NCBI GenBank assembly: GCA_000996085.1
Contig: LBYG01000008.1
Location: forward strand, 1 to 49,050
Reading direction: 5' to 3'
Source of the DNA: Parcubacteria group bacterium GW2011_GWB1_40_14
GTDB taxonomy: Bacteria; Patescibacteriota; Minisyncoccia; Terrybacterales; GWB1-40-14
DNA length: 49,050 nt
Shown here: positions 1 to 49,050 of the stretch, piece by piece
How the letters are laid out: each line of letters starts with the position of its first letter
Position numbering within the stretch: the stretch's first letter is position 1
The notes under the pieces: generated by a model
Seen by the model: the letters and a program-made list of their open reading frames with translations, nothing else
The model's database searches: none
What the model was told of the DNA's origin: nothing
Translations under genes and position numbers: made by a program

Positions 1-281
1 CGTATCTTATCCGGACTGCCTGAATTTGAAACAACTACAACCGGGATCTTTGCCCCCTCTTCTGTAGTCCTCACTTTCCTTAAAAAATCCAGCCCCTGCA
101 TGCCGGGAAGCATTAAGTCCAGCCAAATAAGCGACGGCTGGGTGGTTTTCATTATTTCTTCCGCCTCTTCAGCCGAACCCGCGCATGAGGTAGTAAAACC
201 ATCATGGGTTAACTTTATACGCACGGCTTCCATTAAGCTCTTTTCGTCTTCTACTATTAATATAGGCTTCTGGGGCTCCAT
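1..281 (-). CDS. Response regulator receiver domain, C-terminus cut by window edge
   Basis: The visible 93 codons form most of a CheY-like receiver domain. The acidic pair E11/D12 lies after the first beta strand (ILIVEDE), the phosphoacceptor is D55 in WLDLMLPG, and S85 in VVVVSNSG fills the conserved Ser/Thr position. The conserved lysine and any output domain lie beyond position 1, so it is unclear whether this is a single-domain regulator. The start is the ATG at 279-281. It lies downstream of the histidine kinase at 715-2907 on the same strand and is its likely phosphorelay partner, although 433 bp of palindromic repeats separate them. Receiver identity is secure; the partnership is inferred. 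Confidence 0.9.
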   Translation of the reverse strand, partial: MEPQKPILIVEDEKSLMEAVRIKLTHDGFTTSCAGSAEEAEEIMKTTQPSLIWLDLMLPGMQGLDFLRKVRTTEEGAKIPVVVVSNSGSPDKI

Positions 282-317
282 AATTTAAATTATACTCTGT
301 ATTTATATTTTAAGTAA

Positions 318-462
318 GCCCAGAAATACAACTTCCAGTTTAATAATATTTATAAGCTATAAATAACAAGTTTTTCATGAAAATCATCAAAAACGTTAAT
401 TGTTTTTCAATAAAAACGGTGACAAACGCTCCGCGTTTGTCGCTGGAAGTTGATATACTGGG
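318..462. repeat. Palindromic intergenic element
   Basis: Outer arms CCCAG and CTGGG (319-323, 458-462) and inner arms CAACTTCCAG / CTGGAAGTTG (329-338, 443-452) enclose an AT-rich middle and a hairpin, GACAAACGC against GCGTTTGTC, at 421-440. No coding potential is seen. Confidence 0.6.
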
Positions 463-466
463 TAAG

Positions 467-581
467 CCGGGTAGTGATCCCGCCCCTTAGATATATCTGC
501 GAGAATCATTATCTGGTTAAGTTATAAAGTTAAAATAAATATTATTTTCCTGCTTTTAACAGGAGCGGGACTACTACCCGG
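467..581. repeat. Palindromic intergenic element
   Basis: Arms CCGGGTAGTGATCCCGCCCC (467-486) and GAGCGGGACTACTACCCGG (563-581) pair with one small asymmetry around an AT-rich loop. It lies between the response regulator and the histidine kinase. No gene is seen. Confidence 0.6.
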
Positions 582-583
582 TA

Positions 584-749
584 AATTGTTTAAAACCATC
601 TTTGGGCCTGCCCAGCACCAGAACAATCCTTCGACTATACTCAGGATAAAGTACGGTACTGGACTGCGCCCCGTTTTGTAGTAAACAACAATTTCTAAAA
701 TCAATTTATCAAAATTATGACAATTGTTTAAAGCCATCTTTGGGTCTGC
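584..749. repeat. 28-bp direct duplication of the histidine kinase 3' end
   Basis: Positions 584-611 and 722-749 match at 26 of 28 bases. The second copy is the kinase gene's own last codons, the first an intergenic duplicate. Between them are a short hairpin of the CCAGCACC...GGTACTGG type (612-656) and a TTCGAC...CTCAGGA-type repeat. Confidence 0.6.
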
Positions 750-2907
750 TGCCTTCAAGCGGTATGGTGAATGAAAAAGTTGTTCCTTTATCCTTTTCAG
801 AAACAAACCAGATGGTTCCACCCGAGAGCTCAATTGCCGACTTAGCAATAAAAAGCCCGAGCCCTGTTCCGTCTTGAATAATAGCCTGAGCATTACTTGC
901 CCGGAAAAATTTCTGGAAGATCCTGCTTTGTTCGTCTTTGGGAATGCCGTAGCCGTGATCGACAACGCTTATTTTTACAAATTCTTTATCTTTTTCCATT
1001 GTTATTGCAATATTGCCGTCGCGAAAACTATAGCGTATAGCATTTTGAATAAGATTTTCCAAAACAAACCTGATCAATCTTGGATCAAGCTTTATTAGGG
1101 GAAAATTGTCCTTGACGTCAAAACTTATATTTAAATTCTTCTGTTCCATATCCAATTTGGCTTCTTCTATAATAACCCCGACCAATTTTATTAAGTCCGT
1201 AATCTCCGGGACAACTGCCAACGTTTCCTGTTCTATACGCGAAACATTCAAAAGCATATTTACTGTATTTATAACCCGCTCTACCGAAGATAAAATATCG
1301 TCCACGAAAGCCTGCTGAGATTTATTTAATTCACCCACATCGCCGCGCGACATCATTTCAGAAAACCATTTAATAGTAGAAAGCGGCGTCCGCAGTTGAT
1401 GTGAAGCGATAGATACAAATTCTGATTTTATCCTATCCGCTTTAAACTCTCGGGTTTCATCGCTAACCACAATAACTGCGCCATAAATATTACCGTTGGC
1501 GTGCAAAAGCGGCGAAGCTGTTATTTCAACAGCTATACGCGCGTCGTTTTTGTCGAGCAAGAAAAACCCATCAACGAAAGAAAGATTAACTGATTTCTTT
1601 AGGATAAAAACCTTGGATAAAACCTCTCCATATATATCAAATGCCAGGCGCGATTTATCTACAAGATGAAGCCCTTCTTTTAAAGACTTACCTAAAACTT
1701 CTTCCACTGAATAACCAGTTAACTTAGTCATTGCGGCATTCCACAAATTGATCCTTCCATCTTTATCTACAGATAAAATACCTTCACCCGCAGACTCAAC
1801 CAATTCTGTGCCGTGTCTTGTTGCTTCGGCTTCGGCTCTGGAAACAGCTTCCACCTCCTGAAGTTTCTTTATTTCGGTCAGATCCTGGAGCGTTACCACG
1901 TTCCCTTTTATTCCTGTTGAGATGTCTGCAATGCGCTGCAATAACACGCGCACAGAAATTTTTTCTTTTTTCTGATTTGAAAAAATACTTTCCGAGTTAA
2001 AAAATTTAGAAAAAGCGCCTGCGGGTAATTCAGGTAAAAAATCTCTTATTTGTTTTGATAAAATCGCATTCTCTTCCGCCTTTGCCATTTTTTGCGCGGC
2101 CATATTCGCATAAACAATACGACCGTCCGTATTTGTTATAAAAACAGAATCAGCCAAAGTTCCCAAAACAAATGGCGCGGCTACTTCTATCCCAATACCC
2201 AAAAAGCCAAACCTAACTATAGCTACAGCAATAAATAAAGTATTCAAAGTTGTTGCCAAAGCTCCAAACTCAATAACCGAACTATGAAATATCGGCAAAA
2301 TACCGTCAGTATACAAACCTATGGTCACGGGCAACATAGCACCTATAAATAATGTTATGGCCTGTTTCCTTTTTGAAATTTCTTTTGTTGTTAACGCTGT
2401 CTTAAAATAAACGAAAGCCACCAGACCCATCTCAATAAACAACAGAGCCGTTAAAAAAATAAAAAGCTCTCCTGCCCTGCCCGTAAACCCCCAGGAATAC
2501 TGATGAGCTCCGCTATATATAAGATTGGAATTCCATATGAGTAAAAAAGCAAAAAAAGAAAAAAGACCAAAAACGCCCAATATTGTTTTTCTGGTAATAG
2601 AATTAACTCCGACAAAATAAAGACCGAACGCGCACTGCAAAAGCGGAGCCAAAATATATCCGATACTTGATACGCGTTCCCAAACAAGCGCCTGCATAGC
2701 TGTTTGGCTGGTGCGCTCCATAAAGTCCGCGCTCCCCCACAAAGCTATGCTGAAAGCAGCCATTGCATAAATGCGGTTAATGGTGCTTGCGGAATTTCGG
2801 TTTAAAGCAACAACGCCAAGAAAAAAGTTAAGCAAGCCCGCAAGCAAAGAAATGTAGGGGCCTTGAAGCAATTCTGTGGGCGAAACCAATAATGAACTAA
2901 AATCCAT
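715..2907 (-). CDS. Membrane-bound PAS sensor histidine kinase
   Basis: Hybrid-free sensor histidine kinase of 730 residues. The first ~240 residues hold about seven hydrophobic segments and resemble the 7TM-type sensor region of histidine kinases. PAS-like domains cover about 250-345 and 365-480. The dimerisation/H-box is SIASHQLRTPLS with phosphoacceptor H503. The ATPase domain shows the N-box around N622 (ENLIQNAIRYS), G1 box DHGYGIP (650-656) and G2 box GTGLGLF (680-686). It should autophosphorylate in response to a membrane or cytoplasmic cue and pass phosphate to a receiver; the response regulator at 1-281 is the nearest candidate. Its ligand cannot be deduced. The ATG at 2905-2907 begins the first hydrophobic region. 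Confidence 0.95.
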   Translation of the reverse strand: MDFSSLLVSPTELLQGPYISLLAGLLNFFLGVVALNRNSASTINRIYAMAAFSIALWGSADFMERTSQTAMQALVWERVSSIGYILAPLLQCAFGLYFVGVNSITRKTILGVFGLFSFFAFLLIWNSNLIYSGAHQYSWGFTGRAGELFIFLTALLFIEMGLVAFVYFKTALTTKEISKRKQAITLFIGAMLPVTIGLYTDGILPIFHSSVIEFGALATTLNTLFIAVAIVRFGFLGIGIEVAAPFVLGTLADSVFITNTDGRIVYANMAAQKMAKAEENAILSKQIRDFLPELPAGAFSKFFNSESIFSNQKKEKISVRVLLQRIADISTGIKGNVVTLQDLTEIKKLQEVEAVSRAEAEATRHGTELVESAGEGILSVDKDGRINLWNAAMTKLTGYSVEEVLGKSLKEGLHLVDKSRLAFDIYGEVLSKVFILKKSVNLSFVDGFFLLDKNDARIAVEITASPLLHANGNIYGAVIVVSDETREFKADRIKSEFVSIASHQLRTPLSTIKWFSEMMSRGDVGELNKSQQAFVDDILSSVERVINTVNMLLNVSRIEQETLAVVPEITDLIKLVGVIIEEAKLDMEQKNLNISFDVKDNFPLIKLDPRLIRFVLENLIQNAIRYSFRDGNIAITMEKDKEFVKISVVDHGYGIPKDEQSRIFQKFFRASNAQAIIQDGTGLGLFIAKSAIELSGGTIWFVSEKDKGTTFSFTIPLEGSRPKDGFKQLS

Positions 2908-3340
2908 CCCGTTAGAAGTCTGTATTATGTGTTATTTGATTAAATAACTTAAATTTCTACAGACTTATATTTAATGTCCCGTTAGTGCGCGCATAAAAAT
3001 TTCGTTTAAATTTTTATGCCGAAGACTTCTAACGGGATCCATACCAGGTAGTAGAACCAGGCAGTAGAACAAGTTCACTACCTGGCTTCGATTCGACTTT
3101 TTCGAATCAAGCTAGCGTAGCGAGCGGAATCCCATATTAAACCATCAGATTTTAGTACGGGATTGTATTTCTGGGCATACCCAGTAGAGCTACCTCGACA
3201 GTGAACTTTGCTTAGCAAAATTGACAAACGGCTTTGCAGTCGAGGTGATTCTACTGGACATGATATATTTATTATAGCTTTTTTGCGGCTAAGCTGGTAG
3301 CGCCAATAAATTATTTTAACTGATTATAGATAAAAACTAT
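2908..3340. repeat. Cluster of nested palindromic repeats, no gene seen
   Basis: This stretch holds several inverted repeats. TCCCGTTAGAAGTC / GACTTCTAACGGGA frame 2908-3040. An ACCAGGTAGT hairpin lies at 3043-3083. CCAGTAGA and CCTCGAC pair with GTCGAGG and TCTACTGG at 3181-3259. I see no supported ORF. Stems of these kinds recur elsewhere in the window: CCCGTTAGA-type at 30837 and 33608, CCAGGTAGT-type at 7863, 31283 and 42341. Confidence 0.6.
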
Positions 3341-3342
3341 AT

Positions 3343-3376
3343 AAAAACCCCGTCAATCTTTTTTAGATTGACGGGG
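3343..3376 (-). terminator. Hairpin terminator
   Basis: CCCCGTCAATCT pairs with AGATTGACGGGG. On the minus strand the stem is followed by TTTTT. It backs up the terminator at 3441-3474. Confidence 0.6.
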
Positions 3377-3440
3377 TAATCCCATTAAAAGTTTACAATA
3401 TTTATTCTAAATTACCTTAAAAACACGGTATTCTAGATAG

Positions 3441-3474
3441 AAAAAAGCCAGAAAGGATAGCTATCCTTTCTGGC
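3441..3474 (-). terminator. Intrinsic terminator of the gene at 3515-3889
   Basis: A perfect 14-bp stem, GCCAGAAAGGATAG with its complement, is followed on the minus strand by TTTTTT, about 40 nt past the stop codon. Confidence 0.8.
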
Positions 3475-3514
3475 TAGAAAATTTGCCCGTAAACTTCTAA
3501 CGGGACAGGATTGT

Positions 3515-3889
3515 TTAGTGCGGGCTGATCTTTCGAAGATCACCACCATGCGTGCCGTAGACCTTGGTCTTGACGACCTTGATCCAGTGATTGCCTGGGC
3601 GGCACATGGCCGACTTGCGATCCTTGCTCACCTTGACGCTGCCGGCGAAGTCCACGTTGGCGTAGAAGTCGTGCGGACGACAGATCGCCATAGGAGCAAC
3701 GTAGGTGCGCGAAGAAGGATCTTCTTCCTCTTCGGCGTCTTTCCCGATCATAACGGCCGTAAGTCCGGCCATATCGGAAAGGAGCTTTTCGGTGATCTCC
3801 ACAACAGAGTCATCAAGAACCAGCTCCGACACCGCGGCGAGATCTTCCGACGACTCGTTGGCCGATGCGGGCTGGATGCTTTCTGCCAT
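3515..3889 (-). CDS. Uncharacterised 124-residue protein with paired CRP motifs
   Basis: I do not recognise a family. The N-terminal half is acidic (a run of Glu around residue 52). The C-terminal half is basic and contains two similar motifs, CRPHDFY and CRPGNHW, about 27 residues apart, which could be a metal- or nucleic-acid-binding pair; that is speculation. The reading is supported by a strong promoter (3943-3971), an AGAGAGG Shine-Dalgarno 10 nt before the ATG and a perfect terminator after the stop. Codons are GC-rich compared with most neighbours, as in the ribosomal and chaperone genes here, suggesting high expression. The overlapping opposite-strand frame has none of these signals. 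Confidence 0.75.
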   Translation of the reverse strand: MAESIQPASANESSEDLAAVSELVLDDSVVEITEKLLSDMAGLTAVMIGKDAEEEEDPSSRTYVAPMAICRPHDFYANVDFAGSVKVSKDRKSAMCRPGNHWIKVVKTKVYGTHGGDLRKISPH

Positions 3890-3942
3890 TTCTAGAAAAC
3901 CTCTCTATGTTTTCAAAGTACAAACGTACTTTGTATAAAAAT

Positions 3943-3971
3943 AGTCTATCATATAAAAGGAAATATGTCAA
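3943..3971 (-). promoter_or_regulatory. Sigma70-type promoter abutting repeat element copy 1
   Basis: TTGACA (3966-3971), 17-bp spacer, TAGACT (3943-3948). The first four bases of the -35 are the TTGA flanking the repeat at 3972-4098. It drives the gene at 3515-3889 with a leader of about 46 nt. Confidence 0.8.
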
Positions 3972-4098
3972 CCCCGCACTTATTTTACGGTATAAGTTAA
4001 TAGTTTTGGAGTGTCGCAACACTCCAAAACTTCTACAACAGCAGTAAGCATTTCAGTTTAAACTTGTTTCTATAATTCTCTGTAAAATAGGTGCGGGG
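3972..4098 (-). repeat. TTGA-flanked promoter-associated palindromic element, copy 1
   Basis: 127 bp. Outer arms are CCCCGCAC(C/T)TATTTTAC and its complement. The centre is a hairpin of GTTTTGGAGTGT and ACACTCCAAAAC. Direct TTGA (minus strand) flanks it at 3968-3971 and 4099-4102. Nearly identical to copy 2 at 6218-6344, in the opposite orientation. Confidence 0.85.
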
Positions 4099-4194
4099 TC
4101 AACCCCCCCTATTTACTGTGGAAATTAATCGTTGACCATACGAAAACCGCGTGATAAATGAAAGTTAATCAGATACTTTACACTTTGGTGCAAA

Positions 4195-4473
4195 ATGAAA
4201 CCGGGTATAAGCACCATTCAAACGCCTTATATATTAGTACAAGATGAGAACGATCCAAGAAACGGCCAAATCGCCATAGTTTTGGGAATCAAAACAATTA
4301 CACCTACTGACGGCAAGGGCTATCAATGCCTTTTAATAAAATTTTCCGATTGGGAACATCAATATGTTCCGCTATCAGAAATAATCGGTGTAGCAGAAAA
4401 CCCAAAGTATCATCTGCTCTCTCCGGAAGAAATTTACGAATTTAAAACAAAACCGCCCAGCCCTAAAAATTAG
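4195..4473 (+). CDS. Uncharacterised 92-residue protein
   Basis: I do not recognise this small soluble protein. It has alternating hydrophobic strands (PYILVQDE, GQIAIVLGI, CLLIKFSDW, QYVPLSEIIGV) that read like a small beta barrel followed by a short helix, and it ends in a Lys/Pro-rich tail. No clear Shine-Dalgarno precedes the ATG. A weak promoter is possible at TTGACC (4132) with TAAATG 17 bp on. Its stop lies inside the terminator hairpin at 4451-4488. It has no operon partners; copy 1 of the promoter element lies upstream and points the other way. Confidence 0.65.
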   Translation: MKPGISTIQTPYILVQDENDPRNGQIAIVLGIKTITPTDGKGYQCLLIKFSDWEHQYVPLSEIIGVAENPKYHLLSPEEIYEFKTKPPSPKN

Positions 4474-4488
4474 AGCCGGACGGTTTTT
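4451..4488 (+). terminator. Terminator with CCGCCCAG-type repeat stem
   Basis: AACCGCCCAGCCCTAA pairs with TTAGAGCCGGACGGTT and is followed by TTTTT. The stop codon of the preceding gene is within the loop side. One of a recurring terminator family in this window. Confidence 0.75.
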
Positions 4489-4492
4489 ACTT

Positions 4493-4526
4493 GCCCAGCT
4501 CTAATCCCTAGTGGATTAGGGTTGGG
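4493..4526. repeat. CCCAGCTCTAAT-type hairpin directly before a -35 box
   Basis: CCCAGCTCTAATCC pairs with GGATTAGGGTTGGG. Its last base abuts TTGACA at 4527. Confidence 0.7.
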
Positions 4527-4555
4527 TTGACAAAATGATATATTTATGATACGAT
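4527..4555 (+). promoter_or_regulatory. Sigma70-type promoter of the micro-ORF
   Basis: Perfect TTGACA (4527-4532), 17-bp spacer, TACGAT (4550-4555). Leader of about 36 nt to the ATG at 4598. Confidence 0.8.
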
Positions 4556-4597
4556 ATTAATTACAACGTACTTTTACCGCATTCGGGAGGATACCTA

Positions 4598-4714
4598 ATG
4601 TTTGGTTCAACGCGTCGCAACGGCATGATCCGAAGGGTCATCCGCCTCAACGGCAAACTCTTCGGCTTCAAGCCTCGTCTCATCCCTGTTCCAATCCCGG
4701 TCACAAACCGCTAA
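4598..4714 (+). CDS. 38-residue, very basic micro-protein
   Basis: A complete small transcription unit: consensus-like promoter, GGGAGG Shine-Dalgarno 7 nt before ATG, 38 codons, and a strong terminator 7 nt after the stop. The peptide begins MFGSTRRNGMIRRVIR and ends PVPIPVTNR, with about eight Arg/Lys and no acidic residue. Arginine codons are mostly CGT/CGC and leucine CTC, codon use typical of highly expressed genes. I recognise no family. It could be a ribosome- or nucleic-acid-binding peptide or an unannotated small ribosomal protein; size and charge are the only support. Alternatively it is a leader peptide, but no gene follows before the terminator. Confidence 0.7.
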   Translation: MFGSTRRNGMIRRVIRLNGKLFGFKPRLIPVPIPVTNR

Positions 4715-4720
4715 ACAAAT

Positions 4721-4780
4721 GGCTCCGATAATTCGCCTCCGTCAGTTGACGGATGGCGAATCGGAGCCTTTAACTTTTTA
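4721..4780 (+). terminator. Intrinsic terminator after the micro-ORF
   Basis: GGCTCCGA pairs with TCGGAGCC, with inner arms ATTCGCC / GGCGAAT and TCCGTCA / TGACGGA, followed by TTTAACTTTTTA. A very stable long hairpin. Confidence 0.8.
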
Positions 4781-4839
4781 TGAACAGGATTGTGTTATTA
4801 TAAGCATTATTGTAATATATGACTTGTTAAATAAGCTTT

Positions 4840-4913
4840 GGGCGCGTAGCTCAGTTGGCTAGAGCACTTCACTGATAATGAAGAGGTCCTTGGTTCGAGT
4901 CCAAGCGCGCCCA
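4840..4913 (+). tRNA. tRNA-Ile(GAT)
   Basis: A 74-nt cloverleaf. The acceptor stem GGGCGCG pairs with CGCGCCC. The D arm contains AGCTCAGTTGGCTAGAGC. The anticodon stem CTTCA/TGAAG encloses loop CTGATAA with anticodon GAT. The T loop is GGTTCGAGTCC, and the discriminator is A. CCA is not encoded; a TTCGACAAGCTCAGGGT-type repeat starts immediately after. Confidence 0.97.
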
Positions 4914-4966
4914 CCCTTCGACAAGCTCAGGGTAAACCGATCTAAATGCCCCGCAAAGCGGGGCAC
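4914..4966. repeat. CCCTTCGACAAGCTCAGGGT repeat and GC-rich hairpin
   Basis: A short interspersed repeat CCCTTCGAC...CTCAGGG at 4914-4933 is followed by the hairpin GCCCCGC AAA GCGGGGC at 4947-4963. Together they may terminate the tRNA transcript. Confidence 0.6.
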
Positions 4967-4973
4967 TTGAATA

Positions 4974-6204
4974 ATGATCTTCAAAAAAGCTTCTGAAAAA
5001 ATTAATACATTCATACCCAAAGAAGCATTGTTGCTTTCCGGACTTATTTTTTTAAGTTATGTTCTTGGTCTTGTGCGCGACAGAATATTTGCGCGTACTT
5101 TCGGTTTAAGTTCCGCGCTTGATGCGTACAACGCGGCATTTATTTTACCCGAACTGTTCATTGATGTTCTAATAAGCGGGGCTTTGGGCGCCGCGTTCAT
5201 TCCGCTCTTTGTAGAAATTTACAAAAAAGATAAAGCGCGCAGCGAAGAATTTGCAAACACCACCATAACCTCTGCTGTGCTTGTAATGATAATAGGCGCC
5301 GCAGTATTAATATTGTTCGCGCCCAAAACCGTTTCTTTAATAGTTCCCGGATTTAACGCTGAAAACCAGTTGCTCTATTCAAATCTGCTCAGAATAATGG
5401 CGCTATCCCCTATAATTTTCGCGTTATCTATATCTTTGGGAGAAATTCTGGTGGCAAAAAGACAATTTTTATTCTATGGCCTGGCGCCGATACTTTATAA
5501 CTTCGGGATAATTTTGGGCACAATAATATTAAGCCCAAAGATAGGAATTTTTGGCGCGGCCATAGGCAGTATTTTGGGAGCATTGCTTTATCTTGCCATA
5601 CGGCTATTGGGAATATTTAGATCCGATTTCTCACTTAAGCCGGCATTTAATATAAAAATGCCGGAATTCCGCAAACTTTTGGTTCTTATGTTGCCCAAAA
5701 TGTTTGGCCATCCGATAGAGCCTCTTACGTTTTTGTTCTTTACCGCAGCAGCCAGTAGAATAGGCAGCGGGGACATAAGCGCGATAAGTTTCGGCCGCAA
5801 TTTCCAAAGCGTCCCCGTGGCGCTAATTGGCATAGCTTTTTCTATAGTTGTTTTTCCTCGAAAGGTTTTTTGGAGGAGGAGAATTTACCCAAGAAGCCAT
5901 ACAAAGAACTTCGCTGATACTTGGATTCTTTTCTATTTCGATACCGCTTGAAAGCTTATCGCATCTTTTAAGCCGTGCTTTTTTTGCCACCAAAAACACT
6001 TTCATCCCGGTTTGTGCCGCTTTTGCGGGATTGCTTACTATAGTAATAACAACAAATTATCTCTCGCCTACTTTGGGCATAATTGCTTTGCCGATAGCTT
6101 TTGCCGCAGGAACCGCAACAAAAATATTATTGCTTGGCGCAATATTGCCTCTACGCGTACGTTTTATACGTAAAAACTCTTTACTTGACGTAGCATCGAT
6201 ATAA
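4974..6204 (+). pseudogene. murJ: murJ/mviN lipid II flippase, frameshifted with an internal gap
   Basis: The first frame (4974 to about 5860) is a normal MurJ N-terminal half: GLIFLSYVLGLVRDRIFARTFG, then the ALDAYNAAFILPELF signature and about eight membrane segments up to IGIAFSIVVFP. The frame then breaks. A second frame (from about 5848 to 6204) resumes with ERFFGGGEFTQEAI and further membrane helices, and ends after LPLRVRFIRKN. Against the family pattern about 60 residues are missing between VVFP and the FGGGEFT segment. The C-terminus is also short. MurJ flips lipid II for wall synthesis and is normally indispensable, so either an intact copy exists elsewhere or this is a collapsed assembly. 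Repeat copy 2 starts 13 bp after the stop. Confidence 0.8.
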
Positions 6205-6217
6205 AAAGATGGGTTGA

Positions 6218-6344
6218 CCCCGCACCTATTTTACAGAGAATTACAGAAATAAGTTTAAACTGAAATGTTTACTGCTGTTGTAGAAGTTTTGGAGTGTCGT
6301 GACACTCCAAAACTATTAACTTATACCGTAAAATAAGTGCGGGG
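6218..6344 (+). repeat. TTGA-flanked promoter-associated palindromic element, copy 2
   Basis: 127 bp, nearly identical to copy 1 but inverted. TTGA flanks are at 6214-6217 and 6345-6348. The central hairpin is GTTTTGGAGTGT CGTG ACACTCCAAAAC. Confidence 0.85.
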
Positions 6345-6373
6345 TTGATATTTTTTTATAATAAAGCTATAAA
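6345..6373 (+). promoter_or_regulatory. Promoter abutting repeat element copy 2
   Basis: TTGATA (6345-6350), 17-bp spacer, TATAAA (6368-6373), leading to the gene at 6406. The -35 begins at the element's flanking TTGA. Confidence 0.75.
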
Positions 6374-6405
6374 ACACTGTTGTTTGAAATACAAAAAGGA
6401 GAAAG

Positions 6406-6813
6406 ATGCGTCCGGTTATCTTTACGAATTCGGATATTAAAGGCGCCACTGTGCGCTCACGAGTTAGCAGAGAAACATATGTATTCGATCCTTCAAAACC
6501 GGCTGATTTCCGCAGAACAGAAGTTTCCCGGGGCCGCTATGGCGTACTCAATGGCAATATAATTGTCTTGCTAAAAGACAACGAAAGCGAAGAGCCTTAT
6601 AGAAAGCTTGCTTCAGAAAGCCACGCTCTGCGCGATCTGCTTACAAGTTCCGAAGCTTTAAAATCTCTTAATATTCCTCCATTCCAACGCAACCAAGGAA
6701 ACGCAAAACTTTTTCATGGCTCTCGCATGTTGCTCGGGATCAACTGGGAGTTCTGGGACGAATCCCGCGAATGCGCTCATTTAATATCTTGGCTTGAATT
6801 GATTACAAGCTAA
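6406..6813 (+). CDS. Uncharacterised 135-residue protein
   Basis: A soluble protein of no family I recognise. It has an N-terminal beta-rich half (RPVIFTNSDIKGATVRSRVS, NGNIIVLLKDN) and a helical C-terminal half with several Trp residues (INWEFWDESRECAHLISWLE). AAGGAG lies 8 nt before the ATG, the promoter at 6345-6373 gives a short leader, and a terminator follows the stop, so it is a self-contained unit. It is not the continuation of murJ. Confidence 0.75.
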   Translation: MRPVIFTNSDIKGATVRSRVSRETYVFDPSKPADFRRTEVSRGRYGVLNGNIIVLLKDNESEEPYRKLASESHALRDLLTSSEALKSLNIPPFQRNQGNAKLFHGSRMLLGINWEFWDESRECAHLISWLELITS

Positions 6814-6824
6814 ATAAAAAAACA

Positions 6825-6872
6825 AACCCGCCCAGCTCTAATTACAAAAATTAGGGTCTGGACGGGTTTTAT
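6825..6872 (+). terminator. Terminator with CCCGCCCAGCTCTAATT stem
   Basis: AAACCCGCCCAGCTCTAATT pairs with AATTAGGGTCTGGACGGGTTT, then TTATT. It may serve both converging genes (6406-6813 and 6884-7777). Confidence 0.75.
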
Positions 6873-6883
6873 TATTAATATTT

Positions 6884-7777
6884 TTAAGTATTTACGTTTC
6901 CTCCTGATGCGCCCGGCCTATTTGCCGCAACTTCCCTAACTTTTGCTTTCCCTTCCTCACCTTGAGGCTCAGAAAGTTCTTCCAAAACGTGAATAGAACT
7001 AACAAGACTCTTTGCTAAGGCAGTAACGCCGGCGACAACTTCGCCTATCTCGTCAGTGCCGTCATAAATAGGAACATCATAATCCCCCTTCATAATTTTC
7101 CTGATACTGACGATAATTTTATGCAAACGCCTGATAATAACTCTGTACAAAATAAATAGATTAATCGCGTAAAAGATCAGGAAACCTACTATGAACAAAA
7201 TCGCCATGCGCACACTAAAATCTGCCAAAATTTCGTTCACCGAGTCAAGCTTCCAATAGCTGGCTACCACACCGACAACCTCTTTATCCCAGGCAAATTT
7301 AATCGGCACATAAATTTCTGCAAGCTCCTTAAAACCTTTTTCACTTACCTCGTGCTCTTGTTTAAGTTTAGTAAAATCAACGACAACCGCGTCTTTCAAA
7401 GCTTTTTGGTATTCCTCATTATTTTCGTATTTATTACCTATTATGCTTGGGTCATCGGAATAAATTATACGTCCGTTCTTATCCCAAACCTTGATACGAA
7501 CCAAACTATTTTTTGGGATAGCGGCCAGAAAATCTTCAAATTTTTCCTGTGACGCGTCGGAAAGTACGAAATCTTCAGCCGTAAAAAAACTTTGCGCGTA
7601 ATAATTGATAAACGAAACAACGCTGTTTTTGGTATGAACTATAAAAACCTCACGCGTATAATGCTTAACAAATATAAAAACCAAAGCCCCGAAAACTGTG
7701 AACATCAGAATAGTCGGGATAAAAAGTTTTATATATATTGAGTTAAACCTAAGCAGGTGGGATTTCAAATCGCTCAT
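6884..7777 (-). CDS. Membrane sensor with extracytoplasmic domain and HAMP, no output domain
   Basis: Transmembrane segments at residues ~15-37 and ~190-212 flank a ~150-residue outside domain whose pattern (WDKNGRIIYSDDPSIIGNKY, then EIYVPIKF and GVVASYWKL) is that of a Cache/PAS-like sensor. A HAMP linker follows at about 210-262 (RRLHKIIVSIRKIMKGDYDVPI, then DEIGEVVAG). The protein ends about 35 residues later with a Gly/Asn-rich tail and no kinase, cyclase or chemoreceptor module. It is therefore a sensor-HAMP stub that may act on a partner protein, for example the kinase at 715-2907; that link is speculation. A TATAAT ends only 7 nt before the ATG, so the mRNA may be leaderless. Confidence 0.85.
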   Translation of the reverse strand: MSDLKSHLLRFNSIYIKLFIPTILMFTVFGALVFIFVKHYTREVFIVHTKNSVVSFINYYAQSFFTAEDFVLSDASQEKFEDFLAAIPKNSLVRIKVWDKNGRIIYSDDPSIIGNKYENNEEYQKALKDAVVVDFTKLKQEHEVSEKGFKELAEIYVPIKFAWDKEVVGVVASYWKLDSVNEILADFSVRMAILFIVGFLIFYAINLFILYRVIIRRLHKIIVSIRKIMKGDYDVPIYDGTDEIGEVVAGVTALAKSLVSSIHVLEELSEPQGEEGKAKVREVAANRPGASGGNVNT

Positions 7778-7784
7778 AGACTAC

Positions 7785-7790
7785 ATTATA
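7785..7790 (-). promoter_or_regulatory. -10 box giving a probably leaderless mRNA
   Basis: TATAAT on the minus strand ends 7 nt upstream of the ATG at 7775-7777, which places the transcription start at or next to the start codon. A possible -35, TTGGTT, lies 18 bp upstream. Confidence 0.55.
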
Positions 7791-7862
7791 CCAAAAATAT
7801 AGGCAGCAAACCAACCTGGGCAGATTTACTGCGCCGGAAAATTGTTGATAAGCTTAAATTCA

Positions 7863-7894
7863 TACCAGGTAGTAGAACAAGTTCACTACCTGGC
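7863..7894. repeat. Short ACCAGGTAGT hairpin (family of 31283 and 42341)
   Basis: ACCAGGTAGT pairs with ACTACCTGG(C/T) around an AGAACAAGTTC loop. It is preceded by CAT and followed by AT, as are the long copies. It lies just after the helicase stop and may end its transcript. Confidence 0.7.
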
Positions 7895-7901
7895 ATAAAA
7901 A

Positions 7902-9185
7902 TTAATATCTGCGTCGTTTTTTCTGATGCCCGCTGGCTCCGCGAGGATAGAATGAACGGTGAGAATTATTTGTCCGCCCGCGACTAGCGCCCGCATAGCT
8001 TCTATTGGCAGGATATCCGTTTTGAACGCTATGGCTTAAAACCCTTTCCGGCGGCAACTCCGGAAGTTCCGATATTTGCAAGTTTTTTCTGATAAGACGC
8101 TCTATGTTGCGTATCTCCCGTTGTTCTTCGGGCAAAACAAAAGAAATGGCATGACCCGCTGCTCCGGCTCTGGCTGTGCGCCCGATGCGATGAACATAGT
8201 CTTCGGATTGCATAGGAAGGTCATAATTTAACACCAGCTCTATTCCTATAACATCAAGGCCTCGCGCGGCAATATCTGTGGCAATAAGTACGCGATATTT
8301 TCCGGATTTAAAACCATCCAAAGCATCTCTGCGCTGGTTTAGGGTTCGGTTTGAATGCAATTCGGCTGCGTCATAGCCCATCGCGCGAACAACGCGGGTT
8401 ATACGTTTTGCGGTATGTTTTGTTTTTGTAAAAACAAGAGTTGAACCTTTATATTCACCGAGAAGTTTTTCAAGAAGCCTGGTCTTTGCGTCTTTTCTCA
8501 CTATAAAAATCTCCTGCGTTACTAGATCTGAAGTTGTGCCCGATGGCGCGATCTCAATACGTATCGGCAATTTCATATTTGAAGAAGCAATGGTCATTAT
8601 ATCCGGCGGCAGGGTCGCAGAAAAAAGCATCGTCTGGCGCTCGCGAGGTACCGCATAAAGTATTTTTTTGATCTGCGGAAGAAAACCCATATCCAACATC
8701 CGGTCGGCTTCATCTAAAACAAGAACATTTACTGTATCCAATTTCACTGCTTTTTGTTCAAGATGGTCAATTAATCTGCCGGGTGTTGCGATAATAATAT
8801 GCGGGTTGCGTGCAAGAGCTTTAAGTTGCGGACCGGGCGAGGTGCCACCTATTAAAACCGCGGTTTTCAAACCAAGAGAGCCTCCTATTTTATGTAACTC
8901 TTCATCAACCTGCATAGCCAATTCACGCGTAGGAAGAACTACTAATCCTCTGCCTTTTTTATGCGCCAACGACTGTATCATCGGTATGCCAAAAGCCAAA
9001 GTTTTACCGGTACCTGTTTGGGCAATGCCTACAACGTCTTTACCCTCAACAGCAATCGGAATAGCCTGACGCTGTATGGGTGTGGGCGTTACAAAACGCA
9101 TCCGTGCTAAAATTTCTAAAATACCCGGAGCTATCCCGAGACCGTGAAAAGAAGATGTATTGGTGGTATTAAACTTAGATTCCAT
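7902..9185 (-). CDS. DEAD-box RNA helicase, RhlE-like
   Basis: All core motifs are present: Q motif (FVTPTPIQRQAIP), Walker A AQTGTGKT, PTRELA, TPGR, VLDEADRML, SAT, then the second RecA domain with TDIAARGLD and HRIGRTARAG. A basic C-terminal tail rich in Arg, Ser, Tyr and Gly follows (ending KKRRRY), as in RhlE/CsdA-type helicases that bind structured RNA. It likely unwinds rRNA or mRNA structure during ribosome assembly or decay. I start at the ATG at 9183-9185 (MESKFNTTN). A GTG at 9216-9218 would add eleven residues that do not look like the family, and neither start has a strong Shine-Dalgarno. Confidence 0.95.
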   Translation of the reverse strand: MESKFNTTNTSSFHGLGIAPGILEILARMRFVTPTPIQRQAIPIAVEGKDVVGIAQTGTGKTLAFGIPMIQSLAHKKGRGLVVLPTRELAMQVDEELHKIGGSLGLKTAVLIGGTSPGPQLKALARNPHIIIATPGRLIDHLEQKAVKLDTVNVLVLDEADRMLDMGFLPQIKKILYAVPRERQTMLFSATLPPDIMTIASSNMKLPIRIEIAPSGTTSDLVTQEIFIVRKDAKTRLLEKLLGEYKGSTLVFTKTKHTAKRITRVVRAMGYDAAELHSNRTLNQRRDALDGFKSGKYRVLIATDIAARGLDVIGIELVLNYDLPMQSEDYVHRIGRTARAGAAGHAISFVLPEEQREIRNIERLIRKNLQISELPELPPERVLSHSVQNGYPANRSYAGASRGRTNNSHRSFYPRGASGHQKKRRRY

Positions 9186-9242
9186 GTCCGAATCGTAACA
9201 CCAGTTATCTGACCTCACAAGCTATTCTCTTTTTTATAATAT

Positions 9243-9272
9243 AAAACCTCCTCAATTAATTATCGAGGAGGT
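9243..9272 (-). terminator. Terminator after the gene at 9293-10594
   Basis: ACCTCCTC pairs with GAGGAGGT, followed on the minus strand by TTTATATTATAAAAAA. It separates this gene from the helicase gene downstream, whose -10 may lie inside the T-rich part. Confidence 0.6.
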
Positions 9273-9292
9273 ATTATTTATTGTCACGGATT

Positions 9293-10594
9293 TTATTGCA
9301 TAGTTTCGGGTGAGAGAGGACGCGGAAGAGGAACTATCTGGTTAGTACGCTGATCTATAATTTCTTTGGCCAAGGGAATAACTACCGTGTCTGTATTTAA
9401 CCCGGCAATCGGATTTGTAACTTTAAAAATTAACGCGCGTACTAACAATTCCTTATTATCTATGCCGTCATAGACCCACATTTTTATATAGCCTTGAGAC
9501 GGCGCGCTAAGCTCAACTTCCACCTCTTTCACATTCTCTTCATATCCATACCAATACTGGTTTGAAGCATAATCAAGTAATTTCTGTAAATTTTGCTCGG
9601 CATCATACGAAGAACTCTCGTAATGCTGAACGTCCAGACCGTTTAAATTACTGACTTTTCTTTCCCGTAAATTTACGCTCACAAAAAGACCGCTTGGCCG
9701 GCCGTCTTCTCCGTAAACAATCTCTCCGTTAATTTTAAGCGGATAAACAACCTGAACTTCCTCGGATATGTATGGCATTATCGGCATAGAACTAGAACTT
9801 GAGGGTTCGTCGCTGTTTACCATGGTTGCAATATTGTCGTATCGAATTATTTGCGGGTCCGCATAATTATTATGCGCAATACCGTAATCATTTAAAAAAC
9901 TCTCGGCAATATTTTTTATCTCTTCATCGCCGGGCACATCGCCGGCAACAAGCGGTTCCTGCGGCGGACATCCGTTCATGCATTGCTTAGCATATGGCCA
10001 AGTTTTCCAATTTTGAGAAAGCGATAACGTTCCTTCAGATGGGCTTACCCATACGGTATATCCGGAATCTCTATTTTCACTGAATGAAAAGGATTCTAAA
10101 CCCACATCACGAAAAGCAGATAAATTTATTGCTCCCGACAAAAATGTGGATAGCGCATTCAATACTTCACTTGTGGCCACGTTACCCTTTATGCGTTTCA
10201 ATACACTAATTTGTGCCGGAATTTCTATGGGTTCGCCCTTATATACGTATTTGTATATTGTAGGTTCGTAACGAAAGCCGTCAGGATACGTCGGACCAAC
10301 AACGCCACCTCCACCATAACCACCAGCGCCCATCCCCAATGGACCGGGAGGAGTTGCAGTAATCGGTGAAGAAGCAAGCCTGTCTTTGGATTCGCCCTGA
10401 GATGTTCCCGAAACCGCAGCAAGTGAGCCAAAAGCTTTTGAGCCGACTGTGCTTATTTCAAATGTAGAAGTTCCTGATGTGCCAATATTTGAACCTCCCG
10501 GAGAAAAAATATTATTCTGTATTAAAAATACTCCGCCTAAAATAACTAAAATTATTAAAACGACTCCCCCGCTCGCTAAAATAAATTTTTTCAT
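9293..10594 (-). CDS. Membrane-anchored extracytoplasmic protein, unknown function
   Basis: It begins MKKFILASGGVVLIILVILGG, one N-terminal transmembrane anchor, then a Gly/Ser-rich linker (to residue ~115, with a GAGGYGGGG stretch) and a large exported domain. That domain has many beta-strand-like segments and a two-cysteine loop (KQCMNGCPPQEP) that could form a disulfide. The C-terminus ends in a Pro-rich tail. Such anchored, Gly-linked proteins are common in Parcubacteria-like genomes, but I cannot assign a function. ATG 10592-10594 is chosen; a TTG two codons upstream is also open. It is alone in its unit, with a terminator at 9243-9272. Confidence 0.8.
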   Translation of the reverse strand: MKKFILASGGVVLIILVILGGVFLIQNNIFSPGGSNIGTSGTSTFEISTVGSKAFGSLAAVSGTSQGESKDRLASSPITATPPGPLGMGAGGYGGGGVVGPTYPDGFRYEPTIYKYVYKGEPIEIPAQISVLKRIKGNVATSEVLNALSTFLSGAINLSAFRDVGLESFSFSENRDSGYTVWVSPSEGTLSLSQNWKTWPYAKQCMNGCPPQEPLVAGDVPGDEEIKNIAESFLNDYGIAHNNYADPQIIRYDNIATMVNSDEPSSSSSMPIMPYISEEVQVVYPLKINGEIVYGEDGRPSGLFVSVNLRERKVSNLNGLDVQHYESSSYDAEQNLQKLLDYASNQYWYGYEENVKEVEVELSAPSQGYIKMWVYDGIDNKELLVRALIFKVTNPIAGLNTDTVVIPLAKEIIDQRTNQIVPLPRPLSPETMQ

Positions 10595-10901
10595 AAGCAA
10601 AAAGGATTTGCCGAGTGTATGCCTGAAGATGCTTTTGTTTAAATCGCTTAATCCGCAAGCTTAAATTTAAGCTCCTGGCGGTAACGCGAGTCTAAAAACA
10701 GTTTCAGGGAGGCTTTAACAAATACTCTATTATTTTATCATATATTATAATCAAAATCCGCCGTTTATACCTCTTTTTTATAAATTAACCTTCTATTATA
10801 TACTACGAAACCCGCCCAAAAAGGTAACAAAAATACCGCCCAGCCCTACCCAGCTCTAATTCTTAATTAGGGCTGGGTTAGAGCTGGACGGTTAAATATT
10901 T
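10595..10901. other. Intergenic region, 307 bp
   Basis: It holds the leader of the anchored protein (no clear promoter hexamers found), a short inverted repeat GCTTAAATTTAAGC at 10660-10673 and, at its far end, the terminator at 10835-10892. No gene is seen. Confidence 0.5.
10835..10892 (-). terminator. Nested terminator, CCGCCCAGC/CCCAGCTCTAATT family
   Basis: Outer arms ACCGCCCAGCCCTA / TAGAGCTGGACGGT enclose an inner CCCAGCTCTAATT / AATTAGGGCTGGG hairpin. On the minus strand the stem is followed by ATTTTTGTTA. It terminates the gene at 10902-11435. Confidence 0.7.
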
Positions 10902-11435
10902 TTATTCCTGTCCTGATCTGACATCAACCTGATACTGCTCACGTAAACTATCTGCCATCTCCTTTGTCCCGCCGATAATTTCAATATCGTAGGGATAAGC
11001 GTACTGCGCACGATACCCTTGTTCATGCTCAATTACATTGCCCCACAAAGAAACCTTACCGATAGCGAAACACTCGCGCGGTTTTTCCTGAGCGCTGCCT
11101 TTTATATGAGAAAAAGTAACCTGCCACTGAACAGGAAACTTTCTCTCGCGCTGCATATATTTGCTCGCGTCTTCTTCGCTCTTAAAGGCGTGAATGCCGC
11201 ATTCGCAATAAAAATACGGGGCTGCATGAGGCACTTCAATAATTTTACTGTCAGAATTGAACCAACAAAGCCTGTCGGCAGCCATGGCAATACGATAGGG
11301 CCATGCTACATACATATAAAGCGGGGAAATTAAAATATATTTTCCATAAACCCAATGCTCATTTTCTATGGCGGTTATAACCCGCCAAACTTTCCAGGCA
11401 TAAATAGGCTCAACAAGGATCTGTTTATCGGACAT
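10902..11435 (-). CDS. CGIHA/LWG-motif protein, paralogue of the next gene
   Basis: A soluble protein of 177 residues from the ATG at 11433-11435, which has GGAG 9 nt upstream; an upstream extension lacks this signal. It shares with the gene at 11509-12093 the motifs YCxCGI(H/Y)A, GKVSLWGNVIE, GYRAQYAYPYD and ADSLREQYQVD, and an N-terminal (I/V)xAW(K/R)xW. From memory, an uncharacterised family with CGIYA, LWG and AYP motifs is widespread in Actinobacteria and other phyla; no function is known to me. CxC may bind metal. The two genes are an obvious tandem duplication. Confidence 0.8.
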   Translation of the reverse strand: MSDKQILVEPIYAWKVWRVITAIENEHWVYGKYILISPLYMYVAWPYRIAMAADRLCWFNSDSKIIEVPHAAPYFYCECGIHAFKSEEDASKYMQRERKFPVQWQVTFSHIKGSAQEKPRECFAIGKVSLWGNVIEHEQGYRAQYAYPYDIEIIGGTKEMADSLREQYQVDVRSGQE

Positions 11436-11508
11436 TAATAAATCTCCGATTTTTAAAAGACGTTGCCATAAGCATATCAAAACCGGAACAAAAACAAAAG
11501 CCCATCAA

Positions 11509-12093
11509 TTAGTGATGAGCTTGTGATAATTCTATTCTTGTATCAACCTGATACTGCTCACGTAACGAATCGGCGATACGACGATCGTCAGCAAGTACTG
11601 TTAGATCATAGGGGTAAGCATATTCGGCGCGATAGCCATCTTCACCTTCAATAATTTCGCCCCATAAAGAAACTTGGCCAAAAACCGTGCAACCCATTAT
11701 GCGATCGGGCAAAATACCTCGCTCGTTAGCACTAACAACAGTCCAAGGCTTAGCTGGATCCATTTTCATCCCAGTAAAATAATTAAATAGCTTTTCTTTT
11801 GTACGCAGGGCATATATACCGCACCTGCAATAAATATCAGGAACTTGATGTTTAAAACCAATCAAATGAACCGATACTTGCCTATTGCTGGATTTCGCCA
11901 GAGATGAGACAAGCGCGAAACAATCAGCTTTCAACGTTATACGCGGTTTCCATTCTGTATGTTTGCTAACAGCTCTTAAACGATAAACAATATCATCGGA
12001 GAATAAGTTAAGTACGGCAACGGCTTGCCACATACGCCAGGCAATTATCGGCTCTTCTGAAACAACGTGCGGCAATACCTTGGATTTGCTCAT
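11509..12093 (-). CDS. CGIYA/LWG-motif protein, paralogue of the gene at 10902-11435
   Basis: 194 residues with the family marks EPIIAWRMWQAV near the N-terminus, IYCRCGIYAL mid-protein, then GQVSLWGEIIEGEDGYRAEYAYPYDL and ADSLREQYQVD near the C-terminus. Its ATG overlaps the stop of the proline-rich gene upstream as ATGA (12090-12093), so the two are probably translationally coupled. The last residues (ELSQAHH) differ from its paralogue. Function is unknown. Confidence 0.8.
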   Translation of the reverse strand: MSKSKVLPHVVSEEPIIAWRMWQAVAVLNLFSDDIVYRLRAVSKHTEWKPRITLKADCFALVSSLAKSSNRQVSVHLIGFKHQVPDIYCRCGIYALRTKEKLFNYFTGMKMDPAKPWTVVSANERGILPDRIMGCTVFGQVSLWGEIIEGEDGYRAEYAYPYDLTVLADDRRIADSLREQYQVDTRIELSQAHH

Positions 12094-12287
12094 GCTTGCC
12101 CTGAGCCGTTCGGCACTGAGCTCACGGCCGAAGTGCTAGTCGAATGGGCCGGAACTTTCTCAGGCACTTTAGCCGGAGGTGTGGGCTCGCGCACCGGGGC
12201 GGGATCGGGAAACTTGGGTAGAGGGGTCGGAATCGGCACAGATTTAGGGTTAACAGTAATACGTCTTTTGGGCTTACCTATTTCCAT
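12090..12287 (-). CDS. Small proline-rich basic protein coupled to the CGIYA gene
   Basis: 65 residues from ATG 12285-12287, which has GGAG 8 nt upstream. A longer frame reaches 12347 but lacks that signal. The start is basic (MEIGKPKRRITVNPK), the middle is proline-rich (PIPTPLPKFPDPAPVREPTP), and the tail is Ser/Thr-rich (TSTSAVSSVPNGSGQA). The tail is encoded by an interspersed repeat of the TTCGAC...GCTCAGGGC type (12102-12150), so the repeat has become coding sequence. The stop overlaps the next ATG. A disordered linker or regulator of the following protein is possible; there is no recognised domain. Confidence 0.65.
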   Translation of the reverse strand: MEIGKPKRRITVNPKSVPIPTPLPKFPDPAPVREPTPPAKVPEKVPAHSTSTSAVSSVPNGSGQA

Positions 12288-12356
12288 CTTATTGCTCCAT
12301 ATATTTTCAATTTTCTGCTTATGTTTTTTATAAACCAAATTGCTCAAAAAAACAAT

Positions 12357-12387
12357 AGAAAAAACGACTTACTTAAAGTAAGTCGTT
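12357..12387 (-). terminator. Terminator after the HTH gene at 12393-12746
   Basis: AACGACTTACTT pairs with AAGTAAGTCGTT, and the minus strand continues TTTTTTC. Confidence 0.8.
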
Positions 12388-12392
12388 ACCTT

Positions 12393-12746
12393 TTAACTAA
12401 AACTTTCGTTGAGAAGTTCATTTATTACCTTCTTTAATTCTTCGGTTCTGTTTTCTTTTACCAGTTCAAGAGGACTTTTACCAAAAAATACTTCTTTGGG
12501 TTCACGCAACCATTTTCGTATATAACGCTGTTCTACAATTTCAGAAAGTAAACGGCAAACGTCGTAAAGATAATCTATACGTACGCGCGCTTCAACCACC
12601 AAAACGTTATATCTCTCGCAATTGCGAATTGCGCGGACAGACACGCCGGCGGCAGAAGAAATATCGCGATAGCTAAGGAAACATTCCCGACGCAAAGCAG
12701 AAATTTGCTTACGGGCTTCATGCGTTTGCGGCAATTCTATGGACAA
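12393..12746 (-). CDS. Helix-turn-helix protein with MbcA/ParS/Xre-like tail
   Basis: 117 residues. The central SYRDISSAAGVSVRAIRNCE reads as an HTH. The C-terminal IRKWLREPKEVFFGKSPLELVKEN, followed by an amphipathic helix, resembles the C-terminal (DUF2384-like) domain of Xre/MbcA/ParS antitoxins, which pairs with RES toxins. No RES or other toxin is visible nearby, so a toxin-antitoxin role is not supported; a solitary regulator is as likely. I place the start at TTG 12744-12746 because GGAGG lies 9 nt upstream, inside the last codons of the cysteine-rich gene. The genes overlap by 10 nt and are probably co-translated. Confidence 0.65.
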   Translation of the reverse strand: MSIELPQTHEARKQISALRRECFLSYRDISSAAGVSVRAIRNCERYNVLVVEARVRIDYLYDVCRLLSEIVEQRYIRKWLREPKEVFFGKSPLELVKENRTEELKKVINELLNESFS

Positions 12747-12979
12747 TTTGCACACCCTCCGCCACAACAGGACTCTCTTTCGAGTTCGGCCTTGTGCTTA
12801 GCTTCATGTCGTACAATATGACCAAAACATACAACAGCATGTCCGCAACTGGCTTCTCTGCACATTTGGGTCATGCCCTCGGTAGGACAACCCAATTCCT
12901 CACATTCGACACATTCGGCAGGCTCAGTGCAGGCACATTCGGCAGGCTCAGTGCAGGCACATTCGGCAGGCTCAGACAT
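12737..12979 (-). CDS. Cysteine-rich (14 Cys) putative metal-binding small protein
   Basis: 80 residues with Cys at 7, 9, 15, 17, 23, 26, 31, 40, 45, 51, 71, 72, 76 and 79, and His at 47, 54, 58 and 62. The N-terminus is a repeated octapeptide EPAECACT (2.5 units) encoded by tandem copies of an interspersed DNA repeat (12909-12975). The middle CREASCGHAVVCFGHIVRH resembles a zinc-binding knuckle. The tail is CCGGGCANCP. A metallothionein-like or zinc-finger role is inferred from composition only. GGAG lies 6 nt before the ATG. It overlaps the HTH gene, which suggests a metal-linked regulatory pair. Confidence 0.75.
   Translation of the reverse strand: MSEPAECACTEPAECACTEPAECVECEELGCPTEGMTQMCREASCGHAVVCFGHIVRHEAKHKAELERESCCGGGCANCP
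12909..12975. repeat. Tandem TTCGGCAGGCTCAGTGCAGG repeat inside a gene
   Basis: About 2.5 units of a 24-bp repeat related to the TTCGACAAGCTCAGGG intergenic repeat, read in frame by the cysteine-rich protein. Confidence 0.75.
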
Positions 12980-13046
12980 TTATTTCTCCTTTAAAAGAAC
13001 CTTTTTTATTTATACAGCAACGCCTCTAAATTATCAAATAAAAAAC

Positions 13047-13083
13047 ACCCAGCTCTAATTAAGAATTAGGGCTGGGTATTTTT
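13047..13083. terminator. Bidirectional-looking terminator, CCCAGCTCTAATT family
   Basis: ACCCAGCTCTAATT pairs with AATTAGGGCTGGGT. Plus-strand TATTTTT and minus-strand GTTTTTTATT follow. It ends the minus-strand pair 13103/13240. Confidence 0.7.
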
Positions 13084-13102
13084 ATAAATTTCAATTTAAC
13101 GA

Positions 13103-13243
13103 TTATTTCTTAATTTGTTTCCACAACCACGCGGCAGCAAGAACTCCCACAACGAGCCATACGATCATCATAAGCAACATGGCGAAACTATAGAACCAAG
13201 CACTGCCTGAATTCATATAACCATATCCCATTATATTATTCAT
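13103..13243 (-). CDS. 46-residue single-pass membrane protein
   Basis: A Met/Gly/Tyr-rich start (MNNIMGYGYMNSG) is followed by one transmembrane helix (about residues 17-40) and a lysine-rich end. Its ATG overlaps the stop of the preceding exported protein gene as ATGA (13240-13243), so the two are translationally coupled. The layout resembles small Met/Gly-rich membrane proteins often found next to metal-handling genes; this is only a resemblance. Confidence 0.7.
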   Translation of the reverse strand: MNNIMGYGYMNSGSAWFYSFAMLLMMIVWLVVGVLAAAWLWKQIKK

Positions 13244-13656
13244 ATAACAGCACCGGCAGGATAAGCAGCCGAAGTATCGCATCCTGAAAGTCTCTTACCC
13301 ATGGCTATGTGCATCTCCTCGTTTCCTTCTTCGCCGATTACGCTATCCATATTTTCATCCATAAGTTGGTGTGATGAGCCTACCATAAGACTCATGAAAT
13401 AATCGCCCATAACTTCAAAGTCTTCATCGGTAAGCTGTTCGCAAGAAACTTGCTTTGCTTGCAACTTATCCCACACTTCTTTACCTTCTCTCTCTTCTTC
13501 GGCAAGAGCAGCGCTTGTTTCTGCGGCACCGGTCTCCATCATGTGCTGTGCATCATCATTCACCATACCATGCGCATAAACCATCGCGGCAGAAAGCGGC
13601 ATAAAGGTTACGCCCAAAATAAAAGCTAAGTTCAAAATAAATCTATTTTTATTCAT
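13240..13656 (-). CDS. Exported Met/His-rich small protein
   Basis: 138 residues with an N-terminal signal peptide (hydrophobic ~8-26, cleavage probably after AMVYA). The mature part is acidic and rich in Met and His (HGMVNDDAQHMMETG, and MSLMVGSSHQLMDENMDSV), with two Cys (CEQLTDEDF and SGCDTSAAYP). Similar Met-rich proteins with a GSSH...MGKR(L/M)SGC pattern occur in other Patescibacteria as far as I recall, without known function. Methionine and histidine richness fits periplasmic copper binding, but that is inference. Coupled by ATGA overlap to the membrane peptide at 13103-13243. Confidence 0.75.
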   Translation of the reverse strand: MNKNRFILNLAFILGVTFMPLSAAMVYAHGMVNDDAQHMMETGAAETSAALAEEEREGKEVWDKLQAKQVSCEQLTDEDFEVMGDYFMSLMVGSSHQLMDENMDSVIGEEGNEEMHIAMGKRLSGCDTSAAYPAGAVI

Positions 13657-13763
13657 GTTTATTTATAAATGGTTATTGAATATCTTTAATTAAATTATAC
13701 CACTTTTTCACAAAAAATAACACTGTAAAAATCGTCCACGTTTAAGCAGAAATTCAATAAAAA

Positions 13764-14081
13764 TTATTTTCCCCAACCGCCTACAAAAGGCGCTTCAGGA
13801 CAATGTATGAAACAACGTAAAAATAAACTCGCATCAGTAGGCGTGTTTATAAAGAAAAAATGCAGGATGCGCGCGGCTATTAACCAAAGCAACAAAACAA
13901 TTATAACGGCAACCAAAGATTTACGCTTTATGCCAAACTTAGAATTAAGCTTTCGGATTGCCAAAAAAATAAGAATAATTGCGGGTAACGTTAAATACCA
14001 GAAATAAAGAGTGGCTTTAATGCCAACCTCAAGAGTATTGGGTTTCCAGATGTTTGGTACCTGCGCCAAAAAATATTCCAT
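13764..14081 (-). CDS. Small membrane protein, unknown
   Basis: 105 residues with two hydrophobic segments (about 23-42 and 55-77) separated by a basic loop (RKLNSKFGIKRK), a two-Cys tail (LRCFIHCPEAP) and a glycine-rich end. No recognised family. No clear Shine-Dalgarno is visible before the ATG. Confidence 0.6.
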   Translation of the reverse strand: MEYFLAQVPNIWKPNTLEVGIKATLYFWYLTLPAIILIFLAIRKLNSKFGIKRKSLVAVIIVLLLWLIAARILHFFFINTPTDASLFLRCFIHCPEAPFVGGWGK

Positions 14082-14104
14082 TAACTATATTTTAACATAT
14101 TTGA

Positions 14105-14275
14105 TCATTTGCAACGACCAAATATACCATCTGGCTATGCGCGCTATATCTGCCGCCTATTATTTTATCTGCCTTAGGGTTATTTCTTGTTGCCATACTG
14201 TACGCATTATTTTATGCATTTCTTAGTGTCTTGATCTGGATAAAACGCAATAAAAAATATAAAAATTCAAATTAA
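14105..14275 (+). CDS. Possible small membrane ORF lacking a standard start
   Basis: A 56-codon open frame between an in-frame TGA and TAA encodes one or two strongly hydrophobic segments (IILSALGLFLVAILYALFYA) and a basic tail (IKRNKKYKNSN). It is followed by a terminator hairpin, but there is no ATG, GTG or TTG in frame. It may be a remnant that lost its 5' end, or chance. Confidence 0.25.
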   Translation, partial: SFATTKYTIWLCALYLPPIILSALGLFLVAILYALFYAFLSVLIWIKRNKKYKNSN

Positions 14276-14276
14276 A

Positions 14277-14303
14277 AAGCGCTATTGTTTAGCGCTTATT
14301 TTT
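14277..14303. terminator. Bidirectional terminator
   Basis: AAGCGCT pairs with AGCGCTT; plus-strand ATTTTTA and minus-strand TTTTAATTT follow. It serves the minus-strand gene at 14302-14673. Confidence 0.65.
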
Positions 14304-14673
14304 ATAAATAGGCTCCGTCAGCATAGGCAGAAGCGGCTTCATAAACCAGAGATGAATTATCTTCTCGTAAAAGTTCAAGAGGCGTTCTGCCTTTAAGATA
14401 TCTCAACTTAGCATGAAACCATTCGTTGATTCCCTGGTGGCTTAAAGATTGATGCAATTGCACCATTATTATGTCGCGTATTCTGATAAGTCTTTCTCTT
14501 ATTGTGCCGGTCAAAAGCGTACCAAGCGTGCGAAACTCTTTATGCTCATAAACTGAAACGCTTATCATTTCAGCAACTTCTTTTTCTGTAAATTTATAGT
14601 CCTCTATAAAAGAATCTATAATACTTAAAGCCGTTCTGGGACTTTCTAATTTGCAACAACTGTCAGACGCCAT
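14302..14673 (-). CDS. Small protein with MbcA/ParS/Xre-like tail
   Basis: 123 residues. The C-terminal INEWFHAKLRYLKGRTPLEL followed by a short helix resembles the W-x-(x)-G-x-(S/T)-P-L-E-L tail of the HTH protein at 12393-12746 and of DUF2384-type antitoxins. The N-terminal part is helical (FIEDYKFTEKEVAEMISVSV may be an HTH). AAGGAGG lies 9 nt before ATG. No adjacent toxin is seen. It is the second of three such proteins within 3 kb, perhaps a local expansion of one regulatory family. Confidence 0.65.
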   Translation of the reverse strand: MASDSCCKLESPRTALSIIDSFIEDYKFTEKEVAEMISVSVYEHKEFRTLGTLLTGTIRERLIRIRDIIMVQLHQSLSHQGINEWFHAKLRYLKGRTPLELLREDNSSLVYEAASAYADGAYL

Positions 14674-14726
14674 TTAACATGCCTCCTTTTCAAAGAACCT
14701 GAAAATGCCTGACGCAGAGCTTAGTT

Positions 14727-15236
14727 TCATATTCTTACTTTAAACATTGCTTTTGAAAAATCACTGTCGTTTTTGGCCTGCTTTATGTAATCGATAGGAG
14801 CCACATCATAGAGATAATCGTTCGGTGCTTTAAGCCATCTGATAATATCTCTCCGCTTAAAAGAAAGGCTGTTTGGAATGGGCTTGCTGAGATAAAAAAC
14901 AACCTCTTCAAGCATTTTTAGGCGTTTAAGATATGAATATGCTGAATCATAATCGGATTCTTTGCCGACAAAACCTTGGACGGTTTTAATACCGAACCCA
15001 TATTCGGGAAGTCTGGCTTTAAGGAAATCCTCGATCGCTTCTGCTACATATACCTTAAACGAATGGTACAAAGCAGATCTTTCAAAACTCTCTCCACCCG
15101 GAGTAGCTATAATTCCGCCCGTAACCTGCTCAAAAACACAATCACAATGTTCACAGCCGTAAAGCGAACCGCGTCCGCCGCAGCTGCCGCCTTCAAGAAA
15201 AACAACTGCGCCGCCGCACAGACTGCACTTTTCCAT
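14727..15236 (-). CDS. Zinc-ribbon protein with MbcA/ParS/Xre-like tail
   Basis: 169 residues from ATG 15234-15236 (GGAGAG 7 nt upstream; a longer frame to 15278 lacks this). The N-terminus is a zinc-ribbon pattern: CSLCGG (Cys 4, 7), a Gly-rich loop, then CEHCDC (Cys 28, 31, 33). The middle is helical. The C-terminus, DIIRWLKAPNDYLYDVAPID plus a helix, matches the tail of the genes at 12393 and 14302. A zinc ribbon joined to this tail is unusual to me. Function is unknown; a sequence-specific or protein-interaction regulator is plausible. Confidence 0.65.
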   Translation of the reverse strand: MEKCSLCGGAVVFLEGGSCGGRGSLYGCEHCDCVFEQVTGGIIATPGGESFERSALYHSFKVYVAEAIEDFLKARLPEYGFGIKTVQGFVGKESDYDSAYSYLKRLKMLEEVVFYLSKPIPNSLSFKRRDIIRWLKAPNDYLYDVAPIDYIKQAKNDSDFSKAMFKVRI

Positions 15237-15335
15237 TTTTATCTCTCCTTCAATACTGCTCAGGACAAGCTTTTTCAAATAACTTATTTTCTTATACCAG
15301 TCCTGTGGATAAAATCAATCTATAAATAAAAACAA

Positions 15336-15366
15336 CAAAAAAACTTCTATGTAGAGAAGTTTTTTA
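15336..15366 (-). terminator. Terminator of the gene at 15389-15697
   Basis: AACTTCT pairs with AGAAGTT. T-runs flank it on both strands (minus TTTTTTTGTTG). Confidence 0.65.
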
Positions 15367-15388
15367 TTAAATCCAATGTTCGAAATTT

Positions 15389-15697
15389 TTAACCAAGACC
15401 CTGTAAAGCGCCAAACGCTGAAATGAGCAGTATAACGCCGCCAATAAGACCCAGAACATCCGCTATCATATATAAAGTTAACGCGGTTAAGAATAACGGA
15501 ATAATCGTTTTACTAAAAGTTTTAGGATTTCCTTTTTTATTTACACGGCGTAAATGGATCACAAAACCCAATACCGGCAACAATAAAAGTGGACGGAAAA
15601 TTAAAGGCATCCCGGCTAAAACAAACAAAATTGCTGCAAGATGGTACTGATTATCCCAAAGCCAAAAAACCGGTTTAAGAGAAAAAATTATATCCAT
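15389..15697 (-). CDS. Small multi-pass membrane protein, unknown
   Basis: 102 residues with about three hydrophobic segments (20-48, 67-85, 85-100) and a basic cytoplasmic loop (HLRRVNKKGNPKTFSK). No recognised family. It stands alone between two terminators. Confidence 0.6.
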   Translation of the reverse strand: MDIIFSLKPVFWLWDNQYHLAAILFVLAGMPLIFRPLLLLPVLGFVIHLRRVNKKGNPKTFSKTIIPLFLTALTLYMIADVLGLIGGVILLISAFGALQGLG

Positions 15698-15735
15698 ATA
15701 ATATAAGCTAACTTCATTTTACCACGAAAAAACAA

Positions 15736-15797
15736 CACCCAGCTCTAATTTTAAAAATTAGGCTGGGCAAGGCCATCCGCCAACTGGCGGAGTTTTT
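15736..15797. terminator. Two adjacent hairpins, CCCAGCTCTAATT type plus CCGCC-AGTT-GGCGG
   Basis: ACCCAGCTCTAATTTT / AAAATTAGGCTGGG is followed by CCGCCAACTGGCGG and AGTTTTT. Confidence 0.6.
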
Positions 15798-15832
15798 ACG
15801 CTTCTGATGCTCATAAATCCGCCATTGATAAT

Positions 15833-16285
15833 TTATTTCACCCACCACATTTTTCCCATATCAATAATGTGGCTGATTTCTATCGCCTGCAAAAACGTCA
15901 ATATAACATAGACGGTGAAACTAAACACTAAAAATATTTTTTTCCTTTCTGTGAAAAAATGACTGCCAATCCTCTCTTTAAGTAAAAGAACTAAAAATAA
16001 AAACACAAGAACTGGCAAAATAAGAACAGTGGAATTAAAAGATGTTATTAAGACTTGATTGTTATACCAAACTGCAAAATTCTCATCTCTTTGAGAAATC
16101 CAACCAGAAGGCGCTTGATAATATCCGTGTTCGTCACATGGGGTATATAAATTAACCTCATGCGTTTTTAAATTTATTATTTTTACCGGATAACAAGGCC
16201 CGGCAGCAGCTATAGACGGCACAAAAACAAATATTGCAGAAATAAGAACAAAGATTTTGTATGACAAAAGTTTTTTTATCTCCAT
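15833..16285 (-). CDS. Exported/membrane protein with two C-terminal helices, unknown
   Basis: 150 residues. The signal peptide spans ~10-28 (cleavage near AAAG). A short outside domain has two Cys (GPCYPVK, TPCDEHGYY) probably forming a disulfide. Transmembrane helices follow at about 82-105 and 115-135, with a basic loop between (KERIGSHFFTERKK). Function is not recognised. Confidence 0.65.
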   Translation of the reverse strand: MEIKKLLSYKIFVLISAIFVFVPSIAAAGPCYPVKIINLKTHEVNLYTPCDEHGYYQAPSGWISQRDENFAVWYNNQVLITSFNSTVLILPVLVFLFLVLLLKERIGSHFFTERKKIFLVFSFTVYVILTFLQAIEISHIIDMGKMWWVK

Positions 16286-16627
16286 AACAATTATATTCTA
16301 TCACCTACTCCGCTCGTATAAAAATAAATTGTTCCTGCAAGCATCGCGTCTGTCTAAGCGACCCAGCACCAGAACAAGTACGGTACTGGGCAGGCGCCGC
16401 GGAAGAAATTTTATCAGCGCATTTATTTGAGCTTCATTCGAGAAGACATAAGTTGGCCGTTGAGCAAAGTGCCGTGAGGCACTGTTTGAGCGAACGAAGA
16501 GAGCGAGTTTGCCGGAAGGCGCTTTGCGAAAAGCTAGCCAACAATTGTCCTCGCAGACAGAAGCGAAGATAATTGCGCTGAAATAAAAATGTGGTCGCGT
16601 GGCAAATGCGACTGATTGCAAAAAGCA
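16286..16627. other. Gene-free stretch with repeats
   Basis: It contains a CCCAGCACC / GGTACTGGG hairpin around AGAACAAGTAC (16362-16391) and the large palindrome at 16415-16580. Open frames here follow the palindrome and lack start signals, so I call no gene. Confidence 0.6.
16415..16580. repeat. Large palindromic structured element
   Basis: Outer arms CAGCGCATTTAT... / ...GATAATTGCGCTG and inner arms AAGTTGGC / GCTAGCCAAC enclose a hairpin with a GTGA (GNRA) tetraloop (AAGTGCC GTGA GGCACT) and a TTGCCGGAAGGC segment. It shares the GTTGGC frame and TTGCCGGAA(C)GGC core with the element at 40869-40974. Confidence 0.5.
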
Positions 16628-16666
16628 AAAATAACCCCTCCGCCAGTTGGCGGAAGGGGTTATTTC
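16628..16666 (-). terminator. Terminator of the 16S rRNA unit
   Basis: AAATAACCCC-TCCGCC, loop AGTT, then GGCGGA-AGGGGTTATTT. It lies just beyond the rRNA processing stem, with TTTTTGC on the minus strand. Confidence 0.75.
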
Positions 16667-16944
16667 CATAATTTTGAGCAAAACTCTCTCTCGCTATTCC
16701 CGTGAACGAATCATGGGATGCTTAGGAAGACGCCTAAGCTCGCCAGACCTTACCTAGGTCTACGGTACCGACATTTAAAGTTATCGGTAAAAACTTTATC
16801 TAATATTTAAAAAAAATATCAATCGACACCTCTAGAGATTCTTCGATTAGTGTTCGGCCTTGCGGATTTTACTCCATGGGGATGAACGGTTTTAATCGTT
16901 GATAACTCACCCGATGTATCTCGGGGTTGTATAAATACTCCCTA

Positions 16945-18477
<1,533 letters not shown>

Positions 18478-18636
18478 TGATAAATGTGATTCCGACGCAA
18501 AGGTCGGGCGTGCGAACAGAATTTAAGAAAACAAAATCATTTTTTAGAGTCTCATGCAAACCTGGTGCTTGCATAAGACGCTAATCCCAAGTTATTTACA
18601 CGGGAATAGCGAGAAAGAATTAATTATGCTCAAAAT

Positions 18637-18844
18637 AAAACGATGTAATTTATTGGATAAATAAATTATTACTTGCGTTAATGTCCTAACAATGACATTA
18701 ACTGCAGTGTTAAAATTTCAATGTTCTTTCTTTTAACAACCCTTCGACTTCGCTCAGGGTTATTTTTCGCAACTTATAATAAAACTTATTACTGAAGCGA
18801 AAAACAAGACGTGGTTTTGAAAAATCCTTCGATAAATTCAGGAT
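18637..18844. other. rRNA leader region with hairpins
   Basis: It contains a TTAATGTC / GACATTAA hairpin (18680-18703) and a CCCTTCGACTTCGCTCAGGG repeat (18742-18761). No clear second promoter or ORF is seen. Confidence 0.4.
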
Positions 18845-18895
18845 AAATAAAACCGGGAAGACGTCTCTCGCTGTCATGACAGCCGCCTTCCCGGT
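18845..18895 (-). terminator. Terminator-like hairpin in the 16S leader
   Basis: ACCGGGAAG pairs with CTTCCCGGT, with an inner GCTGTCATGACAGC, followed on the minus strand by TTTTATTTATCC. If it acts, the promoter at 19014-19043 makes a ~150-nt RNA as well as, or instead of, pre-16S. Confidence 0.55.
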
Positions 18896-19013
18896 CTTAC
18901 GACACTAGGAATTGGTTTATTAGACGTCTTGTTATTATTGCTACATATTTTTTAACGCATCGTCCATCCTTCGATAAACTCAGGATAAAAAACTCATTCT
19001 CCGATGCGTTAGA

Positions 19014-19043
19014 AGTATATACCCTGGCAACAAAGGGTGTCAA
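19014..19043 (-). promoter_or_regulatory. Strong promoter upstream of 16S, abutting repeat element copy 3
   Basis: TTGACA (19038-19043), 18-bp spacer, TATACT (19014-19019). The TTGA belongs to the flank of the element at 19044-19173. Its transcript would meet the hairpins at 18954-19008 (AACGCATCG / CGATGCGTT) and 18845-18895 before reaching 16S. Confidence 0.75.
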
Positions 19044-19173
19044 CCCCTACACCATTTTTGCGTCAATAATATCGTAGATACCAATATTTAACCTTTAAAC
19101 GATAATGCAAAAGTTTTGGAGCGTTGTAACGCTCCAAAACCACTAGCTCATTCTGCAAAAACTGGTGTGGGGG
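19044..19173 (-). repeat. TTGA-flanked promoter-associated palindromic element, copy 3
   Basis: 130 bp. Outer arms CCCC(C/T)(A/T)CACCA(G/T)TTTTTGC, central hairpin GTTTTGGAGCGTT ACAACGCTCCAAAAC. Flanking TTGA (minus strand) is at 19040-19043 and 19174-19177. Closest to copy 4. Confidence 0.85.
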
Positions 19174-19177
19174 TCAA

Positions 19178-19211
19178 GCCCAGCTCTAATTAAGAATTAG
19201 GGCTGGGCAAG
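19178..19211. repeat. CCCAGCTCTAATT hairpin next to copy 3
   Basis: GCCCAGCTCTAATT pairs with AATTAGGGCTGGGC. It is flanked by CAAG on both sides (19175-19178 region and 19208-19211) and is immediately adjacent to the TTGA-flanked element, giving a composite repeat. Confidence 0.65.
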
Positions 19212-19296
19212 TCCACCCTAATACACTTGACGAAAACAATAATTAATGTAATTATAATAATAACTTTTCTTCGAAAACCTTGTGCGTGAGGCAGCG

Positions 19297-19992
19297 ATGA
19301 ATATTCGAGCTGTAATACACGACTTTGATGGGGTCTTAAACGACTCCTTCCATGAAGGTTTGCGCAGAATACGAAACATATGCGCAACCTTTGAAGTTAA
19401 CTTTACTCCTGTTCAGCGCAAAAAGCTGACACAACTTTGGGGCATACCCGGAGAAAAATTGCTGCAGCGGGGACTTGATGTTTCCCCTGCCATGGCCAGA
19501 CGACTATATGCGGCATGGGAACGGCTTGATATTGCCGACCCTATACCTCTCGTTCCCGGAACAAAAGAACATTTGTTCTGGCTTCGGAGAAATGGTTTCT
19601 GCGGTGGGCTTCTCACATCACGAAACCGCCCGAACATTGAATCCATTTTTGAAGAAATGGATCTGATGCGCGAATTCACGGTCATATCTACAAAACAAGA
19701 AAGCCCTTACAGCAAACCCGACCCGAGAGTTTTTGACTATATCCTTGGAGAATTCAAAAGTCTCTGCGGGATAACCAAAGAAGAATGTATCTTTGTCGGT
19801 GACACGCCGGCGGACATGAAGGCCGGACACGAGGTCGGCATCGAAACCATTCTTGTGCAAACGGGTCCGTATCTGCTCAGGCACGCTGCAGAACTGCCCA
19901 TTCCACTTGAAAATGTCTTGAATTCAATTGACGACTTGCCTCTTTGGATAGAAGAACATCACAATGGCGAGATAAAACATCCGTACATTTAA
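19297..19992 (+). CDS. HAD-superfamily hydrolase (phosphoglycolate phosphatase-like)
   Basis: 231 residues. Motif I is HDFDGVLND (nucleophile Asp and acid/base Asp), motif II is LLTSR, motif III is the Lys in YSKPDP, and motif IV is VGDTPADMKAG. A helical cap lies between motif I and II (about residues 15-85), as in the phosphoglycolate phosphatase/beta-phosphoglucomutase subfamily. It should dephosphorylate a small metabolite; the substrate cannot be told from sequence. Start at ATG 19297, with GAGG 5 nt upstream; a GTG five codons earlier is less likely. A possible promoter is TTGACG near 19225. A bidirectional hairpin terminator follows. Confidence 0.9.
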   Translation: MNIRAVIHDFDGVLNDSFHEGLRRIRNICATFEVNFTPVQRKKLTQLWGIPGEKLLQRGLDVSPAMARRLYAAWERLDIADPIPLVPGTKEHLFWLRRNGFCGGLLTSRNRPNIESIFEEMDLMREFTVISTKQESPYSKPDPRVFDYILGEFKSLCGITKEECIFVGDTPADMKAGHEVGIETILVQTGPYLLRHAAELPIPLENVLNSIDDLPLWIEEHHNGEIKHPYI

Positions 19993-19995
19993 AAT

Positions 19996-20029
19996 AAAAA
20001 ACCGCGATTTTAAAATCGCGGTATTATTT
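19996..20029. terminator. Bidirectional terminator between converging genes
   Basis: ACCGCGATTTT pairs with AAAATCGCGGT. A-rich sequence lies before and TATTATTTTATT after, so it serves both the HAD gene and the minus-strand gene at 20029-20652. Confidence 0.8.
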
Positions 20030-20652
20030 TATTTAACGACAGCACCTGTTTCATCAATAGATTTATTTTCGTGTACGACAGACAGAGCTTGATAGTACCA
20101 AAACCAAGCGTCTTTGTGCCCTCCTGTAAGAGAAAGTAGATGCGCAAATTCATGCGCAAGAAGATCTTCCAATCCTTTATCAGAACTCTTCATCATGTGG
20201 ACTCCCACAAGTATGCACGAATTGTCCCAAGCCATACCATCAAAAAGCTGATGAAAATCGGCCCAACTTATGCGCAAAGGAAGTATTTCTTCATCAAGCC
20301 AACCGTATTTGCGAGCGTAAGCTATATAGGCGCAGAGAGTATTTTCCACAAGCAATGCTCGCTTATTCCAGGCTTGATTGCCTGTATCAAAAATAACAAC
20401 TTCAGTATGGTCTGAGATTTGAGCTTCGGCTATAAAATAAAAACGTTCTAAAGTTTTGCGATGTACCAAAAGACCAGAAAATTTTCTGAATAACTTCAAA
20501 AAAATTCCCGTAAGAAAAATATCAGCAATTAATATAACCGCCAAAACATTAATAACCGTTTTAAGGTCTATATTAAATATTGGTAATGAAAACCCAAGCA
20601 CGGCGACCAGATAGCCATCTTGCAACATCTCATTTGCCCGCTTAGCTTTCAA
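20029..20652 (-). CDS. Membrane-anchored HExxH putative metallopeptidase
   Basis: 207 residues with one or two N-terminal hydrophobic segments (about 12-25 and 33-54). A soluble domain contains H167-E-F-A-H171 followed by G-G-H179 and DAWFWYYQ. HExxH with a third histidine 8 residues on, then a Trp/Phe-rich helix, is the arrangement of SprT/wss1-like zinc peptidases (HExxH...GHxxxF). Substrate unknown. It is a distant paralogue of the gene at 20843-21448, with the same order of anchor, mid-domain NKRALLVENT / NGRAEYIVRR and HExxH. The catalytic assignment is inferred from motif only. Confidence 0.75.
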   Translation of the reverse strand: MKAKRANEMLQDGYLVAVLGFSLPIFNIDLKTVINVLAVILIADIFLTGIFLKLFRKFSGLLVHRKTLERFYFIAEAQISDHTEVVIFDTGNQAWNKRALLVENTLCAYIAYARKYGWLDEEILPLRISWADFHQLFDGMAWDNSCILVGVHMMKSSDKGLEDLLAHEFAHLLSLTGGHKDAWFWYYQALSVVHENKSIDETGAVVK

Positions 20653-20710
20653 AAAGCTTTAGCTCTATCGTATACCATTTGATAAACATTTGTAAAATTT
20701 AACCAAAGAA

Positions 20711-20839
20711 AAACCGCCCAGCTCTACCCCACCCTAATTTCTATCGAAGTCTGTTAAATTTAAAAGCGTATTGTTTTACCAATACGCTTATTTTATCTGA
20801 TAAATTATTAAAATTAGAGCTGGGTAGGGCTGAACGGTC
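20711..20839 (-). terminator. Long composite terminator, CCGCCCAGCTCTA family
   Basis: ACCGCCCAGCTCTACCC pairs with GGGTAGGGCTGAACGGT at the far side. The interior has AATT-rich arms and the hairpin AAGCGTATTG / CAATACGCTT. Confidence 0.6.
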
Positions 20840-20842
20840 TAT

Positions 20843-21448
20843 TTATTTGGGAAAATCTATCGGGCTATTGAGAAGAATATCTTTGCAAGCCGCATAGTAA
20901 AATTTAAATTCCTCACCATGCACATCACTTTTAATATCGCATACCAGAAGATGCGCGCATTCATGAGACACCAAGTCATCGATTTCTTGTCGCGTATCTC
21001 CCATTACGTTAATCGCAAAAACTATACTTGATCTATCTTCTTTGGAATGCTTTTCTCCATCTTCGCGCATAGCAATGCCGCCGTACCACTTCATAGGATA
21101 AGTGCCAACACGCACCGGAAGACAGGAAACATTACATATCAAACAAAAATGAGCAGTAGACATTATCTGTTCGACGCGTCTAACTATATATTCGGCACGG
21201 CCATTCCAAAAAAAATTGTTTGGTTGATAAGCAATAACTTCGGTGTCTTTTGGAATATCCATATTCATAAGCGTGTTTAGGGCAAAATCCTCAACCGCAA
21301 TAAATTCATCTTCCCTTTCTTTTCTTATTTTCTTAAAACCTTGAGACCGCAAAGAAAATGTAAGATTCTTTTTCAAAGAATATCCCAGAGCGCCCAATAA
21401 TAAACAGATCAAAAGAATATTTATCAGAACTGTCCGATACTCGTCCAA
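20843..21448 (-). CDS. Membrane-anchored HExxH putative metallopeptidase, paralogue
   Basis: 201 residues. One N-terminal transmembrane helix (about 7-24) is followed by a basic linker and a soluble domain with H162-E-C-A-H166, then H177-G-E-E-F-K-F-Y-Y. This matches the gene at 20029 and suggests a zinc site of two histidines plus a third from the HGxxF helix. Four cysteines cluster at FCLICNVSC and HEC. The start is TTG 21446-21448, with AAAAGGA 9 nt upstream; no ATG fits better. The promoter at 21486-21513 abuts repeat copy 4. The two paralogues may form a pair acting on envelope proteins; this is inference. Confidence 0.75.
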   Translation of the reverse strand: MDEYRTVLINILLICLLLGALGYSLKKNLTFSLRSQGFKKIRKEREDEFIAVEDFALNTLMNMDIPKDTEVIAYQPNNFFWNGRAEYIVRRVEQIMSTAHFCLICNVSCLPVRVGTYPMKWYGGIAMREDGEKHSKEDRSSIVFAINVMGDTRQEIDDLVSHECAHLLVCDIKSDVHGEEFKFYYAACKDILLNSPIDFPK

Positions 21449-21485
21449 TGGACCGTTCCTTTTTTAAGAACTGCTTGTTGTTGGT

Positions 21486-21513
21486 ATAATATAACGAAAT
21501 TAATTAAATTCAA
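21486..21513 (-). promoter_or_regulatory. Promoter abutting repeat element copy 4
   Basis: TTGAAT (21508-21513), 16-bp spacer, TATTAT (21486-21491), overlapping TATAC further on. It leads to the gene at 20843-21448. Confidence 0.65.
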
Positions 21514-21647
21514 CCCCCACACCATTTTTGCGACAAGAATATTCGTAGATACCAATCTTTTAACCTTTAAACAATAATGCAAAAGTTTTGAAGTGTTACA
21601 ACACTCCAAAACCAATAGCTCGCTCTGCAAAAACTGGTGTGGGGGGG
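21514..21647 (-). repeat. TTGA-flanked promoter-associated palindromic element, copy 4
   Basis: 134 bp, closest to copy 3. Central hairpin GTTTTGGAGTGTT / AACACTTCAAAAC. Flanking TTGA (minus strand) is at 21510-21513 and 21648-21651. Confidence 0.85.
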
Positions 21648-21666
21648 TCAAATCTCGTAAAAATAA

Positions 21667-21690
21667 AACCGCCCTTTTGAAAAGACGGTT
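21667..21690 (-). terminator. Terminator after the HD-domain gene
   Basis: AACCGCCCTTTT pairs with AAAAGACGGTT around GA, then TTTTA on the minus strand. Confidence 0.65.
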
Positions 21691-21692
21691 AT

Positions 21693-22352
21693 TTAAATTA
21701 AAATGCCTTCCTGATAAAGCGCGGCTATAAGTAACCCTTTGTCAGAATTTAATTCGAACATTTTTTCTTTTACTTCTTGCGCTGTTAAAGCGCGGGTTTC
21801 GCCAAACTTATCGTTCACGCGATGAAGTGCGTCATAAACATCGGCTAAAGCTACAACACGCGCGCAATCCAAGATAAGCAACTTGGTGCTTTCAGAATAC
21901 TTGTGAAGTTTTGATGGAAGACGTTTGGGATACCCGTTGTTCTGAAAACGGTGATGCTGAACTATAACATCTGCCGTGAAATCAAACTTGCCGCGCAACA
22001 TCCGCCATGACGCATTAACATGTTTGCGCAATTCATGCATATCTTCCGGTGTCCAACCCGAAATCTTACCCAGGCTCAAAGGCGAGACTTCACATTTACC
22101 GATATCGTGCAATGCTCCCGCAATAAATAACGGTTTCTGCGGCATATAAATAAATTTACCGATATCTGCTGCCAAAATAGCTACACGCAAGCAATGTTCG
22201 TAATGCAATTCAGTTATTTCGTTCTTTTCTTTTAATCTCTTAAGTAAATCTTGAATGCTTTTTGAGTCTTCTTCTGTAACACCCAATGCTATAGACCGTA
22301 TGTTAAAGTCTGTTTCAAGTCTGAACAATTTATAGTCTTTGAAAGTAGACAT
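21693..22352 (-). CDS. HD-domain phosphohydrolase, HD-GYP-like
   Basis: 219 residues from ATG 22350-22352 (GGAG 8 nt upstream; an extension to 22421 lacks this). It carries metal-binding H in YEHCLRVAILA, the HD pair in GALHDIGK, and HHRFQNNGYP followed by ALADVYDAL. These are the marks of HD-GYP domains, which hydrolyse cyclic di-GMP or related nucleotides. Here the GYP motif is in QNNGYPKRL. No receiver or sensor domain is attached, and no GGDEF protein is seen in the window, so the signal nucleotide is uncertain. Confidence 0.85.
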   Translation of the reverse strand: MSTFKDYKLFRLETDFNIRSIALGVTEEDSKSIQDLLKRLKEKNEITELHYEHCLRVAILAADIGKFIYMPQKPLFIAGALHDIGKCEVSPLSLGKISGWTPEDMHELRKHVNASWRMLRGKFDFTADVIVQHHRFQNNGYPKRLPSKLHKYSESTKLLILDCARVVALADVYDALHRVNDKFGETRALTAQEVKEKMFELNSDKGLLIAALYQEGILI

Positions 22353-22585
22353 ATTGCTGCTCCGCATCAGTTTTAAAAGAACACCTACTTCATACCGCAA
22401 CAAAAAGAAAAATTCAACCAATTAAAAATCCGCCTAAATACTTAGCAGATAAAAATTATTTAGCTCTGTTAGAAAAAATATACTTGAGAACAACGTAGGA
22501 GCCGACAAGAATAACCGTATACCTTTTTAATGGTTCTATTTAAAAACTATCGTGGCTTATATATAAATATCAATGCGTTATTTTC

Positions 22586-23131
22586 TTACAATCGCAGTCC
22601 CAAATGCATGAAGCCCAGCATGAGCGCAGAAATAGTTTGAGCATCTCTTATTTTTTTATCCCGTATCATTTGCGCGATTGTTTTGAGATTGAATGCACGA
22701 ACGGCAACTATAGCCTCATCCGGCAAACCTGCTTGCTTCACTTTCTTCAATTTACGCGCAATATAAACATGTTCTACGCCATTTGAAATACCGCCTAACA
22801 TTTGAAAACTGCCCAACTTATTCCATTGCGCCGCTTCATATCCGGTTTCTTCCCATAATTCTCTTTTTGCCGCAGGAAGAAGCGCTTTGCCGTCAGAACT
22901 GCCTCCAGGCAATTCCCAGGAATATTTCCTTACCGGATAGCGATATTGCCGTATTAACATTATTTCTTTTTTATCAGTTACGGGCAGAACAATTACCGCC
23001 GGCATTACAGATACAAAATTATATATTCCCTTGGCACCGTCGGGCCGGATAACGCGGTCTTCGATTATATTAAAACGCGAATGAATATAGGTTTTGCGCG
23101 TAGATATTTTTTTCCAATTATATTTTGACAT
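22586..23131 (-). CDS. Nudix hydrolase, ADP-ribose pyrophosphatase-like
   Basis: 181 residues. VMLIRQYR-like strands (IMLIRQYRYPV) and the Nudix box GGSSDGKALLPAAKRELWEETGY place it near ADP-ribose pyrophosphatases. The REL-EE-TG part is intact, but the first Glu of GX5EX7REUXEEXGU is Lys (in DGKAL), so activity might be altered. It lies 32 bp after the trmD stop on the same strand and may be co-transcribed. No strong Shine-Dalgarno is visible. Confidence 0.88.
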   Translation of the reverse strand: MSKYNWKKISTRKTYIHSRFNIIEDRVIRPDGAKGIYNFVSVMPAVIVLPVTDKKEIMLIRQYRYPVRKYSWELPGGSSDGKALLPAAKRELWEETGYEAAQWNKLGSFQMLGGISNGVEHVYIARKLKKVKQAGLPDEAIVAVRAFNLKTIAQMIRDKKIRDAQTISALMLGFMHLGLRL

Positions 23132-23163
23132 ACTTATTTTTTATATCTATTACAACTATATTT

Positions 23164-23850
23164 TTAATGCTTTTCCCGCCACGCCTTTATACTTGCGTGG
23201 TTACCGCCCAGCAAAACTCCTGGGACGATCCATTTAATCTTTTTATTTTTAGGATTAGGGTAAAAAATTTCGGGGCGAGTATATTGCGGATACTCCCCTT
23301 CTTTATCTTTCAGTGAAAACGATTCTTCCTTCAACGAATCTTTATTGCCCAATATTCCGGAGACCATTCTTGAAACAGAATCTATAATCGTTAAAGCCGG
23401 CAATTCCCCTCCTGATAAAACGTAAGGACCGACAGAAACTTCTTCGTCAGCAATATATTTAGCAACACGTTCATCCACGCCTTCGTAACGTCCGCATATT
23501 AAAATTAAATTCTCGTATTTTGATAAACGCTTGGCGTCTTGCTGGGTAAATTGTTTCCCTTTGGCGGAAAATAATATTATTCGTGTTTTGGAATTTGGAT
23601 TTTGTACTTTGAATTTCCGCGCGGTGACCGAGTTCACTGCGCGGTATATAGGCTCAATTTTCAACAACATGCCTGCCCCGCCGCCGTAAGGCTTTTCATC
23701 CACTGTGTGATGCCTATCCTTTGTAAATTTCCGGATATCAACGGTTTTAACCGAAATTTTCTTATTTTTTATAGCACGCGCCATAATAGACTCGCCCAAA
23801 TAAGGCGAGAACATATCCGGAAAAATTGTTAGAATAGTAAAACGCAACAT
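23164..23850 (-). CDS. trmD: tRNA (guanine37-N1)-methyltransferase TrmD
   Basis: 228 residues. MLRFTILTIFPDMFSPYLGESI and HHTVDEKPYGGGAGMLL are typical of TrmD. The knot region ICGRYEGVDERVAKYI and SVGPYVLSGGELPAL binds SAM. The C-terminal NHASIKAWR is also conserved. It methylates G37 of tRNAs reading CNN codons and prevents frameshifting. Residues 79-90 (KFKVQNPNSKTR) are encoded by an interspersed AAATTCAAAGTACAAAATCC-type repeat, an in-frame insertion in a surface loop. Usual neighbours rpsP and khpA are upstream; rimM is missing, and the structured element 23885-24064 occupies its place. Confidence 0.97.
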   Translation of the reverse strand: MLRFTILTIFPDMFSPYLGESIMARAIKNKKISVKTVDIRKFTKDRHHTVDEKPYGGGAGMLLKIEPIYRAVNSVTARKFKVQNPNSKTRIILFSAKGKQFTQQDAKRLSKYENLILICGRYEGVDERVAKYIADEEVSVGPYVLSGGELPALTIIDSVSRMVSGILGNKDSLKEESFSLKDKEGEYPQYTRPEIFYPNPKNKKIKWIVPGVLLGGNHASIKAWREKH

Positions 23851-23884
23851 ATAATTTATATTATATCATTAAAGAATTATTTTA

Positions 23885-24064
23885 GGACTTATGCGCTTGG
23901 CTTTTTAAGCGGTTTTTGAGGTTGTTTTGGCATGGTTCCAGCTCTAATTTAATAAATTAGGGCTGGACAAAATAGCCGACCTGCTCCGACAGAACGTCGG
24001 AGAACCTCGGAGCGCTTCGCTGGAAGCGCGAGAATGAGCGAAAAAAGAGCAAGCGCATAGGTCC
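23885..24064 (+). ncRNA. Structured element A (candidate ncRNA; shares architecture with 34861-35000)
   Basis: Outer arms GGACTTATGCGCTTG / CAAGCGCATAGGTCC close a multi-stem structure. Core motifs shared with element B are TTTTGAG, GTTTTGGCATGGT, CAGCTC with its pairing partner, AACCTCG, TCGCTGGA and CGAGAATGAG. Stem sequences differ between A and B, but pairing is kept. A has one extra hairpin (CTCCGAC / GTCGGAG). No ORF. The strand is guessed from the motif orientation in both copies. Confidence 0.55.
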
Positions 24065-24073
24065 TAATAACAT

Positions 24074-24118
24074 AAAAGCCCCAAATTATCCGTAAGGATA
24101 AGAGGGGCTTTTAAAAAA
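24074..24118 (-). terminator. Terminator after khpA
   Basis: AAAAGCCCC with an inner TTATCC GTAA GGATAA pairs to GGGGCTTTT. T-rich sequence on the minus strand. Confidence 0.7.
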
Positions 24119-24179
24119 TCTATTAAAATCTTACAGTTTCAACCCTTCGATAAACTCAGGGTTGCTGTAAAGCTAAACT

Positions 24180-24515
24180 TTACAGCTTTAGTTCGTCGAC
24201 TACACTCTCAACATCTTGAGAGGATGCCGCACGCATTCGATCGGGGCGAGGGCCTCGTCCACCTTCCGGCTCGTCGATCTTGAGATTTACACGAGCGTTG
24301 TTGCGCATGCCTACAATACGAAGCAATGTGCGGATGGATTTGGCAGTGCCACCGTTGCGGCCAATGATCTGACCCATATCTTCTGGGTTCACTTTGAGAG
24401 TAAGTAATACTCCCATTTCATCAACCTTGCGATCTACACTGACGTCGTCAGCGTGATCTACGATCGAACGCACTACGTAATCGAGAAACTGCTGATCATG
24501 GTGTTTTTCGGCCAT
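24180..24515 (-). CDS. khpA: KH-domain RNA-binding protein KhpA
   Basis: 111 residues. A single KH domain with the GxxG loop in IIGRNGGTAKSIRTLLR, preceded by LTLKVNPEDMGQ, is the KhpA signature. In other bacteria KhpA with KhpB binds RNA and affects cell division and small RNAs. The C-terminal tail is acidic and slightly longer than usual (EPEGGRGPRPDRMRAASS to the end). It has its own promoter (24636-24663) and a ~120-nt leader that contains an unused AAGGAGG at about 24582-24588. Codons are GC-rich, suggesting good expression. Confidence 0.92.
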   Translation of the reverse strand: MAEKHHDQQFLDYVVRSIVDHADDVSVDRKVDEMGVLLTLKVNPEDMGQIIGRNGGTAKSIRTLLRIVGMRNNARVNLKIDEPEGGRGPRPDRMRAASSQDVESVVDELKL

Positions 24516-24635
24516 ATCTTTGCAATCTGATTAACAGTAAAAAATAATTTTCATTGAAATGACTGTCGACCAATTTCCTCCTTCGCACAAGGCTTGGGAT
24601 TACACTGCAGCCATTCATCCAAATTTCTATGCAGT

Positions 24636-24663
24636 ATTATATCAAATATTTAAAATAAGTCAA
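24636..24663 (-). promoter_or_regulatory. Promoter of khpA, abutting the CCCAGCTCTAATT hairpin
   Basis: TTGACT (24658-24663), 16-bp spacer, TATAAT (24636-24641). The -35 starts right at the end of the composite repeat at 24661-24768. Confidence 0.8.
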
Positions 24664-24768
24664 CCCAGCTCTAATTTTATACCTAGAAAATACAACCTTA
24701 CCCAGATTATGTTTTCGATTTAGAAATCTTATCTAAATAACAAATTCTTTACAAAATTAGGGTTGAGC
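24661..24768 (-). terminator. Terminator/repeat between rpsP and khpA
   Basis: CAACCC...TAATTTT pairs with AAAATTAGGGTTG around a long AT-rich interior. The last codons and stop of rpsP lie in one arm. Confidence 0.55.
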
Positions 24769-25212
24769 TTCTTCTTTAACTTCTTCTGCGGATGGTTCAG
24801 CTTTTATTTCTTCAACTTCAACAGGAACTTCTTCACTTACAACTTCTTCTGCTTGCGTCTCCTCTGCAACTTCAACTTTAGGGGTTTCAACAACTACTTC
24901 TTGCGCTACCGGCGCCGCAGCTTCAACAACCGCTTCTTTAACCGGTACGGCATGCTTATGATTTTGTATTTTCTTGCCTTCAATTACTTTTGAAGAGATC
25001 AATAAATTATGAACGGTTGGAGTAGGTTTTGCGCCCTGAGATATCCAGTAAAGAACTCTTTCATTATCAAAAGCCACGTTGCCACGCTTAACATCATAGG
25101 TACCTACCTTCTCCATATATTTTCCGCGAGGCGGGCCTTTCTTCTCGGTCACAACAACACGAAACGATGGATCGTTCCTGCGGCCGACTCTTTGTAGTCT
25201 TACAATCAACAT
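24757..25212 (-). CDS. rpsP: Ribosomal protein bS16 with long acidic tail
   Basis: MLIVRLQRVGRRNDPSFRVVV and YMEKVGTYD are the bS16 core (about residues 1-80). Residues ~90-151 are an extension rich in Glu, Val, Ala and Pro with no Cys or Trp, probably disordered. bS16 is normally about 80-90 residues, so the tail nearly doubles it; such tails occur in several CPR ribosomal proteins as far as I recall. The promoter at 25230-25258 abuts repeat element copy 5. khpA follows but has its own promoter. Confidence 0.97.
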   Translation of the reverse strand: MLIVRLQRVGRRNDPSFRVVVTEKKGPPRGKYMEKVGTYDVKRGNVAFDNERVLYWISQGAKPTPTVHNLLISSKVIEGKKIQNHKHAVPVKEAVVEAAAPVAQEVVVETPKVEVAEETQAEEVVSEEVPVEVEEIKAEPSAEEVKEEAQP

Positions 25213-25229
25213 AAAATATAACGAATTTT

Positions 25230-25258
25230 AGTTTAACGTTATGAATTAAGGGTGTCAA
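25230..25258 (-). promoter_or_regulatory. rpsP promoter, abutting repeat element copy 5
   Basis: TTGACA (25253-25258), 17-bp spacer, TAAACT (25230-25235). Leader of about 11 nt or slightly more. Confidence 0.75.
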
Positions 25259-25386
25259 CCCCGCACTATTTTTACGGAACTTATATATAGCAAGGCTTCA
25301 ATCAAAAACGGTTGCGCCACTGCAAAAGTTTTGGAGTATTGCTACGCTCCAAAACTGTTAATTCGTTTAGTAAAAATAGTGCGGGG
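25259..25386 (-). repeat. TTGA-flanked promoter-associated palindromic element, copy 5
   Basis: 128 bp. Outer arms CCCCGCACTATTTTTAC and its complement, central hairpin GTTTTGGAGCGTA / ATACTCCAAAAC. TTGA flanks (minus strand) are at 25255-25258 and 25387-25390. Confidence 0.85.
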
Positions 25387-25444
25387 TCAACCCAAAAAAA
25401 TAAAAAGCTCTTCGTTTGAGAAGAGCTTTTAAAAAACAGTTGAA

Positions 25445-27358
25445 TTAGGCGTTTTGCAGTTTTGGCTTGCCGTGGGAATTCTCCTTTGGGGGCAGATCAG
25501 CAAAGATCTTTTCGAATTCTTCACGATAAACAGTCTCTTGGACAAGAAGTTTCTGAACAAGCGTTTCCAGTCTGTCTTTATACTGCGTGAGAGTTTCTCT
25601 GGCTCGTTCTCTGCCGCGATCAAGAATTTTCTTGATCTCTTCATCGATCAGTTTTGCAACCTCTTCTGAATAATTGCGCTGTTCACTAATATCACGGCCA
25701 AGGAAAATCATGGAATCGCGCTTACCAAAAGTTCGCGTGCCCAAACTTTCACTCATGCCGTACTGCATAACCATGTTTCGCGCAATTTCAGTTGCTTTTT
25801 CTATATCGTTTGAAGCGCCGGTTGTAACGTCACCGAAAATCATTCGCTCAGCTACATTACCGCCAAGCAATCCGGCGATTTGATCCTCAAACTCGGCTTG
25901 AGATCTGAGATAACGATCTTCCGTTGGAAGAGCCATAGTATAACCCAGGGTCATACCGCGGCTAATGATAGTAACTTTAGCTACCGGATCACATTTTGGA
26001 AGTATGCGCTGCACGATAGCGTGTCCGCTTTCGTGATAGGCAATAATGAGCTTCTCTGGCTCGGAAATGATCCGGCTTTTACGCTCAGGACCGGCAACCG
26101 CGCGTTCTATAGCTTCCAGAAACTCGCTCATACCGATGAGTTTAAGGTTTCTGCGGGCAGAAAGAATCGCGGCCTCATTCACTACGCCTGCAATGTCAGC
26201 ACCCGAGAAGCCGGGACACTGTCTTGCTAATTCTTCAAGATCAACTTCTTTGCTGATCAACTTGCCTCGTGCATGAACTTGGAAAATTGCAAGCCGACCT
26301 TTAAGGTCTGGCTTGTCTACGATGACCTGACGGTCAAATCTTCCGGGTCGAAGTAATGCGGGATCCAAAATATCAGGCCGGTTCGTTGCAGCCAACACGA
26401 TTATATTCGTGCTCTGCTCAAACCCGTCCATTTCAACAAGGATCTGGTTTAAGGTTTGTTCGCGTTCGTCGTGACTGCCGCCAAGACCGGATCCGCGTTG
26501 ACGTCCAACCGCATCGATCTCATCTACGAAAACAATTGCCGGACTATTTTTCCTGGCCTGCTCGAAAAGATCGCGCACGCGAGCGGCACCAACACCAACA
26601 AACATTTCAACAAATTCGGAACCCGAAATGCTGAAAAAAGAAGCACCGGCTTCTCCGGCAACCGCTCTTGCGATCAGAGTTTTTCCGCATCCCGGAGGGC
26701 CTACCAACAGAGCGCCTCTGGGCATCTTTGCGCCCAGGGTATTGAATTTCTCAGGATACTTAAGAAATTCCACTATCTCCTGAAGTTCTTGTTTTGCTTC
26801 CTCAACTCCGGCTACATCAGAAAACCTGACAGTACTTTTGCCATGAGTGTGGCGCGCACGCGAGCGGCCAAAATTCATCGCGTTATTATTCTGCTGCTGA
26901 TTTTTTTTCATAATGTACCAAAAAATTCCCAAGATAACCAAAATAGGAATGCCTACTGATATAAGCATTTGTATTAGTCCGTCGTCTGAAGGTGGTAGAC
27001 CGGAAATCGTAGGACCTTGACCTTCGTTCTGACACTTGGCTCCGGATTCAGCACAGACAGAAGTTATATCGGCTCGGATATCGGTGGTCAAAGCTCCCGG
27101 CACAGCAGACGTAACTGACGTGCCGGAACTAATATCTAAAGCCTTTTCCCCGTCTTCGGTGATTTTCAGCAAAAGTTTTCCGCTTTGCTCCTGCTCTACT
27201 TCAGTAACATACCCATCTTTTACTAAAGTCAAAAAAGAATTTTCAGCGTTATCGTAAGGGACAATTATTTCACCTTTTGAAAAAAAGCTTCCAAAAAGCA
27301 TCATTCCAAATACAATGACAAGCATTATCATAAGCATTCTTTTGGTATTGGGATTCAT
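25445..27358 (-). CDS. ftsH: ATP-dependent membrane zinc protease FtsH (copy 1)
   Basis: 637 residues. Transmembrane helix at ~8-25, an outside domain with two Cys (C101, C109), a second helix at ~130-150. The AAA+ module has Walker A GPPGCGKT (220-227), Walker B VFVDEIDA (276-283) and the second region of homology [20 protein letters not shown]. The zinc protease motif is HESGH (442-446). FtsH degrades damaged membrane proteins and short-lived regulators, as a hexamer in the inner membrane. It is followed upstream by an SPFH gene (27541-28449) and a second FtsH (28688-30763), all on the minus strand but separated by terminators. Confidence 0.97.
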
Positions 27359-27457
27359 GGACGCCTCGCCTTTTTATTTCAACGTGCTCAAAGTTTGGGG
27401 TTAATATAACATAAGATAAAGAAAAGGCAATATGTCTTACGGTGTTTTTTCAAATTA

Positions 27458-27530
27458 AAATCCCGATTTTTTGAATCGGGATTTATTTTAATTAAAATTA
27501 AAAACCCAAACCGGTTAGTTTGGGTTTATT
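27458..27530 (-). terminator. Tandem terminators after the SPFH gene
   Basis: Hairpins AAATCCCGATT / AATCGGGATTT and AAACCCAAAC / GTTTGGGTTT, each with T-rich sequence on the minus strand. Confidence 0.75.
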
Positions 27531-27540
27531 TACTAATTAT

Positions 27541-28449
27541 TTATGGCTTATCTTTTTCTAGATCCTCAAGCAATGTGGTCGGATCCACGATTATGCCTTC
27601 ACCGCTTGGCATGATGGCGATCTTAATGTTGTCTGCCAGCTTCTGCAAAGCCTGAAACTGAATCAACATCGGCGTCAACGATTTAGCTAGGGCCTCGTTG
27701 GCCAAAGCCTGACCTTGGGCTTCGATGCTCAAAGCGTCAGCCTTACCCCTGGCAACTTCCCTGGCCTGCTCGGCTTCGTGTCTCCTCTGCATAATGCGCT
27801 GCTCCTCACGCAAAGTATTTTGCGTAGCGATCTGCGCTTCCTCAATGGCTTTATCAAAGTCTGCGCTAAATGTTATATCGTCAATAAGCACATCAACGAG
27901 CGTAATTGAATACTGATCCAATTCTTTCCTGAGTTTACTGGCCACGTCCTTACCAAGCTTTTCGCGTTCTGGCTGAACATCCAACGCTTCATACTTAACT
28001 ACTTCGTCCTTCAGGATATTTTTTACGCGAGGAACGATGATCACTTCATAATAATTAGGACCTACATTCCGGTACAGCGTCTGGACGTTCTCCGGCGCAA
28101 CCTGGAAGTTAACGCTGACGTTAGTGAGAAATATTTTCTGGTTTTCCTTACTGTCTGAATCAAGCGATTCAAATGAACCATTCTGAATCTGAATGTTGGC
28201 TAGCTGCATATCTTGCCACGGAGCAATGACCTGCAAACCCTCACCGAATTGACCGGTAATTGCGCCGAAATTGTAGACAACTCCCACCCACCCTGAATCA
28301 ATTGTCTTAACCGAACTGAACAGCGTAATGACAAGAGCGCCTGACGCAAGACCAATTAAAACTATTTTTTTATATTGCAGGTCTTTCACAAAAAAAATGA
28401 CTCCGATGCCTCCCAAAACCACAGCAATAATTATCATGATCCAAAACAT
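27541..28449 (-). CDS. SPFH/prohibitin-family membrane protein
   Basis: 302 residues from ATG 28447-28449 (AAAGGAG 7 nt upstream; a longer frame to 28491 lacks this). Two N-terminal hydrophobic segments (about 3-20 and 28-45) precede the SPFH domain (SGWVGVVYNFGAITGQFGEGL, FQVAPENVQTLYRNVGPNYYEVIIVP). A coiled coil rich in Glu/Gln/Arg/Ala spans ~200-255, and the tail is hydrophobic then acidic. Prohibitin-like proteins (HflK/HflC, PHB) form rings around FtsH and moderate it. Being sandwiched between two FtsH genes makes the same role very likely here. Confidence 0.93.
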   Translation of the reverse strand: MFWIMIIIAVVLGGIGVIFFVKDLQYKKIVLIGLASGALVITLFSSVKTIDSGWVGVVYNFGAITGQFGEGLQVIAPWQDMQLANIQIQNGSFESLDSDSKENQKIFLTNVSVNFQVAPENVQTLYRNVGPNYYEVIIVPRVKNILKDEVVKYEALDVQPEREKLGKDVASKLRKELDQYSITLVDVLIDDITFSADFDKAIEEAQIATQNTLREEQRIMQRRHEAEQAREVARGKADALSIEAQGQALANEALAKSLTPMLIQFQALQKLADNIKIAIMPSGEGIIVDPTTLLEDLEKDKP

Positions 28450-28649
28450 TTCATGCTCCTTTCTATTAGTGCTGACCTTTAACGCGCACAAACACTTGTT
28501 AACGCGCCGATTAGCGTGATTACAAAGAACCGAACGATTTAAATTATGTTTAACAAATACCTAATTTTTTGTCAACCCAGTTAAAAACCTATCAATAAGC
28601 TTTTGGTTAGGCTTTAATATAAAACATTTCAGACGATTTGGAAATAAAA

Positions 28650-28678
28650 AAGAAATCCTCCGAGTTAATCGGAGGATA
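28650..28678 (-). terminator. Terminator after ftsH copy 2
   Basis: ATCCTCCGA GTTA(A) TCGGAGGAT, then TTTCTTTTTT on the minus strand. Confidence 0.8.
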
Positions 28679-28687
28679 AATTTATAT

Positions 28688-30763
28688 TTACGTAGGCAAT
28701 GCGGAAGTTTCTTCCTTGTCATCATCAACAGTTTCAGATTTCTGAAATAATCTGGCTTCAGTGTTCTTAACTGCTTCGGTGCCTGCAAAATTCTTGATGA
28801 ACTCTTTGATAAGTGCTTCACCTTCAAGTGTTTCAGCCCTTATAACTTCTGCAACAAGCCCCTCAAAACCAACCATATTGTCTTCAATGGCATGGCGTGC
28901 CGTATCTTTAGCCTGGTTGATAATGATAGCGATATTGTTATCTATCTTATCCTGCGTTTCCTGACTGAAACTACGAATAAGGTTATTCTCTTCAATATCG
29001 TATGTTCTAGTGGGCAAGTCATCACCCATGGCAAAATCGGTAACCATGCGCCGGGCCAAACGAGTAGCTTGTTTTAAATCGCTGCTTGGGCCAGTAGTAA
29101 TATCGCCTTTGAGAAGAATATCTTCAGCCACAAAACCGCCGTAATCGCTTGCAAGTTCAACCAAGAGATCGCTTTTGCTTTGCAGTAAAATATCACGGTC
29201 TGGCGTATACCAGGTCAAGCCTAAGGCGCGACCACGAGCCACAATGCTTATTTTATCGGGTATAGCATAACCCCTACTTGCAAAGAAACGCGCCACCGCA
29301 TGGCCACATTCATGCCAAGCGATCAATTTCTTCTCTGATTCCGTAAGAAGACGGGTCTTCTTTTCCGGACCGGCAACAATTCTATCTATGGCATCATCGA
29401 TATCTTTTGACAATATTTCATTGCCGTTCCTACGTGAAGCAAGTATGGCTGCCTCGTTCAAAACGTTTGCCAAATCAGCGCCAGAGAACCCCGGCGTTCT
29501 TTTGGCGATATCATATAGCTTAACCGCTTTGGCCAATTTCTTTCCCTTAGCGTGCACCTTAAGAATAGCTACACGACCCTTACGATCAGGAATGTCTACC
29601 ATAACTTGGCGGTCAAAACGACCTGGACGCAAAAGGCTTGGATCAAGAACATCTGGCCGGTTTGTGGCGCCTATGATCATTACACCATTTCTAATGTCAA
29701 ACCCATCCATTTCATGAAGAAGGGCGTTAAGTGTCTGAGCATACTCATCGCCGCCACCACCCATGGTTTGACTGCCGCGTTTTCGTCCAACCGCATCGAT
29801 CTCATCTATGAACACCACGCAAGGCGAATTGGCCCGCGCTGTTTCAAAAAGTTTCCTGATACGCGATGAACCAACGCCCACAAACATCTCAACAAAATCA
29901 GAACCGTTCGCTGAAAAGAACGGAACCCTAGCTGTACCCGCAACGGCTCTAGCAAGAAGGGTCTTGCCAGTACCGGGAGGACCGATAAGCAAGACACCTC
30001 TTGGCATACGCGCGCCAAGAGAAGTAAACTTCTCAGGATTTTTTAGGAAGTCCACGACTTCTTCAAGTTCAATCTTAGCCTCGTCCACTCCGGCAACATC
30101 TTTAAAGGTCACCTGTTCGATGCTAACACGCGAAGCGCCTGGGTTATCTGAAGATGACTGATGACCAGTCTGATTCTTATTTTTATCTTCGAATTTACGC
30201 CCATTGTTCGTGGGTGGATTGCTTCTAAGACGCCCAACAAACCGTAATATTAAAAAAATCCCACCTAAAAGCAACCCAAACATTAGAAAGCTAGATATTG
30301 GATTTCCGGGCTGCGGAGGCGGCGGAACTTTTTCCTCCTCTTTAATAATCTCGTACTCAAAGCGATTGGCGTCCGTAATAACTATTCCTTCTAGCGGCAA
30401 CAGATCAACCTTCAAATCCGTATTATTTGGTATATAAACAGATTCCTGAATATCATTTTTCAGTGTAACGATAAGCGTGACACCCCTTGCCACAACCTTC
30501 TTCACTTCACCATTTCTTATCTGATCATAAAGTTTTGTGAGAGGTTCCGTGCGAGGCGGACAATTTCGGCCACTGCATGGCACCGGAGTTGCGTATGAAT
30601 CAAACGTAGGTTGCGCGGTTGGATATGATTCTGTCTTTGGAGTGAGTTGATAAGAAGAACTTATTCCAACGGTTAAAACACGTAATACAAAAAAAGAAAA
30701 AATAACAGAAAAGGTTATGAGCAATATGATCACTAAGTCTTTAGGAATATTCGGGTGTTTCAC
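28688..30763 (-). CDS. ftsH: ATP-dependent membrane zinc protease FtsH (copy 2, divergent)
   Basis: 691 residues. Helix at ~9-31, a Pro/Thr/Ser-rich outside domain with C63 and C68, a second helix at ~157-175, then a Gln/Asn-rich cytoplasmic linker. AAA+ module with GPPGTGKT (261-268), VVFIDEIDA, and [20 protein letters not shown]. The protease motif is HECGH (484-488), with Cys where Ser or Ala is usual. The outside domain and the N-terminal 150 residues differ strongly from copy 1, so the two FtsH proteins may take different substrates or form mixed hexamers with the SPFH partner. Confidence 0.96.
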
Positions 30764-30829
30764 GCGTCATCCCTCATTCTATATTGTAAAGATGCTTATT
30801 TTACAAAAAGCATACCATCATCTAATAAA

Positions 30830-30876
30830 AAATCAACCCCGTTAGAAATCCGCCCTGTCGCAAACTCTAACGGGGC
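30830..30876 (-). terminator. Terminator with CCCCGTTAGA-type stem
   Basis: CCCCGTTAGA pairs with TCTAACGGGG. The minus strand continues TTGATTTTTTATT. It terminates the gene at 30923-31282. Confidence 0.7.
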
Positions 30877-30922
30877 AAGGCCCTTTACTCATTATCAAAA
30901 AATCCCAATGATATACAAAATT

Positions 30923-31282
30923 TTATTCGAAAGGATTGGTTTCTATCTCAGGCTTAAACATGTTTACAAACTCCATCTTATATTCTTCTCCGAAACACGC
31001 TTGCATAGCTCCCGCTACATTAAAATGTGCGTCAAATGGTTTAGTGTCTTGAGGGGGATGTATTTCAAGCCTGCTTCCCCTATTATCTATAATAAAACCT
31101 TCCCCTAGCATGGCTTTTAGTTTTTCAACAAATTGTTGTGGGATAAAATTCCCTGAAGAGCCGTATCCTTCAAAATTAACAGTATATTCATGTTCGTGTC
31201 CCGGTCCTGCCCAGGCAACCCAGGATTTTGGTTTGGCCTGTTCTCTTCCCTCAAGATTTTTTGATAATTCAGGATTTTCCAT
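30923..31282 (-). CDS. Uncharacterised 119-residue protein
   Basis: A soluble acidic protein; family not recognised. It has a disordered, charged start and then a compact domain (SWVAWAGPGHEHEYTVNFEG, FVEKLKAMLGEGFIID, RLEIHPP, VAGAMQACFGEEYKMEF). Its ATG abuts the inverted repeat element at 31283-31420, leaving no Shine-Dalgarno, so translation may rely on the element's structure or on coupling. Whether the repeat arrived after the gene is unclear. Confidence 0.6.
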   Translation of the reverse strand: MENPELSKNLEGREQAKPKSWVAWAGPGHEHEYTVNFEGYGSSGNFIPQQFVEKLKAMLGEGFIIDNRGSRLEIHPPQDTKPFDAHFNVAGAMQACFGEEYKMEFVNMFKPEIETNPFE

Positions 31283-31420
31283 ACCAGGTAGTAGAAATTA
31301 GACTAATTTATCTATAAAATAGCGAATTTCTAATTAAAATTAATTATTAAAAATTTTATTAACTTAACCAGGTATTTTTGTTCCGCAAAGCGGAACGGTC
31401 TAATTTTCACTACCTGGCAT
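31283..31420. repeat. Long ACCAGGTAGT element, copy 1
   Basis: About 138 bp with arms ACCAGGTAGTAGAAATTAGA and its near-complement at the far end, an inner TTCCGCAAAGCGGAA hairpin and an internal ACCAGGTA. Nearly identical to 42341-42478. The left end abuts a CAT (a start codon on the minus strand). Confidence 0.85.
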
Positions 31421-31422
31421 AA

Positions 31423-32109
31423 TTATTGCCACGCTTTTTCTTCTAATGCCCTCTGTGCGGCATTCCGCTGCGCTTCCTGTTTACTGGCGCCTTCGCCTTC
31501 GGCAATCAAATCTTCTCCCAAATAAACACCTATACGAAAATGCTTATCATGGTCAGGACCCCATTGCGCAAGAACTTCATAGCTTGGTGTAACTCCTTCT
31601 TTATCCTGAGCGATCTCCTGAAACAAACTTTTAGAATCCTGAAATAATTTGTCCTCTATTATTATAGGAAGCTTGGGAAGAATAAACTGAGAAATAAATT
31701 TTCTTGCGCTTTCAATACCTTGATCCAAATAAATTGCCCCGATTATTGCCTCAAGAGCATTGGCCAGTATAACTTGCCTGGCTCTGCCGGTATCCTTGGT
31801 CTCACCTCGCGACAATAATAAATGTTCGTTAACATCAATTTCTGTGGCAATTCTGCTTAACATCTGACTATTGACCAGACTTGCGCGCCACGCGGTAAGA
31901 TCTCCTTCAGGATTTTTAAAATTGTTAAATAAATACTCGGTCACTACTATTTCTAAAACAGCGTCTCCCAAAAATTCGAGACGCTCATTGTGTCCCAGCT
32001 TCCGATCAGTATGCTCATTGCTGTATGAACGATGGGTTAGAGCTTCAAGAAGAAAATCTTTATTTATAAAAGTTATACCTATCTTTTTCTCTAAAGATGA
32101 CAGATCCAT
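31423..32109 (-). CDS. rnc: Ribonuclease III
   Basis: 228 residues from ATG 32107-32109 (MDLSSLEKKIGITF). An upstream extension to 32154 would encode only the palindromic repeat and is rejected. The catalytic signature is NERLEFLGDAVLE, with the second acidic site in ALEAIIGAIYLDQG. A C-terminal double-stranded RNA-binding domain follows from about residue 155 (SYEVLAQWGPDHDKHF, then EGEGASKQEAQRNAAQRALE). It should cleave pre-rRNA stems such as the one around 16S in this window. Upstream on the same strand is nusB-nudix, a common neighbour set in CPR genomes. Confidence 0.96.
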   Translation of the reverse strand: MDLSSLEKKIGITFINKDFLLEALTHRSYSNEHTDRKLGHNERLEFLGDAVLEIVVTEYLFNNFKNPEGDLTAWRASLVNSQMLSRIATEIDVNEHLLLSRGETKDTGRARQVILANALEAIIGAIYLDQGIESARKFISQFILPKLPIIIEDKLFQDSKSLFQEIAQDKEGVTPSYEVLAQWGPDHDKHFRIGVYLGEDLIAEGEGASKQEAQRNAAQRALEEKAWQ

Positions 32110-32232
32110 TAAAAAATAAAAAATCAAAAAGCAAAATGAAAAATGACAAATCAAAATCTAAAAATAAATGGTTTTGGTTATTTTTAAATTTTAATATGTG
32201 ATTTTAATATTTGATATTTAATTTTTGATATT
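32110..32232. repeat. AT-rich palindromic repeat (CAAATC...GATTTG family)
   Basis: Long AT-rich inverted repeat with a TTTGGTTATT centre, between rnc and nusB-nudix. It belongs to the same loose family as 38343-38433, 41020-41138 and the 16S insert. Confidence 0.65.
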
Positions 32233-33109
32233 AAGATAATATTTCTCTCGTCTTCTCAAGTATACCGTCAAGATCATGATAATAATCTCCCGGAGCGGGA
32301 TCTTTAATAGAAACCCATCGCGTTTCAACTATCTTACTGTTTTCTGAGGGTTCTATTTTATCGGTTTTAGTTTCAACGATAAAATAAGTTATTTTCCTCT
32401 TGCTTTTTCCTTTAGAGGTGCTTTTTGAAACGTATTCAATGTCGCCTACGGCTTCGCCCACGGTTATATCAGTTATACCTATTTCTTTTTTAAGTTCTCT
32501 TTTTAATGCGGTAGCAGAATTTTTGTCCTTCAGAGTTAAATGACCTTTGGGAAAAACCCAAAAACCATATTTATCTTTAAGCCACAAAACTTTTATATCT
32601 TTATCATTATGATTTATTACTGCGGCGCCAACCAACAATTCTTCCGGCAGATCTTCATCAGGTTTCGTCTTGATGTGATCCTTCATTGGCTCGCCTATCT
32701 CGCGATAAATTGTTCCCAAAACGCCGTTAATAAATTTACCCGAGGTTTCTCCTCCAAAAGATTTGGCCAATTCTATGCTTTCATTTATTGCGACTTTTGG
32801 CGGAACAGCATTTCGATCTCCGAACAAAAGCTCGTAAATCCCTACGCGAAGAACGTTCCGGTCTACCATGGCTATCTGTTCAAGCGGCCACTCCGGAGCC
32901 GCTTTTTCGATTATGGTATCTATTTCTTTCTTCTTATCCAAAACTCCGTTAACAAGCATTTTTACAAATCCCTCTTCTTCAAGTCCCGGACCAAACTCTG
33001 TGATCACGTACTCAACAGCTGCATCAATTTTTTCATTATTACAGCCGTTAAAATCCCACTTATAGAGGGCTTGCATCGCTAAAGATCGCGCTAGATGACG
33101 ATTGGCCAT
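32231..33109 (-). CDS. nusB: NusB fused to a Nudix domain
   Basis: 292 residues. Residues 1-142 are NusB (HLARSLAMQALYKWDF; AIMV-type core QIAMVDRNVLRVGIYELL; PPKVAINESIELAKSFGGETSGKFINGVLG), the antitermination factor that joins NusE on BoxA of rRNA leaders. Residues ~155-292 are a Nudix-like domain (GFWVFPKGHLTLKDK, then ALKRELKKEIGI). In its Nudix box the first Glu and one Glu of the REUXEE core are Lys, so it is probably weak or inactive as a hydrolase. Such fusions are, as far as I recall, seen in Parcubacteria. Why rRNA antitermination should be joined to a Nudix domain is unknown. Confidence 0.92.
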   Translation of the reverse strand: MANRHLARSLAMQALYKWDFNGCNNEKIDAAVEYVITEFGPGLEEEGFVKMLVNGVLDKKKEIDTIIEKAAPEWPLEQIAMVDRNVLRVGIYELLFGDRNAVPPKVAINESIELAKSFGGETSGKFINGVLGTIYREIGEPMKDHIKTKPDEDLPEELLVGAAVINHNDKDIKVLWLKDKYGFWVFPKGHLTLKDKNSATALKRELKKEIGITDITVGEAVGDIEYVSKSTSKGKSKRKITYFIVETKTDKIEPSENSKIVETRWVSIKDPAPGDYYHDLDGILEKTREILS

Positions 33110-33234
33110 GCCGTTGTTGCTCCTGACCCATTCGACAAGCTCAGGGTCATCCTTACGGATGAGCTCTCAAAGAAGAGCGACCTGTGGTGAGCCCGTCGAA
33201 CCAAGTCGAAGGATTTCATTATCAAAAATAAAAA
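33110..33234. repeat. TTCGACAAGCTCAGGG repeats between nusB and rpmF
   Basis: A CCATTCGACAAGCTCAGGGT unit at 33127-33147, a CATCC TTAC GGATG hairpin, GCTCT / AGAGC arms, and AAGTCGAAGGATTTCATTAT at 33205-33224, which recurs at 33547-33565 on the other side of rpmF. Confidence 0.65.
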
Positions 33235-33489
33235 TTAGGCACCGGTCTTACCCATAGCCTGAGCTACTTTAGCTTCCCTATCCTGACGTTTTTTATCTCT
33301 TTTAGTTTTTTTAGCTAAAGGATTAAAAACTTCTCGAGAGCCGTAAAAGCCGCAACTCATACAAACTCTGTGAGGTAATATCATTTTACCACAATGAGAA
33401 CATTGGACTAAATTTGACGGAGTTAAGGCGTGATGGCTTCGACGTCGATTTCGCCTACCGCTTGTGTGTCTTTGTTTTGGTACTGGCAT
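33235..33489 (-). CDS. rpmF: Ribosomal protein bL32
   Basis: 84 residues, MPVPKQRHTSGRRNRRRSHH followed by the zinc ribbon CSHCGKMILPHRVCMSCGFY and a Lys/Arg-rich tail slightly longer than the usual 55-65. The start is ATG 33487-33489; frames continuing upstream are made of repeat sequence. A hairpin (CATTGTTGC / GCAACAATG, 33491-33531 on the plus strand) ends about 2 nt before the ATG and hides the translation start region, a plausible site of control. Confidence 0.95.
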   Translation of the reverse strand: MPVPKQRHTSGRRNRRRSHHALTPSNLVQCSHCGKMILPHRVCMSCGFYGSREVFNPLAKKTKRDKKRQDREAKVAQAMGKTGA

Positions 33490-33490
33490 G

Positions 33491-33531
33491 CCATTGTTGC
33501 CTGCGAACATCGCGAGCGACTGCAACAATGT
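33491..33531 (-). promoter_or_regulatory. Hairpin over the rpmF translation start region
   Basis: Arms CATTGTTGC and GCAACAATG enclose a 22-nt loop containing GCGATGTTCGC. The stem ends at the rpmF initiation region, so it may modulate translation. Confidence 0.5.
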
Positions 33532-33607
33532 GCATCCTGAGCGAAGTCGAAGGATTTCATTATTATTTAACTTTACTACATTAACCAATTTAACTGATTT
33601 TTGCAAT

Positions 33608-33682
33608 CCCGTTAGAAGTAGCCTCGCCAAGGTTCTTTAAGAACTCGGACCCGTTGGGTACAAGCGAGACTTCTACCGGGAT
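33608..33682. repeat. CCCGTTAGAAGT-type palindrome
   Basis: TCCCGTTAGAAGT...GCCTCGC pairs with GCGAG...ACTTCTACCGGGA. Same family as 2908-3040. Confidence 0.6.
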
Positions 33683-33703
33683 GCAACTATTTAATTATTA
33701 AAT

Positions 33704-33730
33704 AAAAAAGTCCTTTATTTAAGGACTTTT
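33704..33730 (-). terminator. Terminator after the gene at 33741-34121
   Basis: AAGTCCTT TATTT AAGGACTT, with TTTTTTA on the minus strand. Confidence 0.75.
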
Positions 33731-33740
33731 AAAAATTTGG

Positions 33741-34121
33741 TTAGCGGGCAGTTAGTCTCCTAAAGGTTTGCAGTATATAAAGCGTCTGATCAGCGTCCTG
33801 TGGCCAGGAAACGTCTGTTTTCGGCAACGCGGGTGGTGTTTCTTCGGCAACCGATACACGCACGGCATTAATAAGCTCATCCAAATACTTGTTCTTGTCG
33901 GCATAAATTACATCCGTCCAACTATCTTTAGATATGATAAGAGAAGGAGTTTCACTGATTTCTATATAAATGAATAATTCGCCCACGGGTGTAGCTAGAC
34001 GGGTAACATAAAACTGAGGAGAAGAATTAAGAGCGCACCAATGCAAAAATCCTCGTTGAGTAAAAAGGGCCAAATTATCGATCACCAGTCTTTTGCTGTC
34101 GTGGCAAACACGGTGTCCCAT
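33741..34121 (-). CDS. Uncharacterised 126-residue protein
   Basis: A soluble protein not recognised as any family. It has beta-strand-like segments (LVIDNLALFTQRGFLHWCAL, FYVTRLATPVGELFIYIEIS, PSLIISKDSWTDVIY) followed by a helix (KYLDELINAVRVSVAEE) and an end tail. AAGGAGG lies 7 nt before the ATG, a strong signal, and it has its own terminator. No operon partner. Confidence 0.7.
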   Translation of the reverse strand: MGHRVCHDSKRLVIDNLALFTQRGFLHWCALNSSPQFYVTRLATPVGELFIYIEISETPSLIISKDSWTDVIYADKNKYLDELINAVRVSVAEETPPALPKTDVSWPQDADQTLYILQTFRRLTAR

Positions 34122-34229
34122 ATCTTCCTCCTTACTGCTTTAAAAGAACTTTTATTAATATACTATTCTGTACACAATATGCTTTCTAAAGTCAACGTGA
34201 TTTTTAAAATTAAAGTTACAGTTATTAAA

Positions 34230-34829
34230 TTATTTAATAAAACTTTTGCGGTGAATTCTTAATAAACCAAATTTTTTAATCGCAGAATAATGAGCCCGCG
34301 TTCCGTATCCTTTATGCCTGTCAAAACCATATTTTGGCCACATTAAAGAATATTTAACCATCAAACGATCTCGGGTCACTTTAGCCATTATTGAGGCCGC
34401 AGATATTATAGGTATCTTCTCATCTCCCTTTATCACTGTTTTTTGATTAAAATTATCCGGTGCGTATAAAGAGCCGTCCAAATATATCATTTCAAATTTA
34501 ATTTGAACGTGTTTTTTATATTTATTCGTTAATCTTTTTATAGCTAAGGCCACAGCTAACCTTGCGGCCACAGCAATACCTCTTTTATCTATAATTTTTT
34601 GATCAACTGAAGCGGTTGCCCACGTAAATGATCCATTTTTTGCAAGGGTTAAATACCATTGTTCGCGTTGTTTCGCGGAAAGACGTTTAGAGTCACGAAT
34701 CCCTTTAAGCAGAGTTTTTTGATGGCCATAAATATTTGCGGGCATGCCAAAAGCAGCAACAGTAATAGGGCCGGCAAGAGGCCCTCTTCCAACCTCGTCA
34801 ATTCCAACGACAAACGACTTGGATTTCAT
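34230..34829 (-). CDS. rnhB: Ribonuclease HII
   Basis: 199 residues. VVGIDEVGRGPLAGP supplies the first Asp-Glu pair, IYLDGS the third acidic residue, and the SAASIMAKVTRD and HKGYGTRAHY blocks are diagnostic of RNase HII. It removes ribonucleotides and RNA primers from DNA-RNA hybrids. The C-terminus ends soon after the conserved GLLRIHRKSF. It faces dnaE across a gap filled by structured element B. Confidence 0.96.
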   Translation of the reverse strand: MKSKSFVVGIDEVGRGPLAGPITVAAFGMPANIYGHQKTLLKGIRDSKRLSAKQREQWYLTLAKNGSFTWATASVDQKIIDKRGIAVAARLAVALAIKRLTNKYKKHVQIKFEMIYLDGSLYAPDNFNQKTVIKGDEKIPIISAASIMAKVTRDRLMVKYSLMWPKYGFDRHKGYGTRAHYSAIKKFGLLRIHRKSFIK

Positions 34830-34860
34830 AAATTTATATTACCACACGCGTAAAAAATCA

Positions 34861-35000
34861 CGCGTTTGTATTTGTGAGCGGATTTTGAGACCGTTTTGGC
34901 ATGGTCTCAGCTCAATATTATGTAAGAGCTGAGCAAAACGGTCGAAACCTCGCAGGCCGTCGCTGGACGGCCGAGAATGAGTGAACAAATTACAAACGCG
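34861..35000 (+). ncRNA. Structured element B (candidate ncRNA; shares architecture with 23885-24064)
   Basis: Outer arms CGCGTTTGTATTTGT / ACAAATTACAAACGCG, a second stem GACCGTTTTG / CAAAACGGTC, a third CTCAGCTC / GAGCTGAG, and a hairpin GGCCGTC GCTG GACGGCC within CTCG...CGAG. Motifs shared with element A: TTTTGAG, GTTTTGGCATGGT, AACCTCG, TCGCTGGA, CGAGAATGAG. It lies upstream of dnaE in the same orientation, so a 5' leader function is possible. Confidence 0.55.
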
Positions 35001-35073
35001 AATTTCTGAACGCTTATCCACCGTTGCTCGCATAAATGCAAAAAGGTATCATGACAATAAGATACGAAAAAAT

Positions 35074-38000
35074 ATGCCTCAAAATAATTTTGTACATCTT
35101 CATACTCATTCTCATTATTCCCTACTGGATGGCTTGGCAAAAATAGATGCTTTGATAAAACGGGCAAAAGAATTAGGAATGAGCGCGCTCGCAATAACGG
35201 ATCATGGCGTTCTATATGGCGCCATTGAATTTTATAAAAAAGCCCGACAAGCCGGAATAAAACCTATAATCGGTGTAGAAATGTATGTTGCAGCACGAAC
35301 GATACAGGATCGCGATCCGAAGATAGACGCAAAAAGATACCACATAATTTTATTGGCAAAAAACGATGTCGGCTATAAAAATCTGATGCGCCTGGTAAGC
35401 AAAGCGCATATCGATGGATTTTATTACAAACCCAGAGTTGATAAAAATATTTTACGTGAGTTCAGTGAAGGCTTGATCGCTCTTTCGGGTTGTTTGGGTG
35501 GAGAAATACCGCGAGCTATACAGGCCGGAAATTTAAAACAGGCTGAAAATCTGATCGTTGAATACAAAGAAATTTTCGGAGAAGGAAATTTTTTTCTGGA
35601 ACTGGGCGCCCATCCAAATATTGAAGAACAACTGAAATTGAACAACGCCTTAAAAGAATTGGCCAGAAAATTTAATGTACCGGTCGTGGGCACACAAGAC
35701 ATACATTACATCAACAAAGACGATAAAGAAGCTCATGAAGTTTTGCTTTCTGTCCAAACCGCATCGCGTTTTGATGATGAAGGCCGCCTCTCTATGCAAC
35801 AGGACGATTTTTCGATGAAATCTCCCGATGAGATGATAGAATTTTTCAAAGATACGCCCGAGGCAATTGAAAATACTTTGAAGATCGCCGATATGGTAAA
35901 TCTTGAAATTCCGCTTTACAAGATACAATTGCCTGAATTTCCTTTACCGGAAAATATTGATGCAAATAATTTTTTAAGAAATCTTTGTTATGAAGGTTTA
36001 ACCAAAAGATACGAAATTAAAGTCAGTTCAACGGGAGCTTTAACTGCTGACACGGAAAAAATAACCCAACTGCCCGCTTCCTTAGAGGAGCTTAAAAAAC
36101 GTCTGGAATACGAATTGTCGGTTATTGAAAAAACAGGATTTGCCTCATATTTTTTGATAGTCCAGGATATAGTTAACTGGGCCAAGAGCCAGAATATAGT
36201 AGTGGGACCGGGCAGAGGAAGTGCGGCCGGCTCTTTGGTGTCTTTCTTATTGAACATAACCAATATCGACCCCTTAAAATTCGGCTTAATGTTTGAACGT
36301 TTTCTTAATCCCGACCGTATTTCAATGCCGGATATCGATCTTGATTTTGCCGATACTCGTAGAGATGAAGTGCTTGTTTATACCGCAGAAAGATATGGAC
36401 GCGACAAAGTAGCACAAATAATAACTTTTGGAACGATGGCTGCCCGAGGCGTTATTCGTGATGCCGGAAGATCTTTAGGATATCCATATGCAACCTGCGA
36501 CCGTCTGGCAAAAATGATACCTTTTGGTATGAGCCTTGAAGAAGCTTTAGCCAACTCCAAAGAACTTTCAGAAGACTACGAAAGCAATTCCGATACCCAA
36601 AGATTACTTGATTCAGCAAAAAAATTGGAAGGTGTTGCGCGTCACGCCTCAACGCATGCCTGCGGTGTGGTTATAACTCCTGACCCTCTTCCAAACCATA
36701 TCCCCCTCCAACGCTCATCCCAAGACGACGGCTCAATAATCACACAATACGAAATGCATGCGATTGAAGACTTGGGCCTTTTGAAAATGGATTTTCTTGG
36801 GCTCAGCAATCTATCCATCATTGAAGATACCGTAAACAGAATAAAAAACGCCCGAGGCGAAACTATAGACATAGAAAATTTACCGTTGGACGATCCTAAA
36901 GTTTTTGAACTGCTCGCCCGCGGAGACACTACGGGAGTTTTCCAATTGGAATCAGGCGGCATGAAAAGATACCTCAAAGAACTTAAGCCATCTATATTTG
37001 AAGATATTATCGCCATGGTTTCACTTTACCGTCCCGGTCCGATGGAACTTATACCAGAATATATCGCCCGCAAACACGGCCGAAAGCCCGTCACTTACAT
37101 GCACGAAAAACTCGTGCCCATTCTTGAAAAAACATACGGTGTTGCGATATATCAGGAACAGGTAATGGAAATTGCTCGTTCTTTGGCAGGATTCACCTTA
37201 TCTGAAGCCGACACCCTAAGAAAAGCTGTAGGCAAAAAAATTAAAAGTCTTCTTGATGAACAAAGAGAAAAACTTATCAACGGCATGTTGCGCCAGGGCC
37301 TTCCCGGTCATACCGCTCAGGCAATTTGGGAATGGATAGAACCCTTTGCCCGATATGGGTTTAATCGCTCGCATGCTACGGGTTATGCGCAAATTGCGTA
37401 TCAAACAGCTTACCTCAAAGCATATTTCCCGCACGAATTCATGGCCGCGCTTTTTACGGCAGAAGAAAAAAATATGGAAAGAATAGCGGTGCTCGTTGGA
37501 GAATGCCGCCTGAAAGGAATAAAAATACTTCCTCCAAATATAAATATAAGCGGCACAACTTTCACGGTGGAGTATGGAGACTTAGACGGTTCAATTCTGG
37601 CGTTAGCCATACGCTTTGGCTTGAGCGCGATAAAAAATGTAGGCGAAAATGTTGTTGAATATATTATCCAAGAGAGAGATAAAAGCAGACCGTTCACGTC
37701 TATAGAAAATTTTACAGAAAGATTATCCTCCCGTTATCTCAATAAAAAATCTTTGGAAAGCATGATACGCTCAGGCGCCTTAGACAATCTGGACGAACGC
37801 GCAAAATTACTGGCAAATACTGAAGAGATCCTGGCGTGGTCTCACAATATAGAAACCAACAAAAAATTTGGACAGGAATCTCTTTTTGCCGGAACTTCTT
37901 TACTGCCGGCACTTAAACTTAAAGATTCTGCTCCCGCAACAAAGGATATTCGCCTGCGTTGGGAAAAAGAATTATTAGGGCTTTGGATCTCCGACCATCC

Positions 38001-38334
38001 TCTAAGCGACTACAGCAAAGCGTTGGCAAAAATATCTTTACCAATAAAAAATATCGCCTCTTTTGGTACGGGCAAACGCATAAAAGTAGGCGGAATAATA
38101 AGTAAAATACAAAAAATTGTCACGAAAAAGGGCGACCCTATGATATTTGTAAATTTGGAAGATGAAACGCATAATATAGAAGTAGTTGTTTTTCCAAGCA
38201 CTCTTGAGCAATATGGCGTTGTCTTTCACGAAAATGCTATAGTAGCTATTGAGGGAAAACTTAATGAACGGGATGGAGAATTGAAGCTTATATGTGATAG
38301 AGCGGAAGAATTGCTGCCAGAGAACACGACCTAA
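35074..38334 (+). CDS. dnaE: DNA polymerase III alpha subunit DnaE
   Basis: 1086 residues from ATG 35074 (MPQNNFVHLHTHSHYSLLDG). A further 31 codons upstream are open but encode element B and are rejected. The PHP domain comes first (FVHLHTHSHYSLLDG, AITDHG). The palm contains GPGRGSAAGSLV and the catalytic acids in PDIDLDFAD. HACGVVI, LYRPGPMELIPEYIARKHG and RYGFNRSHATGYAQIAYQTAY follow. Near the C-terminus is a helix-hairpin-helix region and an OB fold (GGIISKIQKIVTKKGDPMIF). It is the main replicative polymerase; no proofreading exonuclease is visible, so epsilon or PHP activity must proofread. Confidence 0.98.
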   Translation: MPQNNFVHLHTHSHYSLLDGLAKIDALIKRAKELGMSALAITDHGVLYGAIEFYKKARQAGIKPIIGVEMYVAARTIQDRDPKIDAKRYHIILLAKNDVGYKNLMRLVSKAHIDGFYYKPRVDKNILREFSEGLIALSGCLGGEIPRAIQAGNLKQAENLIVEYKEIFGEGNFFLELGAHPNIEEQLKLNNALKELARKFNVPVVGTQDIHYINKDDKEAHEVLLSVQTASRFDDEGRLSMQQDDFSMKSPDEMIEFFKDTPEAIENTLKIADMVNLEIPLYKIQLPEFPLPENIDANNFLRNLCYEGLTKRYEIKVSSTGALTADTEKITQLPASLEELKKRLEYELSVIEKTGFASYFLIVQDIVNWAKSQNIVVGPGRGSAAGSLVSFLLNITNIDPLKFGLMFERFLNPDRISMPDIDLDFADTRRDEVLVYTAERYGRDKVAQIITFGTMAARGVIRDAGRSLGYPYATCDRLAKMIPFGMSLEEALANSKELSEDYESNSDTQRLLDSAKKLEGVARHASTHACGVVITPDPLPNHIPLQRSSQDDGSIITQYEMHAIEDLGLLKMDFLGLSNLSIIEDTVNRIKNARGETIDIENLPLDDPKVFELLARGDTTGVFQLESGGMKRYLKELKPSIFEDIIAMVSLYRPGPMELIPEYIARKHGRKPVTYMHEKLVPILEKTYGVAIYQEQVMEIARSLAGFTLSEADTLRKAVGKKIKSLLDEQREKLINGMLRQGLPGHTAQAIWEWIEPFARYGFNRSHATGYAQIAYQTAYLKAYFPHEFMAALFTAEEKNMERIAVLVGECRLKGIKILPPNINISGTTFTVEYGDLDGSILALAIRFGLSAIKNVGENVVEYIIQERDKSRPFTSIENFTERLSSRYLNKKSLESMIRSGALDNLDERAKLLANTEEILAWSHNIETNKKFGQESLFAGTSLLPALKLKDSAPATKDIRLRWEKELLGLWISDHPLSDYSKALAKISLPIKNIASFGTGKRIKVGGIISKIQKIVTKKGDPMIFVNLEDETHNIEVVVFPSTLEQYGVVFHENAIVAIEGKLNERDGELKLICDRAEELLPENTT

Positions 38335-38342
38335 GAAACAAT

Positions 38343-38433
38343 CACCAAGATACAAAAGACAGACAAGCTCCAATAATCAATTTTCAAAATTTCAAACCCG
38401 CTTTGGTTATTGTGTCTTGTTTCTTGTATCTTA
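38343..38433. repeat. AT-rich palindrome, same family as the 16S insert
   Basis: CACCAAGATACAAAAGACAG and TGTCTTGTTTCTTGTATCTT form the arms, with TTTGGTTATTG near the middle. It matches the 16S insert in arm sequence and centre. Confidence 0.75.
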
Positions 38434-38465
38434 AATTTATAATCTAATCTCAATATAAATAACGT

Positions 38466-40226
38466 ATGCCCCGAGCTAAAAAAACAGAAAAGCATAACGA
38501 TATTGATATAATGCGCCATTCAACAGCGCATATTTTGGCTCACGCGGCTAAAAATATATGGCCGGGTACAAAATTGGGCATCGGACCGGTCATTGAAAAC
38601 GGCTTTTATTACGATATTGAAACCAAGTCCCCGGTCACCGATAATAATCTCCCCAAACTTGAGGAAGAAATGCGGCGTATAATCAAACAAAACCTTTCGT
38701 TCAAAAAATCCTGGATGACAACCAAAGAAGCAATAAAATTTTTCCAGAAAAAAAATGAAACTTATAAAGTGGACCTAATAAAAGATCTGGCAAAGCAAAA
38801 AGAAAAGAAGGTCAGTCTTTATTCGACCGGCAAAGATTTTGTTGATCTATGCACGGGCCCACACGTTGAGAACACAAAAAATGTCCCAATTGATGGATTT
38901 TCTTTAACACAAGTTACCCGTGCTTACTGGAGAGGCGACGAAAAAAATGCTCAACTGACAAGAATTTACGGTTTAGCATTTAAAACAAGGAAAGAACTGC
39001 AAGCCCATCTGGAATTAATGAAAGAAATGGAAAAAAGAGATCACAGAAAAATAGGAACGGCTTTGGATCTTTTTTCTTTCCACGATGTTGCTCCCGGAGC
39101 GGCATTTTGGCATCCCAGGGGCATGATCGTAGTTAAGGAACTTGAGAAATACTGGCGGGCGATACATGATAATGCGGGCTACCAGGAAATATCTACACCT
39201 ATCATGGTAAAAACAAAAGTTTTTGAAAAGTCAGGGCACTGGAAATACTACAAGGAAAACATATTCTACTTTGATGTAGAAAATGAAGTTTTTGCCTTAA
39301 AACCAATGAACTGCCCGGAATCAACTTATGTATATAACTCAAATATCCGCTCGTTCCGGGACCTTCCTTTACGGCTTTCAGAAATAGGTCGCCTACATCG
39401 AAACGAATTGTCCGGAACATTGGGCGGTCTTTTCCGCGTAAGACAGCTCACTATGGATGACGACCACACCTTTCTTCGCGAAGACCAGGTACAGGAAGAA
39501 ATTGAAAAAATAATCGCTCTAGTTGAAAAATTCTATTCGCTGTTTAATCTTACTCCTCGATTCTTTTTATCCACAAAACCAGATAAGGCACAAGGTACGC
39601 CCAAACAATGGAAAAACGCTGAACTTGCCCTAGCCGCAGCATTAAAATCTCAAAAACGTCACTTTGAAATCAAAGCCAAAGACGGCGCTTTCTACGGGCC
39701 CAAGATAGATATCCATATTTCGGATGCATTAGGACGGGATTGGCAGCTTGCAACCATACAACTTGACCTCGTGATGCTCCCGGAACAATTTGACCTTCAC
39801 TATATAGATGCAAAAGGAAAAAAAGTGCGCCCGATGGTGATACACCGGGCTATATTTGGTTCATTTGAAAGATTTATCGGCGTATTACTTGAACATACCG
39901 CCGGAAATCTTCCGGTCTGGTTGTCTCCAAATCAGGTACGCATACTTCCTGTAGCTGAGAGACATGCATCATACGGCTCAAGCATAATCAAAATGCTCCG
40001 GGAAAAAGGTTTAAGGGCTGATATGGCCGAACCCAACCAGACTCTCGGCAAAAATATACGCGAAGCGGAAATTACTAAAACTCCTTTCTTGCTAATAATT
40101 GGAGACCGTGAAGTAACCAGTAAAATGGTAAGCGTGCGAGAACGCGGCAAAGGAGACAAGGGCGCAATGACACCGGAAGAATTCATAGAAATGATAAAAA
40201 ACGCGATACCGCAAGAGCTTCGCTAG
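38466..40226 (+). CDS. thrS: Threonyl-tRNA synthetase lacking the TGS domain
   Basis: 586 residues. It starts close to the editing domain (MRHSTAHILAHAAKNIWPG; LCTGPHV) without the ~60-residue N-terminal TGS domain of the ~640-residue E. coli enzyme. The catalytic core shows MNCPES (zinc Cys), RLHRNELSG (motif 2), TMDDDHTF (zinc His) and VIHRAIFGS (zinc His). The anticodon-binding domain (VRILPVAERHASYGSSI, LGKNIREAEITKTPFLLIIGDREV) ends the protein. It charges tRNA-Thr. TGS loss is seen in reduced genomes. Its terminator contains a CCTGAGCGAAGTC-type repeat. Confidence 0.97.
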   Translation: MPRAKKTEKHNDIDIMRHSTAHILAHAAKNIWPGTKLGIGPVIENGFYYDIETKSPVTDNNLPKLEEEMRRIIKQNLSFKKSWMTTKEAIKFFQKKNETYKVDLIKDLAKQKEKKVSLYSTGKDFVDLCTGPHVENTKNVPIDGFSLTQVTRAYWRGDEKNAQLTRIYGLAFKTRKELQAHLELMKEMEKRDHRKIGTALDLFSFHDVAPGAAFWHPRGMIVVKELEKYWRAIHDNAGYQEISTPIMVKTKVFEKSGHWKYYKENIFYFDVENEVFALKPMNCPESTYVYNSNIRSFRDLPLRLSEIGRLHRNELSGTLGGLFRVRQLTMDDDHTFLREDQVQEEIEKIIALVEKFYSLFNLTPRFFLSTKPDKAQGTPKQWKNAELALAAALKSQKRHFEIKAKDGAFYGPKIDIHISDALGRDWQLATIQLDLVMLPEQFDLHYIDAKGKKVRPMVIHRAIFGSFERFIGVLLEHTAGNLPVWLSPNQVRILPVAERHASYGSSIIKMLREKGLRADMAEPNQTLGKNIREAEITKTPFLLIIGDREVTSKMVSVRERGKGDKGAMTPEEFIEMIKNAIPQELR

Positions 40227-40258
40227 CGTATAGCGGTTAGCGTACAGCGTTTAGACTA

Positions 40259-40299
40259 AAAAACTCCGTCCTGAGCGAAGTCAAAGGGCGGAGTTTTTG
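40259..40299. terminator. Terminator between thrS and the gene at 40319
   Basis: AAACTCCG pairs with CGGAGTTT, loop containing TCCTGAGCGAAGTC repeat, then TTTTTGT. Confidence 0.75.
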
Positions 40300-40318
40300 T
40301 TCACAAATTATCTATAAT

Positions 40319-40843
40319 TTATCCAAGCAAATTACCTAAAATTTCTTTTACCCTTCCCTTATTCGCTTTAGCTTGCCGCTCTTCTGTTTCTCTTCTCTGT
40401 TGTTCTTCAACTTCTGTTCTTGCTTTATTTAAAAGATAATCGCCCTGCAACTCCGCGGCTGGTAAGTATTTTTCAAAAAGTTTTTCGGCATCTTTTCCTT
40501 CAACAGAAAGATCATCAACCGTACCTTCAAACCATACAGAATAATTCTTACCGCCACTATGCATCTCTCTTATCGCAATACGATGCCCGTCTATTGTTCC
40601 TTCAATAACATTTCTTTCATGACCACTAGTATGTGTAGTAAGTCTCACGTCAACGTTAGCTAAAGATTCTTGCGTCAGACCTTTTTTCTCTGCCCTCTTT
40701 AAAGCTTGTTCTCTATATTGTGCCGCCAACTTCTGTTCAGGAGTTTCTGGTTCCTGTGGTGGTTGCTGTTCAGATGTTTGTAATTGTTCAGGCTTTAAAC
40801 CCATCTCTTCAGGCGATGGACCGCCTTTTTCTGGATTTGGCAT
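40319..40843 (-). CDS. Uncharacterised 174-residue protein, charged ends and a small core
   Basis: Family not recognised. The N-terminal ~40 residues are Pro/Glu/Gln-rich and probably disordered. The core (ANVDVRLTTHTSGHERNVIEG, GHRIAIREMHSGGKNYSVWFEG) is beta-rich. A Glu/Arg/Lys-rich helix forms the C-terminus (NKARTEVEEQQRRETEERQA). The region just upstream holds the structured element at 40869-40974. Confidence 0.7.
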   Translation of the reverse strand: MPNPEKGGPSPEEMGLKPEQLQTSEQQPPQEPETPEQKLAAQYREQALKRAEKKGLTQESLANVDVRLTTHTSGHERNVIEGTIDGHRIAIREMHSGGKNYSVWFEGTVDDLSVEGKDAEKLFEKYLPAAELQGDYLLNKARTEVEEQQRRETEERQAKANKGRVKEILGNLLG

Positions 40844-40868
40844 AAATTTATAATTTAATTCTTTAAAA

Positions 40869-40974
40869 AAGTTGGCGTAAGACTGTGAGCGTCATTAAGG
40901 CTTTGAACCTCTTGCCGGAACGGCTTTCGGTGTGGAGAGATCCCTTGCAGACGCGAACGGTCTTGCGCCAACTT
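40869..40974. ncRNA. Candidate structured element, GTTGGC-framed
   Basis: Arms AAGTTGGCG(T)AAGAC / GTCTTGCGCCAACTT and GCGTC / GACGC enclose CTTGCCGGAACGGC and a GGAGAG/CTCT-like stem. No ORF. It shares arms and a TTGCCGGAA core with 16415-16580. The strand is not determined. Confidence 0.4.
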
Positions 40975-41019
40975 ATCTTAAGCATACCGCCCCTCCCTAA
41001 AAGGTCAATCCACTTATAA

Positions 41020-41138
41020 ATCCAAACGCTAAATCTCAAATATCAAATAAAATCTAAATATCAAAATTCCAAAATGCGTTTAATATTCTAGACTTTTAAA
41101 CTTGATTTGATCTTTGGATTTTGTTATTTGGATTTAAG
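41020..41138. repeat. AT-rich palindrome before miaA
   Basis: AAATCCAAACGCTAAATCTC... and ...TTTGGATTTTGTTATTTGGATTT pair. Same loose family as 32110-32232. Confidence 0.65.
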
Positions 41139-41169
41139 TAGCGTTAAATGCTGCTATAATATCAAAATT

Positions 41170-42204
41170 ATGGACAAATCTGTCGACACGCGAAAATCGA
41201 AAATAATTGTAATTGTAGGCCCTACCGCTTCCGGCAAAACTGCTCTTGCAATCCGTCTCGCTAAAAAATTCAAAGGCGAGATTATTTCTGCAGATTCAAG
41301 ACAAGTTTATCGCGGTATGGATATTGGAACAGACAAACCCTTCGACTCCTTCGATTTCGCTCAGGACAGGCCGGCTCAGGGTAAACCCAAAAAAATAGGA
41401 AATGCCATCATAATTCGTGGAATATCCCACCACTTAATTGATGTTGTAGAGCCAAATGATAGTTTCACTTTAGGACACTGGCTTGAACTTGCCAAAAAAG
41501 CAATTACAGAAATTGAACAGAGAAATCACATACCAATAATTGCCGGCGGAACGGGACTTTATATATCGGCGTTGCTTTATGGATTTGAAATTCCTGTCGT
41601 TCCGCCAAATCCGAAACTTCGCAAAAAACTTGAAGCAGAAATAAAAAAATACGGCACCAAACGCCTGGCCAAAAAAATACTCCAAAAAGACCCCCAAGCC
41701 GCAGTTTTCCTGGATACAAAAAACCCGCGCAGGCTGATACGCGCCTGGGAAGTAATGGAGGCTACAGGCAAAAAATTTTCTCAAATCAGAAAAAGATCCG
41801 CGCAACCAAAATACAACACGCTTATTGTGGGTCTTACTTTACCCAAAAATGATATTGAACGAAAAATAGCTCTGCGACTTAAAAAGCAGTTTAAAAAAGG
41901 ATTAAAAAAGGAGGTACTTACTTTGTCAAAAAAATATGGTTGGAACGTGTCTTCAATGAACACTTTGGGTTATTCTCAATGGAAAAACCATTCGCATAAC
42001 AACTCATTAAATGATAAAAACGTTTTCGGGACAATTCTTAAAGACACAATACGATATAGCAAACGGCAGATAACTTGGTTCAAGAAAATGAACGATATTA
42101 TATGGCTAGATGCTAAAAACAAAAAACCCCGCACCCGAGTAAACTCGGTGCGGGGCAGACGCCTGGAAAACCAGGCCGCCAAATATATTCGTAAATTTTT
42201 ATAA
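41170..42204 (+). CDS. miaA: tRNA dimethylallyltransferase MiaA
   Basis: 344 residues from ATG 41170. P-loop GPTASGKT (17-24), SADSRQVYRGMDIGTDKP, HHLIDVVEP, PIIAGGTGLYISALLYG and the C-terminal RQITWFKK are typical. It adds the dimethylallyl group to A37 of tRNAs reading UNN codons. Residues 58-74 (FDSFDFAQDRPAQGKPK) are an in-frame copy of the interspersed TTCGAC...CTCAGGAC repeat. The last ~25 residues (after WLDAKNKK) are encoded across a CCCCGCACC / GGTGCGGGG hairpin, so the natural end has probably been extended by repeat sequence as well. Confidence 0.95.
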   Translation: MDKSVDTRKSKIIVIVGPTASGKTALAIRLAKKFKGEIISADSRQVYRGMDIGTDKPFDSFDFAQDRPAQGKPKKIGNAIIIRGISHHLIDVVEPNDSFTLGHWLELAKKAITEIEQRNHIPIIAGGTGLYISALLYGFEIPVVPPNPKLRKKLEAEIKKYGTKRLAKKILQKDPQAAVFLDTKNPRRLIRAWEVMEATGKKFSQIRKRSAQPKYNTLIVGLTLPKNDIERKIALRLKKQFKKGLKKEVLTLSKKYGWNVSSMNTLGYSQWKNHSHNNSLNDKNVFGTILKDTIRYSKRQITWFKKMNDIIWLDAKNKKPRTRVNSVRGRRLENQAAKYIRKFL

Positions 42205-42244
42205 CGAAAAACTCTAAATAACAGATTATTTAGAAATTTATTTT

Positions 42245-42340
42245 TTATTCGTTCTTTTTGCCTCCCCCGCCTGTAAATAAATCAATAAGCATTATGAAAG
42301 GCATAAAGATGATCATGATAATGTCTTCTATAATTTTCAT
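42245..42340 (-). CDS. Possible 31-residue membrane micro-protein
   Basis: It begins MKIIEDIIMIIFMPFIMLID, a single hydrophobic helix, and ends in GGGGKKNE. Its ATG abuts the repeat element at 42341-42478, as for the gene at 30923-31282. There is no Shine-Dalgarno. The composition is plausible for a membrane micro-protein, but no homology is known to me. Confidence 0.4.
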   Translation of the reverse strand: MKIIEDIIMIIFMPFIMLIDLFTGGGGKKNE

Positions 42341-42478
42341 ACCAGGTAGTAGAAATTAGACTATTCTATAAATAAATTAGCTGATTTCTAGTTAAAATTG
42401 ATTATTAAAATTTTATTAACTTAACCAGGTATTTTTGTTCCGCTTTGCGGAACGGTCTAATTTTCACTACCTAGCATA
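42341..42478. repeat. Long ACCAGGTAGT element, copy 2
   Basis: About 138 bp, the same arms and inner TTCCGCTTTGCGGAA hairpin as 31283-31420, with scattered substitutions. CAT on the left, AT on the right. Confidence 0.85.
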
Positions 42479-42528
42479 ACATAGTCATTATACCATTTTA
42501 AAAAATACTGTCAACTCTATTATCCTCC

Positions 42529-44013
42529 TTACCCGGTCTTCTTATCAAGTAACTCTTTTACAATTTTGGGGTTGGCTTTGCCGCGAGTTACTGCCATAAC
42601 TTTACCGATCAAAAATTGAGTCGCGTTAGGTTTGCCGCTTTTAATATCCTCTACAACTTTGGGGTTTTCTATCAGTATTTGATCTATAATTGTACCGATC
42701 TCTCCTTCATCACTAGTTTGTCCTATATTCTTCTCCTTTATTATTTCGTGGGGGTCCGCACCTGTGCCGAACATTTCGGAAAGAACATCTTTTGCCGCAC
42801 GCGAAGAAAGCTTATCCTGAGCTATAAGCTTAATTAATTCAGCAAAGTCCTCTTGTTTTATAAGTAAATCCCCAATTGAAGATGATTTAGCGACTATAAT
42901 ACCTCGCAGATCACTAAGCATGTAGTTCGTAGTAAGCTTAATTAAGCGCGACGCATCAAATTCTTTATCATCTGCTTCGTACCAGGCCCTAAGTTCGCTT
43001 ATGACCTGCTCAAAATAGTCACCCATCTCTCTGTCTATTACAAAAACTTCTGCGTCTTGCGGCGACAGATCATACTCTGAGATTAACCTGTTCCTGCGTT
43101 TAGCCGGCAATTCAGGCAACATAGCCCGCACGGTATCAAAATACTCTGCAGAAAAACGCATAGGCGGCAAATCGGGTTCGGGAAAATATCTATAATCATG
43201 TGCTTCTTCTTTTTCTCTTTGCGAAAAAGTTACCTGCTTCATGTCGTGCCAGCCGCGTGTCTCCTGAATTACTTTACCGCCGTCATCCAAAACTGCAGCC
43301 TGTCTCTCTATCTCGTAAGCAACAGCTTTTTCAACAGAACGAAGTGAATTTAAATTTTTTACTTCAACTTTTGTGCCGAATTTTTCGGTTCCGACTTTAC
43401 GCAACGATAAATTAACTTCAACGCGCATCTGTCCTTTTTCCATGTTCGCATCCGAAGCTCCTAAATATTTAAGTATCAATTGCAACTCTTCGGCAAAAGC
43501 ACGGGCTTCTTTAGCTGAACGGATATCGGGCTTAGTAACCAATTCCATCAACGGAACCCCGGCGCGATTAAAATCCACATAACTTTCTTTTGCCGCATCC
43601 GGATGCAATAATCTTCCGGTATCTTCTTCAAGATGTATCCGTTCTATTCTTATCTGCTTTTTTTCCTTAGTATCTTCGGGAATAATTTCCAAATGTCCCT
43701 CTCCGCATAGAGGAAGATCGTATTGGGATATCTGATAGCCTTTGGGCAAATCGGGATAAAAATAATTCTTACGGTCAAATTTAGAAAACTCGGTCAGTGT
43801 ACATTTCAGAGCCGCGCCCACGGACTGTACCAACTCCACTGCCTTCTTGTTTATAACCGGAAGGGTTCCGGGGTGCGCTAAACACACCGGACAAACATTT
43901 ACATTAGGATGTTTTTCGTCGGGGTCATTACGGGAAGCGCAAAACATTTTGGTATCTGTTTTGAGCTCCGAATGTATTTCCAGGCCTATAACGGCTTCGT
44001 AAGTGGTATTCAT
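42529..44013 (-). CDS. gatB: Glutamyl/aspartyl-tRNA amidotransferase subunit B
   Basis: 494 residues. EAVIGLEIHSELKTDTKMFC, the zinc-type pair in CPVCLAHPG, YFYPDLPKGYQISQYDLP and DFNRAGVPLMELVT are diagnostic. The C-terminal ~120 residues form the YqeY-like tail. GatB phosphorylates and, with GatA and GatC, amidates misacylated Glu-tRNA-Gln (and Asp-tRNA-Asn). GatA and GatC are not in the window. GAGAG lies about 5 nt before ATG. Confidence 0.97.
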   Translation of the reverse strand: MNTTYEAVIGLEIHSELKTDTKMFCASRNDPDEKHPNVNVCPVCLAHPGTLPVINKKAVELVQSVGAALKCTLTEFSKFDRKNYFYPDLPKGYQISQYDLPLCGEGHLEIIPEDTKEKKQIRIERIHLEEDTGRLLHPDAAKESYVDFNRAGVPLMELVTKPDIRSAKEARAFAEELQLILKYLGASDANMEKGQMRVEVNLSLRKVGTEKFGTKVEVKNLNSLRSVEKAVAYEIERQAAVLDDGGKVIQETRGWHDMKQVTFSQREKEEAHDYRYFPEPDLPPMRFSAEYFDTVRAMLPELPAKRRNRLISEYDLSPQDAEVFVIDREMGDYFEQVISELRAWYEADDKEFDASRLIKLTTNYMLSDLRGIIVAKSSSIGDLLIKQEDFAELIKLIAQDKLSSRAAKDVLSEMFGTGADPHEIIKEKNIGQTSDEGEIGTIIDQILIENPKVVEDIKSGKPNATQFLIGKVMAVTRGKANPKIVKELLDKKTG

Positions 44014-44032
44014 GATTACTCTCTATTATGTA

Positions 44033-44063
44033 AAAAACGGCCTGCAATTGCAAACCGTTTTTT
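44033..44063. terminator. Terminator between gatB and the pilin-like gene
   Basis: AAAACGG.CCTGCAA / TTGCAAACCGTTTT, then TTTCG; T-runs on both strands. Confidence 0.7.
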
Positions 44064-44086
44064 CGTTAATGATCCAAAAACTTTCT

Positions 44087-44446
44087 TTAACAAGACGTTG
44101 CGGTAAACCCTCCGCTGCTTACAATGTTTACAACTACCAAAACCAATCCTTTAGCAAGCAAAGCCACAATAATACCTATTATGCCGTAAAGTATATATTG
44201 TCTAGCCTGCTTTGTCTTATCTTCACTGCCTCCTCCGGTCAAAAACAAAAACGCTGCATACAATAATATTATGACGGCAAGAATCATTATGACTGTGAAC
44301 AATAAATTAGTGGCCGTACAAATCAAATTGAAAAAATCATCAAGATCAGTAGCTATAGCAGGCGGAGATTGAACCGTAACAGCTAAAACGGTCGAAACTG
44401 GAGCAAAAGTCAAACCCAACGGTATAAAACGTAAAAATTTATTCAT
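44087..44446 (-). CDS. TrbC/VirB2-like pilin or small membrane protein
   Basis: 119 residues: signal peptide (to ~22, LAVTVQS), then two transmembrane helices (about 50-70 and 85-108) separated by GGGSEDKTKQARQYILYG. This pattern of helix, GGG-x-x-K-x-(A/K)R, helix is that of TrbC/VirB2-type subunits and similar small membrane proteins abundant in Parcubacteria. No other conjugation genes are nearby, so a role in a conjugative pore is not supported; a surface fibre or membrane scaffold is possible. Confidence 0.75.
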   Translation of the reverse strand: MNKFLRFIPLGLTFAPVSTVLAVTVQSPPAIATDLDDFFNLICTATNLLFTVIMILAVIILLYAAFLFLTGGGSEDKTKQARQYILYGIIGIIVALLAKGLVLVVVNIVSSGGFTATSC

Positions 44447-44502
44447 ATAATGCTTATTTCTTAAGCCCTCACCCCCTTTCTAATATATTTTTATATTATC
44501 AT

Positions 44503-44536
44503 ACAAAAAACGGTTTGCCTAATACAAACCGTTTTA
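44503..44536 (-). terminator. Terminator after the Nudix gene
   Basis: AAACGGTTTG pairs with CAAACCGTTT, minus-strand TTTTTTG. Confidence 0.75.
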
Positions 44537-44542
44537 TTTTAG

Positions 44543-45076
44543 TTAGGGTCTTAATGGAAATATTTTTTCCGCATCATCAAATAATTTAAGAATATCAAGT
44601 TCGTTGCACCATATTGGTTCTAGCCCCGGATTCTCTAACCACTCTTCTTCTGATACCTCGCCTTCTTGATATCTTGCTGTAAACCAAACATGTTCTTCCA
44701 ATTCTGCGCGGGTAAACCAGGCAATGTCTTGTGCTTTTTCCTTATTTCTATCTATTTTGCCCAAATATACAGATGCATATATCCGCCAGACGTGATAATT
44801 ATCGTTCACACGACCGCAAAATCGGACCGTTCTTTCCTGATGTATCATATATAATTGAATTGCTCTTAAGCCGGTCTTCTCTTTTAATTCTCTGCGCGCA
44901 GCCGACTTAAATTCTTTTTCTGTCGGATTCAATTTGACTAGATCAGCATGACCCGAGGGAAGCGTCCATTCATAAGGAGGCTTTGTGCTCTTAATGAGCA
45001 GGATCTGAGAACGCAACGCTTCTTCTCTGGTAACAATTATTCCAACACTGGTATGATCACAGACCGTTTTTGACAT
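44543..45076 (-). CDS. Nudix hydrolase, end of the thymidylate cluster
   Basis: 177 residues from ATG 45074-45076, which lies 1 nt after the stop of the tmk-like gene at 45078; a longer frame to 45115 is possible but overlaps it. Nudix box PSGHADLVKLNPTEKEFKSA followed by RRELKEKTGL, where one Glu of the EE pair is Lys and the spacing is one residue off. The substrate is unknown. Position at the end of a thymidylate and folate cluster fits nucleotide clean-up, for example dUTP- or oxidised-nucleotide-type substrates, but this is only inference. Confidence 0.8.
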   Translation of the reverse strand: MSKTVCDHTSVGIIVTREEALRSQILLIKSTKPPYEWTLPSGHADLVKLNPTEKEFKSAARRELKEKTGLRAIQLYMIHQERTVRFCGRVNDNYHVWRIYASVYLGKIDRNKEKAQDIAWFTRAELEEHVWFTARYQEGEVSEEEWLENPGLEPIWCNELDILKLFDDAEKIFPLRP

Positions 45077-45077
45077 A

Positions 45078-45731
45078 TCAAAGCTCGCGCAAAAATCTCT
45101 GATGTTTAATAGCAATTATCAATTCAAGATATTGAATGATCTGACCAAAGACTTCTTCAGGAGATTTGTTACCGTCAACAATACGCACACCCGAAGTACT
45201 GAACATATTTGCCAAAACAAAATAATTAGATCTAACCTTTCGTAAGATATCCTGTTTCTCAAAAAGATGCCGCTCTATAGGCAAACGGCTTATTGCGATC
45301 TCAACCGGAAGATCAAGAATAATTGTTAAATCGGGGAACAAGAAACCGTCTTGCTTATCCAAAAATGTTTTTATTGGAACCTTTGAGGTTGCGGCGCCAT
45401 AGGCCACAGTAGAAAAAGCGTATCTTTCTGTAACTTCTGCTATGCCCGCCGCAAGATTGGGTTCAATTTCCTGTTCTAGATGTTCTCTGCGGTTATCTAT
45501 AAAAAGATACTGGATCTCTTCAGGGGATCTTTCTTCAGCCTTTCTATAAACAATTCTGTCCAGTCGTTCGTAGGTTTGACTACCTAATCCATTCCAGGGT
45601 TCTTGCGTTTTTATAACAGTAAAACCACGTTCTTTTAACCATAAACATATATTTATCGCTTGTGTTTCTTTTCCTGCGCCATCCATACCCTCTAAAGCAA
45701 TAAAAAGTCCTGTATAGGGATTGGGCTGCAT
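45078..45731 (-). CDS. Thymidylate kinase-like protein (copy 1)
   Basis: 217 residues. P-loop LEGMDGAGKETQ (with E after GK where T/S is usual), YLFIDNRREHLEQEI, VTERYAFSTVAYG and the LDLPVEIAISRL lid region follow the thymidylate kinase pattern, dTMP to dTDP. Compared with standard Tmk the P-loop is altered. A paralogue lies at 47230-47910. AGGAGAA lies 7 nt upstream of the ATG. It is directly after folA and before the Nudix gene, all minus strand. Confidence 0.82.
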   Translation of the reverse strand: MQPNPYTGLFIALEGMDGAGKETQAINICLWLKERGFTVIKTQEPWNGLGSQTYERLDRIVYRKAEERSPEEIQYLFIDNRREHLEQEIEPNLAAGIAEVTERYAFSTVAYGAATSKVPIKTFLDKQDGFLFPDLTIILDLPVEIAISRLPIERHLFEKQDILRKVRSNYFVLANMFSTSGVRIVDGNKSPEEVFGQIIQYLELIIAIKHQRFLREL

Positions 45732-45808
45732 TAAGATTCTCCTATTCTTTTTTCAAATTGCTATAAAGCTTTAACCTAAAAGTATCACCAAAATTATTTC
45801 CGGTCAAT

Positions 45809-45834
45809 TAAAAACCATCCTTACGGATGGTCAT
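45809..45834 (-). terminator. Terminator between folA and the tmk-like copy 1
   Basis: AACCATCC TTAC GGATGGTT, then TTTTAATTG on the minus strand. Confidence 0.65.
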
Positions 45835-45861
45835 AAAACTATTTACTTGTTTATTTATCGA

Positions 45862-46407
45862 TCAAGAATTCTGGCTGATCTTCTCATACAACAAGAAAGA
45901 AAAAGGCCATGAAGCTTCCGGGCTAATTGGAAAATCCATACGGCTTACTTCCTGCCATTTAGTGATATCAAATTCCGGAAAAAAAGTATCACCTGCAAAT
46001 ACATTATCAATTACGGTCAGATATAACCTATCGGCAAATCGAAGCGCTTGTTTAAAAATGCTTTCTCCGCCGATAATAAATATTTCTTCTTCGTTTTTTG
46101 AGATATCAATTGCGCTTTCCAAAGAACCTACTACGGTACAGCCCAAAGCGCTGTAAGATTCGCTTGTGGTTACAATAATATTCACTCGTCCAGGCAACGC
46201 TTTTCCAATAGATTCATAAGTCTTGCGCCCCATAATAACAGCGTGTCCTAAGGTAAGCGATTTAAAGCGCGCAAGATCCTGTGGCAATTTCCACGGCAAA
46301 CTATTATTCTTTCCTATAACCCTATTTTTATCCATCGCGGCTATAAGTGAAATAATGATTCGACGTTGCTCACCATAAATCATTCGACTTTGCTCATGAT
46401 AAATCAT
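45862..46407 (-). CDS. folA: Dihydrofolate reductase with repeat-derived N-terminal tail
   Basis: 181 residues. [35 protein letters not shown] and [15 protein letters not shown] are the DHFR core; it reduces dihydrofolate made by thymidylate synthase. The first 16 residues ([16 protein letters not shown]) come from a 24-bp tandem duplication and have no DHFR counterpart. The ATG overlaps the thyA stop as ATGA (46404-46407), so translation is coupled. If the tail is not used, the next start is an internal ATG at about residue 9. Confidence 0.94.
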
Positions 46408-47246
46408 ATGGCTATCGGCGCTTTAATGCTCGGGTGAGGATCATAACCTACAAGCTTAAAATCTTCGTATTTAAAGTCAAAAATAGATCTAATTGCAGGA
46501 TTCAATTCCATAAGAGGTAATGGTCGCGGCTCTCTTGAAAGTTGCAGATCAACCTGATTCGTATGGTTAAGATATATATGAACATCGCCAAATGTATGAA
46601 CAAATTCACCCGGCTTAAGATCAGTTACTTGAGCTATCATCATCATTAAAAGAGCGTAACTTGCGATATTAAATGGAACGCCCAAAAATACATCCGCACT
46701 CCGCTGGTACAACTGACAACTAAGTTTACCGTTCACTACGTAAAACTGAAATAAAGTATGGCACGGCGGAAGCGCAACTTGATCCGCTTCCTTTGGATTC
46801 CAGCCGGTTAAAATCAACCTACGGCTATTTGGGTGTTGCTTGATTGCATTTATCAACCAGCTAATCTGATCAAAACCGTCCTTGGCATAAGTGCCGTCAG
46901 GCAAAAGTGTAGCGCCAAAATTACGCCATTGATGACCGTATACCGGACCCAAATCTCCTTCGGAACGACCAAATTTAGCACACGCTTCTTGAGTCGCCCA
47001 TTCGTTCCAAATACTAACGCCCCGCTCCTTTAACCATTGGTTATCTGTTTTCCCTTCCAAAAACCAAAGCAATTCGTAAATGATAGATTTAAGGTGCATT
47101 TTCTTTGTGGTCAGAAGAGGAAATCCTTCGGAAAGATCAAAACGCAATTGACGTCCAAATACGCTTTTGGTGCCGGTACCGGTGCGATCGTCTTTAATAA
47201 CACCGTTATCTTTTATATCTTGAAGCAAATTAAGATACTGTTTCAT
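46404..47246 (-). CDS. thyA: Thymidylate synthase ThyA
   Basis: 280 residues from ATG 47244-47246, with GGAGG 11 nt upstream. [23 protein letters not shown], the catalytic Cys in [10 protein letters not shown], the NIASYALLM block and [13 protein letters not shown] are all present. It methylates dUMP to dTMP, making dihydrofolate. Overlaps the upstream tmk-like gene by 17 nt and folA by 4 nt, a tightly packed operon. Confidence 0.97.
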
Positions 47247-47910
47247 ACCCAAAGGCCTCCTTTTTCTCTTTTATTATTTTTTCAATTTGCGGTTTTAGTG
47301 ACGCAAAAACCTCTTCAGGGCTTTTGGCGCCATCAATTATTACTGTTTTAACATTATCAAACATTATTGCAAGAGAAAGATAACTTTGCCTGACTTTTTC
47401 TAAAATAACGCTCTCCTCAAAAACATCTGCTTTCTTATCCAAACGTCTTACTGCTTCTTCTGCAGATATGTCTATTATTAAAGTGAGGTCGGGAAAAATA
47501 AAATTAGGAATAAGTTCATGCGCTTTCCATAATTCTTCAAAATTTCCGCCTCCGGTTGCGGGTCCATATGCCAAAGTAGATAAAAAATATCTTTCACATA
47601 TAACAACATTCTCAGAACCATTTTTCAAATAAGGAATTATCTCGTGTTCAAGATGTCTTGCGCGGTTATCTATAAAAAGTTTTTGTATCTTCGCATAATC
47701 GGCTGATTCCTCGCGTTTAATAATCTTCTTCAAGAGATCGTCATCGGCATTCATTTCACCCCACCATGGTTCTTGTGTAAAATACGCCTTAAAACCCAGC
47801 CCATTAACATAGGATTGTATAAATTCTCCTTGGGTATGTTTACCTGAGCGGTCTATTCCTTCTAAAGCGATAAAAATTCCCAGATAAGAATTAATCATAT
47901 ATTTCATCAT
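47230..47910 (-). CDS. Thymidylate kinase-like protein (copy 2)
   Basis: 226 residues. P-loop [43 protein letters not shown] and [20 protein letters not shown] are thymidylate kinase-like. It is a clear paralogue of 45078-45731. Its stop overlaps thyA. One copy may be the true Tmk and the other act on a related nucleotide, or both may be needed; sequence alone does not say. Confidence 0.85.
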
Positions 47911-47913
47911 ATA

Positions 47914-47968
47914 ACAAAATAGCCCCGAAGTCCGTCTCCGTCGGCTGACGGATAGTGAATTCGGGGCT
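47914..47968 (-). terminator. Terminator after rplK
   Basis: AGCCCCGAA pairs with TTCGGGGCT, inner arms CCGTC / GACGG, ATTTTG on the minus strand. Confidence 0.7.
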
Positions 47969-47984
47969 GTATTTATACAAAATC

Positions 47985-48407
47985 CTATTCAACAGTAATA
48001 CCCATGCTTCTTGCTGTTCCTTCTATTATTTTAGAGGCGGCGTCGACATTATTGGTATTGAGATCGGGCATCTTATCTTCGGCTATTTTTCTTATCTGTG
48101 CCTTGCTAACTTTACCAACTTTATTCTTATTGGGTACGCCGGAACCCTTATCAACTCCGGCCGCTTTACGCAAAAGATCCGAAGCCGGAGGGGTCTTTAA
48201 TTTCATTTCAAAGGTTCTATCTTCGAAAACAGTTACTTCAACGGGTATTATTGAGCCCATTTTATCCCTTGTCCCTTCGTTGAATTTAGATACAAAATCT
48301 TGGATATTTAATCCGTGAGGACCCAAAGCGGTACCAACTGGAGGCGCTGGAGTAGCCTGCCCTGCGGGTATTTGCAATTTAATAATTATCTTAATTGGTT
48401 TAGCCAT
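47985..48407 (-). CDS. rplK: Ribosomal protein uL11
   Basis: 140 residues: [59 protein letters not shown] and the GTARSMGI end are diagnostic. It forms the factor-binding stalk base of the 50S subunit. Downstream of nusG as usual, but the gene is followed by a terminator and not by rplA. Confidence 0.98.
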
Positions 48408-48479
48408 AGTAAAAACTAAAAATTAAAAGCGAAAAAGTAAAAAGATTAGTTGGTCGCCCACAACGACCTTTATTATTAA

Positions 48480-49025
48480 CTATATTCTCTTAATCTGCAA
48501 GTAGTCTAATTCGACCGGCGTCTCTCTGCCGAACATTGAAACTAACACCTTAACCTTACCTCGAGCTTCATCTACTTCATCCACCTTACCGTCAAAATCT
48601 TTAAATGGACCGTCATTTATACGTACCGCATCACCAATATTAACATCAACTTTATATTTTGGTTCTTCAACGCCCATTCTTTTCATCAAAGCATCAACTT
48701 CTTCCTGAGAAAGCGGGGTCGGAGTGGTGCCTGAGCCGACAAAACCCGTAACACGTGGCGTGTTACGTGCAACGTACCAAGAATCGTCTGTCACTATCAT
48801 TTCTACAAGCACGTAGCCGGGATAAATTCTTTCTTCAACCATCTTACGTTTACTGTTTTTTATTTGGATCCTTTTCTCCTTTGGAACTATAACTTGAAAA
48901 ATTTTATCTTCCATGCCCAAAGATTCGATACGTTGCTTTAAATTTCGTGCAACAGCATCTTCATAGCCGGAATAAGTATGCAACGCATACCAATGTTTCT
49001 CTTGTGTTATTGTTTGTTTGGGCAT
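48480..49025 (-). CDS. nusG: Transcription antitermination factor NusG
   Basis: 181 residues. The NGN domain (HWYALHTYSGYEDAVARNLK, YPGYVLVEMIVTDDSWYVARN, VTGFVGSG) and the KOW motif (IGDAVRINDGPFKDFDGKVD, DYLQIKRI) are complete. It binds RNA polymerase and the ribosome and couples transcription to translation. secE would be expected upstream, beyond the window. Confidence 0.98.
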   Translation of the reverse strand: MPKQTITQEKHWYALHTYSGYEDAVARNLKQRIESLGMEDKIFQVIVPKEKRIQIKNSKRKMVEERIYPGYVLVEMIVTDDSWYVARNTPRVTGFVGSGTTPTPLSQEEVDALMKRMGVEEPKYKVDVNIGDAVRINDGPFKDFDGKVDEVDEARGKVKVLVSMFGRETPVELDYLQIKRI

Positions 49026-49050
49026 GACAAAACTAAAATTAAAACTAAAA

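Follow-up and report, generated by a model that had tools for sequence, protein, structure and literature searches.

Does the 38-codon open reading frame within positions 4527-4780 of the window belong to a real gene, and what might its product do in the cell? The window, the whole stretch of 49,050 nucleotides that was analyzed, is contig 8 of a fragmented metagenome assembly (G000; 0.94 Mb in 38 contigs, completeness 93%) whose host is a Terrybacteria-like Patescibacterium. For comparison, we used a sister genome of the same genus, Candidatus Terrybacteria bacterium RIFCSPHIGHO2_01_FULL_43_35 (G001). Gene callers usually pass over very short genes, and Patescibacteria are difficult to grow in culture; the strongest small products of this group may have gone unseen. 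Throughout, P0001 denotes the 38-aa product of the micro-gene, and P0002 and P0003 denote two small G001 proteins compared with it.

Anatomy of the micro-gene unit

The micro-gene and its divergent neighbor comprise these features:

3515-3889 (−): divergent 124-aa gene with an acidic N-terminal half; promoter subtype and dialect codons as in the micro-gene
3943-3971 (−): promoter of the 124-aa gene, TTGACA-N12-TATGATA, located by the promoter scan and the subtype motif
4527-4555 (+): micro-gene promoter of the TTGACA-N12-TATGATA subtype, with −35 TTGACA, 17-nt spacer, −10 TACGAT and extended −10 TG
4585-4590 (+): Shine-Dalgarno (SD) sequence GGGAGG, 7 nt from the ATG
4598-4714 (+): 38-codon basic microprotein gene, MFGSTRRNGMIRRVIRLNGKLFGFKPRLIPVPIPVTNR (ATG at 4598, stop codon at 4712-4714)
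4721-4768 (+): terminator hairpin (−35.8 kcal/mol, z −8.4)

The near-consensus promoter with a 17-bp spacer, the strong SD sequence, the Arg/Lys-rich frame devoid of acidic residues and the strong terminator of the initial annotation were all recovered, and the promoter has an extended −10 element besides. The encoded protein has nine Lys/Arg and no Asp/Glu among its 38 residues (net charge +9). The hairpin starts 7 nt 3' of the stop codon and is followed by TTTAACTTTTT, which provides a T-rich tail at 4769-4779; it is missing from the terminator-scan listing, presumably because its stem is bulged. Further 3' on the same strand lie tRNA-Ile and then murJ.

The arrangement was compared with 5000 dinucleotide-preserving shuffles of positions 4476-4838. 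A promoter of equal quality arose in 344 of them and a frame of 38 or more codons behind an SD sequence in 76, while the two occurred in the proper arrangement in a single shuffle and together with a hairpin in none. On both strands of the 49-kb window, the micro-gene is the sole complete promoter/SD-ORF/hairpin unit; one further promoter-plus-ORF pair has a weaker hairpin. Based on these unit statistics, on the frame-specific codons and on a probable relative in G001 (both below), the micro-gene is almost certainly a real gene, as was proposed initially, and the strong expression claimed with it is probable.

Two observations concern the flanks. A 92-aa orphan ORF (4195-4473, +) has a hairpin at its end just 5' of the micro-gene promoter, and yielded no family match. 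Downstream, murJ (4974-6204, +) is read in two overlapping frames of 325 and 118 aa, corresponding to a single 449-aa frame in G001; the split reflects a frameshift or an assembly error.

A codon dialect and a shared promoter subtype

The codons of the micro-gene had been described as optimal, but they differ from those of the host ribosomal proteins and EF-Tu. In the pooled set of host ribosomal proteins, IF-1, NusG and EF-Tu, GC3 is 0.34, ATC encodes 11 of 61 Ile, CTC encodes 1 of 68 Leu, and 32% of two-fold C/T codons end in C; the corresponding values in the micro-gene are 0.68, 4 of 4, 3 of 3 and 5 of 6. It thus conforms to a dialect that is GC3-rich, uses ATC and CTC, and avoids ATA, AGA and TTA. 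The same habit is seen in the divergent 124-aa gene (GC3 0.70) and in a 467-aa gene on contig 9 (GC3 0.73).

A dialect table was trained on the 124-aa gene together with its G001 counterpart and on the 467-aa gene, with the micro-gene left out. With this table, the 4598-4714 frame scored 27.4 bits and the other five frames at most 1.2, and the score was reached by none of 20,000 equal-composition base shuffles and by none of 100,000 synonymous resamples drawn from the usual host codon frequencies. This frame-specific signal is the strongest single evidence that the 38-codon frame is coding. When 942,928 bases of G000 were scanned, only the 467-aa and 124-aa genes outscored the micro-gene as real-looking genes, and the rest of the list consisted of their antisense shadows, one simple-sequence stretch and short low scores. 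The antisense frame at 4561-4704 was also considered as a gene and rejected, with a negative dialect score.

The 467-aa gene (L112:16588-17991, +) has its GC3 of 0.73 in a genome of 0.36 and no Pfam match. Its G001 orthologue is 41% identical over the C-terminal part and has a GC3 of 0.79 over the frame read; a weak orthologue in a further genome, G003 (E 1.8e-4), reaches 0.88 over the frame read, a value that is less telling because G003 is GC-rich overall. In G001, ordinary genes have a GC3 of 0.42, the 124-aa counterpart has 0.64, and six genes score as dialect. Four further dialect-scoring genes of that genome are L183:10674-10880 (−), L183:11082-11351 (−), L190:1120-1599 (+) and L194:14066-14329 (+), one of which encodes an 87-aa protein of charge +19. 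Maintained usage fits the dialect better than recent gene transfer does.

The dialect genes also share a promoter. The window has two sites of the motif TTGACA-N(10-13)-TATGATA, upstream of the micro-gene and of the 124-aa gene (shuffle expectation 0.00); because the motif was defined on these two sites, they are not independent evidence, and it is the other three sites in the genome that count. Over the whole of G000, TTGACA-N(11-13)-TATGATA has five sites (none in the reversed control), which precede the micro-gene, the 124-aa gene, the 467-aa gene, infA-rpmJ and a 75-aa small gene, and all three clear dialect genes have the N12 form. In G001, the 124-aa counterpart is preceded by the same promoter subtype. 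A wider extended −10 form gave 27 sites in G000 (control, 3), located upstream of small stand-alone genes, rpsL, a tRNA cluster and a tmRNA-like sequence; infA-rpmJ, rpsL and the tmRNA-like sequence are what we take these loci to be by eye. With such users, the TTGACA-N12-TATGATA class is probably a high-output promoter. The description of the micro-gene as self-contained therefore holds for its transcript, while the gene itself shares its promoter and codon class with its divergent neighbor.

The 124-aa protein is a candidate partner of the micro-gene product. Its structure model was too poor for use (pLDDT 43.5), and a domain common to the 124-aa and 467-aa genes was considered and dropped, as the comparison gave no support. 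Within 3890-3971 (−), the −10 element is closely followed by an inverted repeat, CAAAGTAC-GTTT-GTACTTTG, at the start of the 124-aa transcript, and the micro-gene has ACGTAC at 4566-4571, which resembles half of it; a shared operator is possible. A broader and tentative proposal is that Terrybacteria keep a tiny set of single-gene units with one promoter subtype and a non-ribosomal codon dialect, in which the 38-aa and 124-aa proteins would form a co-expressed pair. Under this proposal, the dialect would be selected for extreme output or a special translation setting rather than recently transferred, since it is kept in the diverged 467-aa orthologues (GC3 0.73, 0.79 and 0.88). A selected dialect would point to the products that these minimal cells make in the largest amount.

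Relatives of the microprotein in the sister genome

Searched against 384 genomes of the class, the 38-aa protein scored convincingly against itself alone; weaker matches lay inside other frames, ran across stops or lacked a start context, and E-values are weak for proteins as short as this one. It had no phage match better than E 5 to 10 and no match in Pfam, PHROGs, NCBIfam or PDB sequences, and a degenerate pattern of it found nothing in viral contigs. We conclude that the micro-gene is a genuine, previously unnamed and lineage-restricted basic microprotein gene.

A relative was sought by gene anatomy instead. A scan for strong-promoter units over 827 kb of G001 identified P0003, a basic 56-aa protein encoded downstream of argS in a unit with an extended −10 promoter close to consensus, the sequence AAGGAGGATAC and a hairpin that carries a T-run. 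Like the micro-gene, it has a strong extended −10 promoter, the SD region GGAGGATAC, a basic N-terminus, a core PRLI-x-VP-x-PV (PRLILVPVPV in P0003, PRLIPVPIPV in the micro-gene), the same terminal AACCGCTAA with NR-stop, and a terminator hairpin. It differs in its length, its locus, a longer 5' UTR, two acidic residues and non-dialect codons (dialect score −11 bits). The similarity spans 13 residues, and P0003 ranks first by score among 1951 small SD-ORFs of G001; because the shuffle p is only 0.002-0.006, the case for kinship rests on rank and anatomy jointly. The core motif, itself defined post hoc from the match already in hand, occurs once in each of G000 and G001, with 0.0 expected in permuted frames. 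Differences within the core of 10 codons fall on 8 of 10 third positions but on 2 of 20 others (Fisher p 3e-4, in one short comparison chosen post hoc). Judged from these sequence features, the micro-gene is likely kin of P0003, and it carries the core, basic N-terminus, NR-stop and terminator of a family that is defined here and has very few members.

The two genes share no neighborhood: the micro-gene lies beside tRNA-Ile and murJ, whereas P0003 follows argS, as does a 47-aa basic microgene of G000 (contig 22, L121:9385-9528, −; GC3 0.68), which has a long 5' region and a strong promoter. The 47-aa unit and P0003 occupy a syntenic argS locus and resemble each other (pairwise E 6e-4); the 47-aa unit has no direct similarity to the micro-gene (p 0.29).

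The place in G001 that is syntenic to the micro-gene, marked by a histidine kinase (52% identical), the 124-aa counterpart and murJ, contains another small ORF, P0002. Sitting between the 124-aa counterpart and murJ on the matching relative strand, sharing TRRN(GMI)RRxxRLN with the micro-gene (p 0.002-0.003) and scoring almost as well as P0003 through a different segment, P0002 was initially read as the orthologue, the gene then decaying or evolving fast in G001. We downgraded it because it has neither dialect codons (−29 bits) nor a strong promoter; it is also unrelated to P0003 (p 0.92), and as a query across the class it gave chance-like matches only. True orthology of P0002 is thus doubtful.

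Proposed role and alternative readings

An AlphaFold2 model computed without an alignment contains one helix, residues 5-21, and no other element, at moderate confidence (pLDDT 68); the helix has an ordinary hydrophobic moment. We propose that a strong sigma70-type extended −10 promoter would drive a short mRNA with a good ribosome-binding site for translation and the strong hairpin at its end, and that its product may be an abundant cytoplasmic protein. The Arg-rich N-terminal helix would bind a polyanion, with RNA or the ribosome as the likeliest target, and the extended Pro/Val tail might serve to dock the protein on a partner. Polyanion binding is the simplest reading of a protein that has nine basic residues, no acidic ones and no evident signal for export. 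On balance, we favor by a modest degree the full account, in which a genuine single-gene unit for a 38-aa, +9 microprotein is one of a few stand-alone genes with strong promoters (three of them clearly sharing the dialect) and has a relative in the sister species, with an abundant, cytoplasmic, polyanion-binding product. Within it, expression level and cellular location are what we infer from the gene and protein features, and binding to RNA or the ribosome in particular, suggested by charge and shape, is a speculative choice of target.

Other readings give the same DNA a different use. The unit might encode a small regulatory RNA that ends in a strong terminator and contains the open frame only incidentally, since its transcript is short and monocistronic with a very stable hairpin, and some sites of the promoter class precede RNA genes (the tRNA cluster and the tmRNA-like sequence). 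However, the RNA without its terminator folds no better than shuffles (z −1.0) and matches no Rfam family, the codon signal is confined to the sense frame, and a good SD sequence stands 7 nt 5' of the ATG; the folding and the frame-specific codons together make a non-coding RNA very improbable. A leader peptide, whose translation would control whether transcription passes the hairpin into tRNA-Ile and murJ, would explain why the hairpin lies 7 nt past the stop codon with these two genes following on the plus strand, yet no antiterminator fold was seen in the RNA, and in G001 tRNA-Ile and murJ are on opposite strands. Moreover, a leader attenuator would be expected to keep the same downstream gene across species, and P0003, insofar as it is a relative, lies in a similar layout downstream of argS and not upstream of tRNA-Ile or murJ. 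This other context of the probable relative weighs against the leader reading, the least credible of those considered here.

Some small basic Pro/Arg peptides are antimicrobials, and the net charge of +9, the predicted N-terminal helix and the Pro-rich tail would also suit a cationic peptide, bacteriocin-like or host-directed, that is secreted or acts on membranes. No signal peptide was recognized by eye, no recognized immunity or transporter gene adjoins the micro-gene, the helix is unexceptional in its hydrophobic moment, and the protein matches no family; such a peptide is unlikely, although less so than an RNA or a leader.

Returning to an abundant cytoplasmic protein, the micro-gene can be set beside known systems. 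Bacterial small proteins below 50 aa are a general class, with catalogues such as PMC11364881 and PMC11796252, and the micro-gene resembles its members as a short, lineage-restricted stand-alone gene with its own promoter and terminator and without a recognized domain; it differs in its unusual dialect and in a promoter subtype shared with two other dialect genes, and lacks a database match as described above. The ribosomal proteins bL36 and bL34 are likewise short, basic and Arg/Lys-rich, but the micro-gene protein has no Pfam match to them or to others, and bL36 is encoded elsewhere in G000, after infA.

The promoter subtype and the codon dialect offer two independent, homology-free handles for finding microgenes. 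In a uniform scan for units composed of a promoter, an SD sequence, an ORF of 22-110 aa and a terminator, G000 contained 11 units and G001 contained 14 (reversed controls, 1 and 4), and the hairpin of the micro-gene was the most stable among all 25. The scan also recovered other small genes that are apparently conserved between the two Terrybacteria. An extremely acidic 53-aa microgene, found at L108:625-786 (+) in G000 (charge −24) and at L205:18439-18600 (−) in G001 (charge −25), has a near-identical SD region, GGGGAGGTGAGCAGT, and similar promoters in the two genomes, and looks conserved between them.

Follow-up and report, generated by a model that had tools for sequence, protein, structure and literature searches.

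Rickettsia is among the bacteria in which palindromic repeats inside protein genes have been described, and such intragenic REPs and RPEs are treated as established, with a bias towards genes of DNA repair and translation (PMC3733652, PMC10969869). According to PMC3733652, many of the N-terminal REPs may be extragenic, i.e. the true start of the gene may lie downstream of them. PARCEL elements, according to PMC2996958, are tandem coding repeats with dyad-symmetric DNA that occur sporadically across bacteria and encode a motif of 25 residues in ORFs to which no function is assigned.

The repeat described here resembles the intragenic REPs and RPEs in that it is short, dispersed, apparently of palindromic type and read in frame in unrelated protein genes, often of DNA repair and translation, here those of LigA, UvrB, RecG, Fpg, IleS, ArgS and AspS. 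It differs from them in its patescibacterial host, in its 24-nt head-to-tail in-frame arrays, and in that neither a GTAG nor a CGTC end tag was seen in it and no Y1 (RAYT) transposase was found in this genome. In comparison to PARCEL, it is likewise a tandem and apparently dyad-symmetric coding repeat, whereas its unit has 8 residues, occurs in core enzymes as well and is read in several frames. Our literature search, with most subscription journals outside it, returned no description of this in-frame repeat in Patescibacteria, and none was found for the repeat letters or the repeat peptides. Among intragenic palindromic repeats, the 24-nt in-frame arrays of Patescibacteria would appear to be a form not described before.

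The window, i.e. the whole stretch of 49,050 nt that was analysed, corresponds to contig C8 in its entirety, in a genome of 944,541 bp. This genome shares its class with Ca. Nealsonbacteria (G381) and hence belongs to the Patescibacteria. The gene of a cysteine-rich protein lies at 12737..12979 on its minus strand and is followed on the same strand, at 12393..12746, by the gene of an HTH protein. We consider it probable that the first of the two encodes an AN1-like zinc finger, the N-terminus of which was neutrally grown by the in-frame repeat, and that it is translationally coupled to an orphan regulator with an MbcA fold.

In agreement with a sequence-only reading of this DNA, which had announced a 14-cysteine protein, the first ORF encodes 80 aa with 14 Cys, in which a putative AN1-like zinc-finger core (about residues 20-64) is preceded by an N-terminal repeat extension. 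This content is far above chance, since the 13 large genes of the window average 0.53% Cys (35/6545 residues); at that frequency the binomial probability of 14 Cys in 80 aa is about 2e-17. The N-terminus reads MSEPAEC(ACTEPAEC)x2 and continues into VECEELGCPTEGMTQMC. It is encoded by a tandem array at 12910..12975 (minus strand) that was called with TRF (period 24, 2.8 copies); the 2.75 copies are 100% identical and give the EPAECACT units. The length of the unit is 24 nt and as such a multiple of three, the lack of which the same reading had named as a refutation. A 64-aa version of the protein without the two extra units would retain 10 Cys.

With its core CTGAGCYTGYCGAA, the 24-bp unit is a member of a dispersed family of REP-like repeats. 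The 14-bp repeat core TTCGRCARGCTCAG has 13 exact copies in the genome, 3 in the Cys gene and 10 elsewhere, as compared to about 0.016 copies expected by chance. Many of the aligned copies pair 3-4 outer bases beside the core, and the flanks common to many of them (GCYTGYC before the core, GGG after it) complete the 24-nt unit. The earlier proposal that the EPAECACT units derive from tandem copies of an interspersed repeat, the expansion of which created a cysteine ladder, is supported.

Further in-frame copies of the repeat in this genome lie in ileS, argS, the gene of a PdaB-like deacetylase, an unnamed 519-aa ORF and miaA, and in-frame copies with one mismatch in recG and fpg. The ATP synthase gamma gene holds a one-mismatch site that may be due to chance, and the remaining loci among the 16 outside the array are in short ORFs or intergenic, except for one with a single mismatch that falls in an ORF of 157 aa (L019). 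In miaA (41335..41394, plus strand) the peptide SFDFAQDR corresponds to the 8 codons (24 bp) by which the protein of this genome exceeds that of its congener G001 at this place. A Y1 transposase (PF01797) was found neither in this genome (G000, 92.8% complete) nor in G001; PF01797 is present in 4 of the 6 genomes searched, with 15 matches in G381. Not all families of REPs or RPEs are known to have an associated Y1 transposase. We also note that an ileS ORF (L005:589-2964, minus strand, contig C22) apparently has a phosphoglycerate-mutase-like domain ahead of the C-terminal part of IleS, its residues 92-254 matching NCBIfam dPGM_arch with E 1.4e-29.

The repeat core occurs in 95 of 188 genomes of the class, and the reversed control pattern in one. 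Arrays of 24 bp are present in other class genomes in LigA (ALSLSKEP x5), GlyA (APSASSGQ x3) and GrpE (STSSAQGA x2), all of which yield Cys-free peptides, and single copies in AspS, IF-2 and UvrB. A step of 24 nt is characteristic of the repeat: among the matches listed, all 9 of the 9 spacings below 100 bp equal 24 (4 + 2 in G170, 1 in G143 and 2 in the Cys gene). From IMG/VR contigs we obtained 40 stretches with two cores close together, which gave 38 pairs after duplicate removal. Of these, 29 lie inside ORFs of at least 120 aa, and the period is divisible by three in 23 of the 29 (binomial p 5e-7 against one third), a statistic in which the pairs are partly related (L105 is counted twice, and L084, L094, L098 and L112 look similar), some ORFs may not be genuine, and a second copy that is out of frame can introduce a stop. 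The commonest period of the in-ORF pairs is again 24 (9 pairs); among the other 9 pairs, 3 have a period divisible by three.

Five of the six reading frames of the 24-bp unit are open, and only ACPEPAEG carries Cys. This is the frame used in the Cys gene, and it is also used in the IMG/VR ORFs L080 and L117 (ACPEPVEW, ACPELVER). The fact that the repeat sits in a Cys-rich protein in the sole Cys-bearing frame is mildly suggestive of selection, and selection for extra Cys is possible; the array copies are identical and there is therefore no substitution signal from which selection could be read. RNA structure was rejected as the role of the array, which folds no better than shuffles (z 0.03 as RNA, -0.91 as DNA). 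The Cys of the ladder would more plausibly be the outcome of the reading frame used than of selection for a ladder, because the dispersed repeat grows likewise in core genes across the genome and the class. In the simplest reading the ladder is specific to this lineage and a by-product of the one frame in which the genome-wide repeat is read here, the result of near-neutral in-frame growth at a tolerant N-terminus.

For many N-terminal REPs a downstream start is proposed in PMC3733652, and by analogy the repeats could here be untranslated, with the true start of the Cys gene further downstream. We regard this as very improbable, since a clear Shine-Dalgarno sequence, AAAGGAG (12980..12996, minus strand), stands directly before ATG 12979, and the two later in-frame starts that precede the middle of the core, a TTG at residue 29 and an ATG at residue 36 with no others, would both remove Cys that are kept by the relatives described below. 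For the same two reasons the N-terminal units are very likely translated.

Homologues were sought with the repeat units removed from the query, in 383 class genomes at E<=1 and in 379 phylum genomes, two samples that overlap. In the class, 20 of the 383 genomes gave a match, and only the own genome and G381 were accepted; the other weak rows, several of which carry stops or sit in long ORFs, were left out of the family. In the phylum, 4 of the 379 genomes matched (the own genome, G595, G629 and G024), of which the own genome and G595 were accepted. The G629 match overlaps a 212-aa membrane-protein-like ORF and the G024 match a deaminase-like ORF, and both were set aside. The relative in G381 (Ca. 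Nealsonbacteria) has 64 aa and is 61% identical over the matched stretch (E 1.2e-9); it was recovered again in the named record JACPGX010000005. The relative in G595 has 57 aa (E 2.6e-9). The full-length Cys protein matched 1 of 188 relatives, i.e. its own genome only; order-level searches for the family returned 1 of 17 and 1 of 147 genomes, each time only the seed genome, and first scans of viral and genome contig collections gave no homologue. In plasmids, phages, IMG/VR and the PDB there was no usable match to the protein or its relatives beyond weak PDB rows.

The core frame is kept in both G381 and G595, whereas the sequence-only reading had named a frame not conserved in relatives as a refutation. 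In two gap-free core blocks (27 codons), pN is 0.15 against a pS of 0.80 in the comparison with G381, and 0.23 against 0.93 in that with G595; as pN is well below pS in both cases, the core is under purifying selection. The repeat-free core represents a real, if rare, family in Patescibacteria. In all three proteins the following are invariant: P, C, C-E, G, P-T-E-G, T, C, C, C, G-H, H and one late C.

The candidate ligands of the G381 core are ordered C-x4-C-x8-C-x2-C-x4-C-x2-H, and this order is as expected of AN1 fingers. The G595 member, the only one of the relatives to do so, matches Pfam zf-AN1 (PF01428) with E 0.0083, the best score of 16.7 bits being below the cut-off of 27.9; in the PDB it finds 1x4v (E 0.022), 7y7l (E 1.1) and 1wfe (E 4.1), all of them AN1 chains. 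The likeness is limited in that the last Cys/His ligands vary among the family and the spacings of the Cys protein of the window are slightly longer (x4, x5). For this protein, Pfam, NCBIfam and the PDB gave no match, and its structure model (pLDDT 46.9) is unusable. A literature search on AN1 fingers in bacteria returned no relevant paper. We call the core AN1-like, not AN1, and metal binding by it is likely.

The ancestral protein was probably a small zinc finger of the AN1-like kind, about 64 residues long. The REP-like, apparently palindromic repeat would then have grown in frame, 24 bp at a time, and so contributed two units of 8 residues with four Cys. The first unit may itself be ancestral and repeat-like only by coincidence, because Pro-x-Glu-Cys ahead of the core is also present in G381.

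The sequence-only reading had taken the Cys protein to be metal-binding and its coupling to a DNA-binding protein to suggest a sensor or storage pair. That the ladder was purpose-built to bind or store metal is not supported. In such a pair the ladder would extend the protein as an adaptation of metallothionein type, and the HTH protein would sense or report the metal load, as could be suggested by 14 Cys in 80 aa, by the use of the sole Cys-bearing frame of five open ones, and by overlapping genes that share a terminator. We think that this is unlikely. Metallothionein identity was rejected, as neither Pfam nor NCBIfam yielded any family for the Cys protein at E 1, metallothionein or other; neither of the relatives (G381, G595) has tandem units, i.e. 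the ladder is missing from both; and the same repeat lengthens LigA, GlyA and GrpE, genes unrelated to metal, with peptides that lack Cys. The HTH protein, moreover, matches Xre folds of the antitoxin type. In place of a sensor or storage pair we propose an AN1-like zinc finger beside an orphan protein of MbcA/Xre fold, a pairing that was not seen at the loci of the relatives.

As to the junction of the two genes, the letters themselves agree with what had been read from them earlier: the GGAGG at 12760-12756 that precedes the start of the HTH gene lies inside the Cys gene, and the TTG at 12746-12744 overlaps the TAG of the Cys gene at 12739-12737 by 10 nt. This overlap and the Shine-Dalgarno sequence suggest that the two proteins are translationally coupled, and the pair would probably form a local regulatory unit of a zinc finger and a DNA-binding protein. 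The HTH ORF is listed as 12393-12767 from the furthest TTG, and TTG 12746 is preferred; residues 1-14 of the listed ORF have pLDDT <50 in the AF2 model, which fits the later start. An intrinsic terminator-like hairpin (12363..12387, minus strand) comes directly after the HTH gene, and another terminator-like hairpin (13047..13077, opposite, i.e. plus, strand) lies between the Cys gene and an upstream ORF of a 59-aa membrane protein. The promoter scan was uninformative (15 found, 15.9 in shuffles).

The AF2 model of the HTH protein (pLDDT 85.4, from a two-row alignment) is most similar to MbcA (Z 15.8 over 110 residues), followed by NatR (13.2), VPA0769 (12.5) and Xre (9.6-9.9), with unrelated structures beginning at Z 6.5. 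The protein is therefore predicted to have, over nearly its full length, the MbcA/NatR/Xre antitoxin fold, i.e. an HTH and a C-terminal toxin-binding domain. At the sequence level the Xre_MbcA_ParS_C and Xre antitoxin matches are weak and below the Pfam and NCBIfam cut-offs, and no match was obtained in 54 other genomes or in viral, phage and plasmid collections. It also differs from the Xre/MbcA/NatR antitoxins in that its upstream partner is a zinc finger and in that the scan of neighbouring ORFs revealed no recognisable RES toxin.

This fold raises the question of a toxin-antitoxin-like pair, in which the MbcA-fold protein would be the antitoxin and the zinc-finger protein would take the place of the RES toxin as its partner. 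Two more ORFs with Xre/MbcA_C-like C-termini (14302-14673, and 14727-15278 on the minus strand) could be cited in its favour, the second having a Cys-rich, zinc-ribbon-like N-terminus. Apart from the lack of a recognised RES toxin in the ORFs scanned, however, the ORF lists of the G381 and G595 loci showed no HTH gene beside the finger, and PADLOC gave only a weak mad1 match (E 0.0009 over 28 residues). Zinc fingers of the AN1-like kind are, to our knowledge, not known as toxins. A pair of this type thus seems quite improbable, and we prefer the coupled zinc finger and orphan MbcA-fold regulator. The architecture of 14727-15278 is a faint hint that zinc fingers and the Xre/MbcA_C domain associate in this genome.

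A bolder version, to which we would give little credence, combines the two themes, i.e. the zinc finger has replaced the RES toxin as the partner of the MbcA fold, and the number of Cys units is tuned by in-frame growth of the 24-nt repeat. If it were true, Patescibacteria would use a dispersed repeat as a frame-safe switch of protein length in core and regulatory genes.

In the favoured reading, an odd Cys ladder is explained by a general process, i.e. frame-preserving growth of a 24-nt repeat in the reduced genomes of Patescibacteria. The core genes affected include those of LigA, GlyA, GrpE and MiaA (growth) and of IleS, ArgS and UvrB (single copies), and the same process yields Ser, Gln or Leu ladders elsewhere. 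The shaping of proteins by DNA repeats can thereby be put to the test outside Rickettsia, and the case cautions against taking such repeats for functional motifs; in addition, a small AN1-like zinc-finger family and its orphan MbcA-fold neighbour are now named.

The surroundings of the pair deserve some remarks. Synteny with the congener G001 was tried via the helicase gene, and the gene neighbourhood differs. Next to the pair, at 10902-12093 (minus strand), two ORFs of 192 and 194 aa that are related to each other stand in tandem; neither has a confident Pfam family. A complete 16S rRNA gene at 16946-18476 (minus strand) is the only rRNA gene found in the 49-kb contig. At 4974-6204 (plus strand) a gene whose product is presumably MurJ-like is divided between two ORFs that overlap and differ in frame (4974-5951 and 5848-6204), possibly by a frameshift. 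Finally, 25445-30763 (minus strand) holds what we take, from the sequences, to be a prohibitin/SPFH-like gene flanked by two FtsH-like genes.
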